Positions 1 to 64,000 of a stretch of DNA of 64,000 bases are shown piece by piece. The notes under the pieces are model-generated. The model ran no database searches and was not told the DNA's origin. It was given only the letters and a program-made list of their open reading frames with translations. The position numbers and the translations under genes were made by a program. How positions within the stretch are numbered: position 1 is the stretch's first letter; every line of letters starts with the position of its first letter. This DNA comes from Verrucomicrobiota bacterium (GTDB lineage: Bacteria; Verrucomicrobiota; Verrucomicrobiia; Limisphaerales; JACPZS01): assembly GCA_016195385.1 (NCBI GenBank), contig JACPZS010000039.1, forward strand, positions 1 to 64,000, written 5' to 3'.

Positions 1-2
1 GC

Positions 3-3000
3 CTGGCGAGTGCCACGACGAGATTGGAGGTGGCCACGGAGTTCGATGCCGCGCCCGTGCCGAAGATCACGCCGACGGTTCTGCGCGCGACGACCGATGA
101 CCAGTTGCGCCAGACGATGGCCGAGCCGGATTTTACGGATGCGTTTTTGGACTTCTCCTCCATGCAGATGTTGCCCGGTCGCGCCTTTGAGCTGGCGGGC
201 GAGAACGTGGGCGTAATGACGACGAACCAATTCATCCCCGTGGGGAAGCAATGGCAGGTGATTGACGGGCGAAGCTTCCTTTTTGAACAGGTGGAATATC
301 CGGCGGTGCTGCCGCTGCTCAAGGCCTTGCCCGATACGAAACAAGCCCGCGTGAATTCAACGAGCGCACCGCAGCGTCTGGCGGCTGCCCAGACCGGTGG
401 GGCAAGCGTCCCCACGCGCCCTAATCTTGTGCATTCGCGTGTGGATGAAGAAAATATCACGGCTCGTCCGGAGCCTCGCCCTCCCGTTCCGTCAACCGGG
501 AGGGTGAGCGTCCCCGCGAGCCGCGATCTCCATCGGCGCGCGTTTGCCGAGGCGCTGCCACCAGTTCCCATCACCAAACCAGCCACGAGCATTGTGCAAC
601 CGACCCAGATTGCTTCCCACCCGCGCGGCGTGGCGATTGATTACACGATCTTGGGCAGCCAATCGACCCCGTTCACCTTTCAAGGCGACGTTACTTACGC
701 CGTGGTCGCCGGTTGCAATTTCAGCGCGGCGGTTACGCTTGAAGGTGGCGCCGTAATCAAAAGCGCCCGCTACAACCAATTTACCACGCCGGATTACACT
801 ATGGGTGTGCATCTGTTCAATCCTGCCACCCTTAATTGCCTGACCACGCCCTATCGCCCGGCAATTTTCACATGCAAGGATGATGACAGCGTTGGTGAAA
901 AGCTGCCCAACATCACAGTCGGCACACAAACCTGGCCCGGCAGCACCGGCTCGCCCATCTATTGGTATGCTTATCGGGGCATCGCCTTCTGGTCGCCTTC
1001 ACTCCCGACGGATATGCATGATGTGCGCTTCTCCTACGCGGTTCAAGCATACGGCGCTTTCAATGCCCCGGCCAGCCCGCTGAACAGTCTGCGTCATGCG
1101 CAGATTACCTATTCCCAAGTCGGGCTGGATATTTACAATGCGAGCGTTGCCTTGCGCAACGTGCTCGTCTCTGGTTCCAGCTATGCCGCCTGTGGCGTTG
1201 CCGGTAATCCCAGCCCCTCCAGTTCGATCATCGCCGAAAATGTGACCTTTGATGGTGGTTCTTATCTTTTCACTCCCACGAGCAATGGCTCTATTTTCAC
1301 CTTCAACAATTGCCTCATCACCGGCATCTCCGCTCAGGGAAATGGCTTTTACACCGGCTTGGGCAACTACCAACCCGGCTCCAGCGCGGGTGTCTATCAA
1401 ACCATCGGCGCGGGCGCGCACTACCTCGCGGTGGGCAGCCCGCACCGTAACGCCGGCGTCACCTCGATCAATGCTCAACTGCTGGCTGATCTCCAATCTC
1501 GCACCACGTATCCGCCGACCGCCCCCACCACCGCATACTCGATCAACGCCACGCTGTCGCCCGATCTCGTGAACGTGCCGCGCGACAACGATAATATGCC
1601 TGACCGTGGTTATCATTACGATCCCATTGACTACGCTTGGGGCGGGCTTACGTTGAACAGCGGCGTCACGCTGGTTTTGACCAACGGCGTGGCCATCGCC
1701 GCGTATGGCAACAAAGGTCTCACGATGCAGAGCGGCAGCAAATTGATCAGCGAAGGCACGCCCACGGCGCTCAACCGGCTCACGCGCTTCCACACGGTGC
1801 AAGAATTGGCGACCAGTTCGTGGAACGGCAGCACTCTTTCGGCCGTGAGCATTCTCGAGGCGGCCACCAGCGCCACTTGGGAGACGCGCCTGCGCTTCAC
1901 GGATATCTCGCTCATGAACGACACCGAGACCCGCCACCAATTGTTGAGCAACACGCCCAGCGCCGCCAGCGGCGTGCTCGCGCTGGCCGACTGCCAGTTG
2001 CGCGGCGTGACCGCGCAGTTCTACAGCTACAACTCGTTCGGGCCGGCCTACAACTTCACCAACAACCTGGTGCTGCGCTCGCGCACGAGTTTCACGCAAA
2101 TCAGCGGGCTGGGTTTCCTGCCGCTCACGGTCAACCTCTACAACAACACGTTCTCCGGCGGCCTACTGAATCTGACGTATGGCGACAGCTCCTCGGTGTG
2201 GACGGTGCGGGATAATTTGTTTGACAGTTTGTCGCTGGGCGTCGGCACACAGTATTTCACCCACGACCATAATGCCTACTCGGCCACGACCGGCAACAGC
2301 ATCCTCAACGGGCCGACGAGTGGCAACATTACCACCGGTCTTGCCCAACCGCTGGATTATCAAAGCGGCCCGGCGGCCAACTGGTACGGCGTGGAAGGCG
2401 GGTGGTATTTGAACACGACGGGCGGCAAGTTGAGTCAATTATTGGCTCCGACGGCTGGCAGTCGTTCACCTGTCGCGGCGGGCCTTTATCACTACACTCC
2501 CCGAACAACACTAAACTACAAAGAAGGCACCGACGCGACCATCCAAAGGACCGCGATTGGCTTCCACTACGTCGGCGCGAACTCGCAAAGCCAACCCATC
2601 GACACCGACGCTGACGGCGCGCCCGACTATTGGGAGGATAGGAATGGGAATAATCAGTTTGACTTCGCCACCGGCACAAATCCCTTCGGTGTCACAACTA
2701 ATTCAATCGAGACTCAACTCAACGGCACGTTTACGCTACAGACCAGTTTTGCTGGCGCGCATCAAAGCGTGTTGGCCCCACCCGTACCTGACAACGGAGA
2801 ACTTGTCCCCGATGTTATGGGAGCAATCGGCCCGGGGCACTTTGTCGAACTAATCAATGGAGGTATTTATGTCTTCAACCGTGCAGGTGGGTTTCTTAAG
2901 TTTGCCACCCTGGACGCCTTTTTTGCCTTGACCCTGACTTCCTCAAGCGGGACCACGAATTTCCCGCGAAACGGCAGCTTTGATCCGCGCATCCTTTATG

Positions 3001-4109
3001 ATCCGTCGAATGGCGGCCACTGGATAGCTTGTGCTCTGGAACACAATGGTGACGTGGACAACCAATTCTTGATCGCGGTGAGCAAAACCAACGATCCACT
3101 TGGAAACGCAGGTAGTACTTGGATTCAGGACAATTGGAACAAATTCTGGGTCAATATCGCAACGGCATCAGGCAAATTAACAGATTTTGATACGTTGGGC
3201 ATGGACGCGAACGGTGTGTATGTCGCTGCTTTGAGGCGCACGACTGGCCCTCTGAATCCAGCGTCGGATTACTCCGCCATTGTCGCGATTCCGAAAAGTC
3301 TCTTGTACGCTACAGCCCCTTCCCCGACACTTTCCGCCGATCCCAAGGTGAAGAAATTTGATACAGCCGTGGGTGTCTTTTTTGTCCAACCCGCGATCAA
3401 TTTCGATGCCGTTGCCGCCACCGGCCCAGCTTGGTTTGTGCGCGTTCCGTACGATGTTGGCTCTTCGAGTATTTACTCCACGACAGTGACATGGGACGTC
3501 AACGGCGTGCCGCAAGCCCCCGGAGCTTGGCAGCCGATCAACAATGCAGGCATTGCCTACGAAGCCGTTCCAACAGGCGACATACCGCAGCCTGCCACTG
3601 GATCTACGATATTCAAAATAGTAGACCCAAAAGCTGGACTCTCCGCTACAGTAATCCGTAACGGTATTCTTTGGACCTCTCACACGGTCGGTGTTGGTGG
3701 TTCCGCCCGGAGCGGCTGCCAGTGGCTGAATTTCTCAATCAGTGGAACGACGCTCACCTTTGGAGCTTCGAGCACCGTCTCTCATTCTACTCGCTGGTAT
3801 TATTATCCTTCGCTGATGGTCAACGCGCGCGGCGAGATGCTGATGGGCTTTGCTGGCTCCAGCTCCGCAGAGAACGTGGGAGTTTGGTACGTAACTCGTA
3901 CGGCTGGTGGCTCCTTGGGGACGGTGCAGTCTCCCAAGGCTGGTGAAAATGCAATCTTTACCGTAACAAATCCAGGGGATTACAGCAGCACTACCTTGGA
4001 CCCGAACGATGGAGTAACATTCTGGACAATTCAGGAATATGCAAATCAGGTAGCGGTACCGTCCGGCCCCCCGTGGGGCACATGGATCATCGCAATCAGT
4101 CCATATTAG
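3..4109 (+). CDS. Large secreted beta-helix-like surface protein, 5'-truncated by window edge
   Basis: The frame is open from base 3 with no stop upstream of the TTG used by the ORF track, so the true N-terminus lies outside the window. The first ~850 visible residues are rich in Thr, Asn, Ser and Gly with short repetitive strands (for example NLVLRSRTSF and NNTFSGG), typical of right-handed parallel beta-helix adhesins or polysaccharide-binding proteins. Near residue 865 there is an Asp-rich stretch, DTDADGAPDYWEDRNGNN, resembling a thrombospondin type-3 or EF-hand-like calcium-binding linker. The last ~450 residues form a separate domain (FVELINGGIYVFNRAGG), possibly a beta-propeller, which I do not recognise. 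The protein ends in WIIAISPY and lacks the C-terminal FYRV-type tail of its neighbours. The next gene starts three bases after the stop, so they are probably co-transcribed. Extracellular location is inferred; no enzyme function is claimed. Confidence 0.75.
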   Translation: MASATTRLEVATEFDAAPVPKITPTVLRATTDDQLRQTMAEPDFTDAFLDFSSMQMLPGRAFELAGENVGVMTTNQFIPVGKQWQVIDGRSFLFEQVEYPAVLPLLKALPDTKQARVNSTSAPQRLAAAQTGGASVPTRPNLVHSRVDEENITARPEPRPPVPSTGRVSVPASRDLHRRAFAEALPPVPITKPATSIVQPTQIASHPRGVAIDYTILGSQSTPFTFQGDVTYAVVAGCNFSAAVTLEGGAVIKSARYNQFTTPDYTMGVHLFNPATLNCLTTPYRPAIFTCKDDDSVGEKLPNITVGTQTWPGSTGSPIYWYAYRGIAFWSPSLPTDMHDVRFSYAVQAYGAFNAPASPLNSLRHAQITYSQVGLDIYNASVALRNVLVSGSSYAACGVAGNPSPSSSIIAENVTFDGGSYLFTPTSNGSIFTFNNCLITGISAQGNGFYTGLGNYQPGSSAGVYQTIGAGAHYLAVGSPHRNAGVTSINAQLLADLQSRTTYPPTAPTTAYSINATLSPDLVNVPRDNDNMPDRGYHYDPIDYAWGGLTLNSGVTLVLTNGVAIAAYGNKGLTMQSGSKLISEGTPTALNRLTRFHTVQELATSSWNGSTLSAVSILEAATSATWETRLRFTDISLMNDTETRHQLLSNTPSAASGVLALADCQLRGVTAQFYSYNSFGPAYNFTNNLVLRSRTSFTQISGLGFLPLTVNLYNNTFSGGLLNLTYGDSSSVWTVRDNLFDSLSLGVGTQYFTHDHNAYSATTGNSILNGPTSGNITTGLAQPLDYQSGPAANWYGVEGGWYLNTTGGKLSQLLAPTAGSRSPVAAGLYHYTPRTTLNYKEGTDATIQRTAIGFHYVGANSQSQPIDTDADGAPDYWEDRNGNNQFDFATGTNPFGVTTNSIETQLNGTFTLQTSFAGAHQSVLAPPVPDNGELVPDVMGAIGPGHFVELINGGIYVFNRAGGFLKFATLDAFFALTLTSSSGTTNFPRNGSFDPRILYDPSNGGHWIACALEHNGDVDNQFLIAVSKTNDPLGNAGSTWIQDNWNKFWVNIATASGKLTDFDTLGMDANGVYVAALRRTTGPLNPASDYSAIVAIPKSLLYATAPSPTLSADPKVKKFDTAVGVFFVQPAINFDAVAATGPAWFVRVPYDVGSSSIYSTTVTWDVNGVPQAPGAWQPINNAGIAYEAVPTGDIPQPATGSTIFKIVDPKAGLSATVIRNGILWTSHTVGVGGSARSGCQWLNFSISGTTLTFGASSTVSHSTRWYYYPSLMVNARGEMLMGFAGSSSAENVGVWYVTRTAGGSLGTVQSPKAGENAIFTVTNPGDYSSTTLDPNDGVTFWTIQEYANQVAVPSGPPWGTWIIAISPY

Positions 4110-4112
4110 CCG

Positions 4113-4976
4113 ATGAGAAATATACGTTCACTCTTTTGTATTCACGGCTTCTACTGGTTTATTTTGATTAGCCACGGATCTACGAACAGCCTGCCGAATG
4201 TCACCATTGTATTTCCACCCGACAATGTCCGGGTACGTTGGTTGACCGGAGTCGCTCTAAGGGCGGACGCCAGTGCCTTGGTCGGAACTATTCAGGAAGT
4301 GCAATTCTTTTCCGATACCAATTTCATCGGAAGTGCGAGTTTTCCGCCATACACTAATTTGTTCAGTGCTTGGCCTGAAGGCATTCTGACGCTTACGGCT
4401 GTGGCCATCGACAATGCCGGCGCTCGAGCTACCTCCGCACCGGTGCATGTGATCGCCCAACAGCCTCCAACCACGTCGCGGCTGATCATCACCTCGCCTG
4501 CCAATCACGCGATATTGCCAGCACTCGTACCCTTTACCATCGAAGCCAATCTCGTAACTACCGACGGCCGCGAATGGCCGGCGGCTTTCTTCAATGGAAC
4601 AAATCTCATCGGAGAGGTGGCAGAGCCGCCGTATCGCCTCACGGTGAGTAATTTGCTGGCCGGCGATTATACCTTCCGCGTCCATGTGGACACCGGCGGC
4701 CGGTATGCCCCTTTCTACACCAACGATTTTAATCCGATTACAATTCATGTTGCTCCACTGCTTTTGCAATCGCCATCTTTGACGCAAACGAATGGACTTC
4801 AGTTTGAAGTGGCGGGCGACATTGTCCTGAAGACTAACCTTATTGAAGCATCGCTGGACTTATTGAACTGGCTACCGCTACAAACGAATGTGCCAAACGA
4901 AAATAGTTTCCTTTTCCTCGACACCGAGGCGACAAATTACTCGCGGCGCTTTTATCGCGTGCGCTTGGGGCCGTAG
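4113..4976 (+). CDS. Secreted Ig-like domain protein with FYRV C-terminal tail
   Basis: This 287-residue protein begins with a plausible signal peptide (MRNIRSLFCIHGFYWFILIS). Two bacterial Ig-like (Big-type) domains follow, at about residues 28-117 and 120-215. Each has the pattern of a 'hazard' Ig fold: VTIVFPPDN...VQFFSDTNFIG...LTAVAIDNAG in the first and IITSPANHA...AFFNGTNLIG in the second. The last ~60 residues (LLNWLPLQTN ... RRFYRVRLGP) match a tail seen on other exported proteins here. The ATG follows the upstream stop as TAGCCGATG, which indicates translational coupling with the beta-helix gene. It may be an accessory surface or adhesion protein. No catalytic motif is visible. Confidence 0.75.
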   Translation: MRNIRSLFCIHGFYWFILISHGSTNSLPNVTIVFPPDNVRVRWLTGVALRADASALVGTIQEVQFFSDTNFIGSASFPPYTNLFSAWPEGILTLTAVAIDNAGARATSAPVHVIAQQPPTTSRLIITSPANHAILPALVPFTIEANLVTTDGREWPAAFFNGTNLIGEVAEPPYRLTVSNLLAGDYTFRVHVDTGGRYAPFYTNDFNPITIHVAPLLLQSPSLTQTNGLQFEVAGDIVLKTNLIEASLDLLNWLPLQTNVPNENSFLFLDTEATNYSRRFYRVRLGP

Positions 4977-5018
4977 CGCAGTTTTAGCTGTTTCGCAGAG
5001 CAAGTTTATCAAACCAGC

Positions 5019-5105
5019 TTCGGCACGAAAGGCTTGACTGTGAAAGCGGGCGCAAAATTGATCAGCGAAGGCACGCCCACGGCGCTCAATTGTCTCACGC
5101 GTTTC
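5019..5105 (+). pseudogene. Fossil fragment of the upstream beta-helix gene
   Basis: These 87 bases align without gaps to 1704-1790 inside the first gene. I count about 66 of 87 matches, including a 35-base identical run beginning AAATTGATCAGCGAAGGC. Translated, FGTKGLTVKAGAKLISEGTP corresponds to YGNKGLTMQSGSKLISEGTP. No open frame continues on either side. The surrounding 316-base gap (4977-5292) between convergent genes holds nothing else I can identify. This looks like the residue of a degraded tandem paralogue or a partial duplication. Confidence 0.7.
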
Positions 5106-5292
5106 ATATCTGGCCAGCGCTATTGCTGTCTGCGCCCGGGGCCGTGCGCAGGCAAACAATCCTGGCCGCGGGGAATCCGTTCACAGAATTCTTCGCGTCA
5201 GGCAAGAACTGGTCTCGTTGCTTTTCCGAATTCCCATCACAACGAACCGGAATAACTCGATTCACCAGTTCGGGTATTCCAGCTTCACATTT

Positions 5293-8256
5293 TCACCGCA
5301 CCAGCCGCACGCGATACCAACGCCCGCGCAGTTGATTGGTGGCCGCGAACGTCGTGTCGTCGAAAAATTCCAGCGCCCCTTTCGCGCGACGCGGGAAATT
5401 CGTCGAAACCAATTCGACAAAATTCGTGAACGGGTAGTCGGCGATTTCGAGCTGGTAGCTGCGCCCGGCAACGGCGGACCACGTGATGCGATTGGCGCCG
5501 CGCCCGAGCACTTGCAATTGCACGCGCAGCACGGAGGCCGGGTCACGCGGGTTGGTGCCCGCGAGGAATTCCATCGCGTTGGAAAAGCCGTCGTGATCCG
5601 GATCGCCGCCCGCGCCATCATCACCGGCAGCCGAGAGCGGATTCAATCCATGCGCGACTTCCCAGCCGTCGGGCAAACCGTCGCCGTCCGTATCGGCGTT
5701 GTTCACATCGGTGCCAAGAGCCAATTCTTGTTCGACGTTCAGGCCGTCGTCATCGGCGTCGGGATCAGCCGCAAGTTGCACCGAAACACCTTCCAGCACG
5801 ACTGGTCCGATTCCTGAGCCGATCATCCGATTGCCGAGAAAACCATCGTCGAGCAAGCGTGTTTGCTGATCGAGGTTCGTGTTGAAAGTCTCGCCGCCCA
5901 CGACTGCGCCGAGTTTGATGCTGTCACCGGGGCGCGCGCCGCCGAGTTCGCGCAGCGGGATGGCGAGTTCGATGAAGTTGGCGTTTTCCTCGCCGGTGAT
6001 GCTGGTGATTTGCGGCGAGGAATGATGTTGCTGGAGGAGAATGCCCGGCACATCCGGAATCGCCGCGTCGAGTTTGAACACGCCCTGGCCGATGTTCACC
6101 GCGAGGTTGCTCCGCCTGAAATTGCGAAACTGTCCGTCGGCCAGTTCGTCGCCGAGGAGGCAGCCGATGGCGGGCGCGAAGTTGGTGAACGAAAGGTTGG
6201 CCAGGAAGTCGAGTCCATCGGCCCCCTGCCCTGCCGGATCGACGATGCCATTGCCGACGTTGAGCAAATTCGTAACGCCAGACAGGCGGGGCGATTCAAT
6301 GAAGAGGAAGATATTATTGTTCGCGTAGATCATCGTTTGCTCGAACCCGACGTAAAGATTGGTGCGGTCATTGTTCACAAACACACGACCGAGGTTGGAG
6401 AATTTTCCGCTGAACGTGGGAATGGGTGAACCCGCGAAATCGAATCGCTGATAAAACGTATTTCCCTGAAAATCATCGGCCGGCCTCGTGTTGATGTCCG
6501 GCGTGTGCCAGCTCGCGCGGTAAATTTGCGACGGCGGCACCGCGCGCTGGATGGTCATCGTGTCAAAGACTTCGCCAAATTGATCGATGGCCTCGGCCCG
6601 CAAAGTGTCGCCTTCGATTTCGACTCGCAGGCATTCATAGCGAAACCAGATCATTGAACTGGCGGCATCCAGAGCCGTGAAACCGTAAAGCCCAGCGCCC
6701 CCGCCGCCGCTCGTGATGGCGTGGACGCCGTTCGTCGGATTAAATCGTTCGTAGAGATGTTCGTGGCCGTTGAGCACAAGTTGCACGCCGTACCGGCTGA
6801 ACACGGGCAACAGCGTGTCGCGAATGTCGAGGTTGTCGCGAGTGCCGTTCAAATCCAAATCGTCGAAACGATGGGCCGACGAGGAATTCATCGCGATATG
6901 GAACAACGCGATTTTCCATGGCTTGGCCGTGCGCGCGAGGTCGTTCGTCAGCCATTGATATTGCGCGTCGCCGACGGTCAGCCGGTATTGGTTCTGGAAC
7001 GGCACGAACAGCACGACGAAATGCGCGTCGCCGTGGTCAAACGAGTAGTAGTGCTTCGGACTCGTGCCCGCGAGGAAATGGTCGCTGGCCGGAATGTTGT
7101 TTGTCGGCAGATAAAACGTGTTCAGATACGACTCGACGCCCGAATAGAGATCATGATTGCCGAGCGCGAAGTAATACGGAGTGCTCCGCATGTGCGCGCC
7201 GTAAATACTCAGGCAGCGCGTGTCGATGACGCCGTTGGTGAAACTCGGATAAATGATATCGCCCGCGTGCAACACGAGATCTGGCTGCGCGTCTGCCACA
7301 ACGCGCGCCACGCGCAATTGTTCAATCCGCCCAGAGCCGGTGTCACCGAGCATCATGAACCGCACGCCGCCGGAATTTTTCAGCGTGCGAAAGGAGGCGA
7401 CGGAGGACACTGCGGCGTTGGTGCCATCGCCGCTGCGGACGTGGTAATAGTAGAGGGAATCCGGCGCCAGGTTCCGCAACGTTACGACGTGAGTGGTGAC
7501 CAGATTGGTGTCGCCCACAATGTTCCTCAAATCCGGCGTGAGACCAAATTCCACTTGCGTGTCCGCGGCGACGGGAGTCTTCCAGATGATCTGGATTTGA
7601 TTCGTGCTGGCATTTTGCACGAACGGTCCGCGTTGAAAATTTGCCAGCAACTCCGGCACGATGACGAAGCCGAAAGGATAGTTGAAATTGTTGTGCCCTT
7701 GAATCGCCAACACATTTTCGCCTGGCACGAGCAGGCCGGCAAAATAGCTAACATCGATTTCCTCGGCGTCGCCCGCGAAATGATTCGTCCTCACTGGCGC
7801 GTCGAAGGGCACGTCCGAGCCGACTGCGCCGGGTAGATTTCGGCGCGCGATCTCCACTCCGTTCAAATAGGCGACGAAGCCGTCCTCGTAATCCATCCGC
7901 AACACGAGCCATTTGATCGCGGCTGGATCCGTCACGAGAAATTTCCGCCGCATGAACACCGAGGCATAATTGAAACCCACATCCGGCAGCCCGGTGGCGG
8001 CCGATAGCGTCCCGTAGCCAGGCCCGCCGAAGCCGATGCCCGCTGGGCCGGAAAGCCATTGCGAATCATCAAAACCGCGCTGCCTCCAAAGCGCGCGCGA
8101 ATTGGATGCCTCGGCCACGCCTTTCGCGTACTTCCATTCGTCACCCACGCGGACGAGCGAGACGTCATCCGCAACGAGTAAGCGCGCGCAAGTCAGCAGC
8201 ATGAGAATGGCGACCTGAAACTTTCGCTGCAACACGAAGCGACGGTACGCAAACAT
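5293..8256 (-). CDS. Secreted purple acid phosphatase-like metallophosphoesterase
   Basis: This 987-residue protein has a signal peptide (MFAYRRFVLQRKFQVAILML...VADD). A galactose-binding-like region lies at about 30-200, followed by an FN3-like domain (IIWKTPVAADTQVEFG) of the kind that precedes purple acid phosphatases. The calcineurin-like catalytic domain carries its metal ligands in order: MLGDTGSG (~304), HAGDIIYP, ALGNHDLY (~366), LFHIAMN and LNGHEHLYER (~496). After it come a beta-rich domain and three Asp-rich calcium-binding repeats (DPDADDDGLN, DTDGDGLPDGWE, DPDHDGFSN). The protein ends with the shared tail GRWYRVRLVR. Hydrolysis of phosphomonoesters or diesters outside the cell or in the periplasm follows from the family; the substrate is unknown. 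It is convergent with the preceding plus-strand genes. Confidence 0.88.
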   Translation of the reverse strand: MFAYRRFVLQRKFQVAILMLLTCARLLVADDVSLVRVGDEWKYAKGVAEASNSRALWRQRGFDDSQWLSGPAGIGFGGPGYGTLSAATGLPDVGFNYASVFMRRKFLVTDPAAIKWLVLRMDYEDGFVAYLNGVEIARRNLPGAVGSDVPFDAPVRTNHFAGDAEEIDVSYFAGLLVPGENVLAIQGHNNFNYPFGFVIVPELLANFQRGPFVQNASTNQIQIIWKTPVAADTQVEFGLTPDLRNIVGDTNLVTTHVVTLRNLAPDSLYYYHVRSGDGTNAAVSSVASFRTLKNSGGVRFMMLGDTGSGRIEQLRVARVVADAQPDLVLHAGDIIYPSFTNGVIDTRCLSIYGAHMRSTPYYFALGNHDLYSGVESYLNTFYLPTNNIPASDHFLAGTSPKHYYSFDHGDAHFVVLFVPFQNQYRLTVGDAQYQWLTNDLARTAKPWKIALFHIAMNSSSAHRFDDLDLNGTRDNLDIRDTLLPVFSRYGVQLVLNGHEHLYERFNPTNGVHAITSGGGGAGLYGFTALDAASSMIWFRYECLRVEIEGDTLRAEAIDQFGEVFDTMTIQRAVPPSQIYRASWHTPDINTRPADDFQGNTFYQRFDFAGSPIPTFSGKFSNLGRVFVNNDRTNLYVGFEQTMIYANNNIFLFIESPRLSGVTNLLNVGNGIVDPAGQGADGLDFLANLSFTNFAPAIGCLLGDELADGQFRNFRRSNLAVNIGQGVFKLDAAIPDVPGILLQQHHSSPQITSITGEENANFIELAIPLRELGGARPGDSIKLGAVVGGETFNTNLDQQTRLLDDGFLGNRMIGSGIGPVVLEGVSVQLAADPDADDDGLNVEQELALGTDVNNADTDGDGLPDGWEVAHGLNPLSAAGDDGAGGDPDHDGFSNAMEFLAGTNPRDPASVLRVQLQVLGRGANRITWSAVAGRSYQLEIADYPFTNFVELVSTNFPRRAKGALEFFDDTTFAATNQLRGRWYRVRLVR

Positions 8257-8359
8257 TCTGAAATTGCGAACTCGATTTCGCCGGCTTCACGCTTGCCCGT
8301 ACAAACGCCCACTTGAAGCCCACCTCATCATCCAGCATTGCCGGCAATTGGTCTTGCCA

Positions 8360-8776
8360 ATGACGACGCCAATTTTCTACCGTCCCAGCGTGGAATCGAC
8401 GCAACTTTCGCAATATGTGCCGGTGCTTTTGCTCGGCTTGGTCGCCATCGGGTTCGCCGGCGGGACACTGCTCGTTTCGGTGCTCGTCGGCTCTGCCAGC
8501 AAGCGATCCAAGACTAAGGACACCGCCTACGAATGCGGCATGTTGCCCATCGGCGAAGGCAGCACGCGCATGTCGGTGAAGTTTTATCTCGTCGCGATGC
8601 TGTTCATCCTCTTCGACATCGAGGTCGTGTTTCTCTATCCGTGGGCGGTGGTCTATCGGGAGATGCTCGCGACCAACGCCAACTTGATTTTGGGAGCGAT
8701 GCTTTCTTTCCTCGGCATTTTGTTCGTCGGCTACCTATACGCGCTCAAGAAAAACGCGTTCGACTGGAAGAAGTAG
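8360..8776 (+). CDS. nuoA: NADH-quinone oxidoreductase subunit A
   Basis: NuoA is a three-helix membrane subunit of respiratory complex I, next to the quinone entry site. The ATG at 8360 gives 138 residues, the usual size; the ORF-track start at 8264 adds 32 unrelated residues and was not used. Hallmarks are the first transmembrane segment (VPVLLLGLVAIGFAGG), the conserved loop YECGMLPIGEGSTRMSVKFY, then FYLVAMLFILFDIEVVFLYPWA and a third helix ending YALKKNAFDWKK. The loop Cys and the acidic FDIEV motif are intact. No other nuo gene is present in the window, so it is separated from the rest of complex I, or the cluster is split. Confidence 0.93.
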   Translation: MTTPIFYRPSVESTQLSQYVPVLLLGLVAIGFAGGTLLVSVLVGSASKRSKTKDTAYECGMLPIGEGSTRMSVKFYLVAMLFILFDIEVVFLYPWAVVYREMLATNANLILGAMLSFLGILFVGYLYALKKNAFDWKK

Positions 8777-8836
8777 CGCTCAGAGCTTCGGCACTAAAGG
8801 CCGAACCCGCAGCATGTCTTCAGTGGAATTTTCTTT

Positions 8837-10264
8837 ATGATCAAATTTGGAACCTCCGGCTGGCGCGGGTTGATCGCCCGCGACTTCACGTTCGACAACG
8901 TCCGCCTCGCTTCGCAAGGCATCGCGCTGTATCTCCAGACAGAATTGAAAAATCCCAAGTCCGCGATTCGCGGACGCAAGCCCGTCGTCATCCTCGGCCA
9001 CGACACGCGCTTTCTCGGCCACGAATTCACGCTCGCCGCCGCCGAAGTGTTGACGGCGAACGGTCTTACGCCGCTGATGTGCGGGCGCGACGCGCCCACG
9101 CCTGTCATCGCGCACGCGATTCGTTCGCGACGCGCCATCGGCGGCATCAACATGACGGCCAGTCACAATCCCGCCGAGTATCAAGGGCTAAAATTTTCGA
9201 CCAGCAATGGAGCCGCCGCGCCGCCCGAAGTCACGAAACAGATCGAAGCGAACATCGTGCAACTCGCGGCGCAGAATTGGAGTTTCAAGGCGGCGGTCGT
9301 CGGAAATTTCAAGTGCAATTCCTTCGATCCGCAGCCCGACTATTTCAAACAACTTCGCAAGTTGATCAACTTCGACGTCATCCGAAAGGCGAAGATGAAA
9401 ATCGCCATCGAGTTGATGTACGGCACTGGTCGCGGCTACCTCGACACGCTGCTCGCCAACGCGGGCGCGAAGCTGACTTTGTTCAATGACGAGGTCAACC
9501 CGCTCTTCGGCGGGCATCATCCCGAACCCAACGCTGAGGGCATGAGCGCCGTGCGCGACTGCATTCGTAGCGGCAAAGCGAGTCTCGGCCTCGGCCTCGA
9601 CGGCGATGCGGATCGTTTCGGCATCGTGGACAAAAGCGGCGTCTGGCTCACGCCGAATCAAATTCTCACGCTCGCGCTCTATCATTTGAAAAAGAATCGC
9701 GGCTGGACCGGCGCCGTCGTACGCACCGTGCCGACGAGCCATCAAGTGGATGCCGTTGCCGAATTGCTCGGTGTGCGCGTGCATGAAACGCCCGTGGGCT
9801 TCAAATTCATCGGCGCGTTAATGGAGAGCGAACCGATCATCGTCGGCGGCGAGGAATCCGGCGGCCTGAGCGTCAAGGGCCACGTGCCGGAGAAAGACGG
9901 CATCCTCGCCTGCCTTCTCATGGCGGAACTCGTCGCCACGGAGAACAAATCGCTGGGGCAAATTCTCAAGCATCTCGAAAAGCAGACGGGCGAGTTTCAC
10001 ACCGACCGCATCAACGTCGCGATTCCGGCGGACAAGAAGGAAGCGCTGTTGAAGCGGCTTGCCGCCGGACTCGACAAAATCGGCGCGTTCAAAGTCGAAA
10101 AATTCATCACAACGGATGGCTTCAAGTTTTTGCTGCCGAATCGCGAATGGGTCGCCTTCCGCGCCAGCGGTACCGAGCCGTTGATTCGTTGTTACGTCGA
10201 GGCGAAATCAGCGGCGCAGTTGAAAAAACTGCGTGCGTCGTGCGTGAAGTTGCTCCAAAGCTGA
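8837..10264 (+). CDS. Alpha-D-phosphohexomutase (phosphoglucomutase/phosphomannomutase family)
   Basis: The product is a complete 475-residue four-domain phosphohexomutase that interconverts hexose 1- and 6-phosphates in the cytoplasm. It starts at MIKFGTSGWRG. It has the phosphoserine loop MTASHNPAEYQG (~108), the magnesium loop GLDGDADRFG (~254), the sugar-specificity loop GGEESGG (~339) and the phosphate-binding loop RASGTEPLIR (~444). GEESGG is typical of glucose/mannose-type members; GlmM or PgcA alternatives cannot be excluded without a tree. The ATG lies 60 bases after nuoA, and the acetyltransferase gene starts 8 bases downstream. Confidence 0.92.
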   Translation: MIKFGTSGWRGLIARDFTFDNVRLASQGIALYLQTELKNPKSAIRGRKPVVILGHDTRFLGHEFTLAAAEVLTANGLTPLMCGRDAPTPVIAHAIRSRRAIGGINMTASHNPAEYQGLKFSTSNGAAAPPEVTKQIEANIVQLAAQNWSFKAAVVGNFKCNSFDPQPDYFKQLRKLINFDVIRKAKMKIAIELMYGTGRGYLDTLLANAGAKLTLFNDEVNPLFGGHHPEPNAEGMSAVRDCIRSGKASLGLGLDGDADRFGIVDKSGVWLTPNQILTLALYHLKKNRGWTGAVVRTVPTSHQVDAVAELLGVRVHETPVGFKFIGALMESEPIIVGGEESGGLSVKGHVPEKDGILACLLMAELVATENKSLGQILKHLEKQTGEFHTDRINVAIPADKKEALLKRLAAGLDKIGAFKVEKFITTDGFKFLLPNREWVAFRASGTEPLIRCYVEAKSAAQLKKLRASCVKLLQS

Positions 10265-10272
10265 CACCGGCG

Positions 10273-10998
10273 ATGGCTCACGCGGTCAATCACTTGGGCC
10301 AACCAATCGGCCTGCCCCTCAACGGCTGGACTCCGCCCCCCGCCCCGCCGCGAGAACCGATGGCCGGTCGCTGCTGCCGGTTGGAGCCACTCGATGTCGA
10401 GCGGCACGCCGCCGATCTTTTTGCCGCATACTCACTTGATGGCGGAGGCGGGATCTGGACTTATCTGCCGTGCGGACCATTTGAAAATTTCGCCGCCTAT
10501 CGTGCCTGGCTGGTAGCGGAGGCGCTTGGAAACGATCCGCTTTTTTTTACGACCATTGATCGCGCGACCGACAAAGCGGTTGGCGTGATCAGCTATCTGC
10601 GCATCGCTCCGGCCAGCGGCTCCATCGAAGTCGGGCATGTCAATTTTTCACCTTTCCTCAGCCGGACGCCGGCGGCCACGGAAGCACAATACTTGATGAT
10701 GAAGCGGGCGTTCGAGCTTGGTTACCGACGCTACGAGTGGAAGTGCGATTCACTCAACGCGCCGTCGCGCGCCGCCGCGCAGCGCCTGGGCTTTTCGTTT
10801 GAGGGCGTGTTCCGGCAGGCCATCGTCTATAAAGAGCGAAGCCGCGACACTGCCTGGTATTCCGTCATCGACTCCGAGTGGCCGGCGCTGGAGCGCGCGT
10901 TCGTCACCTGGCTTGATCTGGAAAATTTTGACGCCGAAGGAAGACAACGGAAAAGGCTGTCGGATTTAACGCGGCCCATTCTCAAGCAGATCGGCTAA
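10273..10998 (+). CDS. GNAT family N-acetyltransferase (RimJ/RimL-like)
   Basis: The ORF track extends upstream to 10147 inside the hexomutase gene. The sensible start is the ATG at 10273 (MAHAVNHLGQPIG), giving 241 residues. Family features are the N-terminal CRLEPLDVERHAADLF, a central beta strand AVGVISYLRI, the segment IEVGHVNFSPFL, and the C-terminal motif NAPSRAAAQRLGFSFEGVFRQ that binds acetyl-CoA in RimJ/RimL relatives. It probably transfers an acetyl group to an amine on a protein or small molecule; the substrate is unknown. It sits 8 bases after the hexomutase stop and faces the giant protease gene. Confidence 0.85.
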   Translation: MAHAVNHLGQPIGLPLNGWTPPPAPPREPMAGRCCRLEPLDVERHAADLFAAYSLDGGGGIWTYLPCGPFENFAAYRAWLVAEALGNDPLFFTTIDRATDKAVGVISYLRIAPASGSIEVGHVNFSPFLSRTPAATEAQYLMMKRAFELGYRRYEWKCDSLNAPSRAAAQRLGFSFEGVFRQAIVYKERSRDTAWYSVIDSEWPALERAFVTWLDLENFDAEGRQRKRLSDLTRPILKQIG

Positions 10999-11040
10999 AC
11001 CACCGTGCGGAAGGCAAATCGCTGGCGCGGACTTCCCCCT

Positions 11041-14000
11041 TCATGGCACCAGTAGCAAGCGATAGTATTTCTGCGCGCCCACGCCGCCGGTCTTTGAACC
11101 GTCATCCGCGAAGCTGAAATTTCCGTCCGTCGAAGTAATCGTGTTCGGGAGCGTAATCCAAACGGGCGGCAAATTCGTGGCGTATTGAATTTGAAATTTA
11201 TCCGATGCGAGCGCGTGCCACTTCAAACTGAAACCACCCGGCGCGAACGTCAGCCCGGCCGTATCAATCGTGATGGCTGCGGGTGCCGGCGAAGAAGTTG
11301 AGCCAGCGTCGGCGATTTCAACGACCTCAAAGAACCGGAAGCTCGTGGTCAGATCCAGGCAGAATTGCATCGTCGAAGTTGTCGCCTGGTTGGTAGTCGA
11401 AATCACGGACCAGTCCGTGTCACCCAGCGTGACTTTGGCCCGGGCGTAATAACGCCGCCCCGCAACCGAATCCCAATGCAGGCAGACTTGCGAATTTGTG
11501 AAACTCAGCGTCGGGCGAATGAAGGCATTCGTGGTGGTAGTCGATGGTGGCGCAGGAGGCGGCGTATTCGTTGAACCGGCACCGACTTGCACGACCCGGA
11601 AAAACTGGTAGCCGCTCGTGAGGTTCACGCAGAAGCTTGACCTGGCTGTCGTCGTCGCGGTGGCGGCACTGAGGGAACTCCAGGCCGCGTCGGTGATGTT
11701 TGATTTGCCTTCGACCAAGTAACCGCGTCCGGCGATGGAATCCCAAGCCACGCAAGCCTGCGTGTTCGAGATGACGAGCGACGAATTGACAATCGAGTCC
11801 GTCGTGACCGCGGGTGGCGGTATGTTGGTCGAGTTGGAGCCGAGCTGAACAACCCGGAAGAAGTGGCGCGGCGTCGAGAGATCCAGACAGAAAGTCACGC
11901 GCGTGGTGGTCGCGGTATTTGTCGGCGAGATGGCGAGCCAGGCGGCGTCGGTAAGATTTGTTTTTGCTTCGACAAAATATTGCCGGCCGATGGTTTCGTC
12001 CCAACTGAGGCAGATTTGGTTGTTCGTGACCGCGAGCGATGGGTTGATGAACGTGTTGGTCCCGCTCGCTGGTGGAGGCGGAGACGGAGGCGCGCCTTCG
12101 ATGAATTCCAAGACACGGAAGAAGCGATAGCCGCTCGATAAATCAACACAGTAGGACAATCGCTGCGTCCCGCCCGCCGGTGAATTGAGAATCTTCTGCA
12201 GCGGCGACAAGACCGCCCAGGCGAGATCTTCGACGTTTTTCTTGCCTTCGAGCAGATAGCTGCGACCGACGACCGCGTTCCAACTCAGGCACGCCTGCTT
12301 GTTCGTCAAGCTGAGGCTCGCGGCGATGATGTTGGTCCCGGCGGTGGCGGGCGGCGGCGGATTCGTGCGGCCGAGTTGCACGATGCGGAAGAAGCGATAC
12401 GGTGTCGTGATCGGCACGCAGTAGCTCAGATTCGTGGTGATCGCTGTGATCGTGCCGCTCAGGTTCGTCCAACCGCTGGTGTCAATGAGTTGTCGCGCTT
12501 CCACCTGGTAATCGCGAGCGATGATCGCGGGCCAGTTCAGACAAACCTGGTTGTTCGTGACGACGATGTTGGGCTCGATGATAGTATTGGTGCCCGGCGG
12601 CAATGTAATCAAACCCGGCGATTCCGTCGCGGTAACCAGGTATGTAATAGGAACGCCGCGAAATTGATTCGTCTCGCGGTTGAAGACGCCGAGATACCAG
12701 GTGCCGGGCGAAAGATTGCGGCCTATGGAAAGCCCGACAAGTTCGTTGGTGTTGCGCCCGTTGTTGCTGCTCAATTGGAATTTCGTATCCGTCGGCAACC
12801 CCGGAGCTTTGGACACGACGAGATCGACGTTGCCATTGAAGGGCGCCACGACGAACTCAACTTTGACATTCTCCAGCCGGTACGTGTCATTCGTGAAAAC
12901 CTCAAAGGAGTAATAATCAATTTCCGGCGGCGAACCGTCCGTGTTGCCGGGCGCGGTGTTCGTAAACGTCAGACCGTTGGTCAGCGGAGTGATCACCAGT
13001 TTCGGGTCGAGTGTGCAGGCCCGCAGATCGAACGAGATCGCGTTCGTTTCCTTGTTGAGCACCGCGAGATACCAGTCTCCGTTGATGGTCGGATAAAAAT
13101 CCACGTTCGTCCGGATGACAATTTTTCCCGAACCGGGCAGCGCGAGCGACGCCGGAGCTTTGCGGAAAAACGAATTCTTTGTCGGCAGTTCATTGTTCCC
13201 CAGCCACAACTCGGCTTCGCCAGTGAAATTGGAGATCGTGAATTTGGCCGCGGCATTCGTCTGGTCGATCGTGAAGACGAAATAGTTTGTGATCATCGCC
13301 CCCGGCGGCACCGTGAAGCTCAACGGTTCGCAATTGGTCAGGCGAACAAGGTTGACGGCGTTCGTGAGTTGCGTGGCGACCACGGAATAATCCACCGGTG
13401 CGCCGCCGGGGTGGTACACGCCGAGATAATAATCGCCCGGCTCCAACGGCTTCGGCGTGTTCGTAATCGTCAGCGTGATCCGCTCGGCGTTGGTGCTGGC
13501 ATTGGTGCTGCGGAAATTGAAGAAATTCGTGGTGGGCAGCGGGAAGCCCTGATTGACGTAAAGATCAACATTGCCGTTGGTCGGGAACAATTCAAAAGTG
13601 GCCTCGTAGGCCGTGGGCAGAATTGTGAATTGATAGTAATCAAACTTGCCGCCGCCCTTGATCGTGTTGTCGTGGGGAATTTTGTTGGTCAACACAATGA
13701 GCGTTTCGTCGATGCGGTCAAAGCCGAGGCAGAGCGTGAAATCATTCGTCTCGCCAGGGTTGAAATTCGCCACGCCCAGATAATAGCGCTGGCCCGGCTG
13801 CAATTGCGGCGTCGGAAAGGTCGCCAGCGTCGCGCCGCTCGGATCAAACGCTGTCGCCCCGTTCGTCGAAAGCAGCAACACTTCACCGTCACCCGGCCCA
13901 TTGAAGTCCACGGCGAAATCGCTCGTCCCGGCTGTCGGCGCCGCATTCTGATTGAAGTACAGCACGAGATCGCCGGTGCCCGTGAGTATGTTGGTTGCCT

Positions 14001-17000
14001 GCGTCGCCGCCTGCGGCACCTCGACGATGAAGTACTTAATCTCGTCGCCACTGACCTGGCCGGAAAAACACGCGCCATTGACGAGCGTCACCGCCGGCTT
14101 GGTTTCCTCGGCGAAGATGAACTCCAACTGCCAGTTCAATAATTTCCCGGCGAATTCGCTGCGCGTGTCGGCGATCTCCAGCCGCCAATTGCCGATCGCG
14201 CGTTCGCCCTTCAACAAATCGAGCGACTCCTCCGGTTGATAAAAAATTGTGCTGCCCCCCGTTTCGACCAACTCAAACGTGTCCAGCAACAAACCGGCGT
14301 GGCTGAACAGCGGCCGGATCTCGACCAGGGTGCCACTGCGATCCGCGGTGAAAGTGTGGGCCGCCTTTTGCCATTGGCTCGAAGCGGTGACGAAGCGCTT
14401 GAGTTGATCATCCAGGTAAAGTTGCAGGTTCACCGTGCCGCTCACCGAAGAGCGAAGCGCGAATCGCAGCGTGTATTGTTTGCCGGCCACGGTCGGGAAC
14501 ACCCGCCGGATGTAGGAGCGATTCAGGCTGAGCACGTTCGTGCCCGAGTCCGCCGCCCCGCCCAGGTTGAGCACCGCCGCGCGATTCGTCACCACGAACC
14601 ATCCGTCCACCGTCTGCCCGGCGGGATAGACAATGGCGGGAACCCCCTCGAATCCGCTGACGAAGTTGGTGATGACCACCGCGTTCGTCGCGTACGGCGG
14701 CACGGCAAATTTGAAGAGACCGGTGGACAACTCTGGCCGTTCCGTGAACCCCGTGTACGTAAGATTGCTTTCGAGCGAACCGGAACCGAAGTTTGCCGCC
14801 TGCAAGCCGCCGCGATCCTCCGCCAGCAAAATGCGCGTGCCTTGCGGGCTGATGAGATGCAGGGCCAGATCGGAAAGCCGCGGATGATCAATCCGCACCG
14901 CCACGTTGACATCCGCCACGACGCGGTCGATTGGCACTGTGATGATCGACTCGGTGAACGCGTCGTCGAGCAAGGGCACTTCGCCTTCCGAAGCGAACGA
15001 TGCGTCCGCCACGGTACCGATGTCGCGACCGATGGAGAAACGGAGCTTGAAATTCACGTCCACCGAATTGGGGTTGAAGATGCCGAGGAAGTAGCGGCCC
15101 GCGTTGAGCGGCGGAATGTCTCCCGTCGTGATCGTCAGGTTGCCGCCCGTCGGCGGGATGATGGCGAACTTGTCGTAAGTCGTTTGATCCGGCAGATCGG
15201 TGCGCCGGAAATACGCATCCAGCGAAAGCGACGGCGTGAAGTTGAACAATGTCGCCATCAGGTTCGTCGCGTCCACCGGCACATCCACGAAGTAATAGGC
15301 GAAGCGATGCGCACGCACCGTGCCGCTGATCAGGTTCGTGCCGGGCGACGGTGTAAGGACGACATTGAAATTATTGAGCCGGCCCGTGCCGCCGACTGCG
15401 TTGTCCACGAGCGTCATCAACCACAAACCACTTCCGTCTTCACCGATGAAATTGTTAAGGCTGCCGGGGCCGTCGGAGGGTTGATCGCCCAGGTTAACGG
15501 CGTCGCCCAATTCGTTGTCGTCGAAACCAAAACTGTAGAAACCGTTCAACGGTGGCGGCTCGATCAAATGGTGATTCAACAACACGGCGAACTGGTTGTT
15601 GTGGCTGAGGTTCGCCAGCAAATCTCCGAGGCTTTCGTGGGTCAGCGACAATTCCGCGACAGCTTTCTGCACTTGAATCGGCCGCGTCGCGATCCCGAAC
15701 ACGAGCGCCGCGCCGGGCTGCTGCGGCGAACCATCCGAGACTTGCGCGCTCAACGGAAATCCCTGCACGATCAGGTTGCCATTTTCCTCGCGGTTGAAAG
15801 GCGTGTTGCTCGACAACGTCACAAAGCCATACTCGCCACCCTGTTGATCCTCGGCCTTCACGCCCACATAGAACACCTCGCCATCGAACGAGTTTGTGAA
15901 GAAGACGACTTCCGTGCCGCCGCGTTTGGTCGAAGCCGTGATGCTGGCTCCGGTAAAATTCAGCGTCGTGATCGGCGTGCCGCGCGAAACGTAAAGGTCG
16001 ATGTCCGCATCGACGTTGCGCGGGTTGCCGATGTTCGGAGGATTGAAGGTGATGAACGCGACATTGGTGCCATTCGTAAGGGAGACTGAGTTGGTGAGGT
16101 TGAAACTGTTTGTGAAAACGTAGAAATTCCACTGGCTCGGCGTCCCGTTGGTGCCACCGAGCAACGGCGAATTCGCGCCGACGCGTTCGTGCAAAAGCGG
16201 CACGCCGTTGCTGACAATGGAAAGCGTTGGGGTTGTCAACGGGATGGCGGCAAGCGGCGCGAACGTGAACGCGTTCGTGACCGTGCCATCGCCAGACGAA
16301 ACCACGAGCGCAAAATCTTGCGCGATGCCGTCGGGATGCTGCGTGACCGCATTCACATTGACGCGGCGCGCGAACACGGTGACGGAAAAATTCGTGCCGA
16401 CCGGCGCGTTCAAGTAAACATTTTCCACGTTGTTCACCGGGTCGCTCGCGGTCACGCTTCCGGGCTGAACGGATTCAGGAAAACTGGGCGCGGTGAAGTC
16501 CGCGCCCGCCGGGATGTTGTTGCCGTAGTAAACGACCTGGTTGGTGGTCGCATCGAGATTGGTGACGATCAAATCGAGGTCGTTGACGAGTTTGACCGCC
16601 GCGTTGGGATTGCCGGGCGGGTCGGTCCACACCAGCGTCACGCGCAACGGTTGCTGTTGCGCTTCCTCGGAGAGTTGCAGGTTCCAGGTCAAACTCTGGC
16701 CGGTCACGAGCGCGTTGGTCACGCTTTGATCCACAAACCGGAGGGGCGAAGCGTCCGTGTTGCCGCTCTGCAACGCGGCCGGCAGGCTGTTTGCAATGTT
16801 CACGACGCCCCAGCCCTGATGGTTCAGCAGCGCGTTGACGTTGAAATCGTAGAGCGGCCCGACGGATCGCGCGCCGTTGATTAAAAGCGCTTTCATCAGC
16901 GCCGGGCTGTAGCTGACCTTTTGTTTTTCAAAAAATTCCTGCATCAGCGCGAGCAAGCCGGAGACGACCGGCGCGGCCATGCTCGTCCCGGAGTCGTAGC

Positions 17001-19134
17001 GATAATACGGCCCCAGCCCGTCGTCGGCCTGCTTGAGCGCCTTGAAATACGCTTCGTCCAGATTGGTGCGCGTTACGAATGCCTGCACATCGTAAAACAC
17101 CGGATGCGCGGTGGGATTGAACACGCGGTAGTTCCAGAATCCCGGCGTCAGTTGCACGTCCACGCTCGGGACTTGGATTTGGTTGGTGCCGACCGTGGTG
17201 AATATGTTGGTATCGGGAAAATCATCCAAGCGCGCATACAGCGGCAATTGCGGAAACGGCGTCGCTGAACGCGGGTTGGGCACGAGCACGATCCGCAGCT
17301 CGCTGGCGTCATCGGGGACGAGCACTTGATGCACGCCACTGAGCTGGCCGGGATCCACCGTTTCGTCGCTTACGGTCTGAATATCTACCTGTGTGAAATT
17401 TGTGGGGTCGGTCCAATCCTTGGATCGCGTCGAAATGGTAAATGAACCCGGCGCGACAACGTCCGGTTTGAAGCGACCGAACTGCCCTTCCAATCCCACA
17501 CCCACATTGCCGCGACTGGAAAAGGAAGCCACCTGATGATCGCTGTCCGTTGCCGCGAGGAAAAAAAAGTTGGTCGATACGTTCGTCACCAAATCGCCCG
17601 GGAGATCCGAATTCGCGACCACGTTCGTCACGATGATAAAGTTCGTCATCATTCGGACGCTTTCGATGGCACCAACAGAAATGACGTTTTTGGCGGTGGC
17701 CGGCGACACAATGCTGTTAGCTTCGCCGCCCAGCCCGTCGTCCGTGAGCGAACCGTTGTTGCCGGCGGCGAAAACGTAGAGCGTCGGCTGCGCACCGGTG
17801 ACGGCCGGCAGGGCATCGCGCACCGCCGCATCGTAACTCGCGGCCGAACTGTTGTAGTCGTTCACGGCGGGGTAGCCCCAACTGTTGTTCGAGATGAGCG
17901 GACGCGCCGGAAACTGGCGCTGGTTTTCCCCGGCGGCGGCTTCCTGCAAAAACGAATCCGACACCAGCGGCCCCGTGTTCAAATCAATCGGCAGGGCGAA
18001 CAATTTCGCGGCGGGCGCCAGGCCGCGAAAATCCGCGTTGGTCAGCGAGCCTTGCGCATTCGTCACGGTGGCTGAACTTTTCCCGCTGCTGGCAATGGTG
18101 CCGGCGACGTGCGTGCCGTGGCCGTCAAAATCCTGGAGCGTCTGAGGATCCGACGCCGTGACACGCCCCGTAAGATCCGGATGCGTTTGATCGACACCCG
18201 TGTCGTTGATGTTCACCAGCACGCCCGCACCCGTCAGCCCGAGGTAATTGTTGGTCGCCGTGCTGAACGTATCCGGCGACACGCCGACGCGCACGCGCGC
18301 GTGGTCGTTGAGCGGCGCGCGTTGATGGAAAGTTTCGAGTCCCTGGACACTGGACAAATTCGCCAGCGCGACCAGCGAATCTGCAGCCGGTTGGATGATT
18401 AACTGCGGTCCGAAAGGCGAACGATCTTCGCCGATGACTTCCGCGCCCAGTTTGCGCACCGCCGCCAACGTCTCGCCAGCGTCATCGGGAAAAGAAGTGA
18501 CGATCAGTCGTGCCGCTGCCGGTAGAAACTTTTGATCGACCGCGACCGCGAGCAGTTGTTCGTCGAGTTTGTAGTATGGCTCGTACGGCAGGACGGCCTG
18601 CGTGCGGGGAGACTGGGCGATCTGCCGCGCGCCGGCGCCGTCCATGCGGACAAGATACGCGTTGTTCGGAATGTAGGAAACAATCGTCGCGCCCGCCTGG
18701 CGGAGGTTCGAACGAAACGTGTCATCGAGGTTGCCCTTCGCCTGCACGATGTAGCTGCCGGGATCTTCCGGCGCGCGGAGGTGCTTAGGAACGTTCAACG
18801 GCGGCACACCCGCAGTCTCGATGAAAGCGTTGCGCAAGAGCACCGCGCGATCGCTGCGCGTCAACTCCGCGATTGGACGGGCCGTGTTGGTGAGTCGGTG
18901 GCCGGTGGGTCTTGCGGGAGCCGGGTTGGAGGAATGGAAGAGTGATTGTGACGTGAGCAGCCCCTGACGCAACGCCGCCGCGAGATTCGGGTTTAAACCG
19001 GAAACTCGGGACGGCACAATCGCCTCCGCCAACGCGGTTGCCGCCCGCCGCTGCGTGGCGCGATGCCACAACACAGCCCCGGCTCCACACAGGAGCAGGC
19101 TCAACAAAATCCAAGTTCTGGCTCGCACACGCAT
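11041..19134 (-). CDS. Giant multidomain subtilisin-like serine protease (S8)
   Basis: This 2697-residue exported protease has an N-terminal membrane/signal segment (TWILLSLLLCGAGAVLW) and an I9-like prodomain (YIVQAKGNLDDTFRSNLRQ). The S8 catalytic triad lies in NINDTGVDQTHPDL (Asp, ~309), DFDGHGTHVAGT (His, ~340) and DSGTSMAAPVVSG (Ser, ~716). A jelly-roll and several PPC-like beta domains follow (YYLGVANFNPGETNDF, YYLGVYHPGG). At about 1400-1680 a proprotein-convertase P domain (DHPRLSDLALHLISPQGTR ... GNWRLEIADTRSE) is split by an inserted carbohydrate-binding-like domain. The C-terminal ~500 residues hold five Cys-containing repeats joined by Pro-rich linkers, then a final Cys-free copy ending QKYYRLLLVP. 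It follows the pseudopilin cassette on the same strand and is a good candidate for its cargo (inference). Confidence 0.9.
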   Translation of the reverse strand: MRVRARTWILLSLLLCGAGAVLWHRATQRRAATALAEAIVPSRVSGLNPNLAAALRQGLLTSQSLFHSSNPAPARPTGHRLTNTARPIAELTRSDRAVLLRNAFIETAGVPPLNVPKHLRAPEDPGSYIVQAKGNLDDTFRSNLRQAGATIVSYIPNNAYLVRMDGAGARQIAQSPRTQAVLPYEPYYKLDEQLLAVAVDQKFLPAAARLIVTSFPDDAGETLAAVRKLGAEVIGEDRSPFGPQLIIQPAADSLVALANLSSVQGLETFHQRAPLNDHARVRVGVSPDTFSTATNNYLGLTGAGVLVNINDTGVDQTHPDLTGRVTASDPQTLQDFDGHGTHVAGTIASSGKSSATVTNAQGSLTNADFRGLAPAAKLFALPIDLNTGPLVSDSFLQEAAAGENQRQFPARPLISNNSWGYPAVNDYNSSAASYDAAVRDALPAVTGAQPTLYVFAAGNNGSLTDDGLGGEANSIVSPATAKNVISVGAIESVRMMTNFIIVTNVVANSDLPGDLVTNVSTNFFFLAATDSDHQVASFSSRGNVGVGLEGQFGRFKPDVVAPGSFTISTRSKDWTDPTNFTQVDIQTVSDETVDPGQLSGVHQVLVPDDASELRIVLVPNPRSATPFPQLPLYARLDDFPDTNIFTTVGTNQIQVPSVDVQLTPGFWNYRVFNPTAHPVFYDVQAFVTRTNLDEAYFKALKQADDGLGPYYRYDSGTSMAAPVVSGLLALMQEFFEKQKVSYSPALMKALLINGARSVGPLYDFNVNALLNHQGWGVVNIANSLPAALQSGNTDASPLRFVDQSVTNALVTGQSLTWNLQLSEEAQQQPLRVTLVWTDPPGNPNAAVKLVNDLDLIVTNLDATTNQVVYYGNNIPAGADFTAPSFPESVQPGSVTASDPVNNVENVYLNAPVGTNFSVTVFARRVNVNAVTQHPDGIAQDFALVVSSGDGTVTNAFTFAPLAAIPLTTPTLSIVSNGVPLLHERVGANSPLLGGTNGTPSQWNFYVFTNSFNLTNSVSLTNGTNVAFITFNPPNIGNPRNVDADIDLYVSRGTPITTLNFTGASITASTKRGGTEVVFFTNSFDGEVFYVGVKAEDQQGGEYGFVTLSSNTPFNREENGNLIVQGFPLSAQVSDGSPQQPGAALVFGIATRPIQVQKAVAELSLTHESLGDLLANLSHNNQFAVLLNHHLIEPPPLNGFYSFGFDDNELGDAVNLGDQPSDGPGSLNNFIGEDGSGLWLMTLVDNAVGGTGRLNNFNVVLTPSPGTNLISGTVRAHRFAYYFVDVPVDATNLMATLFNFTPSLSLDAYFRRTDLPDQTTYDKFAIIPPTGGNLTITTGDIPPLNAGRYFLGIFNPNSVDVNFKLRFSIGRDIGTVADASFASEGEVPLLDDAFTESIITVPIDRVVADVNVAVRIDHPRLSDLALHLISPQGTRILLAEDRGGLQAANFGSGSLESNLTYTGFTERPELSTGLFKFAVPPYATNAVVITNFVSGFEGVPAIVYPAGQTVDGWFVVTNRAAVLNLGGAADSGTNVLSLNRSYIRRVFPTVAGKQYTLRFALRSSVSGTVNLQLYLDDQLKRFVTASSQWQKAAHTFTADRSGTLVEIRPLFSHAGLLLDTFELVETGGSTIFYQPEESLDLLKGERAIGNWRLEIADTRSEFAGKLLNWQLEFIFAEETKPAVTLVNGACFSGQVSGDEIKYFIVEVPQAATQATNILTGTGDLVLYFNQNAAPTAGTSDFAVDFNGPGDGEVLLLSTNGATAFDPSGATLATFPTPQLQPGQRYYLGVANFNPGETNDFTLCLGFDRIDETLIVLTNKIPHDNTIKGGGKFDYYQFTILPTAYEATFELFPTNGNVDLYVNQGFPLPTTNFFNFRSTNASTNAERITLTITNTPKPLEPGDYYLGVYHPGGAPVDYSVVATQLTNAVNLVRLTNCEPLSFTVPPGAMITNYFVFTIDQTNAAAKFTISNFTGEAELWLGNNELPTKNSFFRKAPASLALPGSGKIVIRTNVDFYPTINGDWYLAVLNKETNAISFDLRACTLDPKLVITPLTNGLTFTNTAPGNTDGSPPEIDYYSFEVFTNDTYRLENVKVEFVVAPFNGNVDLVVSKAPGLPTDTKFQLSSNNGRNTNELVGLSIGRNLSPGTWYLGVFNRETNQFRGVPITYLVTATESPGLITLPPGTNTIIEPNIVVTNNQVCLNWPAIIARDYQVEARQLIDTSGWTNLSGTITAITTNLSYCVPITTPYRFFRIVQLGRTNPPPPATAGTNIIAASLSLTNKQACLSWNAVVGRSYLLEGKKNVEDLAWAVLSPLQKILNSPAGGTQRLSYCVDLSSGYRFFRVLEFIEGAPPSPPPPASGTNTFINPSLAVTNNQICLSWDETIGRQYFVEAKTNLTDAAWLAISPTNTATTTRVTFCLDLSTPRHFFRVVQLGSNSTNIPPPAVTTDSIVNSSLVISNTQACVAWDSIAGRGYLVEGKSNITDAAWSSLSAATATTTARSSFCVNLTSGYQFFRVVQVGAGSTNTPPPAPPSTTTTNAFIRPTLSFTNSQVCLHWDSVAGRRYYARAKVTLGDTDWSVISTTNQATTSTMQFCLDLTTSFRFFEVVEIADAGSTSSPAPAAITIDTAGLTFAPGGFSLKWHALASDKFQIQYATNLPPVWITLPNTITSTDGNFSFADDGSKTGGVGAQKYYRLLLVP
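11044..12600 (-). repeat. Tandem C-terminal domain repeats (~90 residues) in the giant protease
   Basis: Five copies, spaced roughly 260-290 bases apart, share the pattern xSLxxTNxQxCLxWDxxxGRxYxVE...W...FC(V/L)xL(S/T)...FRFFRVVxxG. They are separated by linkers such as NPPPPATAGT and PSPPPPASGT. Each copy has one Cys in the first strand and one near the penultimate strand, so an internal disulfide is likely in the oxidising exterior. A sixth, more diverged terminal copy lacks both Cys and ends the protein. Confidence 0.8.
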
Positions 19135-19282
19135 ACGTCAGTGACCACGGAGACCCGCCGGAAAGGAGATGGTTCTAATCGTGGTCATCGCAAAGCTCAA
19201 AGATAAAAGTTTAGACCGCCCTGTTTCATGATTCGCATGTTCACGAGGTTGAATGGCGATCCAGAGATGAACCAGGCGATCC

Positions 19283-22200
19283 TCACTCGGCGGGCAGGAC
19301 GTTGTAGCTTTCCACCACCGCGTTCGCGCCCGTCAGCACGCCGATGCGATTGGTCAGGCCATCCATGCGGATCATCGTTTTGATGGCCGCTTCGCCGGTG
19401 ATTTGGTAATTGGTGCAAAGCTGGAAGAACGGCCCCGGCTGCACAACGCGCGAGTTTTGCGCCGGCTGGAGCGTCTGGCCGTACGCGTAAATCACCACAC
19501 GCGGATCATCCTGCTTGAGCAACGACAAAATCTGCTGCGGGATCGCTTCGACCGCGCGGTCGTCCAAACCAACTTGCACTTGCAACGGAATCGCGGTGTT
19601 GAGGAATGGAGAATTGACCGTCAGTTCCGGCGTGGAAAGCACGCTGCCGAGGTGCGCGAATACGCCGCCGGGCTGCTGCTGGCGCGCGTTCATGACGCCG
19701 CCGACGATGTGCTGCAATTGCGGCGAATCCGGTTGCGCGACGAAGTTCGTAAAATGCCGGAAGCTGGTCAGTTTGATCGACTTGTTCGGAATGTCGTTCG
19801 TCAGCACGGCCACGCCGCTCAACGCCGCCGACCACGCGCCGATGTTCGTCTGGTTGACGGACAACAAACCGCGCGCCGCGTTGTCGTTGATCGCGGTCGT
19901 GAACAAGTCGGCCAAAATCCAATCGTTCGTCGGATGTGTCCAGCCGTACGTCGGCGTGAAGCGATTGAAATAGGCGCTCGACCCCGCCCACTGATCCCAT
20001 TCGTTTTGAGTCACGACCGGCGATTTTAAATAAACCGTCTGCCACGGCGTGCCGCGGTGAACGCGCCCCAACATGCCGAGCGTCGCCAGTTTGTTCGTTG
20101 GAAAATCCCAATCGTCCGAACTGCGCACACCGGGATCTTTGACGGCCATGTTGAACGCGTTCGGATCGCTGCTCGCCGTTTTGTTCGTGTTACCGCCCCA
20201 GGGATTGTAGCGAATGTTCACAACTCCCAGGTTAAAATCCGTGTTCGTGACGCCAAGTGAATTTGAATTCGGCAGCACGAGAATGTTGTTGGTGCGGGTC
20301 AAGTCGGTCAAATCTTCCAGCGCATAATGCACGAGGGGATCGTTCGCCTGCCACGTCGCATACTGCGACAAACGGCGCGTCGGCGTGTAGGGTGCCTGCA
20401 TGCTGAAGCCGAATTCGTGCAGGTTCGTCGAAGGCACGCGCCCCATGAATTCGTTGAAGCGTTGGATGGATTTCTGTTTGTCCCGGCCTTGTGCGCCTTG
20501 CGAAGTAAAGCTGTTCCAATCCGCGTCTTGGTCGCCAAGCGAAGCGAGGATTTGATTCTGGAGGCCAATCGGCGTTCGTTTCACCGTGTTCGTGTCCCAG
20601 AATTTACCGTCGCCAAAATTCGGATTGCCCATCAACTCGCGCGTGATGTTGATGCGGCTGACGAGGCCGGTGAGGTTTACGAAATCCACGACGCGACCGC
20701 TGCTCGAGTCGAGCAGGATGTATTGGAGCCGGTTGCTGATCGCCAGCGTCCACTGCGGCATGATGAAGTTCGTTGGGTTGTTATTGGGGTTGGTAACCTC
20801 GAAAATGAGATTCGTGTTGTACGGAGTAAACCGTGGCGGCACGGCGCGTGAAATGTATGCCGCGTTGTCGAGCACGATGCGGTTGTTCAGCAACGGCAGC
20901 TTGAACGACGCCCGATCGCGGGCTGCTTTCCAAGTGTTGCCGCTAATCAACATATTGGTGCCGATGGTGAAATTGTTGGTGCCCGTGGGCAGCACGGGCC
21001 GGTTGAATTGGTCCAGCACAGCCATCGTGACGCGGTTCGTGACCATCATGCGCAGCGGACGCGTGAAGACCTGGTTGTACGAATTCCAAGCTTCGACGCC
21101 AAACAAGTTGGAGATGCCGACGACGAAGAGTTGATTCGTCTGGAACGGGTATTGATCCAGCGCGGTGCGCTTGCGCAGTTCGAGGCGACGCGTTGCCTGG
21201 ACGGTCGTCTGCATCGCGAACTCGTTGAAGCTCGGATAGCCTTTCTTCGCGCCGATGATGAGCGGCACGCCATACACGTTCACGTTTTGGCCCCGGATGG
21301 CAGGCCGATCCGCCGGCACGCTCAGATCGCGCCACGGATTGGTGAGAAACGCCGAGCCAGTTTCCTCCACCCAACCGGTGATGTAGTTCGTCCGGCCATC
21401 CGCCGAAACGCCGAACACCGGCCGGAACACCGTCGGCAAATCGGGATCGCCCGGGCTGGCGAGTTTGCGCGTGCTGCTCGCGTCGTAAATGTTCGCCGAC
21501 AACTGCAAGAGACGGTGCACCTCTTTCGTGAAATAATTCGTCGGGTAAATCATCATGTTCGTCATGCCGAACGGATGTCCGTACGTTTCGAGCAGTTTTT
21601 GTGAAGTGAAGCGGAAGAAATTCGAGCCGCCGATGTTGGCCTTGGTGATTGGATCGATGTTCCAAGGAATAAGATTGGTGACCGATGTCGTGATGTTGTT
21701 GAAGTTCAGGTTGAGTTTGCCCTCGCTGGCTGGAAGCGAGTCTTGCCCGAGTTGCGACAGCAGCCGGTATATCGTGTAACGGTCGTAAGTGCTGTTCGCG
21801 CGGGAAGCCAGTTTGATGCGGTCGGTGAACCGTCTAAACGAATTGTTGCCCTGTTCGCCCAACGAAAACATTTCCTGGGTGTCGTAGTAAGAACGCGGGT
21901 TGTCGCTGCCCGGCCACGGCTTGCGCGCCCGGCTCAAATCGGTTTGCAATCCGTCCGTGTAGAGATCCATCACTCCATTCGTCTTCACGAAATTCTCACC
22001 GTTCGGGCCGAAGAGATCGAAGAAGTTGCTCAGGTTGCTGAAATTGTTGTTGTAGCGGTATTGCAGCAGCGCCGTGGCGTCATCGAACGCCAGCCCGCGG
22101 CTGGTCACGTTCAGATTGGTCACGTATTGATACTGGTTGACCGGCCAGATGTTCGTGTTGAGGTCGCGCAACAGACCGGCCAGGTTCAACTCCCACGAGC

Positions 22201-22939
22201 CGACACCCTGATCGCGGTAGTAAAGATTTGCATCCGGATTTCCTGACAGGCGCTTGGCCTGGTTGTGGATGAAGTTGAGGTCCAGATTTTTCCCGACCGG
22301 CACGCAGAGAAACGCGTAGCGGCCGACGAACAGGTTCGAGCCGGAGTGCGGTCGATCCGGATGCTGCAAAACGCCGATCCATTCCGGATCGCCCCAGTGG
22401 AAATTCGCCTGTCCAGTGAGGCGTCCGTTGTTGTCAACCTCACGCACGAGACCATTCGTTTCCACGAAACCATTGCGGTTGAAATCGAGGTAAAACCGGA
22501 AGTCGTTGGCGAAATCGCGGCGGCCGGGAGTGTTGGTCTGGACGTAAACGGGCGCACGGGGATCGTAGAGCAGGTTGGCGATGTTGCGGATTTGATCGTT
22601 TGCGTTAAGCGTCAGCCCGTTGGGATACGTGTAGCTGACGTTGCGTAGATCATTTCCCAACCCCGCGCTAAACCCCGCCGGATTGATGAAATTTGTCGAG
22701 ACGCAAAAATCGTGCGCGAGCAGATTGGAAGTCGTGACGATGCGAGCCGCCCACTCGGATTGCGCGCGCGCGATGGCGGCTTCGGCCATAAGCCGCGCGG
22801 TGGTCTGGTCGCGCGTCACCGCCACGGAAGCCCGCTCGCGCCGGCTCACGGCCAGAAAGGCGACCGACATCAGCACGACAACCGACAACATGATCAGGGT
22901 CGTGACGAGCGCAACGCCGCGTTGTGATTGACGATTCAT
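19283..22939 (-). CDS. Large PilX-like pilus assembly protein, Verru_Chthon cassette protein A type
   Basis: The 1218-residue product has a short basic leader and one N-terminal helix (GVALVTTLIMLSVVVLMSVAFLAVSRRERASVAV) like PilX/GspK minor pilins, but lacks the Glu-5 FTLIE motif. The rest is a long Asn-rich region without recognised domains. Size, sequence style and position after three prepilin-like genes match the family I know as Verru_Chthon cassette protein A. By analogy with GspK it may cap a pseudopilus tip. The ATG overlaps the upstream gene's TGA as ATGA, which indicates tight coupling. The protein ends AVVESYNVLPAE. Confidence 0.8.
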   Translation of the reverse strand: MNRQSQRGVALVTTLIMLSVVVLMSVAFLAVSRRERASVAVTRDQTTARLMAEAAIARAQSEWAARIVTTSNLLAHDFCVSTNFINPAGFSAGLGNDLRNVSYTYPNGLTLNANDQIRNIANLLYDPRAPVYVQTNTPGRRDFANDFRFYLDFNRNGFVETNGLVREVDNNGRLTGQANFHWGDPEWIGVLQHPDRPHSGSNLFVGRYAFLCVPVGKNLDLNFIHNQAKRLSGNPDANLYYRDQGVGSWELNLAGLLRDLNTNIWPVNQYQYVTNLNVTSRGLAFDDATALLQYRYNNNFSNLSNFFDLFGPNGENFVKTNGVMDLYTDGLQTDLSRARKPWPGSDNPRSYYDTQEMFSLGEQGNNSFRRFTDRIKLASRANSTYDRYTIYRLLSQLGQDSLPASEGKLNLNFNNITTSVTNLIPWNIDPITKANIGGSNFFRFTSQKLLETYGHPFGMTNMMIYPTNYFTKEVHRLLQLSANIYDASSTRKLASPGDPDLPTVFRPVFGVSADGRTNYITGWVEETGSAFLTNPWRDLSVPADRPAIRGQNVNVYGVPLIIGAKKGYPSFNEFAMQTTVQATRRLELRKRTALDQYPFQTNQLFVVGISNLFGVEAWNSYNQVFTRPLRMMVTNRVTMAVLDQFNRPVLPTGTNNFTIGTNMLISGNTWKAARDRASFKLPLLNNRIVLDNAAYISRAVPPRFTPYNTNLIFEVTNPNNNPTNFIMPQWTLAISNRLQYILLDSSSGRVVDFVNLTGLVSRINITRELMGNPNFGDGKFWDTNTVKRTPIGLQNQILASLGDQDADWNSFTSQGAQGRDKQKSIQRFNEFMGRVPSTNLHEFGFSMQAPYTPTRRLSQYATWQANDPLVHYALEDLTDLTRTNNILVLPNSNSLGVTNTDFNLGVVNIRYNPWGGNTNKTASSDPNAFNMAVKDPGVRSSDDWDFPTNKLATLGMLGRVHRGTPWQTVYLKSPVVTQNEWDQWAGSSAYFNRFTPTYGWTHPTNDWILADLFTTAINDNAARGLLSVNQTNIGAWSAALSGVAVLTNDIPNKSIKLTSFRHFTNFVAQPDSPQLQHIVGGVMNARQQQPGGVFAHLGSVLSTPELTVNSPFLNTAIPLQVQVGLDDRAVEAIPQQILSLLKQDDPRVVIYAYGQTLQPAQNSRVVQPGPFFQLCTNYQITGEAAIKTMIRMDGLTNRIGVLTGANAVVESYNVLPAE

Positions 22940-23763
22940 CGGGAAGCAGTGCGAATGGGAATCCGCTCACGAAAGAGGTGTACCTTGCCGGCCTGTCGGG
23001 CGAGGAAATTCGCCGCCACGCTGCCGGACATCGCCTTGTATTGATTCACGACGTACGGTTCGAGAATTCCCAGCTCGACCTCAACGTACGGCGGCAGGCT
23101 GTTGCTGAGGAAATAGTAGGTGCCATTGGCAAAATACCGGTACGTAAGCGGCGAATTCGTGGCGACCATCAGGTTGCCATTGCGGTCATACGGCAGGATG
23201 GTCAATGAAACCACGCCATCAATGACTGGCTGATAATTGATGACCTCGCTCGAATCCCGGTTGATCAACTTCGCCATGATGCGGAACGGCACCGCCGACG
23301 CGACAGTGTTGGTCGTGAAACGCCCCAGAGAACCGACCGGACTGCCGGATTGAATGGGAAAAACTTTATAGCCGGAAGCCGTCCAGTTATTATTGAATTT
23401 GGTGAGGAATAAAAAATCATGCAGCCGGTTCGTGCGCTGCGGATTGGGGAATGACGCATCGCCGGGCAGGCTCTGATAGAACGGAGCCGTGTTGGTATTC
23501 AACTGCGCGTAGAAATTTGGCACGCCAGCCCCGCGCGCCGCGCTCATCTGTTCCAGATCACGTTTGATGAGTTCCATTGCCGCACGGCCCGATTCCAGCA
23601 CGTCCGTCTGGCTCACGCTGCCGCGCAACGCCTTTTGCGTATGATCAAACATCGCGTAAAGCGCGATAATGATCACCGTCATGATCGAAACCGCCGTCAG
23701 CAATTCGATCAGCGAAAACGCCCGGCGGGCGCGCGAAGACGGAATGAATTTGGACGGTTGCAT
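22936..23763 (-). CDS. Prepilin-like protein, Verru_Chthon cassette protein C type
   Basis: 275 residues with a type IV prepilin N-terminus: a basic leader (MQPSKFIPSSRARRA), then FSLIELLTAVSIMTVIIIAL, with cleavage predicted between Ala and Phe and Glu at mature position 5. The downstream segment SGRAAMELIKRDLEQMSAARG resembles GspJ-like minor pseudopilins. It lies in a tightly packed run: two bases after the preceding gene and a 4-base ATGA overlap with the following large gene. It is expected in the inner membrane and, after processing by a prepilin peptidase (none in this window), in a pseudopilus. Confidence 0.83.
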   Translation of the reverse strand: MQPSKFIPSSRARRAFSLIELLTAVSIMTVIIIALYAMFDHTQKALRGSVSQTDVLESGRAAMELIKRDLEQMSAARGAGVPNFYAQLNTNTAPFYQSLPGDASFPNPQRTNRLHDFLFLTKFNNNWTASGYKVFPIQSGSPVGSLGRFTTNTVASAVPFRIMAKLINRDSSEVINYQPVIDGVVSLTILPYDRNGNLMVATNSPLTYRYFANGTYYFLSNSLPPYVEVELGILEPYVVNQYKAMSGSVAANFLARQAGKVHLFRERIPIRTASR

Positions 23764-23765
23764 TT

Positions 23766-24563
23766 TCAGTGGAATACCATGGGCTGAAAGTAGAAGAAAC
23801 GATTGGCCTTGTTCGTCACTACTTCGATCTGCCCGCTGACGAGCGTGCTGAATACGCGCCGGCTGTTGCCGAGGCGGACGGTCAAGTCGTTTGGCTTCGG
23901 CGGCAAAACCGGCCAGCGAAACGTAAGCCGCAACTCGTGCAGGTTGTCGCCCAAGGCGAGCGCCCGTTGAAGCTCGGCTTTCGCCAGGCCGTTCGTGGGC
24001 GCGGGCGTGGCCGGGATCACTTCGGACGTGACTTGGTAATGAAAAACAAAGTCCCGGTCGCGCGGAATGGCCGGCGGTTTGTCCACCGCTGAACCGGTGA
24101 TGGCGCGGATGACGGCGGTGACGGTGTTGGTGATCGTTGTTTTTCCGGTAGTGTCGTATTTGGGTGTCGAGAGTTGGCCAATGATTTCGGCGGAGGTTAA
24201 ATTGGCGTAGCGTCTTGTCCCTGTCGCTCCACCTGTTCGCTGGATAGACACAAAATCAACGTAGTTCGACAAATCAGTCGCGCCCTTCAAGCCGTTGCGA
24301 ATCGCCTCCAGCAGATATGTCCCGTCCTGGTTGATAATGGTGTCTTCGCGATTATCCCGCTGGACCTGGTGGCCGGTGGGCAACACGCCCAGAATCGCCA
24401 CCAGCGCGAAGGAGACGACCGCGATGCTCAACGCGATCTCGATCATCGTGAACGCGGATTCGTGAGCGCGCGGACTGCCAGTTTGGGCGAACTTCGACGG
24501 CTGACCCGCGCAAGCAAACCCGCGCGGCAGCGCAAAAGTTTTGGTTGTAGGCGGGAAGATCAT
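23766..24563 (-). CDS. Prepilin-like protein, Verru_Chthon cassette protein B type
   Basis: The pilin-like signature is SAFTMIEIALSIAVVSFALVAILGVLPTG, with Glu at mature position 5 and a helix break at Pro, as in GspI/GspJ-like minor pseudopilins. The ORF is open to 24623, but that would overlap the previous gene by 32 bases, so I prefer the ATG at 24563 (MIFPPTTKTFALPRG; 265 residues). This leaves an unusually long leader of about 37 residues. The body contains RDNREDTIINQDGTYLLEAI and a C-terminal beta-rich domain. It is the second pilin-like gene of the D-B-C-A run. Confidence 0.78.
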   Translation of the reverse strand: MIFPPTTKTFALPRGFACAGQPSKFAQTGSPRAHESAFTMIEIALSIAVVSFALVAILGVLPTGHQVQRDNREDTIINQDGTYLLEAIRNGLKGATDLSNYVDFVSIQRTGGATGTRRYANLTSAEIIGQLSTPKYDTTGKTTITNTVTAVIRAITGSAVDKPPAIPRDRDFVFHYQVTSEVIPATPAPTNGLAKAELQRALALGDNLHELRLTFRWPVLPPKPNDLTVRLGNSRRVFSTLVSGQIEVVTNKANRFFYFQPMVFH

Positions 24564-24591
24564 GAGCGTGGCTCGTAAATGGATTAACGTC

Positions 24592-25356
24592 TCACCGGAT
24601 GTCTGGCTGGAAGCCCCGGGCACGCCCCGTCAGCGCGCTCACGCGAATCCAGTTGTTTGAAAAATTGCCTCGCGGCGTTTCCTGCGCATCGACGGTGCCG
24701 TTATTCGTGTTGTAGAAAATGCTGCCTTTGGCGAGCGGGATGATTTCGTCGTGCTTGCCGATGTTGGCGTCGCGCGCGGCCGGAGTTTCGAGCTGGCCCT
24801 GCGCATTGAACGCGAGGTAGCGGTAAGGAATGTTGTTTGAAACCAGGAGAGTCGCATTCTTCGGACCGGCGAAATAGGAGACGTTCGTTACCGGCAGAGC
24901 GCGAAAGAAATCATTCGTCAGCAACAACGACGACAGGCCGTACTTGAACTCCGGAATGAAGACGCCATCGGGCAAATGCCGCCATTCCGTCAAATACCGT
25001 GGCCGCACCATGCCGGGCTGCTCGCCCACGGAACGTCTGGTGAAGAGCGCGTAGGAAGTCAGTTGATGGTTGTAGAGTTTGGTAACGCGTAACTGGGCGA
25101 CTTCCGGCGGGACGAACAGAACGAAAACCGTCGTGCGCTCGTTCATCGCGCGTTGGCGGGCAAGCGTGAGATCGTCGATCAACTGGCGTTTGGCGATGTC
25201 CACGGCATTGCCGCCCATCAAGCCGCGCAGCGCAGGCAGACCAATCGCCGCCAGCAGCCCAATGATTCCGATCACTACCAACAACTCGATCAAGCTGAAG
25301 GCGAACGGACGACCGAAGCCGCGCGACGATGACCGCGATGACGGGTGTTCACGCAT
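24592..25356 (-). CDS. GspH-like pseudopilin, Verru_Chthon cassette protein D type
   Basis: 254 residues. The leader is basic and Ser/Arg-rich (MREHPSSRSSSRGFGRPFA) and is followed by [20 protein letters not shown] with Glu-5. The conserved motif RQLIDDLTLARQRAMNERTTV is the GspH-type segment after the N-terminal helix. It lies six bases downstream of a GspG-like pseudopilin and directly upstream of the B-type gene. It probably serves as a minor pseudopilin in the same filament. Confidence 0.83.
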   Translation of the reverse strand: MREHPSSRSSSRGFGRPFAFSLIELLVVIGIIGLLAAIGLPALRGLMGGNAVDIAKRQLIDDLTLARQRAMNERTTVFVLFVPPEVAQLRVTKLYNHQLTSYALFTRRSVGEQPGMVRPRYLTEWRHLPDGVFIPEFKYGLSSLLLTNDFFRALPVTNVSYFAGPKNATLLVSNNIPYRYLAFNAQGQLETPAARDANIGKHDEIIPLAKGSIFYNTNNGTVDAQETPRGNFSNNWIRVSALTGRARGFQPDIR

Positions 25357-25362
25357 GACGCG

Positions 25363-26184
25363 CTATTTCCAACTGAGGATGTTGTCTTTGTTCACGCCTT
25401 GATCGGCGGGAATGGAGGCGTCAGCCATTCCATCCGGCCCAAGCGACCAAACCATCACGGTGGTACGCGCTTCGTAGGAATTGGGGTCGTTGGGCGCTTT
25501 TGACAAACCGTTCAAAGGGCTGCCGCTTTTCAGCGTCACATTCGGACTGCGATAAAACCCGTCGCGACACTGGTTGTCGTAGTTCAAATCGACGGTGACG
25601 ATGTACGGATTTCCCCACGGATCCCGAAACACGCCGTTCGGGTTGATGCCCGGCAGCATCGCCTCTTTGCGCGGATCGCCGACGTCTTTGGCGTTCAGAA
25701 AAACTTCCCGCTGGGGATTTTGCGAGTGACCAGAGTTGACCGTGTTGTCGCCGTTTCGGAAGACCTCCAAATCGCGCAAAATCGCAATCAACTCGGCATT
25801 GCTCGCCTGGTAGCCGTTGTTGCCCACGTTGCCGATGCGCGGCAGCACGCCTTTGTTTTTGTTTTTGCCGGCGAGCAGTTGAAAGCCCGTGCCGCCACGA
25901 TTGTGTACCGTACCGTAGGTAAAGTCAGGGCAACTGCTATCGTTCAACGATTGGCGAGCCGCCTTGCCTGAAGGATAGCGGCTGTATTTGGCGTTGTACG
26001 CGTTGATGGCACCCGCGATGTCGGCGATTTCTTTCTTGGCAATCGCGATTTTAGCCTTTTGCTTGGCTCCGGATATCGCCGGCAGCAACATGCTGGCAAG
26101 GATGCCGATGATCGAAATCACGACCAGTAATTCAATGAGCGTGAACCCGGGACAGAAGCGCCGGGGTCGAGTAGAGGTTTGCAT
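25363..26184 (-). CDS. GspG-like pseudopilin
   Basis: From the ATG at 26184 the product is 273 residues: leader MQTSTRPRRFCPG, then [20 protein letters not shown] with cleavage after Gly and Glu at position 5. It continues into AKKEIADIAGAINAYNAKYSRYP, the GspG-style helix and loop. It ends NKDNILSWK. The frame is open upstream to an ATG at 26472 preceded by AAGGAG, which would add 96 residues before this leader; I keep the shorter form because prepilin leaders are normally short (see findings). It may be the major pseudopilin of the cassette. Confidence 0.82.
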   Translation of the reverse strand: MQTSTRPRRFCPGFTLIELLVVISIIGILASMLLPAISGAKQKAKIAIAKKEIADIAGAINAYNAKYSRYPSGKAARQSLNDSSCPDFTYGTVHNRGGTGFQLLAGKNKNKGVLPRIGNVGNNGYQASNAELIAILRDLEVFRNGDNTVNSGHSQNPQREVFLNAKDVGDPRKEAMLPGINPNGVFRDPWGNPYIVTVDLNYDNQCRDGFYRSPNVTLKSGSPLNGLSKAPNDPNSYEARTTVMVWSLGPDGMADASIPADQGVNKDNILSWK

Positions 26185-26475
26185 AGTGAGGTTGATTTTT
26201 GCAAAACGTCGATACGTTTGGGAAGCCGTGACTTTAGCTTTTTTCTTGCTTGGGCTGGAGACGCATTTGATCCGCGCGGCGCCGGTAAAAAATAATTTCC
26301 GCGTGAATGACGAACTCGTTTTCACCGCCAGCAAACCGCCATCCGCGCGACGCGGAGCGAAGCCCAGCGAATTGCGCGCCGAACCGGCCACGATGCGCGG
26401 CATCCACTCGTGCGTGATCCAACTCACTGGCAGGCGGTGAATCGTCTCAAGTTGATTTGGTCGCGAGGTCATAAA
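26185..26475 (-). other. Open leader region before the GspG-like pseudopilin
   Basis: This 291-base stretch is open in frame with the following pilin gene. It begins at an ATG at 26472 with a strong-looking AAGGAG six bases upstream, although those bases also encode the last two residues (Lys-Glu) of the previous gene. The translation (MTSRPNQLETIHRLPVSWI...) matches no family I know, and third positions of its first half are GC-rich like a coding frame. It could be a true N-terminal extension, a separate leader peptide, or an intergenic repeat. Confidence 0.45.
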
Positions 26476-27144
26476 TCACTCCTTCCAGTTTCCGATTAGT
26501 TTCACCTGATTCTTGCCGATCGGGACTTCGGCCCAGAGGTCGAACGAGTTGGGGTTGTTGGTCGGGTTGGTCGAAACGTAGCGCCAGGGGTTGACCCGCT
26601 GATTGCCGGCGCCGGGAACTACGGCCGGATCGCTTGGCCGCAAATCCACCGGAACCACCAGCAATTGAACCTGCACACCGTTGATTTGGACAGCCTTGGT
26701 TTGACTGCTTTTCCAGTTCGCGATGAAAGGCTTTAACTCTTTTGCTTCCACAGCCGCGTTGACGAATCCTGCGCGGCCAAAAAATGTTTGCACCTCGGAA
26801 CTCTTGAGCGAGATCCCATTGCCGGCTTGGAATGACTTGGCGACGTTATCGACTACGGTTCCACTAAGTTCGTAGTAGAGCGGGTTGAGCGCCGGATTAA
26901 CATTCGTGCCGCTCAAGCTATCCGGCGGATAGAAGCCGAAATGAGTTTTGAAACTATCGATTGCCGTGATGTATTGATTTAGTTCAGCCCGGATCCGCGA
27001 TTCCCGCGATCGGGCGGAAGCCACCGACGATAACCCGACCACCAAACTCGCCAGCACACCGATGATGGCGATGACAACCAACAACTCAATGAGCGAAAAT
27101 GCGGCTCTTTGCCCGCAATAAGTCTTTGCCGTCCAAGTCTTCAT
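26476..27144 (-). CDS. GspG-like pseudopilin next to toxin-antitoxin genes
   Basis: The ATG at 27144 gives 222 residues with leader MKTWTAKTYCGQRA, then [22 protein letters not shown] with Glu-5. The ORF-track start at 27177 is a TTG overlapping the antitoxin stop and is less likely. After the helix, RAELNQYITAIDSFKTHFGFYPPDS is the classic GspG-type alpha1-C segment and loop. It ends KLIGNWKE. It follows the BrnA-like gene by 29 bases on the same strand, so read-through from the toxin-antitoxin promoter into the pilin genes is possible. Confidence 0.82.
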   Translation of the reverse strand: MKTWTAKTYCGQRAAFSLIELLVVIAIIGVLASLVVGLSSVASARSRESRIRAELNQYITAIDSFKTHFGFYPPDSLSGTNVNPALNPLYYELSGTVVDNVAKSFQAGNGISLKSSEVQTFFGRAGFVNAAVEAKELKPFIANWKSSQTKAVQINGVQVQLLVVPVDLRPSDPAVVPGAGNQRVNPWRYVSTNPTNNPNSFDLWAEVPIGKNQVKLIGNWKE

Positions 27145-27173
27145 GAGTTCAAGAAATCGATCATTCCAAAAAT

Positions 27174-27449
27174 TCAACGCTCGCGCAGTTCATTTTCCAT
27201 CCGTTCGCTGATCCATTGTTTGATCATGCTTTGGTAATTCAGGTAGCGCGACCGGGCCAATCGTTTTATCCGGGAGAGCATGCGTGGATCGATCCGCAGC
27301 GTGATGGTAATGGATTCCGATGATTCCCCGCTTTCCGCCACTGCGGATTCCATCACGCGAACATCGACCCGGCTCTCCAACCAAAAGGCCGCCTCGGCCT
27401 CCTCGTTGTCGAAGAGCGGGACTTCGTCCCAATTCGCGATTGAGTTCAT
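27174..27449 (-). CDS. brnA: CopG/BrnA-type antitoxin
   Basis: 91 residues. The C-terminal half has a ribbon-helix-helix-like pattern, ITITLRIDPRMLSRIKRLAR followed by YQSMIKQWISERM, as in CopG-type antitoxins of type II systems. The N-terminal half (NWDEVPLFDNEEAEAAFW) is acidic and probably wraps the toxin. It lies 35 bases downstream of the BrnT-like gene, the usual toxin-first order of brnTA operons. It is expected to bind DNA and repress its own promoter; a near-palindrome at 27807-27827 is a likely target. Whether it is strictly BrnA or another CopG subfamily is uncertain. Confidence 0.75.
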   Translation of the reverse strand: MNSIANWDEVPLFDNEEAEAAFWLESRVDVRVMESAVAESGESSESITITLRIDPRMLSRIKRLARSRYLNYQSMIKQWISERMENELRER

Positions 27450-27484
27450 ACGGTGTCAATGTTGCAAGCGTCGGTTTCATCTGC

Positions 27485-27772
27485 CTACGGGGACAAGGTT
27501 TGGTTCAGCCGGCGCTGATACAGAAACGTTTCTTCAGGCTCGAAAACTCTGGCGGCAATTACGCGGATACATTTTCCATTGGTGCGATACACGCTAAAAA
27601 TCCCAATGCCATTAACTGCCTTGCCAAGGTTGAAAAACCTGGCCTGAACTGAGAATCGCGAAGAATCGGGCATCAACTTTACCGCGAATGGATCCTCAAA
27701 CGACTCTTCAATGTCCCGCTGCGTCAAAGAACCACTGCATTCAAACGGCGGTTTGTTCCAATCAAACTCCAT
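27485..27772 (-). CDS. brnT: BrnT-like ribonuclease toxin
   Basis: 95 residues with the BrnT pattern: a start of MEFDWNKP, a middle FEDPFAVKLMPDS, then RFFNLGKAVNGIGIFSVYRTN and IRVIAARVFEPEE near the end (canonical IRIISAR...E). BrnT proteins are RelE-fold endoribonucleases that inhibit translation and are neutralised by the partner antitoxin. The usual N-terminal 'N..KHG' helix is altered here (ECSGSLTQRDIEESF), so activity is not assured. It is the first gene of a two-gene unit with a recognisable promoter and operator. Confidence 0.75.
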   Translation of the reverse strand: MEFDWNKPPFECSGSLTQRDIEESFEDPFAVKLMPDSSRFSVQARFFNLGKAVNGIGIFSVYRTNGKCIRVIAARVFEPEETFLYQRRLNQTLSP

Positions 27773-27806
27773 ACTGAGCTTAACTGTAAATCAAAAGCGA
27801 ATGCAA

Positions 27807-27827
27807 TGTAACTACATTGTATTTACA
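27807..27827. promoter_or_regulatory. Near-palindromic operator before brnT
   Basis: TGTAACTACATTGTATTTACA is an inverted repeat matching its reverse complement at 18 of 21 positions, 35 bases upstream of the brnT start. On the minus strand it overlaps a TACAAT -10-like box. A ribbon-helix-helix antitoxin dimer binding here would block transcription, as known for brnTA and copG operons. Confidence 0.6.
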
Positions 27828-27848
27828 AGTGTCGGTTTCCATTGTCAA
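27816..27848 (-). promoter_or_regulatory. Sigma-70-like promoter of brnT-brnA
   Basis: On the minus strand there is a consensus -35 TTGACA (27843-27848). The best -10, TACAAT (27816-27821, 5 of 6), is 21 bases away, which is long. A weaker TAAATA lies at the normal 17-base spacing. Both -10 candidates fall in or against the palindrome. Confidence 0.45.
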
Positions 27849-27866
27849 ACATTTTTCACAAACTTC

Positions 27867-27902
27867 AAAGAAAAAATGGCCACTGGCTTGCGCCGGTGGC
27901 CA
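27867..27902 (-). terminator. Rho-independent terminator after pilC
   Basis: Read on the minus strand, a 10-bp stem (TGGCCACCGG pairing with CCAGTGGCCA, one G-T type mismatch) with a 6-base loop is followed at once by TTTTTTCTTT. It lies 19 bases after the pilC stop and separates the pil operon from the toxin-antitoxin promoter. Confidence 0.8.
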
Positions 27903-27920
27903 TGCTAGATCTGCAACCGG

Positions 27921-29237
27921 CTATTCGCCACCGGAACCGCCACCTTCTTTCGAGGTATCGCCAACACCTTCGATAAGTTTGATTAGCGGCAGAAACAAGG
28001 CGATGACAATACTCCCAACAATGATTGCGAGGAAAACGATCATGATCGGTTCAAGCAGCGAGGTCATGGCGGAAACAGCATTATCCACCTCGTCGTCGTA
28101 GTTGTCCGCGATCTTCATCAACATTTCCGGGAGCGCACCCGTCTGCTCGCCAACGTCCACCATGCTGATCACCATGGGAGGAAACACACCAGATGCCTCC
28201 AGCGGAGCGGTAATTGTTTCACCCTCTTTTACACTTTCATGAATCATGGAAACGGCATTGCTGACAATGACATTCCCAGCCGTTTCTTTGACAATGGTCA
28301 GCGCTTGCAAAATCGGAACGCCGCTGCTGACCAGCGTCCCCAATGTTCTGGTAAAGCGAGAGATGGCTACTTTTTCAAAAACCGGCCCAAGCACCGGCAT
28401 TTTCAGTTTGAATTTGTCAAAAAGGCGTCGTCCGAACTTGGTCCTTACGAAAATCTTCAACGCAATGATGAATCCTATAAAGCAGCCCATGGAAGCCAAA
28501 ATATTGTTGGCAATCGCATCGCTGATGGCCAGAACGAACTCCGTGAAAGCCGGAAGCCCTTTGCCCTCCAACATATCCGCAAAAATAGTCTTAAACTTCG
28601 GCACCACGAAGACCATCAACACGGCAAGAATAATCACGGCCACCGTCATGACCGCCACGGGATAGAACATGGCCGCGATGACTTTTCCTTTAATCTTCTG
28701 CGCCTTCTCCATGAACTCAGAAAGACGGTTCAAGACGACTTCCAAAACACCGCCCAACTCGCCGGCCTTGACCATGTTCACGAAAAGGCGGTTGAAGATC
28801 TTGGGATGCTGCGCCAGAGCTTCGGAAAAAGTGCTCCCACCTTCAATCGCCGTTGCCAAATCGCCCAGTACTCGTTTGAGCGTAGGGTTTCGTTCCTGTT
28901 TCGCCAGCACGCGCAATCCCCGGAGTAAAGGCAACCCAGCATCGACGAGCGTCGCCAACTGGCGCGTGAAGGTCGTCAAGACTTTTGACTTTACCTTGCC
29001 GCCCAGTCCAGGGATTTTGATATTGATCTGACCCTTTTTCTTTTTAGCCCCTGATTGTGCAGGCGCTTTGGACTTCGATCCGCCTTTCTCTTTAGTCTTG
29101 TCGGCTTCGACAACTTTGGTCGGGAAAAGCCCCATTTCCTTGACGCGGTTGATCGCCTCGTTTTGGCTGCCGACCTCCAGCGTGCCCTTGGTTTCTTTGC
29201 CACGGGAATCCATGGCCACGTAATTAAATTTGGGCAT
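27921..29237 (-). CDS. pilC: Type IV pilus inner-membrane platform protein PilC
   Basis: 438 residues with two T2SSF domains. After an N-terminal segment (FNYVAMDSRGKETKGTLE) and a Lys-rich linker, the first domain is FTRQLATLVDAGLPLLRGLRVLAKQ and the second FTRTLGTLVSSGVPILQALTIVKETAGN. Each is followed by membrane helices (VIILAVLMVFVVPKF; IMIVFLAIIVGSIVIALFLP). The motif VDVGEQTGALPEML near the end is typical. PilC/GspF couples the cytoplasmic ATPases to pilin assembly. It is the last gene before a terminator, 14 bases after pilB. Confidence 0.95.
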   Translation of the reverse strand: MPKFNYVAMDSRGKETKGTLEVGSQNEAINRVKEMGLFPTKVVEADKTKEKGGSKSKAPAQSGAKKKKGQINIKIPGLGGKVKSKVLTTFTRQLATLVDAGLPLLRGLRVLAKQERNPTLKRVLGDLATAIEGGSTFSEALAQHPKIFNRLFVNMVKAGELGGVLEVVLNRLSEFMEKAQKIKGKVIAAMFYPVAVMTVAVIILAVLMVFVVPKFKTIFADMLEGKGLPAFTEFVLAISDAIANNILASMGCFIGFIIALKIFVRTKFGRRLFDKFKLKMPVLGPVFEKVAISRFTRTLGTLVSSGVPILQALTIVKETAGNVIVSNAVSMIHESVKEGETITAPLEASGVFPPMVISMVDVGEQTGALPEMLMKIADNYDDEVDNAVSAMTSLLEPIMIVFLAIIVGSIVIALFLPLIKLIEGVGDTSKEGGGSGGE

Positions 29238-29251
29238 AAAGAACCTTTGGT

Positions 29252-30958
29252 TCAGGTGTATTTGACCACTTCTTCGATCGTTGTTTCGCCATCAAAAATT
29301 CCGCGCAACCCATCTTCCCGCAGCGTGATCATGCCCAGTTCGACTGCCTTCTGGCGCAAAACCACCGTCGGCGCACGTTCATTGATTAGAGTGCGGATCG
29401 GCTCGGAAATCACGAGCAATTCAAAAATTCCTTTCCGGCCCCGATAGCCGGTGTCGTTGCATGTGGCGCAGCCGCGGCCGTAATAGAAAACTTTGTCGCC
29501 GATATCGTGCGGGGAGAGGTTCAACAGCGACAACTGATTCTCGGTGGGTTCAAACGGGGTCCGACACTTCTTGCAAGTGGTGCGCACAAGCCGCTGGGCG
29601 AGCACGGCCATCAAAGTTGAGGAGATCAGGAAAGGCTCCACGCCCATGTCCACCAAGCGGGTCACGGCGCCCGTGGCGTCGTTCGTATGGAGCGTGCTCA
29701 AAACCAGGTGGCCCGTGAGCGATGCTTGTATGGCAATTTGGGAAGTTTCCAAATCGCGCATTTCACCAACCATGATCACATCAGGATCTTGCCGCAGGAA
29801 TGACCGCAGCGCCTTGCCGAAGGTCAGGCCGACACCTTCGTTGATCGCCACCTGCATGATTCCTTCGATGTCGTATTCGACGGGATCTTCCGCGGTGAGC
29901 AATTTGGAATCGATCGTGTTAATGCGCCGCAAGGCCGAGTAGAGCGTTGTGGTTTTCCCCGAGCCAGTTGGACCCGTGACCACGAAAATTCCGTTTGGCT
30001 GGAGAATTGCCTCTACAGCGTAGTCAAAAACATGTTTGGGCAATCCGAGTGCTTCGAGTTCCAACTTGGTGGCCGTGCGATCCAGCACACGCAACACGAC
30101 TGATTCGCCAAATTGCGTCGGCAGCGTCGAAACACGCAGATCGATTTGCCGGCCGGCGAGGTTCATCGCAATGCGGCCGTCCTGGGGCAGGCGGCGCTCC
30201 GAGATGTCGAGGTTGGCCATGACCTTGAGACGCGAAGTTACCGGCAGGGAAAGGTGTTTGGGAGGCGGCGACATTTCGTACAGCGCTCCATCCACGCGGT
30301 AGCGGATTTTGAACTCGTCCTCGAAGGGTTCAAAATGGATGTCGCTCGCCCGATCTTGAATCGCTTGATAAAGGACGAGATTTACGAATCGAATGATCGG
30401 GGTTTCGTTGGCCAAATCCGTCAGGTCAACCGTCGTCCCGCTCGATGCGGCCTGCGTGACTTCCTGAGCGATGTCTTCGTCGGCACCCAGTTGCTTCAGG
30501 ATGTCTGAAACGGTGTCGCTCTCCTGGCCATAGTGCTTGTTGATGGCTTTTTCGATCTGCGCGGGATCCATCACTACCAACTGAATTTCCTTGCCGATGG
30601 TTGCACGCAATTCATCCATCGCCGGCAGATTGAGCGGATCGGCCATCGCAATTTGAATGACACCGCCGGAGGCTTCTACCGGCAGGCATTGGTGCATCCG
30701 TGCGACTTCCGACGGAACTTCGGCGATCAGTTCGGGCGTCAGTTCTTTGTCGCGCAAATCAACAACCTCCGTTCCCAAATGGTCAGCCTCGATTTGCAGG
30801 ATGGTGTCCAGATCGAGCAACTGAAAATCCTGCAGCACCTGGATGATTGGTTTGCCGCTGCGCGCCAGTTCCTGCGAGACTTCTTCAAATTGCAGGTCGT
30901 CGATCAGGCTGCGCTCCTTGATGAGCGAAAGCAAGGGATTGGAAACGTAATCAGACAT
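29252..30958 (-). CDS. pilB: Type IV pilus/type II secretion assembly ATPase PilB/GspE
   Basis: The ATG at 30958 ([18 protein letters not shown]) gives 568 residues and avoids overlap with pilT. It has an N-terminal MshEN/T2SSE_N domain, then the hexameric ATPase core: Walker [16 protein letters not shown] (~329), Asp box [15 protein letters not shown], Walker B region [12 protein letters not shown], His box [11 protein letters not shown], and a zinc-binding tetracysteine (CKKC ... [11 protein letters not shown]). It powers pilus or pseudopilus extension. A second paralogue lies upstream of pilT. Confidence 0.94.
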
Positions 30959-30965
30959 AGTTAAA

Positions 30966-32063
30966 TCAACGCTCGGCCGCGAGCGCCTTCTCCGACTCAA
31001 GCTCCTGCAGCTTCTGCAAAATGGTCGTCGGATCTTGCGACTTGGTGATGACTTCCTCTTGGGATATTAAGCCCATTTGGTATTTTTCGATCAAGAAGGA
31101 ATCCAGCGAAACCATGCCGTACTTGGCCCCAGTCTGAATGTCCGAATTGATGCGAAACGTTTTGTTATCACGGATCAGCGCGGCGACGGAAGGCGTGTTG
31201 ACCATGATTTCAAACACGGCGACGCGGCCCGGTTTGTCGCAACGCGGGAGCAGCAACTGCGAGATGATTGCCTGGGTTACGGTTGAAAGCTGAATACGAA
31301 TTTGCTCCTGCTGGTTGGTCGGGAAGGCGTTTACCACACGGTCGATGGTCTTGGCGGCGCCAGTCGTATGCAAGGTGCCGAACACCAAGTGGCCCGTCTC
31401 GGCGGCGGTGATGGCTGCGTCAATGGTTTCCAAATCGCGCATTTCGCCGACGAGAATGATGTCCGGATCCTGCCGCAGCGCGCGGCGGATCGCTTCCGCA
31501 AAGTTCGGCACATCGACGTTGACCTCCCGTTGCGTAACTACGGCCTTCTTGTGCTTGTGGTAGTATTCGATCGGGTCTTCAATCGTGATGATGTGCGCGT
31601 CATCGCGCTCTTCGTTGATGATGTTGATCATCGACGCCAGCGTCGTCGTCTTTCCGGAACCGGTCGGTCCGGTGACAAGCACCAGCCCGCGCGGCTTGTA
31701 TAAAAGCTCCCGCGCCGACGGCGGCAGACCGATTTGCTCCATCGTGAGCAGTTTGGTGGGAATCTGCCGTAGCACGAGACCGAAGTTTCCCCTCTCCTTG
31801 AACACGCTGACCCGGAAACGCGCCAGTTCGCCAAACGCAAATCCAAAGTCAGCGCCGCCGCGCTCGCGCACTTGTCGGATCTGTTCCTCGGACGTGATGC
31901 TGCGCATCAACTCCTCCGTGTCCTCCGGCTTCAGCGACGGGCCTTCCACGCGATGGAGCACGCCATGCAAACGGATCACCGGAGGAACGTTGACGCGGAT
32001 GTGCAGGTCGGCGGCGCCTTCGGAGACGACGAGCTGCAGGAGGTCTGACATTGAATACGACAT
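30966..32063 (-). CDS. pilT: Twitching motility retraction ATPase PilT
   Basis: 365 residues, a typical PilT length. It starts [22 protein letters not shown] and has Walker [16 protein letters not shown] (~133), Asp box [17 protein letters not shown], Walker [13 protein letters not shown], His box [12 protein letters not shown], and the PilT-specific segment [23 protein letters not shown]. It lacks the Cys cluster of PilB. In true type IV pili it depolymerises the filament for retraction. Its location between two PilB genes argues for retractile pili in addition to, or instead of, pure secretion. Confidence 0.94.
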
Positions 32064-32185
32064 AGGGATTAGTTATGGGCGGGCGGACATGAGAAAGCAA
32101 CTTTGCTTTGTGCGGAAGTAGGCGGGCCGTGGCGCATATCGGTCGGAAGCAGCGGCATTGTGAGTAGGAGCTTTCAACGGCGCGC

Positions 32186-33895
32186 TTATTCCGCGTCTCC
32201 CACCGTGGCGCGGATGACTTCTTCCGGCGTTGTAAGCCCGGCGAGCACTTTGCGGGCGCCATCCTCGCGCAATGAACGCATGCCCATCTCCCGCGCGCGG
32301 ATGCGCAGCACTGAGGACGACACTTTTTCGTAGATGAGCTTGCGCGCATCGTCATCGATCACGAAGATCTCGAAAATACCAAACCGCCCGCGGTTGCCCG
32401 TGTTGTTGCAGTTCGCGCATCCTTTGCCGCGCATGAATGTCGCGTTGCCGACGTTGTGCGGGTCGATGCTCAACGCCCGCAATTCACCTTCGGTAGGGGA
32501 ATACGGCACGGCACACTTGCGGCAGATTTTCCGCACGAGACGCTGGGCCATCAATGCGCGCGTCGAGGAAGCCACGAGGAACGGTTTCACGCCGATGTCG
32601 ATCAAACGCGTCACCGCGCTGGGCGCGTCGTTCGTGTGCAGCGTGGAGAAAACGAGGTGCCCGGTCAGTGATGCGTTGATGGCGATAGTGGCTGTTTCCA
32701 AGTCGCGAATTTCCCCCAGCATGATCACGTTCGGCGCCTGGCGGAGCATTGAACGGAGCGCCGCCCCGAACGTGAACCCGATGATTTCGCTGACTTGCAC
32801 CTGATTGATGCCGGCCAGTTGATATTCCACCGGGTCTTCCACGGTGATGATCTTGCGGTCGGGTCGATTGATGTAATTCAGACACGAGTAAAGCGTCGTT
32901 GTTTTTCCCGAACCGGTCGGCCCGGTAACAAGCAAGATTCCGTCAGGCAAACCGATCAGTCGCTCGAACGTCTGCTGGTCATCCGTAAAAAATCCCAGTT
33001 CCGCCAAGCCGAGGCGCAATCCTTCTTTGTCAAGAATACGCATCACGATGCTTTCGCCGTGATTCGTCGGGAGGCAGGACACGCGCAAGTCAATCGTCTT
33101 GCCGCCGACGTTCGTTTGGATGCGTCCGTCCTGCGGGATGCGCTTTTCCGCGATCGACATGTTCGACTGGATTTTCAGGCGGCTGATGATGGACGCTTGC
33201 AGGCGTTTGGGCGGGTTTTTCATCTCGTGCAACACGCCGTCAATGCGATAGCGCACGCGAAAAGTTTTCTCCATCGGCTCCAGGTGAATGTCCGAGGCGC
33301 GCAATTTAAACGCATCGACAATCAAGCCGTTGACCAGTTTGATGATCGGCGCATCGGCATCGACGGTCTGACCGTCATCCACCGTCACCCCTGTGCCCAC
33401 CGTGCCGATCTGGACCTCTCCCTCCGTGATGTCCTGAATCATCTTCCCAACGGAATCATCCTTCGCACCGTAGTAGCGATTGATGGCGGTCTCGATGTCA
33501 TCCTTGGTGGCCACGCGAATCTCGACTTCCTTGCCGAGCACATGCTTCAAACCATCAATGGTGTCCAAATCGGACGGATCGGCAATCGCGATGATAACGC
33601 GATCTTGTTCCACGGCCACTGGGACGACGTTATACTTCTTGGCCACGTGGCGCGGCACGGCGGCAATGACGTCGTCGGCCAGTTTCACGCCGGTCAACTC
33701 AACCATTTCCGCGCCAAAATTTGCGGCCTTGGCGCGGGTCACATCCACTGCGGTCAAAATGCCCTTGGCGATAAGTGTGTCGAGCACGCCCTCGCCGGTC
33801 TCATCGGCTTCGCCACGCACCGAAGCCACCTGCTCATGGGTGAGCACGCCGATGTCGATCAGGCCATCTATCAAATAATCGTCCGTTGACGCCAC
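32186..33895 (-). CDS. pilB: Second PilB/GspE-type assembly ATPase
   Basis: 569 residues from a GTG at 33895, supported by an AAAGG six to seven bases upstream. The N-terminal MshEN domain (LIDIGVLTHEQVASVRGEADE) is followed by the ATPase core: Walker [16 protein letters not shown] (~325), [46 protein letters not shown], and the zinc motif CRKC ... CANCNNTGNRGRFG. It is clearly paralogous to the PilB downstream but differs in the N-terminal region. It is the first gene of the pil operon, preceded by a good promoter; the gap to pilT is 122 bases. Confidence 0.93.
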   Translation of the reverse strand: MASTDDYLIDGLIDIGVLTHEQVASVRGEADETGEGVLDTLIAKGILTAVDVTRAKAANFGAEMVELTGVKLADDVIAAVPRHVAKKYNVVPVAVEQDRVIIAIADPSDLDTIDGLKHVLGKEVEIRVATKDDIETAINRYYGAKDDSVGKMIQDITEGEVQIGTVGTGVTVDDGQTVDADAPIIKLVNGLIVDAFKLRASDIHLEPMEKTFRVRYRIDGVLHEMKNPPKRLQASIISRLKIQSNMSIAEKRIPQDGRIQTNVGGKTIDLRVSCLPTNHGESIVMRILDKEGLRLGLAELGFFTDDQQTFERLIGLPDGILLVTGPTGSGKTTTLYSCLNYINRPDRKIITVEDPVEYQLAGINQVQVSEIIGFTFGAALRSMLRQAPNVIMLGEIRDLETATIAINASLTGHLVFSTLHTNDAPSAVTRLIDIGVKPFLVASSTRALMAQRLVRKICRKCAVPYSPTEGELRALSIDPHNVGNATFMRGKGCANCNNTGNRGRFGIFEIFVIDDDARKLIYEKVSSSVLRIRAREMGMRSLREDGARKVLAGLTTPEEVIRATVGDAE

Positions 33896-33944
33896 AGTTT
33901 GCCTTTCGTTTCCGTCAGGAAATTTGCACTAGGAAATCGGGAAA

Positions 33945-33972
33945 ATAGTACCGGTCATCGCCTCGTTGTCAA
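33945..33972 (-). promoter_or_regulatory. Promoter of the pil operon
   Basis: On the minus strand, TTGACA (33967-33972) is followed after 16 bases by TACTAT (33945-33950), predicting a start near 33938, about 45 bases before the GTG of the first PilB gene. No other gene on this strand lies between. This fits a housekeeping sigma factor. Confidence 0.6.
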
Positions 33973-34067
33973 ACGCGGACGCGAAGATTCTCACCGTCCG
34001 TGGAATTTTTCTCCGACAAACCAATTGAATTCATACTGTTACCTGACAAACTCCAAGCCATTACGTT

Positions 34068-34649
34068 ATGGCTGAAAATTCAAACTCGCCGGGCCTGGCC
34101 TGGCTCTATTTCTCGCTCCTCACGGTTTTCTCGTGGGGCGTTTATGGTGTCATTCTGCACAAAGGTCGGAGCCTCATGCCGGACGTTTCGCCCCCCGGGC
34201 CGGAGGTGGCCAACGCAGGACTAAAAGCGTTTCTGTTCGTCGGCGTGGCGTATTTTGTCGTCGCCGTCCTTGGCCCCATCGTCGTGCTCATGCAGCGCGG
34301 CACGAACTGGAGCCTCACTGGCAACGGCGTCACATGGAGCTTCATCGCGGGCGTGGCCGGCGCGCTGGGCGCGTTCACGCTGGTGCTCGCGCTGGGTGCC
34401 GCCGCAGCGATTTACAAGGCCGCCGCACCAGCGGCCGTGATGCCGATTGTGTTCGCGGGCGCGCCCATCGTGAACACCATCACCGCGCTGCTGCTGCATC
34501 CTCCCAAAAACGGCTTCAAATCCCTGCCCTGGCAATTCCTGCTCGGCTGCGCGCTCGCGGCGTGCGGTGCCTTTCTCGTGGCCAAATTCGCGCCCACCAA
34601 CGTCGGTGCTCCGCCAAAACACGCCGCCACCACCACGCCAGCCAAGTAA
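34068..34649 (+). CDS. Multi-pass membrane protein, DMT/EamA-like
   Basis: 193 residues with about five transmembrane helices (WLYFSLLTVFSWGVYGVIL; AFLFVGVAYFVVAVLGPIVVL; WSFIAGVAGALGAFTLVLALGAA; AVMPIVFAGAPIVNTITALL; FLLGCALAACGAFLVAKF). The gly/ala-rich helix pairs and the FAGAPIVNTI stretch resemble half of a drug/metabolite-transporter (EamA) protein, but it is too short for a full DMT carrier. The substrate is unknown. It is divergent from the pil operon and 30 bases upstream of the CPBP protease gene, so they may be co-expressed. Confidence 0.65.
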   Translation: MAENSNSPGLAWLYFSLLTVFSWGVYGVILHKGRSLMPDVSPPGPEVANAGLKAFLFVGVAYFVVAVLGPIVVLMQRGTNWSLTGNGVTWSFIAGVAGALGAFTLVLALGAAAAIYKAAAPAAVMPIVFAGAPIVNTITALLLHPPKNGFKSLPWQFLLGCALAACGAFLVAKFAPTNVGAPPKHAATTTPAK

Positions 34650-34679
34650 GCGCGATGTTAGACGGCGTTCGCATCTCGC

Positions 34680-35561
34680 ATGAATCGGAGCGCATCACAC
34701 TGGAAAGTTGGTTTGTATGTCGCAGGAGTCGTCGCTGCGGCGTGGTTGTGGTTCTGGATTCTCAAGCTGGGCCTTCGGCTGGGCGAGTGGGCGGCCATTA
34801 CGGTGCTGATGTGGATTCCCGGACTGTTGTCGATTCTCTTTCGCGTGGTGTTCAAGGAGGGTTTCGGTGATGTCGGGTGGAGGGTTGGCAAGGCGCGGTT
34901 CTGGTTGTGGGCTTACCTTGGGCCACTGGGCTTGGCCTCGTTCTCCATCATGCTGGCTCTGCTTTTCGGGAGAGTGACACTGGCTCCTCATTTACAGGAT
35001 CAAACAATGCTGGACGCTTTATTCTTCAAGCTTTCCTGGCCGATGCGCGATTCATCCACCGCCGGCTTGCTGTGGCAGCGATTTCTTTCGGTCGCTTTGA
35101 TTGGCATAGTGCCAGGATTCTTTTGCGCTTTCGGCGAGGAGTTGGGCTGGCGCGGTTATCTGCTGCCCCGACTGATGCAGGCTGGCTGGCCATATCCACT
35201 GTTGCTCAGCGGTCTTGTCTGGGGCATTTGGCATTTTCCATTCATCATGTTGACTGGCTACGCACACGGGGCCGTGGCTTTATCTCTCCTCATGTTTACG
35301 TTGCTGACCGTTTTGGTTGGAGTCTTCATCGGTTGGCTGCGTCTGGCGTCAGGCAGCATTTTCGTTGCGGCGATGGCGCACGCGTCCTTCAATGCGTTTG
35401 TTCAGAGTTTCTTCGGTGCTTCTTTTGATGCGGATAAAGCATGGTTTTTGATTGGCGATTACGGAGTTTTGACGCTTATCCCTTACGGATTGCTGGGCGC
35501 ATGGCTTTACTGGTCGAGGAGAGTTGAGGCGGTGTCGGTGGAGCATGCGGTGGCACCATGA
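34680..35561 (+). CDS. CPBP family intramembrane metalloprotease (Rce1/Abi-like)
   Basis: 293 residues, highly hydrophobic with seven to eight predicted helices. It carries the three family motifs in order: EELGWRGYLLPRL (EExxxR, ~151), WGIWHFPF (motif 2, Trp-His) and MAHASFNAFVQ (motif 3). These Glu and His residues coordinate the catalytic metal in Rce1-type proteases. Bacterial members process peptides or confer self-immunity; nothing bacteriocin-like is near, so its substrate is open. Confidence 0.88.
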   Translation: MNRSASHWKVGLYVAGVVAAAWLWFWILKLGLRLGEWAAITVLMWIPGLLSILFRVVFKEGFGDVGWRVGKARFWLWAYLGPLGLASFSIMLALLFGRVTLAPHLQDQTMLDALFFKLSWPMRDSSTAGLLWQRFLSVALIGIVPGFFCAFGEELGWRGYLLPRLMQAGWPYPLLLSGLVWGIWHFPFIMLTGYAHGAVALSLLMFTLLTVLVGVFIGWLRLASGSIFVAAMAHASFNAFVQSFFGASFDADKAWFLIGDYGVLTLIPYGLLGAWLYWSRRVEAVSVEHAVAP

Positions 35562-35738
35562 AGACTTCACTTGCTGCGCTCCGAACCGCCGACTGGCTCT
35601 ACCTTCAACTGGCATGGACAATTTAATTATCAAAATTTCGCCCCACATTCACGGCCCGGTGGCCGTTGAGCTTAGGCCGATCCGTGATCAGCCGGAAGCA
35701 GGACGAAGATTTTTCCACAGCAGATTTGCTGTAGTTCA

Positions 35739-35755
35739 TTTCGTCTGAAACGAAA
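35739..35755. promoter_or_regulatory. Inverted repeat abutting the ligase start codon
   Basis: TTTCGTCTGAAACGAAA is a perfect 6-bp inverted repeat with a 5-base centre, ending at the base before the ATG of the PaaK-like gene. It could be an operator or a short hairpin over the initiation region. The rest of the 194-base gap (35562-35755) shows nothing recognisable. Confidence 0.35.
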
Positions 35756-37030
35756 ATGCCCGCCATCGCCGAACAGCTTGCGCAACTGCAAACTCTGCTC
35801 GCCTCACTTCGAGCGAACCCATTTTACAGACGCAAGCTGACAGGCACGGGCGTGCTTGATGGCACAACGAGCGTCCAGGATTTCACCGCGCGCTGCCCGT
35901 TCACAACCAAAGCCGAGCTGCTCGCCGACCAAGCGGCGCACCTGCCTTATGGCACGAATCTCACCTTCGCGCGCGAATGCTACACGCGCTGCCATCAAAC
36001 CAGCGGCAGCGGTGGCGCGCCGTTGCGCTGGCTCGACACACCCGAAAGCTGGGATTGGATGCTGGGCAATTGGGAGCAAATTTACGGAGCCGCCGGTGTG
36101 ACACGCGCCGACCGGATTTTTTTTGCGTTCTCCTTCGGTCCGTTCCTCGGGTTCTGGACGGCGTTTGAAGCCGCGCTGAAGTTGGGCTGCCTCTGTTTGC
36201 CCGGGGGCGGACTCGGCAGCGCGGCCCGACTGCGGGCGATGATCGAAAATGAAGCCACTGTCCTTTGCTGCACGCCCACGTACGCCATCCGTCTCGCCGA
36301 AGTTGCTCGCGAAGAAAAAATCGATCCGACGACGCTTCGCATTAAGAAGATCATCGTCGCCGGCGAACCGGGCGGCAGCGTGCCTGCGGTGCGCGCGCGG
36401 ATTGAACAACTCTGGCCCGGCGCGCGCGTGTGGGATCACCACGGCATGACGGAAGTCGGCCCCGTCACTTACGAATGCCCCGCCCGACCGGGCGTGCTGC
36501 ATGTCATCGAGAATTCTTACCTCGCTGAAATCGTTCATCCCGCGACGGGCCAGCCGGCCGCCGTCGGCGAAACTGGTGAACTGATTTTGACGACCCTCGG
36601 TCGCATCGGCTCGCCCTTGCTTCGTTATCGTACGGGCGACCTGGTAAAAGCCGCTTCCCGTACTGATGTACCATGCGTCTGCGGCCGGCACGAACTCGCA
36701 CTCGAAGGCGGGATTCTTGCGCGCACCGATGACATGCTCGTCGTGCGCGGCGTGAACATTTACCCGGCCGCCGTCGAGGAAATCATCCACCGCACCGGAC
36801 AGGTCGCCGAATACCAGGTCGAGGTGCGCACGCAAGCCGCGCTCACTGAATTGCTCGTGCGCGTCGAACCACGCGCCGCGAGCGTGGACGCCGTCGCGCT
36901 GGCGCAAGAACTTGCCCGAGATTTTCAAATCGCCTTCGCGCTCCGCATCCCCGTCGAAGTTGTAGCCCCCGGCTCATTGCCGCGTTTCGAGATGAAAGCC
37001 AGGCGATGGCTTCGAATCGGAGCTCGTTAA
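35756..37030 (+). CDS. Phenylacetate-CoA ligase-like AMP-forming enzyme
   Basis: 424 residues, the PaaK length. Adenylate-forming motifs are TSGSGGAPLRW (~82, P-loop), HHGMTEVGPVTYECP (substrate/AMP-binding), YRTGDLVK (ribose-binding Asp) and a C-terminal lid with RTDDMLVVRGVNIYPAAVEE, distinctive of PaaK and its relatives. It activates an aryl or other carboxylate to the acyl-AMP and then probably the CoA thioester. There is no paa gene cluster here, so the physiological acid is unknown and it may serve another pathway. It is a single gene on this strand between a membrane protease and a convergent M42 peptidase. Confidence 0.87.
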   Translation: MPAIAEQLAQLQTLLASLRANPFYRRKLTGTGVLDGTTSVQDFTARCPFTTKAELLADQAAHLPYGTNLTFARECYTRCHQTSGSGGAPLRWLDTPESWDWMLGNWEQIYGAAGVTRADRIFFAFSFGPFLGFWTAFEAALKLGCLCLPGGGLGSAARLRAMIENEATVLCCTPTYAIRLAEVAREEKIDPTTLRIKKIIVAGEPGGSVPAVRARIEQLWPGARVWDHHGMTEVGPVTYECPARPGVLHVIENSYLAEIVHPATGQPAAVGETGELILTTLGRIGSPLLRYRTGDLVKAASRTDVPCVCGRHELALEGGILARTDDMLVVRGVNIYPAAVEEIIHRTGQVAEYQVEVRTQAALTELLVRVEPRAASVDAVALAQELARDFQIAFALRIPVEVVAPGSLPRFEMKARRWLRIGAR

Positions 37031-37135
37031 AGTTGCGCGGGAAGCTTGAGCCGCAAATCGTCACGCATTCCGTGCCGACACACCGCGACTGGAAAAACGA
37101 ACGCCCTCAGCGCCGCGACCCATTATTTCTCGTCG

Positions 37136-38206
37136 CTAAATTTTCACCTTGAATTGTTCGTTGCGCCGGAGCGAAGCCGCAAACGCCGCCATGAGTTCGG
37201 GAATTTTTTCCAAATCCTTCAGGCTGACCAACTCGACCGGCGAGTGCATGTAACGGTTGGGCAGGCTGAGGAGCGCGCTGGGAATCCCGCCGCGCGTCCA
37301 GAAAATTACGTCGGTGTCCGTGCCACTGGTCGCGGACATCGCCTCGTGCTGCAACGTGATCTTTTTTTGCTTCGCCAATATTTCCAGCCGACTGACCACT
37401 TCGCGATGATTGCAAGCGCCGTGCGTCAGCGTCGGCCCGCGCCCGATCTTGATGTCCCCGTGTTGCGCCTTGCTGACGGTCGGATAGTCGGTGGCATGCG
37501 TTACATCCACGACGAGCGCGACATCCGGCTTGAGCGAGTAGGCGATCTGCCGCGCGCCGAACAGGCCGACTTCCTCCATGATGTTCGAGACGGCGCAAAC
37601 TTCGCACCGCAGCTTCGTCTTCGCCTCGCGCAAAAGGCGCAGTGTCTCGGCCACGGCGAACGTGCCGATGCGGTTGTCGAATGCCCGCGCAATCGCAAGA
37701 TCATCGCGCAGTAATTCAAACTGGTCGTTCAGCGTGATTGGATCGCCGACCTGAATCAATTTCTCCGCCTCCTTGCGGCTGCCCACGCCGATGTCGATGA
37801 AAATTTCGTGAATCTTCGGCGGCTTGGGATCACTCTCTTGCTTGGTCAAGTGCGGCGCGACATTGCCGACGACGCCTTTCACGGGACCGCGCGTCGTGTG
37901 AATCAAAACGCGCTGCGCTTTCGTGATCGCCGCGTCCACTCCGCCGAGCTTGCGCACGTACACAAAGCCGTCGTCGTCGATGTAATTCACGGCCATCGCG
38001 ATTTCGTCGGCGTGGGCGGCGAGCATGAGGCGCGGGCCGCCGCCTTTGTTCAGTAGGGCGACGGCGTTGCCGTAGGCGTCGGAAAAAGTTTCGTCCGCGA
38101 ATGGCGCGACGTAATCGAGCCACACACGTTGCCCGCGCGCTTCGTGGCCGGACGGGCTGGGAGTGTTGACCAGTTTTTCCAGGAACTTGAGTGATTCAGT
38201 GCGCAT
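37136..38206 (-). CDS. M42 family metallo-aminopeptidase
   Basis: 356 residues. M42 (FrvX/TET-like) peptidases are cytoplasmic dodecameric aminopeptidases with two metals. Visible motifs are MLAAHADEIAMAV (first metal-binding His and catalytic Asp), a bridging Asp in RAFDNRIGTFAVAE, the catalytic/metal Glu pair in NIMEEVGLFGAR, DVTHATDYP, and the C-terminal PNRYMHSPVELVSLKD carrying the last His ligand. The start MRTESLKFLEKLVNTPSPSGHE is standard. It lies 70 bases downstream of a subtilisin gene on the same strand; cleaning up peptides from extracellular proteolysis would be a reasonable role (inference). Confidence 0.9.
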   Translation of the reverse strand: MRTESLKFLEKLVNTPSPSGHEARGQRVWLDYVAPFADETFSDAYGNAVALLNKGGGPRLMLAAHADEIAMAVNYIDDDGFVYVRKLGGVDAAITKAQRVLIHTTRGPVKGVVGNVAPHLTKQESDPKPPKIHEIFIDIGVGSRKEAEKLIQVGDPITLNDQFELLRDDLAIARAFDNRIGTFAVAETLRLLREAKTKLRCEVCAVSNIMEEVGLFGARQIAYSLKPDVALVVDVTHATDYPTVSKAQHGDIKIGRGPTLTHGACNHREVVSRLEILAKQKKITLQHEAMSATSGTDTDVIFWTRGGIPSALLSLPNRYMHSPVELVSLKDLEKIPELMAAFAASLRRNEQFKVKI

Positions 38207-38276
38207 GGAGGAAATTTAGGCGAGTTAACCGGAGGCTCCAAGCGCAAACGGCAAACCTGCTCTTTGCGGTCAGCGC

Positions 38277-40541
38277 TCAAAGTCCTTTGAGGCGGAAAAA
38301 CTGCGGTTGATTCGTCGCACGAATCGTCACCAGGTTTTGACTGGCGGCGATGACGGGCGTCGCGTCGGCGTTCGTCCACTGGACCGGCGACGTGAGCGAA
38401 GCAGCGACTTGAAGAATGAAGGCCTTGCTCGTAAGCGGCCAGGAAACCTGGAACTCGTTGAGGATGTCGGCGCGGATCGAAAGCGCCGGCGGCGTCTGCA
38501 ATCGCCAGTTCAAAATCACCTCGCCCATCGGCGGCGCATCGCGGTTCACGTCCGGAAAAATCTTGCCATCCACCGCGATGAAATAAGTTGCGTTCACAAG
38601 CGCGGAAAACTCAAGTCGGCTGTTCAAGTTGGTTGCCGTGTCGTCGTTGGCGGCGATCAAATTCAGCGCTGCAACATTCGTCCCCACATAGATCGCCAGC
38701 AATGTATCGAACGCCGTGCCCGCCGTGTCAAAGGTCGCGGCCCCGCTTTGCGGACACACCCAGCGAAACCAAATCGATGCGCCGCCGGCGTTGCCCGCGT
38801 GGCGCGGTTCGCCGGGCTGTTTGGTCGCGTTGCGGTTGTTGTTCGTTGCCGAACCGATCGCGCCCGTGATCAATCGGGCCTGCGCGAAATCATCGTTGAG
38901 CGGACTTGTGCGAAAGCTCCACGAAAAATCATCGACGGGCGTGCCTTGAGCGACGCGATTGAGATTTCCGTCGAGAGTTGCGCCGGTCACATCCGTGGCA
39001 GCGCCTGAAATTTTTACGGTGTAGTCCATCGCTGGCGCCAGCGGTGCGGCGGGTGTAAATTTCATTGTTTGATCGCCGTTCGTCCAAGCGAACGCTCCAC
39101 TGACGGCTGGCGAGATCGTAAACGCATCTTCGGCGCTCGCGCGATCCATCGGCTGCGTGAACGTGACGCTCACAACCGAATTCAGCGGCGTGCGGTTGCC
39201 GTTCGGTTCCACGAAATTTACGAACACCGGACTGTTCGAAGCCACCGTTAAATTCGCAAGCGCACGGGCGATGTTCAACCGGCCGTTGGCAATCACACGG
39301 TTCGTCCAGGCCGGAATCAAATCCACGGAACCCAGCAGCGCCGCTTTCAATTCCGCCGCGGACAAGTCGGGCGCGAACCCCGCGAGCAGTGCTGCCGCGC
39401 CCGCGACGTGCGGCGTGGCCGCCGACGTGCCGCTGAAAATGGAATACGCGCCCTGGCCCAGACCCGTCGTCCAAACGTTCACCCCCGGCGCCGCGAGGTG
39501 GACCGCGGTACGACCAAAATTGGAAAATGCGGCGACCGAGTCGTCCGTGTTCGCTGCGGCCACGCTGATGATGCTGGGCGAGTTCCACGACGCCGGAAAA
39601 AAGCGCGTAACGTCGTTGTCTCTGCTGCTGTTGCCTGCTGCGAAGATGTTCAAAATACCGAGCGCGCCGGCGGCATCAATGGCATCCTTCACCGCCGCGC
39701 CATTCTCGTCGCCGCCATAGCTGTTGTTCGTCACGCGAATGTTTACGCCGCGCTGCTTCATCGCGATGACATATTCAAAACACTCGACGAGATCGGCGTC
39801 ATAGCCAAATCCATCCGGCCCGGAGTATTTCAGCGCCATGAGTTTCACTGACCAGTTGATCCCCGCGATGCCTTTGCCGTTGTTGCCCACCGCGCCGATG
39901 ATGCCCGCGCACGCCGTGCCGTGGCCGCCGTCGTCAAGCGGATCGGCATCGTGGTTGTGCGCGTCGATGCCAAACACATCGTCCACGTAGCCGTTGCCGT
40001 CGTCGTCAATGCCGTTGCCGGGAATTTCGCCGGAGTTGCGCCACATGTTCGTGGCCAGATCTTCGTGCGGATAATAAATGCCCGAATCGATTACAGCGAC
40101 GACTACATTGGAAGTCCCGGTAAATTTGTTCCACGCACTGGGCGCGCCGATGCGCGTCAGATTGATCTGTGATGAAAAATTCGGATCGTTTGGCGTCGCC
40201 AAAAGCCGGCGGCGATGATTTGGTTCCACGTCCAACACGCCACCGATTTGTTGGTACTCCGCCAAGGCTTGCAGCACAGACTTCGACGCGGGCAGGCGGA
40301 CGAGTTGCCAGCCCGTCTGCGGATAAGTGCGGATGACTTGCGCGCCGACCCGCGCGTGCGGCGAGATGGAAGAACTCAACGCCGGGCTGGTGCGCAGCTT
40401 CACCAGCAGTTCCCCTTCGGCAAATTTTGCCGAATCGAGTCCGAACGCGCGCAACGGGCAGACCAAGATCGCCAACGACGCGACAACTCCAAGAAATCGT
40501 CGCACTCTGAACTTGTTTGCACGTTCGTTTCGTTTCAACAT
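38277..40541 (-). CDS. Secreted subtilisin-like serine protease (S8)
   Basis: I start at the ATG at 40541 (MLKRNERANKFRVRRFLGVV..., a signal peptide; 754 residues), because the longer track ORF would overlap the divergent gene. An I9/fervidolysin-like prodomain (FAEGELLVKLRTSPALSSS) precedes the S8 domain with VAVIDSGIYYPHEDL (~149), DDGGHGTACAGI (~205) and FSGTSAATPHVAGAAALL (~370). A Big_5-like Ig domain (TFTQPMDRASAEDAFTISP) and a PPC-like domain (NDDFAQARLITGAIGSATNN ... YFIAVDGK) follow, and the shared tail ends PQFFRLKGL. An exported degradative protease is likely. Confidence 0.9.
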   Translation of the reverse strand: MLKRNERANKFRVRRFLGVVASLAILVCPLRAFGLDSAKFAEGELLVKLRTSPALSSSISPHARVGAQVIRTYPQTGWQLVRLPASKSVLQALAEYQQIGGVLDVEPNHRRRLLATPNDPNFSSQINLTRIGAPSAWNKFTGTSNVVVAVIDSGIYYPHEDLATNMWRNSGEIPGNGIDDDGNGYVDDVFGIDAHNHDADPLDDGGHGTACAGIIGAVGNNGKGIAGINWSVKLMALKYSGPDGFGYDADLVECFEYVIAMKQRGVNIRVTNNSYGGDENGAAVKDAIDAAGALGILNIFAAGNSSRDNDVTRFFPASWNSPSIISVAAANTDDSVAAFSNFGRTAVHLAAPGVNVWTTGLGQGAYSIFSGTSAATPHVAGAAALLAGFAPDLSAAELKAALLGSVDLIPAWTNRVIANGRLNIARALANLTVASNSPVFVNFVEPNGNRTPLNSVVSVTFTQPMDRASAEDAFTISPAVSGAFAWTNGDQTMKFTPAAPLAPAMDYTVKISGAATDVTGATLDGNLNRVAQGTPVDDFSWSFRTSPLNDDFAQARLITGAIGSATNNNRNATKQPGEPRHAGNAGGASIWFRWVCPQSGAATFDTAGTAFDTLLAIYVGTNVAALNLIAANDDTATNLNSRLEFSALVNATYFIAVDGKIFPDVNRDAPPMGEVILNWRLQTPPALSIRADILNEFQVSWPLTSKAFILQVAASLTSPVQWTNADATPVIAASQNLVTIRATNQPQFFRLKGL

Positions 40542-40569
40542 CGCGTCACGATAGACCGGACGAGTTTTT

Positions 40570-43362
40570 GTGAGAAGCCGATTCATTTTCATCGGGAGAT
40601 TTTGGCGACAGACAGTTGCGCTGGCGGTGGCTTGCTTGCGTTTCTGTACCGAGTGCCAGGCGGCGGAACTCGCGTCCACCAACGCCACGCCTGCGACCGC
40701 GGAAAAAGAATTCTGGTCGCTTGCGCCCTTGGAAAATTTCACGCCACCGCGTCCACACGACGCGCAGTCCAAGGCCTGGGCACGCACGCCGGTCGATTTG
40801 TTCATCCTCGACAAACTAGCCGCGAAAAATCTTCAGCCCAATCCGCCCGCCGACAAACGCACGCTGCTCCGTCGCATCCATTTCGATCTCATCGGCCTGC
40901 CCCCGACGCCGGAAGAAATGCGCGAATTTCTGCGCGACTCGTCGCCACACGCGTACGAGAAAGTCGTCGATCGATTGCTGGCCAGTCCGCGTTACGGCGA
41001 ACGTTGGGCGCGGCACTGGATGGATGTCGCGCATTACGCCGAGACGCACGGTCATGATCAGGATCGTCCGCGCACCAACGCCTGGCCTTACCGCGATTAC
41101 TTGATTCGTTCGTTCAACGAAGACAAGCCCTACGCCCGCTTCGTCGAAGAACAAATCGCCGGTGACGTTTTGTTTCCGCGCGATCCGCAGGGCATCGTCG
41201 CCACCGGTTTCCTCGCGACCGGGCCGTGGGACGAAAGTTCGCTGCGCGACATTCGCGAAGACACCATCGACCGCCAGGTCGCGCGCTACCTCGACCGCGA
41301 TGACATCGTGACCACCGTGATGTCCACGTTCACGAGCACGACGGTGCATTGCGCGCGCTGTCACGATCACAAATTCGACCCGATCAAACAGTCTGATTAC
41401 TACGCGCTGCAAGCGGTCTTCGCGGCCACGGACAAAGGCGAGCGGCAATTCGATCTCGATCCGGAAACGAATCTCATCCGGCAACGCTTGCTCAAGCAAC
41501 GCCGTGCCACAGAGAATCGAACGAAGGAGATGGTGACCGAGTTTTTGTCGGCGGGCAGCCAAGCAGAGACGGCAGCGTGGGAGGCAGGCCTAAAATCGAA
41601 GCCATCCATCTGGACTGCGCTCAAACCACAGCAAATCGTTTCCGAGGGCGGCGCGACGTTGACGAAGTTGCCGGACCAGTCGGTGTTGTCCAGCGGCACG
41701 CGACCCGAAGTTGATGTTTACACCTTTGTTGCGACAACGACGCTGACGAACATCACGGCGATTCGACTCGAAGTCCTGGCGGACGAAAGTCTGCCGCACC
41801 AAGGCCCGGGTCGGCAGGACAACGGCAATCTTCACCTCTCCGAGATTTCGTTGAACGCCGCGCCGCTGGCTGACGCGACGGCGACGAATGCGAGGGTTGT
41901 TCTGAAAAATGCGTCCGCAGATTTCAGTCAAACGGAATGGGGCATCGAGAGGGCCATCGATGGAAAGACCAACACCGCGTGGGGCATTTACCCCAAGGTG
42001 GGCGAATCCCATTTCGGCGTGTTCGAGACGAAAGAAAACCTCGGCTTCGTGCGCGGCGCGCGGCTGACCTTCGCGCTCGAACAACGCCACGGCGGCGGGC
42101 ATCTCATCGGACGCTTCCGGATTTCGATCACAACCGCCGAGCGGCCCGTGCGCGCGAATCCATTTCCAGAAAACATCACGACGATTCTCGCGTTGCCTTC
42201 GTCGCAGCGCAGCGATGAACAGCGCGTCGAATTGGCGGCGTTTGCGCGCAAAGAAAAAATTGAACAGCAACTCAAAGTTTTGCCGCCGCCGCGATTGGTT
42301 TATGCGGGCGCGAGCGAGTTCGTGCCCGATGCCAGTTTCGTTCCTGCCAAAGCGCCGCGCCCGGTTCATGTGCTCAAACGTGGTGACATCAACAAGCCGG
42401 GTGATGAAGCCACACCCGGAGCGCTGCCCTTGGTCCGTGGCTTGGATTCGCGATTCAATTTACCCGAGGCTCTGGACGAAGGTGCCCGCCGCGCCGCGCT
42501 CGCGAAGTGGATCACCGACCCGCGCAATGTTCTGACCTGGCGCTCGATTGTGAATCGCGTCTGGCAATACCACTTCGGCCGTGGCCTCGTCGATTCACCG
42601 AATGATTTTGGCCGCATGGGCGCGCGACCCACGCACCCCGAATTGCTCGACTGGCTCGCCGTGAAATTTCAGCAAAGCGGCGGCTCCTTCAAACAACTTC
42701 ACAAGCTCATCGTGACAAGCGCCGTATATCGCCAGTCCTCGCAAACGACGGAGACTTTGGTTGACCGAAAATCCAAGCCGGGGCCCGACCGTGCCGCCAT
42801 CGACGCCGACAACTCATTGCTCTGGCGCATGAATCGCGCGCGGCTCGACGCCGAATCCGTGCGCGACGCCGTGCTTCAAATCACCGGCAAGCTCGATCTC
42901 ACGATGGGCGGGCCATCCGTCAAACAATTCATGATGTCGCCGGGCATTCATGTGACGCCGGTCGTGGACTACAACAAGTTCGACGTGGACAGCCCGGAAA
43001 GCTGCCGCCGCAGCGTCTATCGCTTCATCTTCCGCACGCTACCCGACCCGTTCATGGACTCGCTCGACTGCGCCGACTCGTCGCAGCTAACCGCCAAGCG
43101 CAACGTTTCGATGACCTCCCTGCAGGCGCTCGCGATGTTGAACAACCACTTCATGGTGCGTCAGAGCGAACACTTTGCCGCGCATATCAGTGGTGTGGCG
43201 AAAAATCTTCCCGGCCAGATCAAAGCTATTTACGAACTCGCGTTGCACCGACCGCCCACGGCGAATGAACTCAAAGAGCTTGCCGCGTACGCCACGAAGC
43301 ACGGTCTCGCCAACGCCTGCCGGCTCATCCTCAACAGCAACGAGTTCATGTTTGTGAATTGA
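40570..43362 (+). CDS. DUF1549/DUF1553 protein (planctomycete-type cytochrome-associated)
   Basis: 930 residues from a GTG at 40570, with a plausible signal peptide (FWRQTVALAVACLRFCTECQA). The DUF1549 domain includes FILDKLAAKNLQPNPPADKR, HWMDVAHYAETHGHDQDRPR and CARCHDHKFDPIKQ (~260), a CxxCH that is invariant in this family. A beta-sandwich insertion (concanavalin-like; ERAIDGKTNTAWGI) follows, then DUF1553 (KWITDPRNVLTWRSIVNRVW ... LHRPPTANELKELA). The N-terminal cytochrome domain (PSCyt1) often seen in homologues is absent. The function is not established; these proteins are paired with DUF1501 proteins across Planctomycetes and Verrucomicrobia, possibly for polysaccharide or sulfate-ester use. 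Confidence 0.88.
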   Translation: MRSRFIFIGRFWRQTVALAVACLRFCTECQAAELASTNATPATAEKEFWSLAPLENFTPPRPHDAQSKAWARTPVDLFILDKLAAKNLQPNPPADKRTLLRRIHFDLIGLPPTPEEMREFLRDSSPHAYEKVVDRLLASPRYGERWARHWMDVAHYAETHGHDQDRPRTNAWPYRDYLIRSFNEDKPYARFVEEQIAGDVLFPRDPQGIVATGFLATGPWDESSLRDIREDTIDRQVARYLDRDDIVTTVMSTFTSTTVHCARCHDHKFDPIKQSDYYALQAVFAATDKGERQFDLDPETNLIRQRLLKQRRATENRTKEMVTEFLSAGSQAETAAWEAGLKSKPSIWTALKPQQIVSEGGATLTKLPDQSVLSSGTRPEVDVYTFVATTTLTNITAIRLEVLADESLPHQGPGRQDNGNLHLSEISLNAAPLADATATNARVVLKNASADFSQTEWGIERAIDGKTNTAWGIYPKVGESHFGVFETKENLGFVRGARLTFALEQRHGGGHLIGRFRISITTAERPVRANPFPENITTILALPSSQRSDEQRVELAAFARKEKIEQQLKVLPPPRLVYAGASEFVPDASFVPAKAPRPVHVLKRGDINKPGDEATPGALPLVRGLDSRFNLPEALDEGARRAALAKWITDPRNVLTWRSIVNRVWQYHFGRGLVDSPNDFGRMGARPTHPELLDWLAVKFQQSGGSFKQLHKLIVTSAVYRQSSQTTETLVDRKSKPGPDRAAIDADNSLLWRMNRARLDAESVRDAVLQITGKLDLTMGGPSVKQFMMSPGIHVTPVVDYNKFDVDSPESCRRSVYRFIFRTLPDPFMDSLDCADSSQLTAKRNVSMTSLQALAMLNNHFMVRQSEHFAAHISGVAKNLPGQIKAIYELALHRPPTANELKELAAYATKHGLANACRLILNSNEFMFVN

Positions 43363-43370
43363 ACCCCCTC

Positions 43371-43378
43371 AGGGAGGT
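43371..43378 (+). promoter_or_regulatory. Strong Shine-Dalgarno before the small membrane protein
   Basis: AGGGAGGT lies seven bases before the ATG at 43385. Most genes in this window lack such a site, so this supports the reality of the short ORF that follows. Confidence 0.7.
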
Positions 43379-43384
43379 AGAAAA

Positions 43385-43678
43385 ATGCTTCAAGGTAAAA
43401 ACAAGGGTGTATTTTTAATTGGAGTCTTCGGCCCCGCATCTCTCTTGCCAGCTTGGAACGTTGTTCTGTTGCTTTCGACTGGCCGCAGAGAAGGAAGACA
43501 ATTCGCCGCCATGAATCTACTGCTTTTGCTGATTATAGCTTTCCCCTTCGTTTTGCTGCTCAACCGCTGGGTTTATTTGAGATCGTGGGAGCGAAAGAGC
43601 CGCCTTTTTGCCGCTGGCCTGCTCGCGCCTGCGTTGGTAGCTTTGGTTGAATTTTTATACGTTTTTTCGTATCGGTAA
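43385..43678 (+). CDS. Small three-helix membrane protein within the DUF1549-DUF1501 pair
   Basis: 97 residues with three hydrophobic segments: GVFLIGVFGPASLLPAWNVV, MNLLLLLIIAFPFVLLLNRW and LFAAGLLAPALVALVEFLYV. I recognise no family. It is supported by a strong Shine-Dalgarno and by tight spacing: 22 bases after the DUF1549/1553 stop and 3 before the DUF1501 start. It might anchor or assemble the partner proteins at the membrane; this is inference from position only. Confidence 0.7.
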   Translation: MLQGKNKGVFLIGVFGPASLLPAWNVVLLLSTGRREGRQFAAMNLLLLLIIAFPFVLLLNRWVYLRSWERKSRLFAAGLLAPALVALVEFLYVFSYR

Positions 43679-43681
43679 TTT

Positions 43682-45160
43682 ATGGCCAACATGCGCTCTC
43701 GCTTCATCCCCAATCCGACCCCGTGTGGGCGCACGCGCCGCGAGTTTCTGTGGGAGGTCGGCGCCGGGTTTGCCGGACTCGGCTTGATTGATTTGCTTTC
43801 ACGCGATGGGTTTTTTTCCGCCAGCGCCGCCGAAGTTTCCAAGAAGAATTCAGCTTCGCCGCTCGCGCCCAAGCCGGCGCATTTTCCGACGCGCGCCAAG
43901 CATTGCATTTTTCTCTTCATGAATGGCGCGCCGAGCCAGGTCGATACGTTCGACCCCAAGCCGGCGCTGACGAAGTTTCACGGCTCGCCGTACACCGGAA
44001 AACTGAAAGTGGGTTCCAATGGAAGGCCGATTGGCTACTTGATGCAATCACCGTTCGAATTCAAAAAGCATGGGCAAGGTGGCCTGGACATCAGCAGCCT
44101 TTTTCCGCACACGGCCAGACACGCCGACCGCCTCTGCGTGTTGCGCTCGCTCTATACGGACACGGCGGCGCACGCTTCGGGCTGTTTGCAGATGAACACG
44201 GGCAACGTGCAAATAGGCAAGCCGAGTCTCGGCGCGTGGTTGAGTTACGGGCTGGGCACACTCAACGACAATCTGCCCAGCTTCGTGGTGATGACCGATC
44301 CGCGCGGCGGGCCGATTGGCAGCGCGTCAAACTGGACGGCTGGTTTCATGCCCGCGCCGTTTCAAGGCACGCTGTTTCGCAGCAAAGGTTCGCCGCTGCT
44401 TGATCTCGCCACGCCCGCCGGCGTCGGCCCGCGCACGCAGCGCCGCTCGCTAGATGTGCTGGAGCAGTTGAATCGCGAACATCTCAAATCGCACCCGAAC
44501 GACTCGGAGTTGCTCGCGCGCATCATGTCGTACGAACTCGCCTACCAGATGCAGACCAGCGCGGCGCAAGTCGTCGATGTGAACGATGAGTCGCCGCAGA
44601 CGCGCTCGCTCTACGGACTCGACGACAAGTTGACGGCCGACTTCGGCGCGAAGTGTCTGATCGCCCGGCGGCTCATCGAAAAAGGCGTTCGCTTTGTGCA
44701 GCTTTATTCCGGCGGCGGCCACATCGAAGACACGTGGGACGGCCACAATGATTGCATCAACAATCACAAACTCCACGCGGGCGAAACCGACAAACCCATC
44801 GCCGCGCTACTCACCGATCTCAAACGCACGGGCCTGCTTGATGAAACGCTCGTGGTCTGGGGTGGCGAATTTGGCCGCACGCCCACGAGTGAAGGCGTGG
44901 GCAAACCGGGACGCGATCACAACTGGCTCGGCTTTTCAATGTGGCTGGCGGGCGCGGGCGTGCGCGGCGGCCAATGGATCGGCGCGACGGATGAGCTGGG
45001 TTTTGAAGCGGTCGAGGAACGCGCGCATGTTTCCGATCTGCACGCGACGATTTTGCACTTGATGGGACTGGAGCACGAACGGCTGACTTATTTTTATCAA
45101 GGATTCGATCAACGCCTGACCGGCACGCGCGGCGAAGTGATCAAAAAAGTGCTGGCTTGA
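43682..45160 (+). CDS. DUF1501 family protein (sulfatase-like), Tat-exported
   Basis: 492 residues with a twin-arginine signal: TRREFLWEVGAGFAGLGLIDLL, then an Ala-rich cleavage region (SASAAE). DUF1501 motifs are HCIFLFMNGAPSQVDTFDPKP (metal/active-site-like region of the alkaline phosphatase superfamily), VQLYSGGGHIEDTWDGHND, VVWGGEFGRTPTSEG and GRDHNWLGFSMWLAG. The fold is related to sulfatases and phosphatases, but no catalytic Cys-formylglycine motif is seen. Folded export via Tat suggests a cofactor or metal. Its partner is the DUF1549/1553 gene 319 bases upstream, with the small membrane protein between. Confidence 0.9.
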   Translation: MANMRSRFIPNPTPCGRTRREFLWEVGAGFAGLGLIDLLSRDGFFSASAAEVSKKNSASPLAPKPAHFPTRAKHCIFLFMNGAPSQVDTFDPKPALTKFHGSPYTGKLKVGSNGRPIGYLMQSPFEFKKHGQGGLDISSLFPHTARHADRLCVLRSLYTDTAAHASGCLQMNTGNVQIGKPSLGAWLSYGLGTLNDNLPSFVVMTDPRGGPIGSASNWTAGFMPAPFQGTLFRSKGSPLLDLATPAGVGPRTQRRSLDVLEQLNREHLKSHPNDSELLARIMSYELAYQMQTSAAQVVDVNDESPQTRSLYGLDDKLTADFGAKCLIARRLIEKGVRFVQLYSGGGHIEDTWDGHNDCINNHKLHAGETDKPIAALLTDLKRTGLLDETLVVWGGEFGRTPTSEGVGKPGRDHNWLGFSMWLAGAGVRGGQWIGATDELGFEAVEERAHVSDLHATILHLMGLEHERLTYFYQGFDQRLTGTRGEVIKKVLA

Positions 45161-45263
45161 GCAGGGGCGCGCGGCGCGAAGCTCACGCTGCCGGGCGGGC
45201 TTGCAGGGAACGAGCCATTCAGCGTAGCGTTCGCGTCACAGCATGACTCGATAATTTACTACT

Positions 45264-46157
45264 ATGAAACGCACCTCTCGAATTTTCATTTTGCTCGCGT
45301 CGTTCGCTCTTGTGGTTGGCGTGACCGCTGCGGAACATTCCGGCTTCACGCGCACGGAAGACGTCATCTACGGCCGCAAGTTCGGCACGGCGCTCACGCT
45401 CGATGTGTTTCAGCCGGAGAAAACCAACGGCCACGGAATTTTCTTCATGGTGAGCGGCGGATTTTTTTCGAGCCACGAAGGAATCAACGCGAACTTTTAC
45501 AAACCTTTTCTCGATCGCGGCTACACCGTGTTCGCCGTCGTGCATGGCTCGCAGCCCAAGTTCACCATTCCGGAAATCACGCAAGACATCCATCGCGCCG
45601 TGCGCTTCGTGCGACACAACGCGGCAAAGTACGGCGTTGATCCGAATCACTTCGGCATCACCGGCGCAAGCGCGGGCGGCCATCTCTCCCTCACGATGGG
45701 CACGCAGGGCGTGAAGGGAGATGCGGCAGCGAAGGATGCCATCGACCGCGAAAGCAGCGCGATGCAGGCGGTCGCGTGCTTTTTTCCGCCGACTGATTTT
45801 TTGAACTACGGCCAGCCCGGTGAAGACGCGGTCGGAGTGGGAATTCTCAAAGACTTCAAACCCGCATTTGGCCCGCGTTCGGACACGGCGGAGGAGCGGC
45901 AAAAATACGGAAAGGAAATCTCGCCCTTCTATTTCATCACCTCGAACACGCCGCCAACGCTCATCATGCACGGCGATGCGGACAAACTGGTGCCGATTCA
46001 ACAAGCGGAAGTTTTTGTAAAGCGCGCCAAGGAATCAGGCGTGACCGCGCGTCTGGCTGTGAAGGAAGGCAAGCAACATGGCTGGGCGAATATCGGCGAG
46101 GATTTGACGCTGTTCGCCGATTGGTTCGACGAGCATTTGCGCGGATTGAAGCACTGA
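45264..46157 (+). CDS. Secreted alpha/beta-hydrolase (esterase/lipase-like)
   Basis: 297 residues with a signal peptide (RIFILLASFALVVGVTAAEH). The fold signature is DVFQPEKTNGHGIFFMVSGGFFSS (oxyanion region), the nucleophile elbow GASAGGHLS (GxSxG, Ser about 136), the acid in MHGDADKLVPIQQAE and the His in KEGKQHGW. It resembles BD-FAE/carboxylesterase-type hydrolases that remove acyl groups from sugars or small esters. It follows the DUF1501 gene by 103 bases on the same strand, which fits a polymer-degradation theme. Confidence 0.85.
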   Translation: MKRTSRIFILLASFALVVGVTAAEHSGFTRTEDVIYGRKFGTALTLDVFQPEKTNGHGIFFMVSGGFFSSHEGINANFYKPFLDRGYTVFAVVHGSQPKFTIPEITQDIHRAVRFVRHNAAKYGVDPNHFGITGASAGGHLSLTMGTQGVKGDAAAKDAIDRESSAMQAVACFFPPTDFLNYGQPGEDAVGVGILKDFKPAFGPRSDTAEERQKYGKEISPFYFITSNTPPTLIMHGDADKLVPIQQAEVFVKRAKESGVTARLAVKEGKQHGWANIGEDLTLFADWFDEHLRGLKH

Positions 46158-46218
46158 GGCTGATTTAGGATTTGCCGTAACGCCATCGACCACGGAGAGG
46201 AAACCATCCGGTGCAACC

Positions 46219-46902
46219 TTAAATCCTCATGGCCTGCTCCAACTCCGCCACGCGCTTTTTCACCAGCGGCCCCAGCCGGTGTTTCGCGAGATAAACTCGC
46301 GCCGTGCTCACACCTATCGTCCGCGCCACTTCACGCGGTGAAAGCCCGCGCAGCACGTGCAGTTCGAACATCTGACAGTCCTTCAAATTCGCCTCCGCCT
46401 TCACACGAGTCAGTGCCGCCGCTAGGACCGTGCATTGCCAATCTTCATTCCACGCCGTTTCAAGTTTTTCAACGGTCGAATCGGCGACGCGTTCCACCGT
46501 CGCTGTCCGTGAAGTTCCATCGTTCGCTGGCGCGGCCCCATCGCCCGCCTTGGCCGGTGAACTGTGGATGAGTTTGCCTTCCCACGACTGCCGTTTGCGA
46601 AGCTGGTCCTGAACGCGCCACATCGTCTGATTCAGCAGCCACGTCTTGAAGGCGCACTTCGCCGGATCGTAACGAAACTCCGGCAGCTTGCGCGCCACGC
46701 CGATCACGGTTTCCTGCACGACTTCCTCCGCCTCGGTCTCCGTGCAACCGGCTTTGAGCGCGAAGCGGAAAATCAATTCGCGATACCGCGCAAAAAACTC
46801 GCGCCAACTCGCTTGATCTTCGCAATCCTTCAACCGCTCGAGCAAACTCGCGCGCGTCGCCAGCGAATCATCCTGCCGCTCCGAAATCACGTCGGCCATC
46901 AT
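46219..46902 (-). CDS. ECF-type sigma-70 family RNA polymerase sigma factor
   Basis: 227 residues. Region 2 is recognisable in WREFFARYRELIFRFALKAGCTETEAEEVVQETVIGVARKL followed by YDPAKCAFKTWLLNQTMWRVQDQLRKRQ. The linker is long and low-complexity (SSPAKAGDGAAPANDGTSRT). Region 4 has a helix-turn-helix, FELHVLRGLSPREVARTIGVSTARVYLAKHRLGPLVKK. No anti-sigma factor gene is adjacent, so its control is not evident. It is convergent with the esterase gene. Confidence 0.9.
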   Translation of the reverse strand: MMADVISERQDDSLATRASLLERLKDCEDQASWREFFARYRELIFRFALKAGCTETEAEEVVQETVIGVARKLPEFRYDPAKCAFKTWLLNQTMWRVQDQLRKRQSWEGKLIHSSPAKAGDGAAPANDGTSRTATVERVADSTVEKLETAWNEDWQCTVLAAALTRVKAEANLKDCQMFELHVLRGLSPREVARTIGVSTARVYLAKHRLGPLVKKRVAELEQAMRI

Positions 46903-47003
46903 ACCCGTTCAACGCGCTGGATGCAGGAAATCTTTCAAACGCAGCAGAAAACCGCCTTTGACTCCAGCCCCCCAATTTCGTTGGCCGTGGACCCTGGTGG
47001 TGA

Positions 47004-47035
47004 TTGACAGAGCTTCGCGGTAAGCCAATCTTACC
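47004..47035 (+). promoter_or_regulatory. Promoter and palindromic operator of vapBC
   Basis: A consensus TTGACA (47004-47009) is followed 17 bases later by a weak AATCTT, placing transcription start at or near the vapB ATG. GGTAAGCCAATCTTACC (47019-47035) is a perfect 6-bp inverted repeat over the -10 region, ending two bases before the start codon. This is a fitting VapB operator, and no Shine-Dalgarno site is present. Confidence 0.55.
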
Positions 47036-47037
47036 AC

Positions 47038-47298
47038 ATGACAGCGAGCATTTCGACAAAAGGCCAGATTGTTCTCCCGAAGCAATTGCGTGAGTTGGAC
47101 AAGATTCAACCGGCGGATGATTTCCATGTTACCCGTTTAGGCCCCGGAAAGTATCTCTATCAGCGGATTCAAAAGCCGCGCCAGCAAAACGCGACACTAA
47201 CCATTGGCAAAGACGGGCTGCCCATCTTTCGAGTTCCGAAGGGCGCTCCGAGGTTAACGACCGAAGAAGTCAAACGATTGGAAGCTGAGTTGCCGTGA
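47038..47298 (+). CDS. vapB: AbrB/MazE-type antitoxin VapB
   Basis: 86 residues. The N-terminal swapped-hairpin DNA-binding domain is clear: MTASISTKGQIVLPKQLRELDKIQPADDFHV, the SpoVT/AbrB pattern with a conserved KGQIVLPK. The C-terminal part (FRVPKGAPRLTTEEVKRLEAELP) is the probable toxin-binding tail. It overlaps the PIN-domain gene by GTGA, indicating coupling. It should neutralise the toxin and autorepress through the palindrome at its start. Confidence 0.88.
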   Translation: MTASISTKGQIVLPKQLRELDKIQPADDFHVTRLGPGKYLYQRIQKPRQQNATLTIGKDGLPIFRVPKGAPRLTTEEVKRLEAELP

Positions 47299-47696
47299 CT
47301 CGCCTGCTCGACACCAATGTGCTCATTGCCCTGACGTGGCCGAACCACACCGAGCACCGCAAAACCAGACAATGGTTTCGAGGAGTGGACAGTTTTGCGA
47401 CCTGCCCGATCACTCAACTTGGCTTCTGCCGTATCTCCACGCACTTGAAGTACGCGGCCAGCCCGGATGATGCGTTGGCCGCCATTCGTGCGTGGATTGG
47501 GCATGTTAACCACGAATTCTGGCCGGACGATGTTAGGATGGATGACGCCCGGCTACCCAAGATTCGCGGCCACCAACAGTTCACGGACGCTTATCTCTTC
47601 GCCCTAGCCCGCAAACACTGCGGAAAGTTGGCCAGCTTGGATCTCGGCTTTCGCAGCCTGGCCACTGCCGCACCCGCTCATTTGGAACTCATTTAG
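47295..47696 (+). CDS. vapC: PIN-domain ribonuclease toxin VapC
   Basis: 133 residues from a GTG overlapping the vapB stop. PIN-domain signatures are the N-terminal LLDTNVLIALTWPNH (first catalytic Asp), TQLGFCRIST in the middle (canonical 't-E-fcR', with Gly-Phe in place of the Glu) and TDAYLFALARKH with SLDLGF for the downstream acidic residues. VapC toxins cleave tRNA or rRNA. The atypical 'LGF' where a catalytic Glu often sits could affect activity. It is paired with the AbrB-type antitoxin. Confidence 0.87.
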   Translation: MTRLLDTNVLIALTWPNHTEHRKTRQWFRGVDSFATCPITQLGFCRISTHLKYAASPDDALAAIRAWIGHVNHEFWPDDVRMDDARLPKIRGHQQFTDAYLFALARKHCGKLASLDLGFRSLATAAPAHLELI

Positions 47697-47864
47697 CGGC
47701 GCAACCACGCCGCTTCCGCCCACGCCGCCCATTTTCATGTGTCGCAGCGGATACTTGGCGGGTTTCTCGGATTGGTAGTTCCACAAACGTTGGAGTCGCC
47801 GGCGGTGTTTTCAGAGAACTCCTCTGAAGTGATAGATTTTCCGAAACCCGTCCGTTTAACGGTT

Positions 47865-48299
47865 ATGAAACGCATCGGAACATTCGCAACTTCTGGCCAC
47901 CGCTCAACGAAGAGGGGAATCACCATTTCATTGACTGCAAGAACGATTTCAGTCGCCGGGCAACTTTTCGCCGCGGCGGAATCAATTCTGCGACCTGTCG
48001 GGCGAAATTATTCGGCGGTTGCACAAACTTCTTCGACCAGCGCGCAAACCCTCGCTGCGACTACAACGCCCCTTGCAACGTCTGCGAGAACTTTTGCAGC
48101 CATTGAACAATCTCTTGCGACGGTTGCCAGAACTCTATCAGCGTCCGCAATAACTCTGGCGACCGTCAAAACAATTCTAGCAAAGCCCGCGAGAACTATT
48201 TCGGCGGTCCAAACAACTCTTGCAGCGGCTGCGAGAACTATTTTGACCGCCGCTACAACTGTTTTAGCCCCTAAAACAACCCTCGCAACGGCTCAATAA
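47865..48299 (+). CDS. Heptapeptide-repeat ORF of unknown function
   Basis: I start at the ATG at 47865 (MKRIGTFATSGHRSTKRG) rather than the upstream GTG at 47739; this gives 144 residues. After a basic start, the protein is made of seven-residue repeats: TISLTAR, TLATVAR, TLSASAI, TLATVKT, TISAVQT, TLAAAAR and similar, with pattern T-[LIF]-[AS]-[ATS]-x-x-[RTQ]. The frame stops at TAA (48297-48299), yet the repeat continues in the same frame for two more clear units and leads in frame to the ATG of the next gene. It matches no family I recognise. It could be the N-terminal part of a single disrupted gene, or a chance open frame across a repeat array. Confidence 0.4.
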   Translation: MKRIGTFATSGHRSTKRGITISLTARTISVAGQLFAAAESILRPVGRNYSAVAQTSSTSAQTLAATTTPLATSARTFAAIEQSLATVARTLSASAITLATVKTILAKPARTISAVQTTLAAAARTILTAATTVLAPKTTLATAQ

Positions 48300-48341
48300 A
48301 CTGTTTTAACCGCTGAAATAACCCTCTCAACCATTGAAAAT
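47922..48341. repeat. 21-bp degenerate tandem repeat array (about 20 units)
   Basis: Twenty consecutive 21-base units align without gaps, approximate consensus ACTCTTGCAGCGGYTGCGAGA; two more decayed units follow to about 48383. In the plus-strand frame, second codon positions are most conserved (unit column 5 is T in 18 of 20, column 11 is C in 17 of 20, column 8 is C in 16 of 20). Third positions vary freely, as expected of a translated repeat. Confidence 0.85.
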
Positions 48342-48390
48342 GGCCTAAAAACTCAAAAAACAGCAAAAAAGCCCGAAAAGCACCCAGACT

Positions 48391-48440
48391 TAGCACCCCA
48401 GATCCCAGACCCAAAACCCGAAACCCGAAACCCTAACAAG
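48391..48440. repeat. Simple-sequence CCCGAAA-type stretch
   Basis: The stretch GATCCCAGACCCAAAACCCG and its continuation consist of short CCCAGA/CCCGAAA units just before the following start codon. It resembles dispersed boilerplate repeats common between genes of this lineage. A second, longer dispersed-looking element is at 54609-54740. Confidence 0.5.
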
Positions 48441-48443
48441 TTT

Positions 48444-49124
48444 ATGCCCAAAGCCTACTTCATCCCGCCCGACGATGCCGGCAAATGCACCTGGCTCAGT
48501 AACTTCGCCGCCAAACTGCCCACTCACGCCCCGCTCGTCGGCGTCACTCCGGCGGAAGTCGCTGCCGTCCAGTCCGACAACCTCATGTTCGCCTACGCCT
48601 GCGACGCCACCAACCAGTTCAAGCAATGCGCCCAGGAATGGGTCGCCTTCAAAAACGCGCTGCGCAACGGTTCCGCCGTGGGCAGCCTGCCCGTCGCGCC
48701 CGCGCTCGCTGGCCCGCCGGCTCTCGTGCCGGCGGATATTTTCGGGCGCAACTCCGCGCTCGGCTCGCGCCTCAAGAAACACGCGGCCTACACCGACGCG
48801 ATGGGCCAGGACCTGGGCTTGATTGGCGCGGAGCAAACCACCGATCTCGTCAACCTCAAGCCGGGCTTGAAAGTGCAGATGCAGGCGGGGCGGCCAAACA
48901 TTCTGTGGACGAAGCAGGGGATGGACGGCTTGGAGATTTGGGTGGATCGCGGCACAGGCACGTTTGCATTCCTCGCGATTGACACCGTGCCAGATTATCT
49001 GGACACGGCCGCGTTGCCCGCCGCTGGCGCGAGTGCGGTGTGGAAATACAAGGCGATCTATCGTCTGCACGACGAACAGGTTGGCCAGTGGAGTGACATC
49101 CTCAGCGTCAGTGTGATGGGATGA
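48444..49124 (+). CDS. Conserved-looking hypothetical protein with C-terminal FN3-like domain
   Basis: 226 residues, no signal peptide. The N-terminal half is helical: FIPPDDAGKCTWLSNFAAKL, LVGVTPAEVAAVQSDN and CAQEWVAFKNALRNG. A Pro-rich middle (LPVAPALAGPPALVPADIFG) leads to LGLIGAEQTTDLVNLKPGLKVQM and then a beta-rich FN3-like domain (EIWVDRGTGTFAFLAIDTVP ... WKYKAIYRLHDEQVGQWSD). I recall similar unnamed proteins in Verrucomicrobia and Bacteroidetes, but cannot name a family. The ATG is in frame with the repeat ORF upstream and lies 144 bases after its TAA. Confidence 0.75.
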   Translation: MPKAYFIPPDDAGKCTWLSNFAAKLPTHAPLVGVTPAEVAAVQSDNLMFAYACDATNQFKQCAQEWVAFKNALRNGSAVGSLPVAPALAGPPALVPADIFGRNSALGSRLKKHAAYTDAMGQDLGLIGAEQTTDLVNLKPGLKVQMQAGRPNILWTKQGMDGLEIWVDRGTGTFAFLAIDTVPDYLDTAALPAAGASAVWKYKAIYRLHDEQVGQWSDILSVSVMG

Positions 49125-49260
49125 ACAACCGAACCGGCAAACCGACGGGAGGGCCGCTGTCCCCAGCGGCCCTGATCAAACGAAAGGCGAGCCTGTGCGG
49201 CAATTGCGGACGCACCGGAGGGAAAGATCAGAGCAACCGAGTTCGACGGCTTTCTCTTCG

Positions 49261-49321
49261 GGACACGAATTTCACCGATGACTGAGGATTCAATCCGTGA
49301 GAATCCGTGCAATTCGTGTCC
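49261..49321. repeat. Inverted-repeat element in the intergenic gap
   Basis: GGACACGAATT (49261-49271) and AATTCGTGTCC (49311-49321) are exact 11-bp inverted arms around a 39-base centre that itself contains AATCCGTG twice with a 10-base period. It lies in the 230-base gap before the H-X9-DG pseudopilin gene and looks like a short dispersed palindromic repeat. Confidence 0.5.
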
Positions 49322-49354
49322 AGTTAATTTTGCGCCGTAGCACAAGAACGATTT

Positions 49355-50158
49355 ATGAACTCAACTCGAACCCAAGACGGACAAAGGAACGGCTTCACGC
49401 TCATCGAACTGCTCGTCGTCATCGCCATCATCGCGATTTTGGCGTCAATGCTTCTCCCGGCGCTCGCGAAGGCCAAATCGAAAGCGCAATCTATAAAGTG
49501 CTTGGGCAATTTGCGACAGCTAGGCTTGGCATGGCACCTGTACACGCTCGATCACGACGACGCAATGCCTCCCAATTTTGAAGGCCCGGATAGCGGAGGA
49601 CTGAGTCGAGGCCTGCCGGGTTCGTGGGTTCTTGGTAATGCACAATCAGACACGACGACCAGCAATGTTCAGGGCGGCGTTCTCTACATTTATGTCAATA
49701 GCAGTGCTGTGTATCGATGCCCGGCAGACCGGTCCAGCGTCAGGGCTGTTCCAAGCCTCGTCCGTACACGCAGCTACTCGCTCAATGGCTGGTTGAACGA
49801 TGACGAAACTCGTTTGGGATACCCGCCCGAATTGTTCAAGCCCTACCTCAAGACAAAGTCCGCGCAACTGCTCAAGCCTGTGCAAGTCTTCACGTTCATT
49901 GATGAACATGAGCAAAGTATCGACGATGGTTCCTTTATCACGGTTTTCCCAGCAGTCGCAGCACCGGGCAACCAAGGCGATTGGATCAGCTTGCCTTCAG
50001 ACCGGCACGACCAAGGATGCAGCGTTGGATTCGCAGATGGTCATGCCGAGCACAAGCGATGGAAAGCTCCCAAACGGTTCGAAATCCCAAGGCGCCCTCC
50101 CGTCGGGGAAGATTTGAAGGATCTTCGTCAAATGCTTGAGTGGATCCAGCAGGAATAA
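49355..50158 (+). CDS. H-X9-DG type prepilin-like protein
   Basis: 267 residues. A short leader [13 protein letters not shown] precedes [20 protein letters not shown] with Glu-5; the helix continues [22 protein letters not shown]. The C-terminal part contains [19 protein letters not shown], the H-X9-DG motif shared by the large planctomycete/verrucomicrobial pilin-like family related to DUF1559. These are usually present in many copies per genome and are thought to be processed by prepilin peptidase. It is separate from the main cassette and lies upstream of the RCC1-repeat gene on the same strand. Confidence 0.9.
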
Positions 50159-50232
50159 GGGCTTACTGTCGCTTGCTCCTCGCTGCCCGCGTCGTCTCGA
50201 ATACCTTTGTCATCGATCTCACAGTCAGCGAT

Positions 50233-52944
50233 ATGAAATTGCAAAACTACTTTCTCACACTGTTGCTTATTTTTGTGGTTTGCCCCGGCGACACCACTGC
50301 TCAGGCGCAAGCTTCCGTCGCTGTAGCGGCGTGGGGAAACAACGATAGTGGCCAAACGACCGTGCCCGTCGCGGCGCAAAGTGGTGTGATGGCAATTGCA
50401 GCCGGAGCGCGTCACACCGTGGCCTTAAAGAGCGACGGCTCGGTCGTAGCGTGGGGACGTAACGACAGCGGCCAAGCGACAGTGCCCGTCGTGGCGCAAA
50501 GCGGGGTCACAGCGATTGCAGCAGGAGGCAACCACACCGTGGCCTTAAAGAACGACGGCTCGGTTGTGGCGTGGGGATGGAACGAAAACGGCCAAACGAC
50601 CGTGCCCGTCGCGGCACAGAGTGGCGTTATAGCGATTGCAGCAGGAGACGCTCACAGCGTGGCCTTAAAGAGCGACGGCACCGTCGTGGCGTGGGGAGAC
50701 AACAATTCAGGCCAGGTTACAGCAGCTCCAACAACGAACGCTCCCTCTGCGACAGCAAGTCCAGTCACACTGAACGGCCAAGTCTTGAGCGGGGTGAAGG
50801 CGATTGCGGCCGGAGGTTATCACACCGTCGCCCTAAAAAGCGACGGCTCAGTGGTAGCTTGGGGACAAAACGACTCCGGCCAGGTCAATGGAACCACGTC
50901 ACGGTCGTTTGCGATAGCGAATCCAGTCAGACTGCGTGGGCAGACCTTGGACACGGTGTTATTGAGTGGAGTGATTGCGATTGCGGCTGGCGAATGGCAC
51001 ACTGTCGCCTTGAGGAACGACGGCTCAGTAGTGGCTTGGGGACACAACAGTTACGATGAAACAACAGTACCCGTCACGGCACAAAGCGGAGTGGTGGCGA
51101 TTGCGGCAGGCGGTTCCTACACAGTGGTTTTGAAGAGCGACGGAACAATTGTCGCATGGGGATATAATGAAAACGGCCAAATGATGGTGCCTATGGCGGC
51201 GCAGGGTAGAGTGACGGCGCTTGCTGCAGGCTGGTCTCACGTTGCGGCGCTCGTCATTCCAACTGCTCCCACCATCAACGTGTCTCCTGTGAGCTTGGCT
51301 GTAAGCGCGTGGCAAAGCCCCAGCTTTACCGTGACGGCCACCGGTTTCCCCCTTTACTACCGGTGGCGTAAAGACGGCGTAAATCTTGTGGGTGCGATGA
51401 ACGCCACTTACCGCCTGCCGTTCGCGCAGACGAATCATGCAGGCGAATATACCGTGGTGGTGAGCAATCCCGCCGGGAGTGTGACCAGCACCCCTCCGGC
51501 GGTGCTGACCGTGAACGCGAGCATTTCTCCAGGCACAGTCGTGGCGTGGGGAGAAAATGCTTCAGGCCAATTGGACGTACCAGTCGCGGCACAGAGCGGA
51601 GTGACGGCCATTTCGGCGGGAGGGATCCACTACTACGGCGATCGGTCGATTGGTTACAGCTTGGCCTTGAAGAACGACGGCTCAGTGGTGGCGTGGGGAA
51701 CCACCAATAATGCCTCGACCGGTCCAGACTTCCGCCAGTCGCAAGTGCCCGCTGCGGCCCAAAGCGGGGTGACGGCCATCTCGGCGGCAGACTTTCATGC
51801 CGCAGTTTTGAAGAATGACGGCACGGTGGTGGCATGGGGGGACAACCGTGCCGGCCAAGTGACAGGAATTCCAACATTCGACCAAGCAGGCGAGCCATAT
51901 TTTCCGATAGCAAGTCCCGTCACACTGAACGGCCAAGTGTTGAGAGGCGTGACGGCGATTGCGGCAGCAGGGCTTCACACGTTCGGCCTGGGCGGTTGGG
52001 GGCATACAGTGGCCCTGAAAAAGGACGGAACGGTCGTTGCTTGGGGCCACAACGGCGGCGGACAGGTCACAGGAACTCCGACGACCAACGACCCTCCGGC
52101 TGCGATCGCAAGTCCCGTCATATTGGACGGGCAGGTGTTGAGTAATATCACCGCGATCTCGGCGAGAGCAATTCACACTGTGGCATTGAAGAACGGCGGC
52201 ACGGTGGTGGCTTGGGGCTTCAACACGCACGGACAAGTCACTGGAACTCCATCAACCAACAATGGAGCTGAAGTTGCAATCGCAAATCCAGTCATACTGG
52301 ATGGCCAAGTCCTGAACGGCGTGAAAGAGATTTCGGCTGGAGCGTATCACACCGTGGCCTTGAAGTACGATGGCACAGTGGTGGCTTGGGGAGCCAACTT
52401 CTATGGCCAAGTGACAGGGACCCCAACGACTAACGAACCTTACTCCGCTATCGCAAGTCCAGTCACACTGGAAGGTCAGGTCTTGACCGGCGTGAAAACG
52501 ATCGCGGCAGGTGGTTATTACACCGCGGCCTTGAAGAACGACGGCACGGTCGTGGCGTGGGGAGACAATGGTGTGGGCGAGATCACAGGGGCTACAACAA
52601 CGAACAACTTTGGGGGTTGGGGGAGTGCAATAGCGAATCCAGTCACACTAAGAGGTCAAGTCTTGAGCGGCGTGACGGCAATCGCGGCGAGTTACATTCA
52701 CACCGTGGCTCTTCTCGGCAATGTCCCGCTGCTGCCCTCTCTAAATACTATGACCAGCGGCAATGAAATCATCATCTCCTGGCCCACGAATGCCGTCGGG
52801 TTCAGACTGCAAGCAACGACCAGTTTGGTTCCACTGGTCAATTGGATCGATTACGCCAGTCCTTCTGCGGTTCATGGTGGGCAATTCACCGTCACAAATA
52901 GTCTTTCCGGCGACGCACGTTTTTTTCGGCTACTGAAGCGGTAA
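50233..52944 (+). CDS. Secreted RCC1-repeat protein with central Ig domain
   Basis: The ATG at 50233 (MKLQNYFLTLLLIFVVCPGDTTAQAQA, a signal peptide) gives 903 residues; the track start at 50140 lies inside the previous gene. I count 14 RCC1 repeats of the form VVAWGxNxxGQ...IAAGxxHTVALKxDG: seven at about 30-345, then an Ig-like domain (WRKDGVNLVGAMNATYRL ... GEYTVVVSNPAG), then seven more. The protein ends in the shared tail ARFFRLLKR. Two seven-bladed propellers joined by an Ig hinge are implied. An extracellular binding or adhesion role is inferred. Confidence 0.9.
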   Translation: MKLQNYFLTLLLIFVVCPGDTTAQAQASVAVAAWGNNDSGQTTVPVAAQSGVMAIAAGARHTVALKSDGSVVAWGRNDSGQATVPVVAQSGVTAIAAGGNHTVALKNDGSVVAWGWNENGQTTVPVAAQSGVIAIAAGDAHSVALKSDGTVVAWGDNNSGQVTAAPTTNAPSATASPVTLNGQVLSGVKAIAAGGYHTVALKSDGSVVAWGQNDSGQVNGTTSRSFAIANPVRLRGQTLDTVLLSGVIAIAAGEWHTVALRNDGSVVAWGHNSYDETTVPVTAQSGVVAIAAGGSYTVVLKSDGTIVAWGYNENGQMMVPMAAQGRVTALAAGWSHVAALVIPTAPTINVSPVSLAVSAWQSPSFTVTATGFPLYYRWRKDGVNLVGAMNATYRLPFAQTNHAGEYTVVVSNPAGSVTSTPPAVLTVNASISPGTVVAWGENASGQLDVPVAAQSGVTAISAGGIHYYGDRSIGYSLALKNDGSVVAWGTTNNASTGPDFRQSQVPAAAQSGVTAISAADFHAAVLKNDGTVVAWGDNRAGQVTGIPTFDQAGEPYFPIASPVTLNGQVLRGVTAIAAAGLHTFGLGGWGHTVALKKDGTVVAWGHNGGGQVTGTPTTNDPPAAIASPVILDGQVLSNITAISARAIHTVALKNGGTVVAWGFNTHGQVTGTPSTNNGAEVAIANPVILDGQVLNGVKEISAGAYHTVALKYDGTVVAWGANFYGQVTGTPTTNEPYSAIASPVTLEGQVLTGVKTIAAGGYYTAALKNDGTVVAWGDNGVGEITGATTTNNFGGWGSAIANPVTLRGQVLSGVTAIAASYIHTVALLGNVPLLPSLNTMTSGNEIIISWPTNAVGFRLQATTSLVPLVNWIDYASPSAVHGGQFTVTNSLSGDARFFRLLKR

Positions 52945-53011
52945 TTGATTCAATATGGAGAATCTCAGAACTGGTCTATGCACCATGTAAAGTCAGGCAA
53001 CAATACCGCGC

Positions 53012-55075
53012 TCATTTTTTGTGCCACAGTGATTTCAGCAGTTCTTCGAATCGCGTGTCCGACCGAAGACCGTCAAAGCTTGCGTCCGTGTATATCGCAA
53101 TTGCGAAATCTGCTGGCACCTTTTCTTTCGCAAGCCGCAAGTATTCGATCGCTTTGTTCGGCTGATTTAGATGGGCGTGGATCGTTGCCAAACTCAAAAA
53201 GTTTTGGTTGTCGGCTTTGGAATTTTCCATTTCAAGTCGCCGTTGCCAATAACCTTCACGCCCTCCTTGCTTGAAAGCAGTTTCCAAAGCATCGAATTCT
53301 GCTTTCACCTGCTTCGGATTTTCGCCGCTCTCCAATGCCGACTGTCTTCCTAAGCGGATGGAATTTGTATAGTCGCCTTTCGCTAGATAAAATTGGGACT
53401 GCGCGTAATGCGGCGAGTCAACGCCATCCTTGAGCCAAGACTTCGAATTGTCGTACAATTCGATGGCGCGGTCATATTCTCGGCACCAACCATAAACAAA
53501 TCCCGAGTAAATTGTGCGAAGCTTTGAAGGAGTATGTCGGCCAACGTCGATGGCCTTCCTCAACTCCGCCAGCGCTTCCTTGGTGCGGCCCAGGGAGGCA
53601 AAATTCAGAGCAGCAACTAAAAGGACTTGTTCTGAATCCGGACTTAATTTGATTGCGAGTCTGTTTTCTCTTTCGGCGGCTACAAAATCCAAAGCGAATA
53701 CGTTAGCCGCCGCGAATGCGGAGCGGGCAAGACCGGATCGCGGATCCAGCAGCACGGCTTTTTTTGCCGCCTCTTGTCCATTCCGGTTGCTCGTCTGACT
53801 TGGAATCGAAAACCATGCGTCCGCCAATTGGGCATACGCGTCAGCAAACATGGGATCCCACTCGGTTGCTTTTTCAAAATGCTTGATCGCCTCTGCTGCA
53901 TTGAGATTGAGATGTAATTCGTCGTATCCCCTAACGTACTCCACGTTGGCTTCGACAACGGGTGATCTCTTGAAATCGGACGAGCGTGGTGCCCGAAAGG
54001 TCAGCGAATAGACGATCGCCGATACTACCGCGAGGCCGGCCAATGCCGCCGCAAGTTTCGTCGCAAGATGTTTAGTTCGCTGCCAGGCCCGCCGCTGTTT
54101 CACCGAGCGGCCAGCGTTCAGCAGTTCCAAGTCGGCGTGCAGTTCTTCGGCGTTCGTGTAGCGGTCCCGCGCATTGGAAGCACACGCTTTGACGATGATT
54201 TCGTTCAATTCGAGCAAGGCATCACGCTCCGGCACGTCGGGCCAGCCGAGCGGGAGGTCGGGAAAGTCGCGACGGTCGCGGCCCATCGCGGCTTCGTAGA
54301 GTACCTTGCCCAGCGCGTAGAGATCGGCTTGCGGCGTGCCGGGGCCTTCGGGCGCGAGGTAGCCTTCGGTGCCGACTATCGAGCGTGCGTCGTCGCCGGT
54401 GGCCGCGTGCGTCACGAGGCCGATGTCCGCCAGCTTGGGCCGTCCGCCGACGAAGATGATGTTCGACGGTTTCACGTCGCGATGCACGAGTCCTTGCGCG
54501 TGCAGGTGCGCGAGCGCGTGCGTTAGCGAGAGGCCGATTTCGATGACGCGCACGACGGACAGGCGGCCACGCTGCTTCAAGTCATGGCGGAGAGTGTGGG
54601 GGACGTACAATGACGAATCACGAACATTGAATGATGAAGGAAGTCCGAAGTCCAAAGCTCGAAGATTGCTATTTGTAGTTGCGTGTTCGGCATTGGAGAT
54701 TTGGGTTTCTTTCGGATTTCGACCTTCGTCATTCGGGTTTGGCACCGTGTCGGCCAGTTCCATCACATAGTAGAAGTGGCTGTCGTCAGGCGCGCGGCCG
54801 ACGTGGAGGATGGCGACCTGGCTGGGATCGGAGCGGGAGATGGGTTCGTAGCGGCGTATGCCGGCGAATTCACGCTCGAACGGGCGCGGGTCGTCGCCGA
54901 ACACGTCGCGCCGGACAATTTTCACCGCGCGAAATTCGCCGAGGACGGTTCGCGCGAGCCAGACTTCGCCGTACGCGCCGACACCGATGCAGCGGATCAA
55001 AGCGTGATCCGGGACTTGCGGTGGAACTCGCCCGGCAAATGAAGCAACGTCTGGCGGTGCCTCCAGTGGTTTCAT
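53012..55075 (-). CDS. Serine/threonine protein kinase with TPR domain
   Basis: 687 residues. The kinase domain has the glycine loop IGVGAYGEVWLAR, the VAIK-type lysine in FRAVKIVRRD, the catalytic loop LVHRDVKPSNI and a DIG (LADIGLV) in place of DFG. A 44-residue stretch between MELADTVP and YVPHTLRHDL is encoded by a 132-base insert that looks like a dispersed repeat. One transmembrane helix follows (LAAALAGLAVVSAIVYSL), then TPR-like repeats (AAEAIKHFEKATEWDPMFADAY; TKEALAELRKAIDVG; NKAIEYLRLAKEKV). It is probably a membrane-anchored signalling kinase with an outward TPR sensor; the target is unknown. Confidence 0.88.
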   Translation of the reverse strand: MKPLEAPPDVASFAGRVPPQVPDHALIRCIGVGAYGEVWLARTVLGEFRAVKIVRRDVFGDDPRPFEREFAGIRRYEPISRSDPSQVAILHVGRAPDDSHFYYVMELADTVPNPNDEGRNPKETQISNAEHATTNSNLRALDFGLPSSFNVRDSSLYVPHTLRHDLKQRGRLSVVRVIEIGLSLTHALAHLHAQGLVHRDVKPSNIIFVGGRPKLADIGLVTHAATGDDARSIVGTEGYLAPEGPGTPQADLYALGKVLYEAAMGRDRRDFPDLPLGWPDVPERDALLELNEIIVKACASNARDRYTNAEELHADLELLNAGRSVKQRRAWQRTKHLATKLAAALAGLAVVSAIVYSLTFRAPRSSDFKRSPVVEANVEYVRGYDELHLNLNAAEAIKHFEKATEWDPMFADAYAQLADAWFSIPSQTSNRNGQEAAKKAVLLDPRSGLARSAFAAANVFALDFVAAERENRLAIKLSPDSEQVLLVAALNFASLGRTKEALAELRKAIDVGRHTPSKLRTIYSGFVYGWCREYDRAIELYDNSKSWLKDGVDSPHYAQSQFYLAKGDYTNSIRLGRQSALESGENPKQVKAEFDALETAFKQGGREGYWQRRLEMENSKADNQNFLSLATIHAHLNQPNKAIEYLRLAKEKVPADFAIAIYTDASFDGLRSDTRFEELLKSLWHKK
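54609..54740. repeat. 132-bp in-frame insert in the kinase gene, repeat-like
   Basis: The stretch is AT-richer than its surroundings and built of short near-repeats such as AATGACGAATCACGAACATT and GGAAGTCCGAAGTCC. This is the style of boilerplate repeats seen between genes in this lineage. It is 44 codons long with no stop in the kinase frame, so it reads through as NPNDEGRNPKETQISNAEHA and onward. Confidence 0.55.
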
Positions 55076-55129
55076 GCACGCTCACCTTATTTTTCCGGCG
55101 GCTTGTTTGCGAGCACAAACGCGATACGC

Positions 55130-56134
55130 CTACAAAGGCTTTGGCGATAAGATTTTTCCCGCCGCTTGCCTGACCAATTCCATCAACTCAGTCGGCCGCA
55201 CAACGGTGGCGTTGCCGCCCCAACTCAGGATCCAGCGCTGCACTTCCAGCAGGCCAGAGAGTTTCAACGTGAGTTCCACGCCGCCGTCCTTGAGTTCGCG
55301 CAGCCGCTGCGAGGCGTGCCATTTTTTTTCGCGGATGAAATCAGCCACGCTCGCGTCGAAGCGGATGACAACTTCGTGTTCTTCCTGGCCGGAGTGAACC
55401 CCAAAACTGTCGCGAAGCTGGCGCTCCAAAGAAAATTTTTCGGGCCGCGAGAATTTCTCCCCCGTTGGCTCGACCGCCAGAATGCGCGCCGGCACAAAGG
55501 TTCGAATGGCTTTGCGCAAATGATCAAACGCGAAAAGGAACCACTCGCCATTGATGTTGGCCAGGTGATAAGGATCGACGATGCGGTCCTCGGTCTCGCG
55601 CCGGCCGGGTTTGCGATAGATCAACTTTAGCTGCTGCCGGCGAACGGTGGCTTTGGCGAGTGCATCAAAGTTCTGTAGATTCAGAATTGGCTCGGCGCTT
55701 GTGCGAAAACTGATCGTCTTTTCCCAGTCCGAGAGATTCAACGAAATGGTGTCAGGCAACGACGCGGCCATTTTTTTGAAGGCACTGAGCAGCGGCTTTT
55801 CAAAATTGGTGCCGCGATATTGTTGGAGCGCTTTTTCCGCGACGAGCAGCGCGAAGAGTTCGCCTTCGGTGATTTGCAGCGTCGGAAAGGAACTGACTTC
55901 CTGCGTGTAGAAATAGCCGTTGCGCCGTGAATCAAACTCGACGGGCAATTGGAGCCGGTCGCGCATGAATTCGAGGTCGCGATGGATGGACTTGGTGCTG
56001 ACTTCGAGTTCGCGCGCCAGCGTCACCGCGTTCGGATTGCCGCCCGCCTGGACGGCTTGATGAATGCGGAGCATCCGCTCCAAGGGGGGGCGGGTGAGTG
56101 GAAGCGATCCGGCTGTTGGCGCTCGCTTCTTCAT
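55130..56134 (-). CDS. WYL-domain transcriptional regulator
   Basis: 334 residues from the ATG at 56134 (MKKRAPTAG); the track start 21 bases earlier is a TTG. The N-terminal winged helix-turn-helix (RMLRIHQAVQAGGNPNAVTLARELEVSTKSIHRDLEFMRD) is DeoR/HTH_11-like. The centre and C-terminus form a WYL/WCX ligand-sensing unit (KLIYRKPGRRETEDRIVDPYHLANINGEWFLFAFD, then VVIRFDASVADFIREKKWH). Such regulators often respond to nucleic acid or nucleotide ligands; its targets are unknown. It lies 24 bases downstream of rho and may be co-transcribed with it. Confidence 0.88.
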   Translation of the reverse strand: MKKRAPTAGSLPLTRPPLERMLRIHQAVQAGGNPNAVTLARELEVSTKSIHRDLEFMRDRLQLPVEFDSRRNGYFYTQEVSSFPTLQITEGELFALLVAEKALQQYRGTNFEKPLLSAFKKMAASLPDTISLNLSDWEKTISFRTSAEPILNLQNFDALAKATVRRQQLKLIYRKPGRRETEDRIVDPYHLANINGEWFLFAFDHLRKAIRTFVPARILAVEPTGEKFSRPEKFSLERQLRDSFGVHSGQEEHEVVIRFDASVADFIREKKWHASQRLRELKDGGVELTLKLSGLLEVQRWILSWGGNATVVRPTELMELVRQAAGKILSPKPL

Positions 56135-56158
56135 GCGAGGCGAGGGGACGCGCAACGG

Positions 56159-57289
56159 CTAGTTGCCGAGTTTGAGCAGGAGTTCGTCGTTGGTCTTGTG
56201 CTTCTTGAGCGCGGCCAGCAACGTCTCCATCGCTTCGACGGGATTGAGATCGACCATCATCCGGCGAAGTTTGCGAATGGCTTCGAGATTTTTGGGCGCG
56301 AAGAGTTTTTCTTCTTTGCGCGTGCCGCTCTTCGGGATGTCGATGGCGGGGAACAAACGTCGATCCGACAGCTTGCGGTCAAGGATCAACTCCATGTTGC
56401 CGGTGCCTTTGAACTCCTGAAAAATCAGTTCGTCCATGCGCGACCCGGTATCCACCAACGCGGTGGCGAGAATCGTGAGCGAACCGCCCTCCTCGACTTT
56501 GCGCGCCGAGGCGAACATTTTGCGCGGGATTTCCAGTGCGCGCGCGTCCACACCGCCAGTCATCGTACGGCCGCTGCCGCCGTGAACGCTGTTGTAGGCG
56601 CGGGCGACGCGCGTGATGGAGTCGAGCAAAATAAAAACGTCTTTGCCGCATTCCACCATGCGGCGGCAGCGCTCGATCATGAAGCGCGAAAGGCGAACGT
56701 GCGTTTCCAGATCCTGATCGTTGGATGACGCGACGACTTCGGCTTTCACGGAACGTTGGAAATCGGTGACTTCCTCCGGGCGTTCGTCGATGAGCAGAAC
56801 CATGACGTAAACGTCCGGATGATTCGCGGTCACCGCGTTGGCGATCTGTTTGAGAATGGTGGTCTTGCCGGTGCGCGGCGGCGCGACGATGAGGCCGCGG
56901 GTGCCTTTGCCGATGGGCGTGACGAGGTCGATGACGCGCGTTTCCAAAATGTCGGGCGCGGTTTCGAGATTGAATTTCTGAATCGGGTCGATGGTGGTGA
57001 GATTTTCAAACCGCGTCGAGCGCGTGTAGTCCTCAAACGCCATGTCGTTGACCTTCTCGACTTCTTTCAGTTGCGGACTGCTGCCGCGATGCGGCGGTTG
57101 GAGCGTACCGCCGACCAGGCAGCCTTCGCGCAGGAAGCAGCGCTTGATCGTGTCCGGCGTGACAAAAATATCGGTCGGTTTTGGCTGGAAACGAGTTTCG
57201 GGCGAGCGCAGGAAGCCAAAACCCTTTTCGGAAATTTCCAGATAGCCCGAACCGTAATTGGGCGTTCCACCATTGTTGCTATTACTCAT
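56159..57289 (-). CDS. rho: Transcription termination factor Rho
   Basis: 376 residues, lacking the long N-terminal insertions of some Rho proteins. The RNA-binding cold-shock-like domain begins GSGYLEISEKGFGFLRSPE (primary site). The ATPase core has Walker A APPRTGKTTILKQIANAV (~139), Walker B region VFILLDSITRVARAYN, the Q-loop area GGVDARALEIPRKMFASARK and the R-loop/secondary-site motif FKGTGNMELILDRKLSDRR. Rho is a hexameric RNA helicase that ends transcription of untranslated RNA. Its presence fits the scarcity of intrinsic terminators in this window. Confidence 0.96.
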   Translation of the reverse strand: MSNSNNGGTPNYGSGYLEISEKGFGFLRSPETRFQPKPTDIFVTPDTIKRCFLREGCLVGGTLQPPHRGSSPQLKEVEKVNDMAFEDYTRSTRFENLTTIDPIQKFNLETAPDILETRVIDLVTPIGKGTRGLIVAPPRTGKTTILKQIANAVTANHPDVYVMVLLIDERPEEVTDFQRSVKAEVVASSNDQDLETHVRLSRFMIERCRRMVECGKDVFILLDSITRVARAYNSVHGGSGRTMTGGVDARALEIPRKMFASARKVEEGGSLTILATALVDTGSRMDELIFQEFKGTGNMELILDRKLSDRRLFPAIDIPKSGTRKEEKLFAPKNLEAIRKLRRMMVDLNPVEAMETLLAALKKHKTNDELLLKLGN

Positions 57290-57350
57290 AATATATCGAA
57301 CTTGACGAAATCATTGCCGGACTGAAATCAGAAGCGGCCCGGAAAAAAGC

Positions 57351-57560
57351 TCAACGAGCTTTGAAAGTTTTTGGGAAAACCGGTGACTCGAACGTTACGA
57401 AACCCAACTCCGCACACCGTTGTTTCATCCGCCTTTCGGACGAACGACAGGCCATTTCTAAGAGCAAACCGCCGGGAACGCAATAAATAATTTTTCCGGG
57501 CTGTGCCGTTTTCAAAAGCGGCAGTAATTTTTTCACCACAAATTCCGGGTCGCGGCTCGC
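57351..57560 (-). pseudogene. Open frame continuing past the olsA-like stop; unrecognised
   Basis: Directly after the acyltransferase TGA (57561-57563) the same frame stays open for 69 codons, including a GTG at 57539. It reads ASRDPEFVVKKLLPLLKTAQ and then PGKIIYCVPGGLLLEMACRS. The composition looks protein-like, but I recognise no family and no start with a ribosome site is evident. It may be a small gene, or the remnant of a longer protein once fused to or following the acyltransferase. The remaining 61 bases before rho hold nothing seen. Confidence 0.35.
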
Positions 57561-58397
57561 TCAACGTGTGTCCGTCCGCAATGAAAGCGGTTCCGTTCCA
57601 GCCGAACTGTTGGCGCGAGGACCCGACGCCGACGGGCAGCCGTGTTCGCTGGCGAGCGCGCAAACCCGTCGATGCAGTTCGCCGGCGAGTTCCTTGCGAC
57701 CAACTCCAACTGGCGCCAGCGCCTCGCCATAGGCGACGAACGCGCGAATTCGTTTTTTGGAAAACAGATTGAGCAAGTGCGGCCCAAAGGTCATGTCCCC
57801 CCAGTAACACACCTCCTCTTCGACCGAGCCGTCCTCGATCACGTAACTGATCCGCGCAGGTGACACCCGCCAGCCGTTGGCAGCGGCCGGCTCCAGCAGC
57901 GAAGAACGGAAAGGCAGAACTTGCCGTCCATCGCTGCTCGTGCCTTCGGGAAAAATCGCCACCACCGCTCCCTGCGCAATCAAGGGAACAAAAGCCTCCG
58001 CCACCCGCGCCACGTCCGATCTTTGCTCGCGCCGCAAAAACAAAGTTCCCGCGCACGCGGTCAACGGGCCGATGATCGGCCACTGGCGGACATCAGCTTT
58101 GGAGACGAACACCACCGGCTGCCGTTGGCCGAGCACCATGATGTCCAGGTAACTGAGATGGTTACAGACGAGCATTCCCTCCGCAGGCGGCTCGCCGGCG
58201 TAAGTGACCGTGACGTTCAGCCCGCGCAAAATCCGCGCCGAGGAGCGCCCCAGCCAAGCCGTGCGTTCATGCAGCAAAGCGGAGCGGTTGCGCACCCAGA
58301 TGAGAAAAAAATAATCCAGCGCGGCCACGCCCAGCGCGCCGCAAAGTTGCAGACATCGAAACCCAACGCGGAACGGATAACGGCGAAGCCCACTCAT
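57561..58397 (-). CDS. olsA: PlsC-type 1-acyl acyltransferase, OlsA-like
   Basis: 278 residues from the ATG at 58397 (MSGLRRYPFRVGFRC); the track start is a TTG nine codons earlier. The acyltransferase motifs are NHLSYLD (HxxxxD, ~78), GTLFLRREQ and FPEGTSSDG. An N-terminal hydrophobic helix (LCGALGVAALDYFFLIWV) anchors it in the membrane. By itself it could be a PlsC making phosphatidic acid. Next to an OlsB-like gene on the same strand, the better reading is OlsA, which adds the second fatty acid to lyso-ornithine lipid. The OlsA assignment is inference from context. Confidence 0.8.
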   Translation of the reverse strand: MSGLRRYPFRVGFRCLQLCGALGVAALDYFFLIWVRNRSALLHERTAWLGRSSARILRGLNVTVTYAGEPPAEGMLVCNHLSYLDIMVLGQRQPVVFVSKADVRQWPIIGPLTACAGTLFLRREQRSDVARVAEAFVPLIAQGAVVAIFPEGTSSDGRQVLPFRSSLLEPAAANGWRVSPARISYVIEDGSVEEEVCYWGDMTFGPHLLNLFSKKRIRAFVAYGEALAPVGVGRKELAGELHRRVCALASEHGCPSASGPRANSSAGTEPLSLRTDTR

Positions 58398-58472
58398 CGC
58401 CGGTCGTAAAAAACCGTCGCACAAGCCTTGCGAAAGTAACCGGCCAGAAGTTTCATTCCGATGCGCAATGAA

Positions 58473-59282
58473 TTAACTCAGATAACGTTCGACGATGCGC
58501 GGCGGAAGCGATTGCAAGTCGAGCAAGGTAAGGAAATCAATCGTCTTAAATTCACGGTCGATGGCTGGAGGCCCGCAGATTTTAGCACCGATGGAAAGAT
58601 ACGCGGATAAAAGTTTCGGGACTTTAGGCGCCAGCGGCGCCAGGCGCTCCAACGGGCAGGCAAATTCCGTCCGCGGCCGCGTCCGCAATTCTTCAGGCGC
58701 AAGCCGGGTACGCGAGAGTTCGGCGAACATCGACGCGCCCACAAGGGGATCTTGCGACGTCAGCGAACTGCAACCAATCAAGTAGCGTCCGCCACGTTCA
58801 CGGGCGTAGGCGGCGATGCCCTTCCACAACAAGCCGAGCACGGCGAGGTTGCGGTGCTCGCTGTGAACACAAGCGCGGCCGAGTTCGATCAATTCGCCAC
58901 GAATCGGCTCGAACGGAGCGAAGTCAAATTCCTGCGAACTGTAGTAGCCGCGTTTGGCAGCGGCCGTCCGCCCCGTTTGCAAGCGATAAGTCCCCACGAT
59001 TTCGTGCGTGGGCAGGTGTTCGACCAGAAGGTGTTCGCAAACTTCATCGAACGGATCGGCGTCCAGGCATGTGGCGAAGGATTGTTCCAGGCCCTCGTTC
59101 AATTCGATGTTGAAGACCAGAAAGCGGAGCGACTGCGCCGCGCGCACTTCATCCGGGCGGCTGGCCAAGCGGCTCGCGTAAAGCTGTGGCGTGCCGGCCC
59201 GCGCCAGGATGCGATCCCCCACGCTTGACTCCGGCATCACAATTGGATTGGTCTTCATGGCGGCCGGATTATTCACGGCCAT
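58473..59282 (-). CDS. olsB: OlsB-like N-acyltransferase (ornithine lipid synthesis)
   Basis: 269 residues from the ATG at 59282 (MAVNNPAAMKTNP); the longer track ORF was not used. The GNAT-like OlsB/Acetyltransf_5 pattern includes YASRLASRPDEVRAAQSLRFLVFNIELN, then DEVCEHLLVE, IVGTYRLQTGR, GELIELGRACVHSEHRN and RGGRYLIGCSSLTSQ. OlsB transfers a 3-hydroxyacyl chain from ACP to ornithine, making lyso-ornithine lipid, a phosphorus-free membrane lipid precursor. It lies 75 bases upstream of the OlsA-like gene. Related hemolysin-type acyltransferases exist, so the amino-acid acceptor is not certain. Confidence 0.82.
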   Translation of the reverse strand: MAVNNPAAMKTNPIVMPESSVGDRILARAGTPQLYASRLASRPDEVRAAQSLRFLVFNIELNEGLEQSFATCLDADPFDEVCEHLLVEHLPTHEIVGTYRLQTGRTAAAKRGYYSSQEFDFAPFEPIRGELIELGRACVHSEHRNLAVLGLLWKGIAAYARERGGRYLIGCSSLTSQDPLVGASMFAELSRTRLAPEELRTRPRTEFACPLERLAPLAPKVPKLLSAYLSIGAKICGPPAIDREFKTIDFLTLLDLQSLPPRIVERYLS

Positions 59283-59507
59283 TGATTTCGATTGCTTGAA
59301 TTGATCGACCGGACCACGCGTTAAGTTCAGCCATGCCCCGGGCCATCGCTCCGACATATCTCGCGACCACGACTCGGAATCAAGCCCGGATTTGCATCCG
59401 GCGTGACAGCCGCGTGAAATTTTGGTTCCGCCGTGGCTTCGGAAACGCAGCCACATACGAGTCGGACGAAGCCTTCGCCACGCAGACGCGCGTGTCGTTA
59501 TCGCGGT

Positions 59508-62252
59508 TCAACGATCCAGGCTCTCACGCACGGTCTGCGCGAGCTTCATGGGATCGTACGGCTTCTGGAGAAAATTGAAGCCTTCGCGCAAAGTAAGATC
59601 CTGCCCCGCCATTTCGGCGCTGTAACCGCTGCTGTAAATGATTTTTAGGCCCGGTTTTTTGGCGGTCAGGTGCTCGGCCAATTCGCGGCCGCTGATGCCT
59701 TCGGGCATCACCATGTCGGTCAGGAGCAAGTCCACGCGGCCTTCCAGTTTTTCCCACAGTTTGAGCGCGGCCACGCCGGAGCCGGCAACCTCGACTTGAT
59801 AGCCGAAACGACTGAGAATCTGGCGTACGAGGGCACACAGCGCCGGTTCATCCTCGACGACAAGCACGCGTTCGTTGCCACCGCGGACTGCGGCCGCACT
59901 TCTGGGGATGGGCTTGGGCGGCACGATGCGATCGGCCACCGGCAAAAATATCTTGAACGTCGCGCCGTGGCCGAGTTCGCTCGCCACTTCGATCCAGCCT
60001 TCGTGCTGGCGCACGATGCCGTACACCGTGGCCAGGCCCAGCCCGGTGCCTTTGCCCACATCCTTGGTCGTGAAGAACGGTTCAAAAAGGCGGTGCAGAT
60101 TTTCGCGGGCGATCCCGCAGCCGGTGTCCTCGACACAAAGCCGGACAAATTGTCCGGGCCGGGCGAGGGGGTTCTGCGCCACGTATGCTTCGTCGATCGT
60201 CTGCGTCGTGGCGGTGATGTTGAGCCGGCCGCCCTTGGGCATGGCGTCGCGCGCGTTGACGGCCAGGTTTAACAGGATTTGCTCCATCATCCCTTGATCC
60301 GCGTGAATCGGCGGCAAGTCGCTGGCGTACTCGAATTGCAGTGTGATATCTTCGCCGAGAATCCGCGCCAGCATTTTGGTCAACTGGGTGATGACTTCGT
60401 GGAGTTCGAGTGTCCGCGGTTGCATGACCTGCTTGCGACTGAAGGTCAGCAATTGGCGCGTCAAATTGGAGGCCCGCTCCGTCGCGTCGGCCATCTGGCG
60501 GATGGATTCGATCTGTTCGGGCCGCAATTGCTTGTCATGCAGCAGCAGACCCGCGTGGCCGGTGATGACCGTAAGGACGTTGTTGAAGTCGTGCGCCAGT
60601 CCAGCCGCGAGCTGGCCGATGGATTCCATCTTCTGCGCCTGCCGCAATTGCGCCTCGATGTTCAGGCGTTCGGTAATTTCGACCGCGTAGCAGTGGACGG
60701 CGGGAATGGCCGGCACCGGGAAGAACGACCACGAGAGCGTCCGCAGGCCGAAGGCGGTGTTGAGTTGGAGCCGCGGCTGGTTGGTCGTCAGGCACTCATT
60801 CACAATTTGCGGCGTGCCAGGCGGCAGAATGTCGCGCATGTTGCCTTTGCCCAAATCATGCGCCATCGCCCGCGCGGCGGCATTGAAATAGGCGAGTTTC
60901 CCTTCCGGCGTAAACTCGATCACCATGTTTGGATTGTAACGGGGAAAAGCCGCGAGCGATTCGATCTCAGCCGCGCTTTTTTTCCGTTCCAGGGCGTTGA
61001 CGAAAATTTCGCCGACGAACCGCAGCAATGTCACTTCCTCCTCCGACCAGCGCCGCTCTTGTCGCATGGCATCGAATCCAAAAAATCCAACCGGAGACTT
61101 GCCGTAAACCATCGGCACGAGGAGCAGCGATTTGAGGCCGCCGCTCTCCATCAAAAAGCGCTCCGCGCCGGCCTCCGGCGGCAAGTCTTCAATGCTCGAC
61201 ACTTGGATCGGTACAAGCCTCGGAATCTGTTCCTTGAACCACGGAAACTTGTTGAGCGAAAGATTTTGAAAAGCGTCCCGGCGGGAGGAAATCCCTGCGG
61301 CACACCATTCATGTGTTCGGGAAGTCGAGGCTCCTTCGGCCGTGTACAAAAACACGTAGCTGCGCTCGAGCTGGCTGAATTCCGCCAGCCGCTGCAAGGC
61401 CTGGTGGATGCCGGCATCGATCTCCTCCGCGGCGATGTTGATGAAATGGGACGAGATGTCGGCGATCAACCTTTCGAGCTGCACGCGCAATTGAAGGGAT
61501 TTCTCAGCGCGGCGCCGTTCCGTCAGGTCGTTGACAATCGAGAAAATCAGTTTGCGGCCATTGACTTCCAGCGGGCCGGTGTGGAGTTCCACTTCGCGCA
61601 CTTCGCCGGAGGCCAGGCGGTGGCGGACTTCAAAATGATGATCATGCTGCTCGGCCGCGCGCTGAAGTAATTCCCGCACCCGCTCAGGCGAAGCAGAGTT
61701 GATGTGAAAAATCTCCATCCCCTTGAGCTGCGCCAGATCGTAGCCGTAGAAGCGGCTGGCCGCGCTGTTCGCGTCCACGATGCGGCCGCTGGCCGGATCC
61801 AACAGGAGCTTTATCGCCTGGTTCGTTTCAAACATGGCGCGATACAATTCGCTGGTCTCTCGCAGCGCGGTCTCGGCCAGTTTGCGATCCGTGATGTCCG
61901 TCACCGCGCCGACGGTGCCGACAATTTCGCCGTTCTCATCTCGCAACGGTGAGGCGTGGACTTGCGCCCAGAATGACCCGCCATTGCGGCAGAGCGTCAA
62001 AGTTTCGTAGGCTTCACTCTGCCCTTGCGCGCGCTGCTGATCACGCTGCAGAGCGAGCGACCACTCCTCGCGCCGCAACAATAATTCATAAGCCCGCGCC
62101 CCCAGGAATTCTTGCCGCGAAAATCCGGTCAACTCGCAAAGGCGCGAATTCACGTAGAGCACGACGTCGTCAAGGTCCGTGATCAACAGGCCTTCGGCCA
62201 AATTCTCGACCACGGATTGCAGGCGCGCGAGGTTATGTAAGAACTGTTGCAC
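59508..62252 (-). CDS. Hybrid sensor histidine kinase with PAS, GAF and receiver domains
   Basis: 914 residues from a GTG two codons after an in-frame stop. Two PAS domains (LQSVVENLAEGLLITDLDDV; MFETNQAIKLLLDPASGRIV) are followed by a GAF domain (about 275-440), a third PAS-like segment (FPRYNPNMVIEFTPEGKLAY), HisKA with GLAHDFNNVLTVITGHAG (His ~554), HATPase (NLAVNARDAMPKGG; DTGCGIA; GTGLGLATVYGI) and a C-terminal receiver (VLVVEDEPALCALV, DLLLTDMVMP with Asp ~843). There are no membrane helices, so it is a cytoplasmic sensor. No separate response regulator is nearby. Confidence 0.93.
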   Translation of the reverse strand: MQQFLHNLARLQSVVENLAEGLLITDLDDVVLYVNSRLCELTGFSRQEFLGARAYELLLRREEWSLALQRDQQRAQGQSEAYETLTLCRNGGSFWAQVHASPLRDENGEIVGTVGAVTDITDRKLAETALRETSELYRAMFETNQAIKLLLDPASGRIVDANSAASRFYGYDLAQLKGMEIFHINSASPERVRELLQRAAEQHDHHFEVRHRLASGEVREVELHTGPLEVNGRKLIFSIVNDLTERRRAEKSLQLRVQLERLIADISSHFINIAAEEIDAGIHQALQRLAEFSQLERSYVFLYTAEGASTSRTHEWCAAGISSRRDAFQNLSLNKFPWFKEQIPRLVPIQVSSIEDLPPEAGAERFLMESGGLKSLLLVPMVYGKSPVGFFGFDAMRQERRWSEEEVTLLRFVGEIFVNALERKKSAAEIESLAAFPRYNPNMVIEFTPEGKLAYFNAAARAMAHDLGKGNMRDILPPGTPQIVNECLTTNQPRLQLNTAFGLRTLSWSFFPVPAIPAVHCYAVEITERLNIEAQLRQAQKMESIGQLAAGLAHDFNNVLTVITGHAGLLLHDKQLRPEQIESIRQMADATERASNLTRQLLTFSRKQVMQPRTLELHEVITQLTKMLARILGEDITLQFEYASDLPPIHADQGMMEQILLNLAVNARDAMPKGGRLNITATTQTIDEAYVAQNPLARPGQFVRLCVEDTGCGIARENLHRLFEPFFTTKDVGKGTGLGLATVYGIVRQHEGWIEVASELGHGATFKIFLPVADRIVPPKPIPRSAAAVRGGNERVLVVEDEPALCALVRQILSRFGYQVEVAGSGVAALKLWEKLEGRVDLLLTDMVMPEGISGRELAEHLTAKKPGLKIIYSSGYSAEMAGQDLTLREGFNFLQKPYDPMKLAQTVRESLDR

Positions 62253-62430
62253 GAGTTAAAGCCTTGAAGCACCGGCGGCTCATTTCACAAAAAAACAGCA
62301 GTCTCCAGAAAATTTATCTCGTTGAGAGATCTGTTCCGCGAAGGAACGTCTTTTTCAACCAGCCTGACCCATTGCGTTGACAAATGAATCCACGATCGCC
62401 TGGCGCGAAATTCTGCGAACTTGAAGGGAG

Positions 62431-62456
62431 CCTTCGCCGGCACGGCGCGGCGAAGG
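62431..62456. repeat. Perfect 9-bp stem-loop in intergenic gap
   Basis: CCTTCGCCG and CGGCGAAGG flank an 8-base loop in the gap (62253-62499) between the histidine kinase and the glutaredoxin-like gene. No T-run follows on either strand, so it is more likely a palindromic repeat unit than a terminator. Confidence 0.4.
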
Positions 62457-62499
62457 TTGACCGTGCTGGTTTCGGCGGCTTGCCGCGCCTCGCAACCTC

Positions 62500-62838
62500 T
62501 CAGCGTCGGAATTGCACGGCACCCGTCGCCGGAAGCTCATGCGCGCACGGGGCATTCGTCGGCGCGTCCGGGCGAATTTCATTCGACGAAACCAGACCGT
62601 TCGCCAAGAGGTAGGCCTCGACCTCGTCGCCGCTGATGTCCGGAAGCATCCGCCCGTTGACTTCGACACACGGACTGAGCATCTGCCCGCTCTTCTCGAT
62701 CATTTCCTGTCGCTGCTGCGGATTGTTAATGATGTCGCGATCTTCAAATGGCAGGTCGTATTTGCGCATGATGGCGCGCACGCCCTGGCTCCAGCCACAC
62801 GTTGGTTTCAAATAAGCGATTATTTTCGGTTTAGTCAT
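62500..62838 (-). CDS. Glutaredoxin-like protein with CGWS site
   Basis: 112 residues from the ATG at 62838 (MTKPKIIAYLKPTCGWSQGV); the GTG seven codons upstream was not used. The thioredoxin-fold active site is CGWS, monothiol-like. The family pattern continues with MRKYDLPFEDRDIINNPQQRQEM, a cis-Pro region MLSPCVEVNGRML, and DISGDEVEAYL. It would handle glutathione-type disulfides or bind Fe-S clusters in the cytoplasm. The extra ~25-residue tail (RPDAPTNAPCAHELP) is unusual. A second Cys occurs just after the cis-Pro. Confidence 0.8.
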   Translation of the reverse strand: MTKPKIIAYLKPTCGWSQGVRAIMRKYDLPFEDRDIINNPQQRQEMIEKSGQMLSPCVEVNGRMLPDISGDEVEAYLLANGLVSSNEIRPDAPTNAPCAHELPATGAVQFRR

Positions 62839-63003
62839 AGTTTCAAATCTGACTGCCACCCTGCCAAAAAATCATAACTCCGCAACCTTTTCCTTTTTCG
62901 TTCGCTCCGTTCAGCCGCATCTGGTCGCATCCACAAATTGACGTTTTTGCGCGAAGCACCGCGCTCGGAGCCGGCGCGTTGGGACGATGCTCCTCGGCGG
63001 AGC

Positions 63004-63024
63004 CGGGCCGGAACTGCCGGCCCG
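63004..63024. repeat. GC-rich 8-bp stem-loop
   Basis: CGGGCCGG and CCGGCCCG pair around AACTG, with CTTTTGCTTC following on the plus strand. No plus-strand gene precedes it, so a terminator role is unlikely. It lies in the leader regions of the divergent glutaredoxin-like and phosphodiesterase genes. Confidence 0.35.
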
Positions 63025-63062
63025 CTTTTGCTTCATGGGCGACCGGTGATTTAGCGCCGTTG

Positions 63063-63080
63063 CGTTTCGCGACCGAAACG
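63063..63080 (+). promoter_or_regulatory. Hairpin just upstream of the phosphodiesterase gene
   Basis: CGTTTCG and CGAAACG form a perfect 7-bp stem with a CGAC loop, ending 17 bases before the ATG at 63098. It could be an operator or a translation-modulating hairpin. No clear -10/-35 pair was seen. Confidence 0.3.
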
Positions 63081-63097
63081 GTAAAATCTGTTTCCAG

Positions 63098-63919
63098 ATG
63101 AAGACAATTTTCCCGTTGCTTGGCGCGTGGTGCGTGGGGATCACGGCGCTGTTCAGTGCCGAGAGCCATTCGCCGACACCACTTCCGCAGGCCCATTCCC
63201 ACAACGACTACGAACAAAAGCGTCCGTTGTTCGATGCGCTCGCCCATGGCTTTTGCCACATCGAGGCGGACGTCCACCTCGTCGATGGCAAGTTGCTCGT
63301 GGCGCACGATCGATCCCAGGTCCAGAGCGGGAAAACACTGCAAGCGCTGTATCTCGATCCGTTGCGTGAGCAGGTCCGAAAAAATGGCGGACGGGTTTAC
63401 CGCGACGGCCCGCCGGTCACGTTGCTGATCGACGTGAAGTCCGAAGCTGAACCGACCTACACAGCGCTGCTCACCGTGCTAAAGGATTATCGCGAGCTGC
63501 TAACCTCCTTTCAAAAATCAAAAACAGAAATCCGCGCCATCACGGCCATCATTTCCGGCAATCGCGCCCGCGAGGCCATGGCTGCCGAAAGCAGCCGCAT
63601 CGCCGCCTACGATGGACGGTTGGAAGATTTGGATGCTCCCGACTCGGTTGGCTTCATCCCGTGGATTAGCAGTGACTGGTCGAGCGTCTCCCGCTGGCGC
63701 GGAACCGGTGAATTTCCTGACCAAGACAAACGCAAGCTCCGCGAAATCGTGGCGAAGGCCCACGCGCACGGACGCCAAGTGCGCTTCTGGGGCACGCCGG
63801 ACAAACCCGTTGTCTGGCGCGAGTTGCTCGACGCCGGCGTGGACATTCTCATCGCCGATGACTTGCCCGTGTTGAAGGATTTTTTGCTCGGCCAGCAAAA
63901 GGCAGCGCCAGCCAAGTGA
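63098..63919 (+). CDS. Secreted PI-PLC/GDPD-like phosphodiesterase (AIM6-like)
   Basis: 273 residues with a signal peptide (IFPLLGAWCVGITALFSAES). The TIM-barrel phosphodiesterase signature is HSHNDYEQKRPLFDALAHG, then HIEADVHLVDGKLLVAHDR, with Glu/Asp metal ligands and a catalytic His as in glycerophosphodiester phosphodiesterases and calcium-dependent PI-PLC. LLIDVKSEAEPTYTALLTVL and the terminal RFWGTPDKPVVWRELLDAGVDILIADD complete the barrel. It probably hydrolyses a phosphodiester of a lipid head group outside the cytoplasm. Family resemblance to AIM6-type proteins is from memory. Nothing recognisable follows to the window end. Confidence 0.82.
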   Translation: MKTIFPLLGAWCVGITALFSAESHSPTPLPQAHSHNDYEQKRPLFDALAHGFCHIEADVHLVDGKLLVAHDRSQVQSGKTLQALYLDPLREQVRKNGGRVYRDGPPVTLLIDVKSEAEPTYTALLTVLKDYRELLTSFQKSKTEIRAITAIISGNRAREAMAAESSRIAAYDGRLEDLDAPDSVGFIPWISSDWSSVSRWRGTGEFPDQDKRKLREIVAKAHAHGRQVRFWGTPDKPVVWRELLDAGVDILIADDLPVLKDFLLGQQKAAPAK

Positions 63920-64000
63920 GTGCGCCACACGGTTGATGCAAGTACGGGTGCGCGAATCATGCTGCGGATTCCAGCCAATAATTTCCAGAAATGTCTTTCG

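Follow-up and report, generated by a model that had tools for sequence, protein, structure and literature searches.

In-frame dispersed repeats in the hinge loop of Verrucomicrobiota protein kinases: a probable recurrent acceptor site

Introduction

How does a piece of DNA resembling the dispersed repeats of a bacterial lineage come to be read as part of a protein kinase, and is such a capture an isolated accident or a recurrent event? The question arises from a 64,000-nucleotide stretch of a Verrucomicrobiota genome (the whole of the DNA analysed, hereafter the window), in which an earlier sequence-only reading had picked out 132 AT-richer bases lying in frame beside the ATP-binding hinge of a kinase and proposed that they derive from a mobile repeat. 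It is very probable that a dispersed repeat with inverted arms entered a short, exposed kinase loop in frame, and that this loop has served as a recurrent and independent acceptor. The single case noticed at first is one instance of a recurrent event.

The kinase and its hinge loop

Judged by its domain and catalytic motifs, the product of the window gene is a bacterial Ser/Thr protein kinase. The features discussed below are as follows.

53012-55075, minus strand: gene for a Ser/Thr protein kinase of 687 aa, with TPR repeats after the kinase domain (open reading frame, Pfam PF00069 and TPR families, Foldseek)
54749-54763, minus strand: MELAD, the hinge motif ahead of the loop (invariant or nearly invariant in family alignments)
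54608-54748, minus strand: loop from the hinge to helix D, 47 codons long where most short-loop relatives have 8 (low pLDDT)
54609-54740, minus strand: GAA-family repeat element in frame, with arms of CGAAATC / CGAATGA units (composition, matches, alignment)
54707-54740, minus strand: first arm in the reading sense, AAACCCGAATGACGAAGGTCGAAATCCGAAAGAA (alignable to copies outside kinases and to the loops of three further kinases)
54651-54706, minus strand: spacer between the arms, unconserved among copies (alignment, spacer z-scores)
54608-54650, minus strand: second arm, inverted units, abutting the Tyr157 codon (arm search and alignment)
54476-54484, minus strand: catalytic-loop motif HRD (within HRDVKPSN), downstream of the hinge loop (invariant in alignments)

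The reading frame is intact in the list of open reading frames, the PF00069 match scores 76 bits, and the HRD, K and GxG motifs are invariant across the kinase family alignments. The nearest structures to the predicted kinase domain are those of PknB and PknA (best Foldseek hits). In the AF2 model most of the domain exceeds a pLDDT of 90 and the hinge loop falls to about 43-71, so that the domain is predicted to be ordered and the loop disordered. In nearly all family members, the window kinase included, the alignments give the magnesium-binding motif as DIG in place of DFG. The neighbouring reading frame at 50140-52944 (934 aa) carries many VVAWGxNxxGQ repeats and looks RCC1-like by eye.

The description first given of the insert holds in its particulars. 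Coordinates and frame agree on a stop-free, in-frame stretch between MELAD, whose boundary is at 54749, and helix D, with the Tyr157 codon at 54605-54607 on its far side, and the 47 codons, against 8 in most short-loop relatives, do form an extra loop beside the hinge. The GC content of 54609-54740 is 43.2%, compared with 56.4% for the kinase gene and 57.9% for the window, and the stretch is internally repetitive, with inverted arms (16 nt at 81% complementary, 12 nt at 92%) and a 23-nt direct repeat at 74%.

By itself the window copy is degenerate. Its best self-complementarity score of 19 was equalled in 4 of 40 shuffles, its fold as DNA has a z of -1.8, and it falls below the threshold for lag-7 periodicity; the self-complementarity and the tandem 7-nt units are both clear in other members of the family. 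An Rfam search matched no family, and GTAG, by which GTAG REPs are recognised, is absent from both ends of 54609-54740. The insert is a repeat by virtue of its family, that is, its matches in relatives and its column-by-column alignment with non-kinase copies of its own genome and with three other kinases, and not of its own palindrome.

A family of heptamer repeats with inverted arms

Blastn matches to the insert occur in 28 of 97 genomes from the order, the best at E 1e-8, and the likeness of the insert to dispersed repeats is borne out by other copies in its own genome. These are diverged (best E 0.03), with no strong second copy among them. Paired arms some 90-150 bases apart occur at C98:102.5 kb and C161:42.0 kb, where the surroundings look intergenic, and at C252:2.6 kb, which is crossed by one antisense reading frame; half copies lie at C47 and C53. 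Most of the genomes compared are draft assemblies from metagenomes, and repeat copies are found at contig ends (G000:C53:1-96 and C212:1-58), which suggests that assembly is interrupted at GAA-type repeats and that the true copy numbers are higher.

The unit pattern CGAAATCCGAAA has 137 hits in genome G025, 40 in G051 and 13 in the own genome, and the reversed control has none; because successive hits step by 7 bases the units are heptamers. The strict array pattern is nearly absent outside the order, being present in 3 of 195 genomes of the phylum, the own one included. When the window insert is aligned with the inserts of three other kinases and with five copies from outside kinases, all have in common the arms and the inner landmarks (GAAAGAA ... 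TTCYTTCG). The repeat appears to be mobile, since it is dispersed and since some orthologues have it and others do not; no transposase (RAYT-type enzymes being those looked at) and no target-site duplication were identified for the insert. RAYT transposases are present in the five genomes. A REP/RAYT origin was considered and set aside as unsupported, few GAA-type repeats lying around these genes.

The same loop in related kinases

The hinge loop was read in about 140 relatives, nearly all Verrucomicrobiota and some sharing records, with about 60 coming from whole-genome searches and others being named loci of the genome collection. They yield 127 distinct loops, 50 short (mostly 24 nt) and 77 long. 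About 15 kinds of repeat are visible in many of the long loops, including arrays of GAA, GTTCAAA, GTTGAGA, ATGGAGT, AAAATG, GGAGAAA, AGTGATC and GAAGATG as well as CTCTCCC and GTAGC palindromes, among others. An inverted-repeat score of at least 22 is reached by 29 of the 77 long loops and by 4 of 626 equal-length flank windows (p about 2e-26 by Fisher's test), and a lag-7 periodicity of at least 16/20 by 20/77 and 2/626, respectively. At least one threshold is passed by 32 long loops. The 45 that pass neither may comprise some decayed repeats and others that are ordinary linkers. L120 and L121 may carry further extra sequence in addition to the main loop, immediately past TLRSLL, where helix D begins.

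Aligning the kinase with its homologues, as had been proposed, shows that the closest kinases have no GAA repeat and that many relatives have 24-nt loops. The same reading had held that finding this loop in other genera would count against a captured repeat. Such loops exist in form only: three kinases of other genomes, L117, L167 and L178, carry the GAA family at the same site, but they do not belong to the nearest relatives, and their spacers are not clearly like that of the window kinase (z 0.9, 2.4 and 3.9). All four GAA loops have the end of the second arm at the Tyr codon, and they stand in separate places of the kinase tree. A single common origin of the four is not favoured by tree positions and spacers; separate captures would be the more likely history, ahead of one old loop.

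Turnover of the loop against a conserved kinase

The content of the loop changes while the kinase around it is conserved. L118 and L128 have flanks 81% identical in DNA, and L110 and L129 flanks 82% identical, with unrelated repeats in the loops of each pair. Further, L108 has a loop of 153 nt and its sister L157, in one supported clade, a loop of 24 nt. Repeat type tracks the genome and hardly the kinase tree: with labels given to 41 tree rows, several of them by eye, two kinases of one genome share their type in 20 of 55 pairs and kinases of different genomes in 34 of 765, a within-genome agreement that none of 5000 permutations reached, and at least 28 changes of type are needed on the tree, compared with 29-35 for shuffled labels.

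Could a single ancestral long loop have had its content swapped by gene conversion or recombination between repeats, with no fresh insertions? Long loops are common in the kinase subfamily, and two pairs point this way. The paralogues L127 and L130 of one genome have flanks only 70% identical and loop centres, spacer included, that are nearly identical (z 19), and the loops of L171 and L179 are similar (z 13) on flanks in the same 70-72% range. Such loops on diverged flanks indicate that copying between paralogues appears to occur besides insertion. However, the filled and empty pair L108 and L157 speaks against conversion as the whole account, and the first arrival of a repeat type is impossible by conversion. 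As the only process it is doubtful; gene conversion is probably a second process alongside insertion.

Repeats in other genes and the reading frame

Repeats of the same families also lie inside unrelated genes. An array was taken as genic only if its protein could be recognised; some of the listed reading frames, which run through arrays on both strands, are antisense or spurious. Of 13 hand-counted GTTCAAA array clusters in genome G003, 6 lie in kinase loops and 5 in other long reading frames. As kinase genes make up an estimated less than 1% of the genome, the 6 represent a large excess, for one genome and one repeat family. The 5 other reading frames include leucyl-tRNA synthetase (L342), where the insert splits two blocks that adjoin each other in solved structures, and ArgJ (L339), with an in-frame GTTCAAA array. 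In G025 a GAA array lies inside HemL (L371) and adds 33 residues; relative to solved structures, the insert amounts to about 33 residues in both the synthetase and HemL. GAA arrays of G025 are also found inside UvrA, aminotransferase, MeaB-like and U32 peptidase proteins, and one array of the own genome is situated in a high-GC3 frame of an oxidoreductase-like reading frame (L378). At L369 (G025:C36:173850-176850) a GAA array is placed directly ahead of a pilin-like FTLIELLVV signal segment, beside a possible start.

All long loops are in frame and open except those of L133 (G003:C62), which is shifted, and L139 (G061:C201), which has stops; both are probably decaying kinase genes. The kinase L117 has a stop farther downstream of its loop. 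Because 7 leaves a remainder of 1 on division by 3, a heptamer array encodes one and the same cycle of 7 residues whichever of the three frames is read, and CGAAATC arrays are, by sequence arithmetic, free of stops on either strand. The complement of GTTCAAA contains TGA, and the second arm of a GTTCAAA element must therefore remain short or imperfect. Selection would remove insertions that break the frame, and heptamer arrays, which read alike in every frame, would be favoured and survive more easily.

How the loop may have been filled

In the account that we prefer, one copy of a dispersed repeat with inverted arms would have entered a short, exposed kinase loop in frame and would now be translated as a disordered 44-residue extension near the ATP pocket. 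In many paralogues and related species the loop would have been filled independently by the repeat families of each genome, and its repeats later replaced or sometimes copied between paralogues. Insertion itself may be random, with selection keeping only the in-frame, tolerated cases, and an exposed loop in numerous, partly redundant kinases would be permissive. As a part of this account it is very likely that, across dozens of kinases, the hinge loop is a recurrent site of landing and swapping for the genomes' own repeats. The insert in the window kinase is most likely a tolerated one, predicted to be neutral or mild for kinase activity.

A different reading takes the loop to be a functional, diversified part of the kinase, with repeats as raw material for a docking or regulatory extension and with turnover under selection. 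It would fit the persistence of 20-60-residue loops in many paralogues of several families, the frames kept in all but two long loops and the fast turnover of repeat type. Yet no motif is common to the loop sequences across families, disorder is predicted by AF2, and repeats also enter the synthetase, HemL and ArgJ, where there is no reason for diversification, while the need to preserve the kinase alone explains the kept frames. This reading is unlikely. It is equally improbable that the loop is a cassette site at which exchanged repeats alter the binding of partners or regulators beside the ATP pocket; if true, selfish repeats would supply this order of bacteria with signalling diversity.

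Sequence-specific targeting, in which an element recognises the loop site, would account for all 4 GAA inserts ending directly at the Tyr codon and for the 6 of 13 GTTCAAA clusters of G003 in the hinge loop, but about a dozen unrelated repeat families fill the same site and the same families enter unrelated genes with no shared target evident by inspection, which leaves targeting quite improbable. An ordinary low-complexity linker, its repeat likeness due to chance or assembly error, would suit the weak palindrome of the window copy and is nevertheless scarcely credible, given that windows taken from the same genes as controls hardly ever reach the thresholds, the control pattern has 0 hits and many independent assemblies show the same arrangement.

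Relation to known systems

Intragenic palindromic repeats are already known from Rickettsia and from a verrucomicrobium, and the phenomenon is thus of a known kind. Rickettsia palindromic elements are short palindromic repeats found in frame in conserved protein genes, and in one tested case, a guanylate kinase, the element-bearing protein is translated and active (PMC2229807, PMC10969869). The window insert resembles them in description as an in-frame, stop-free repeat in a conserved gene with copies elsewhere and homologues that lack it. The host, however, belongs to another phylum, and while the Rickettsia elements are described as scattered among many different genes, a single homologous loop here takes up many repeat families in different paralogues.

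Heptameric repeats, such as STRR of cyanobacteria, GGGAATC of Xanthomonas and TAACTGA of Beggiatoaceae (PMC4692102, PMC4679880), are mainly intergenic, and the G-rich ones are under-represented in genes (PMC4692102). They share with the GAA and GTTCAAA arrays the tandem 7-nt units (seen here as 7-nt steps) dispersed through the genome; in contrast, the arms described here form inverted pairs on either side of a spacer, and many are located in frame within genes.

No relevant report of repeat-built kinase loops came up in the literature searches. An acceptor loop filled recurrently across paralogues and by several repeat families was not found described in the literature searched, and is new here. 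It offers many parallel natural insertions at one homologous position, in kinases that are otherwise similar and whose main difference is the repeat they carry. Such parallel insertions make the tolerance, adoption and spread of translated mobile repeats directly testable, for which single scattered cases are insufficient.

The GTAG REPs are another close precedent. In-frame intragenic copies are reported from the verrucomicrobium Opitutus terrae, including two uvrA genes with two inserts each, as are different REPs at about the same recB site in two Xanthomonas species; the main text of that paper makes no mention of kinase loops (PMC3733652). The window element differs in having no GTAG end and in being built of heptamer-like units, whereas the kinase loops of L107 and L135 look GTAG-like. 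In the UvrA of G025 (L354, G025:C6:64400-67400) the GAA array is nested in a GTAG-like palindrome ahead of the LFDEPTTG motif, and an apparent second repeat-derived insert, PVAADVSRLTSK...RLTSAAT, lies upstream.
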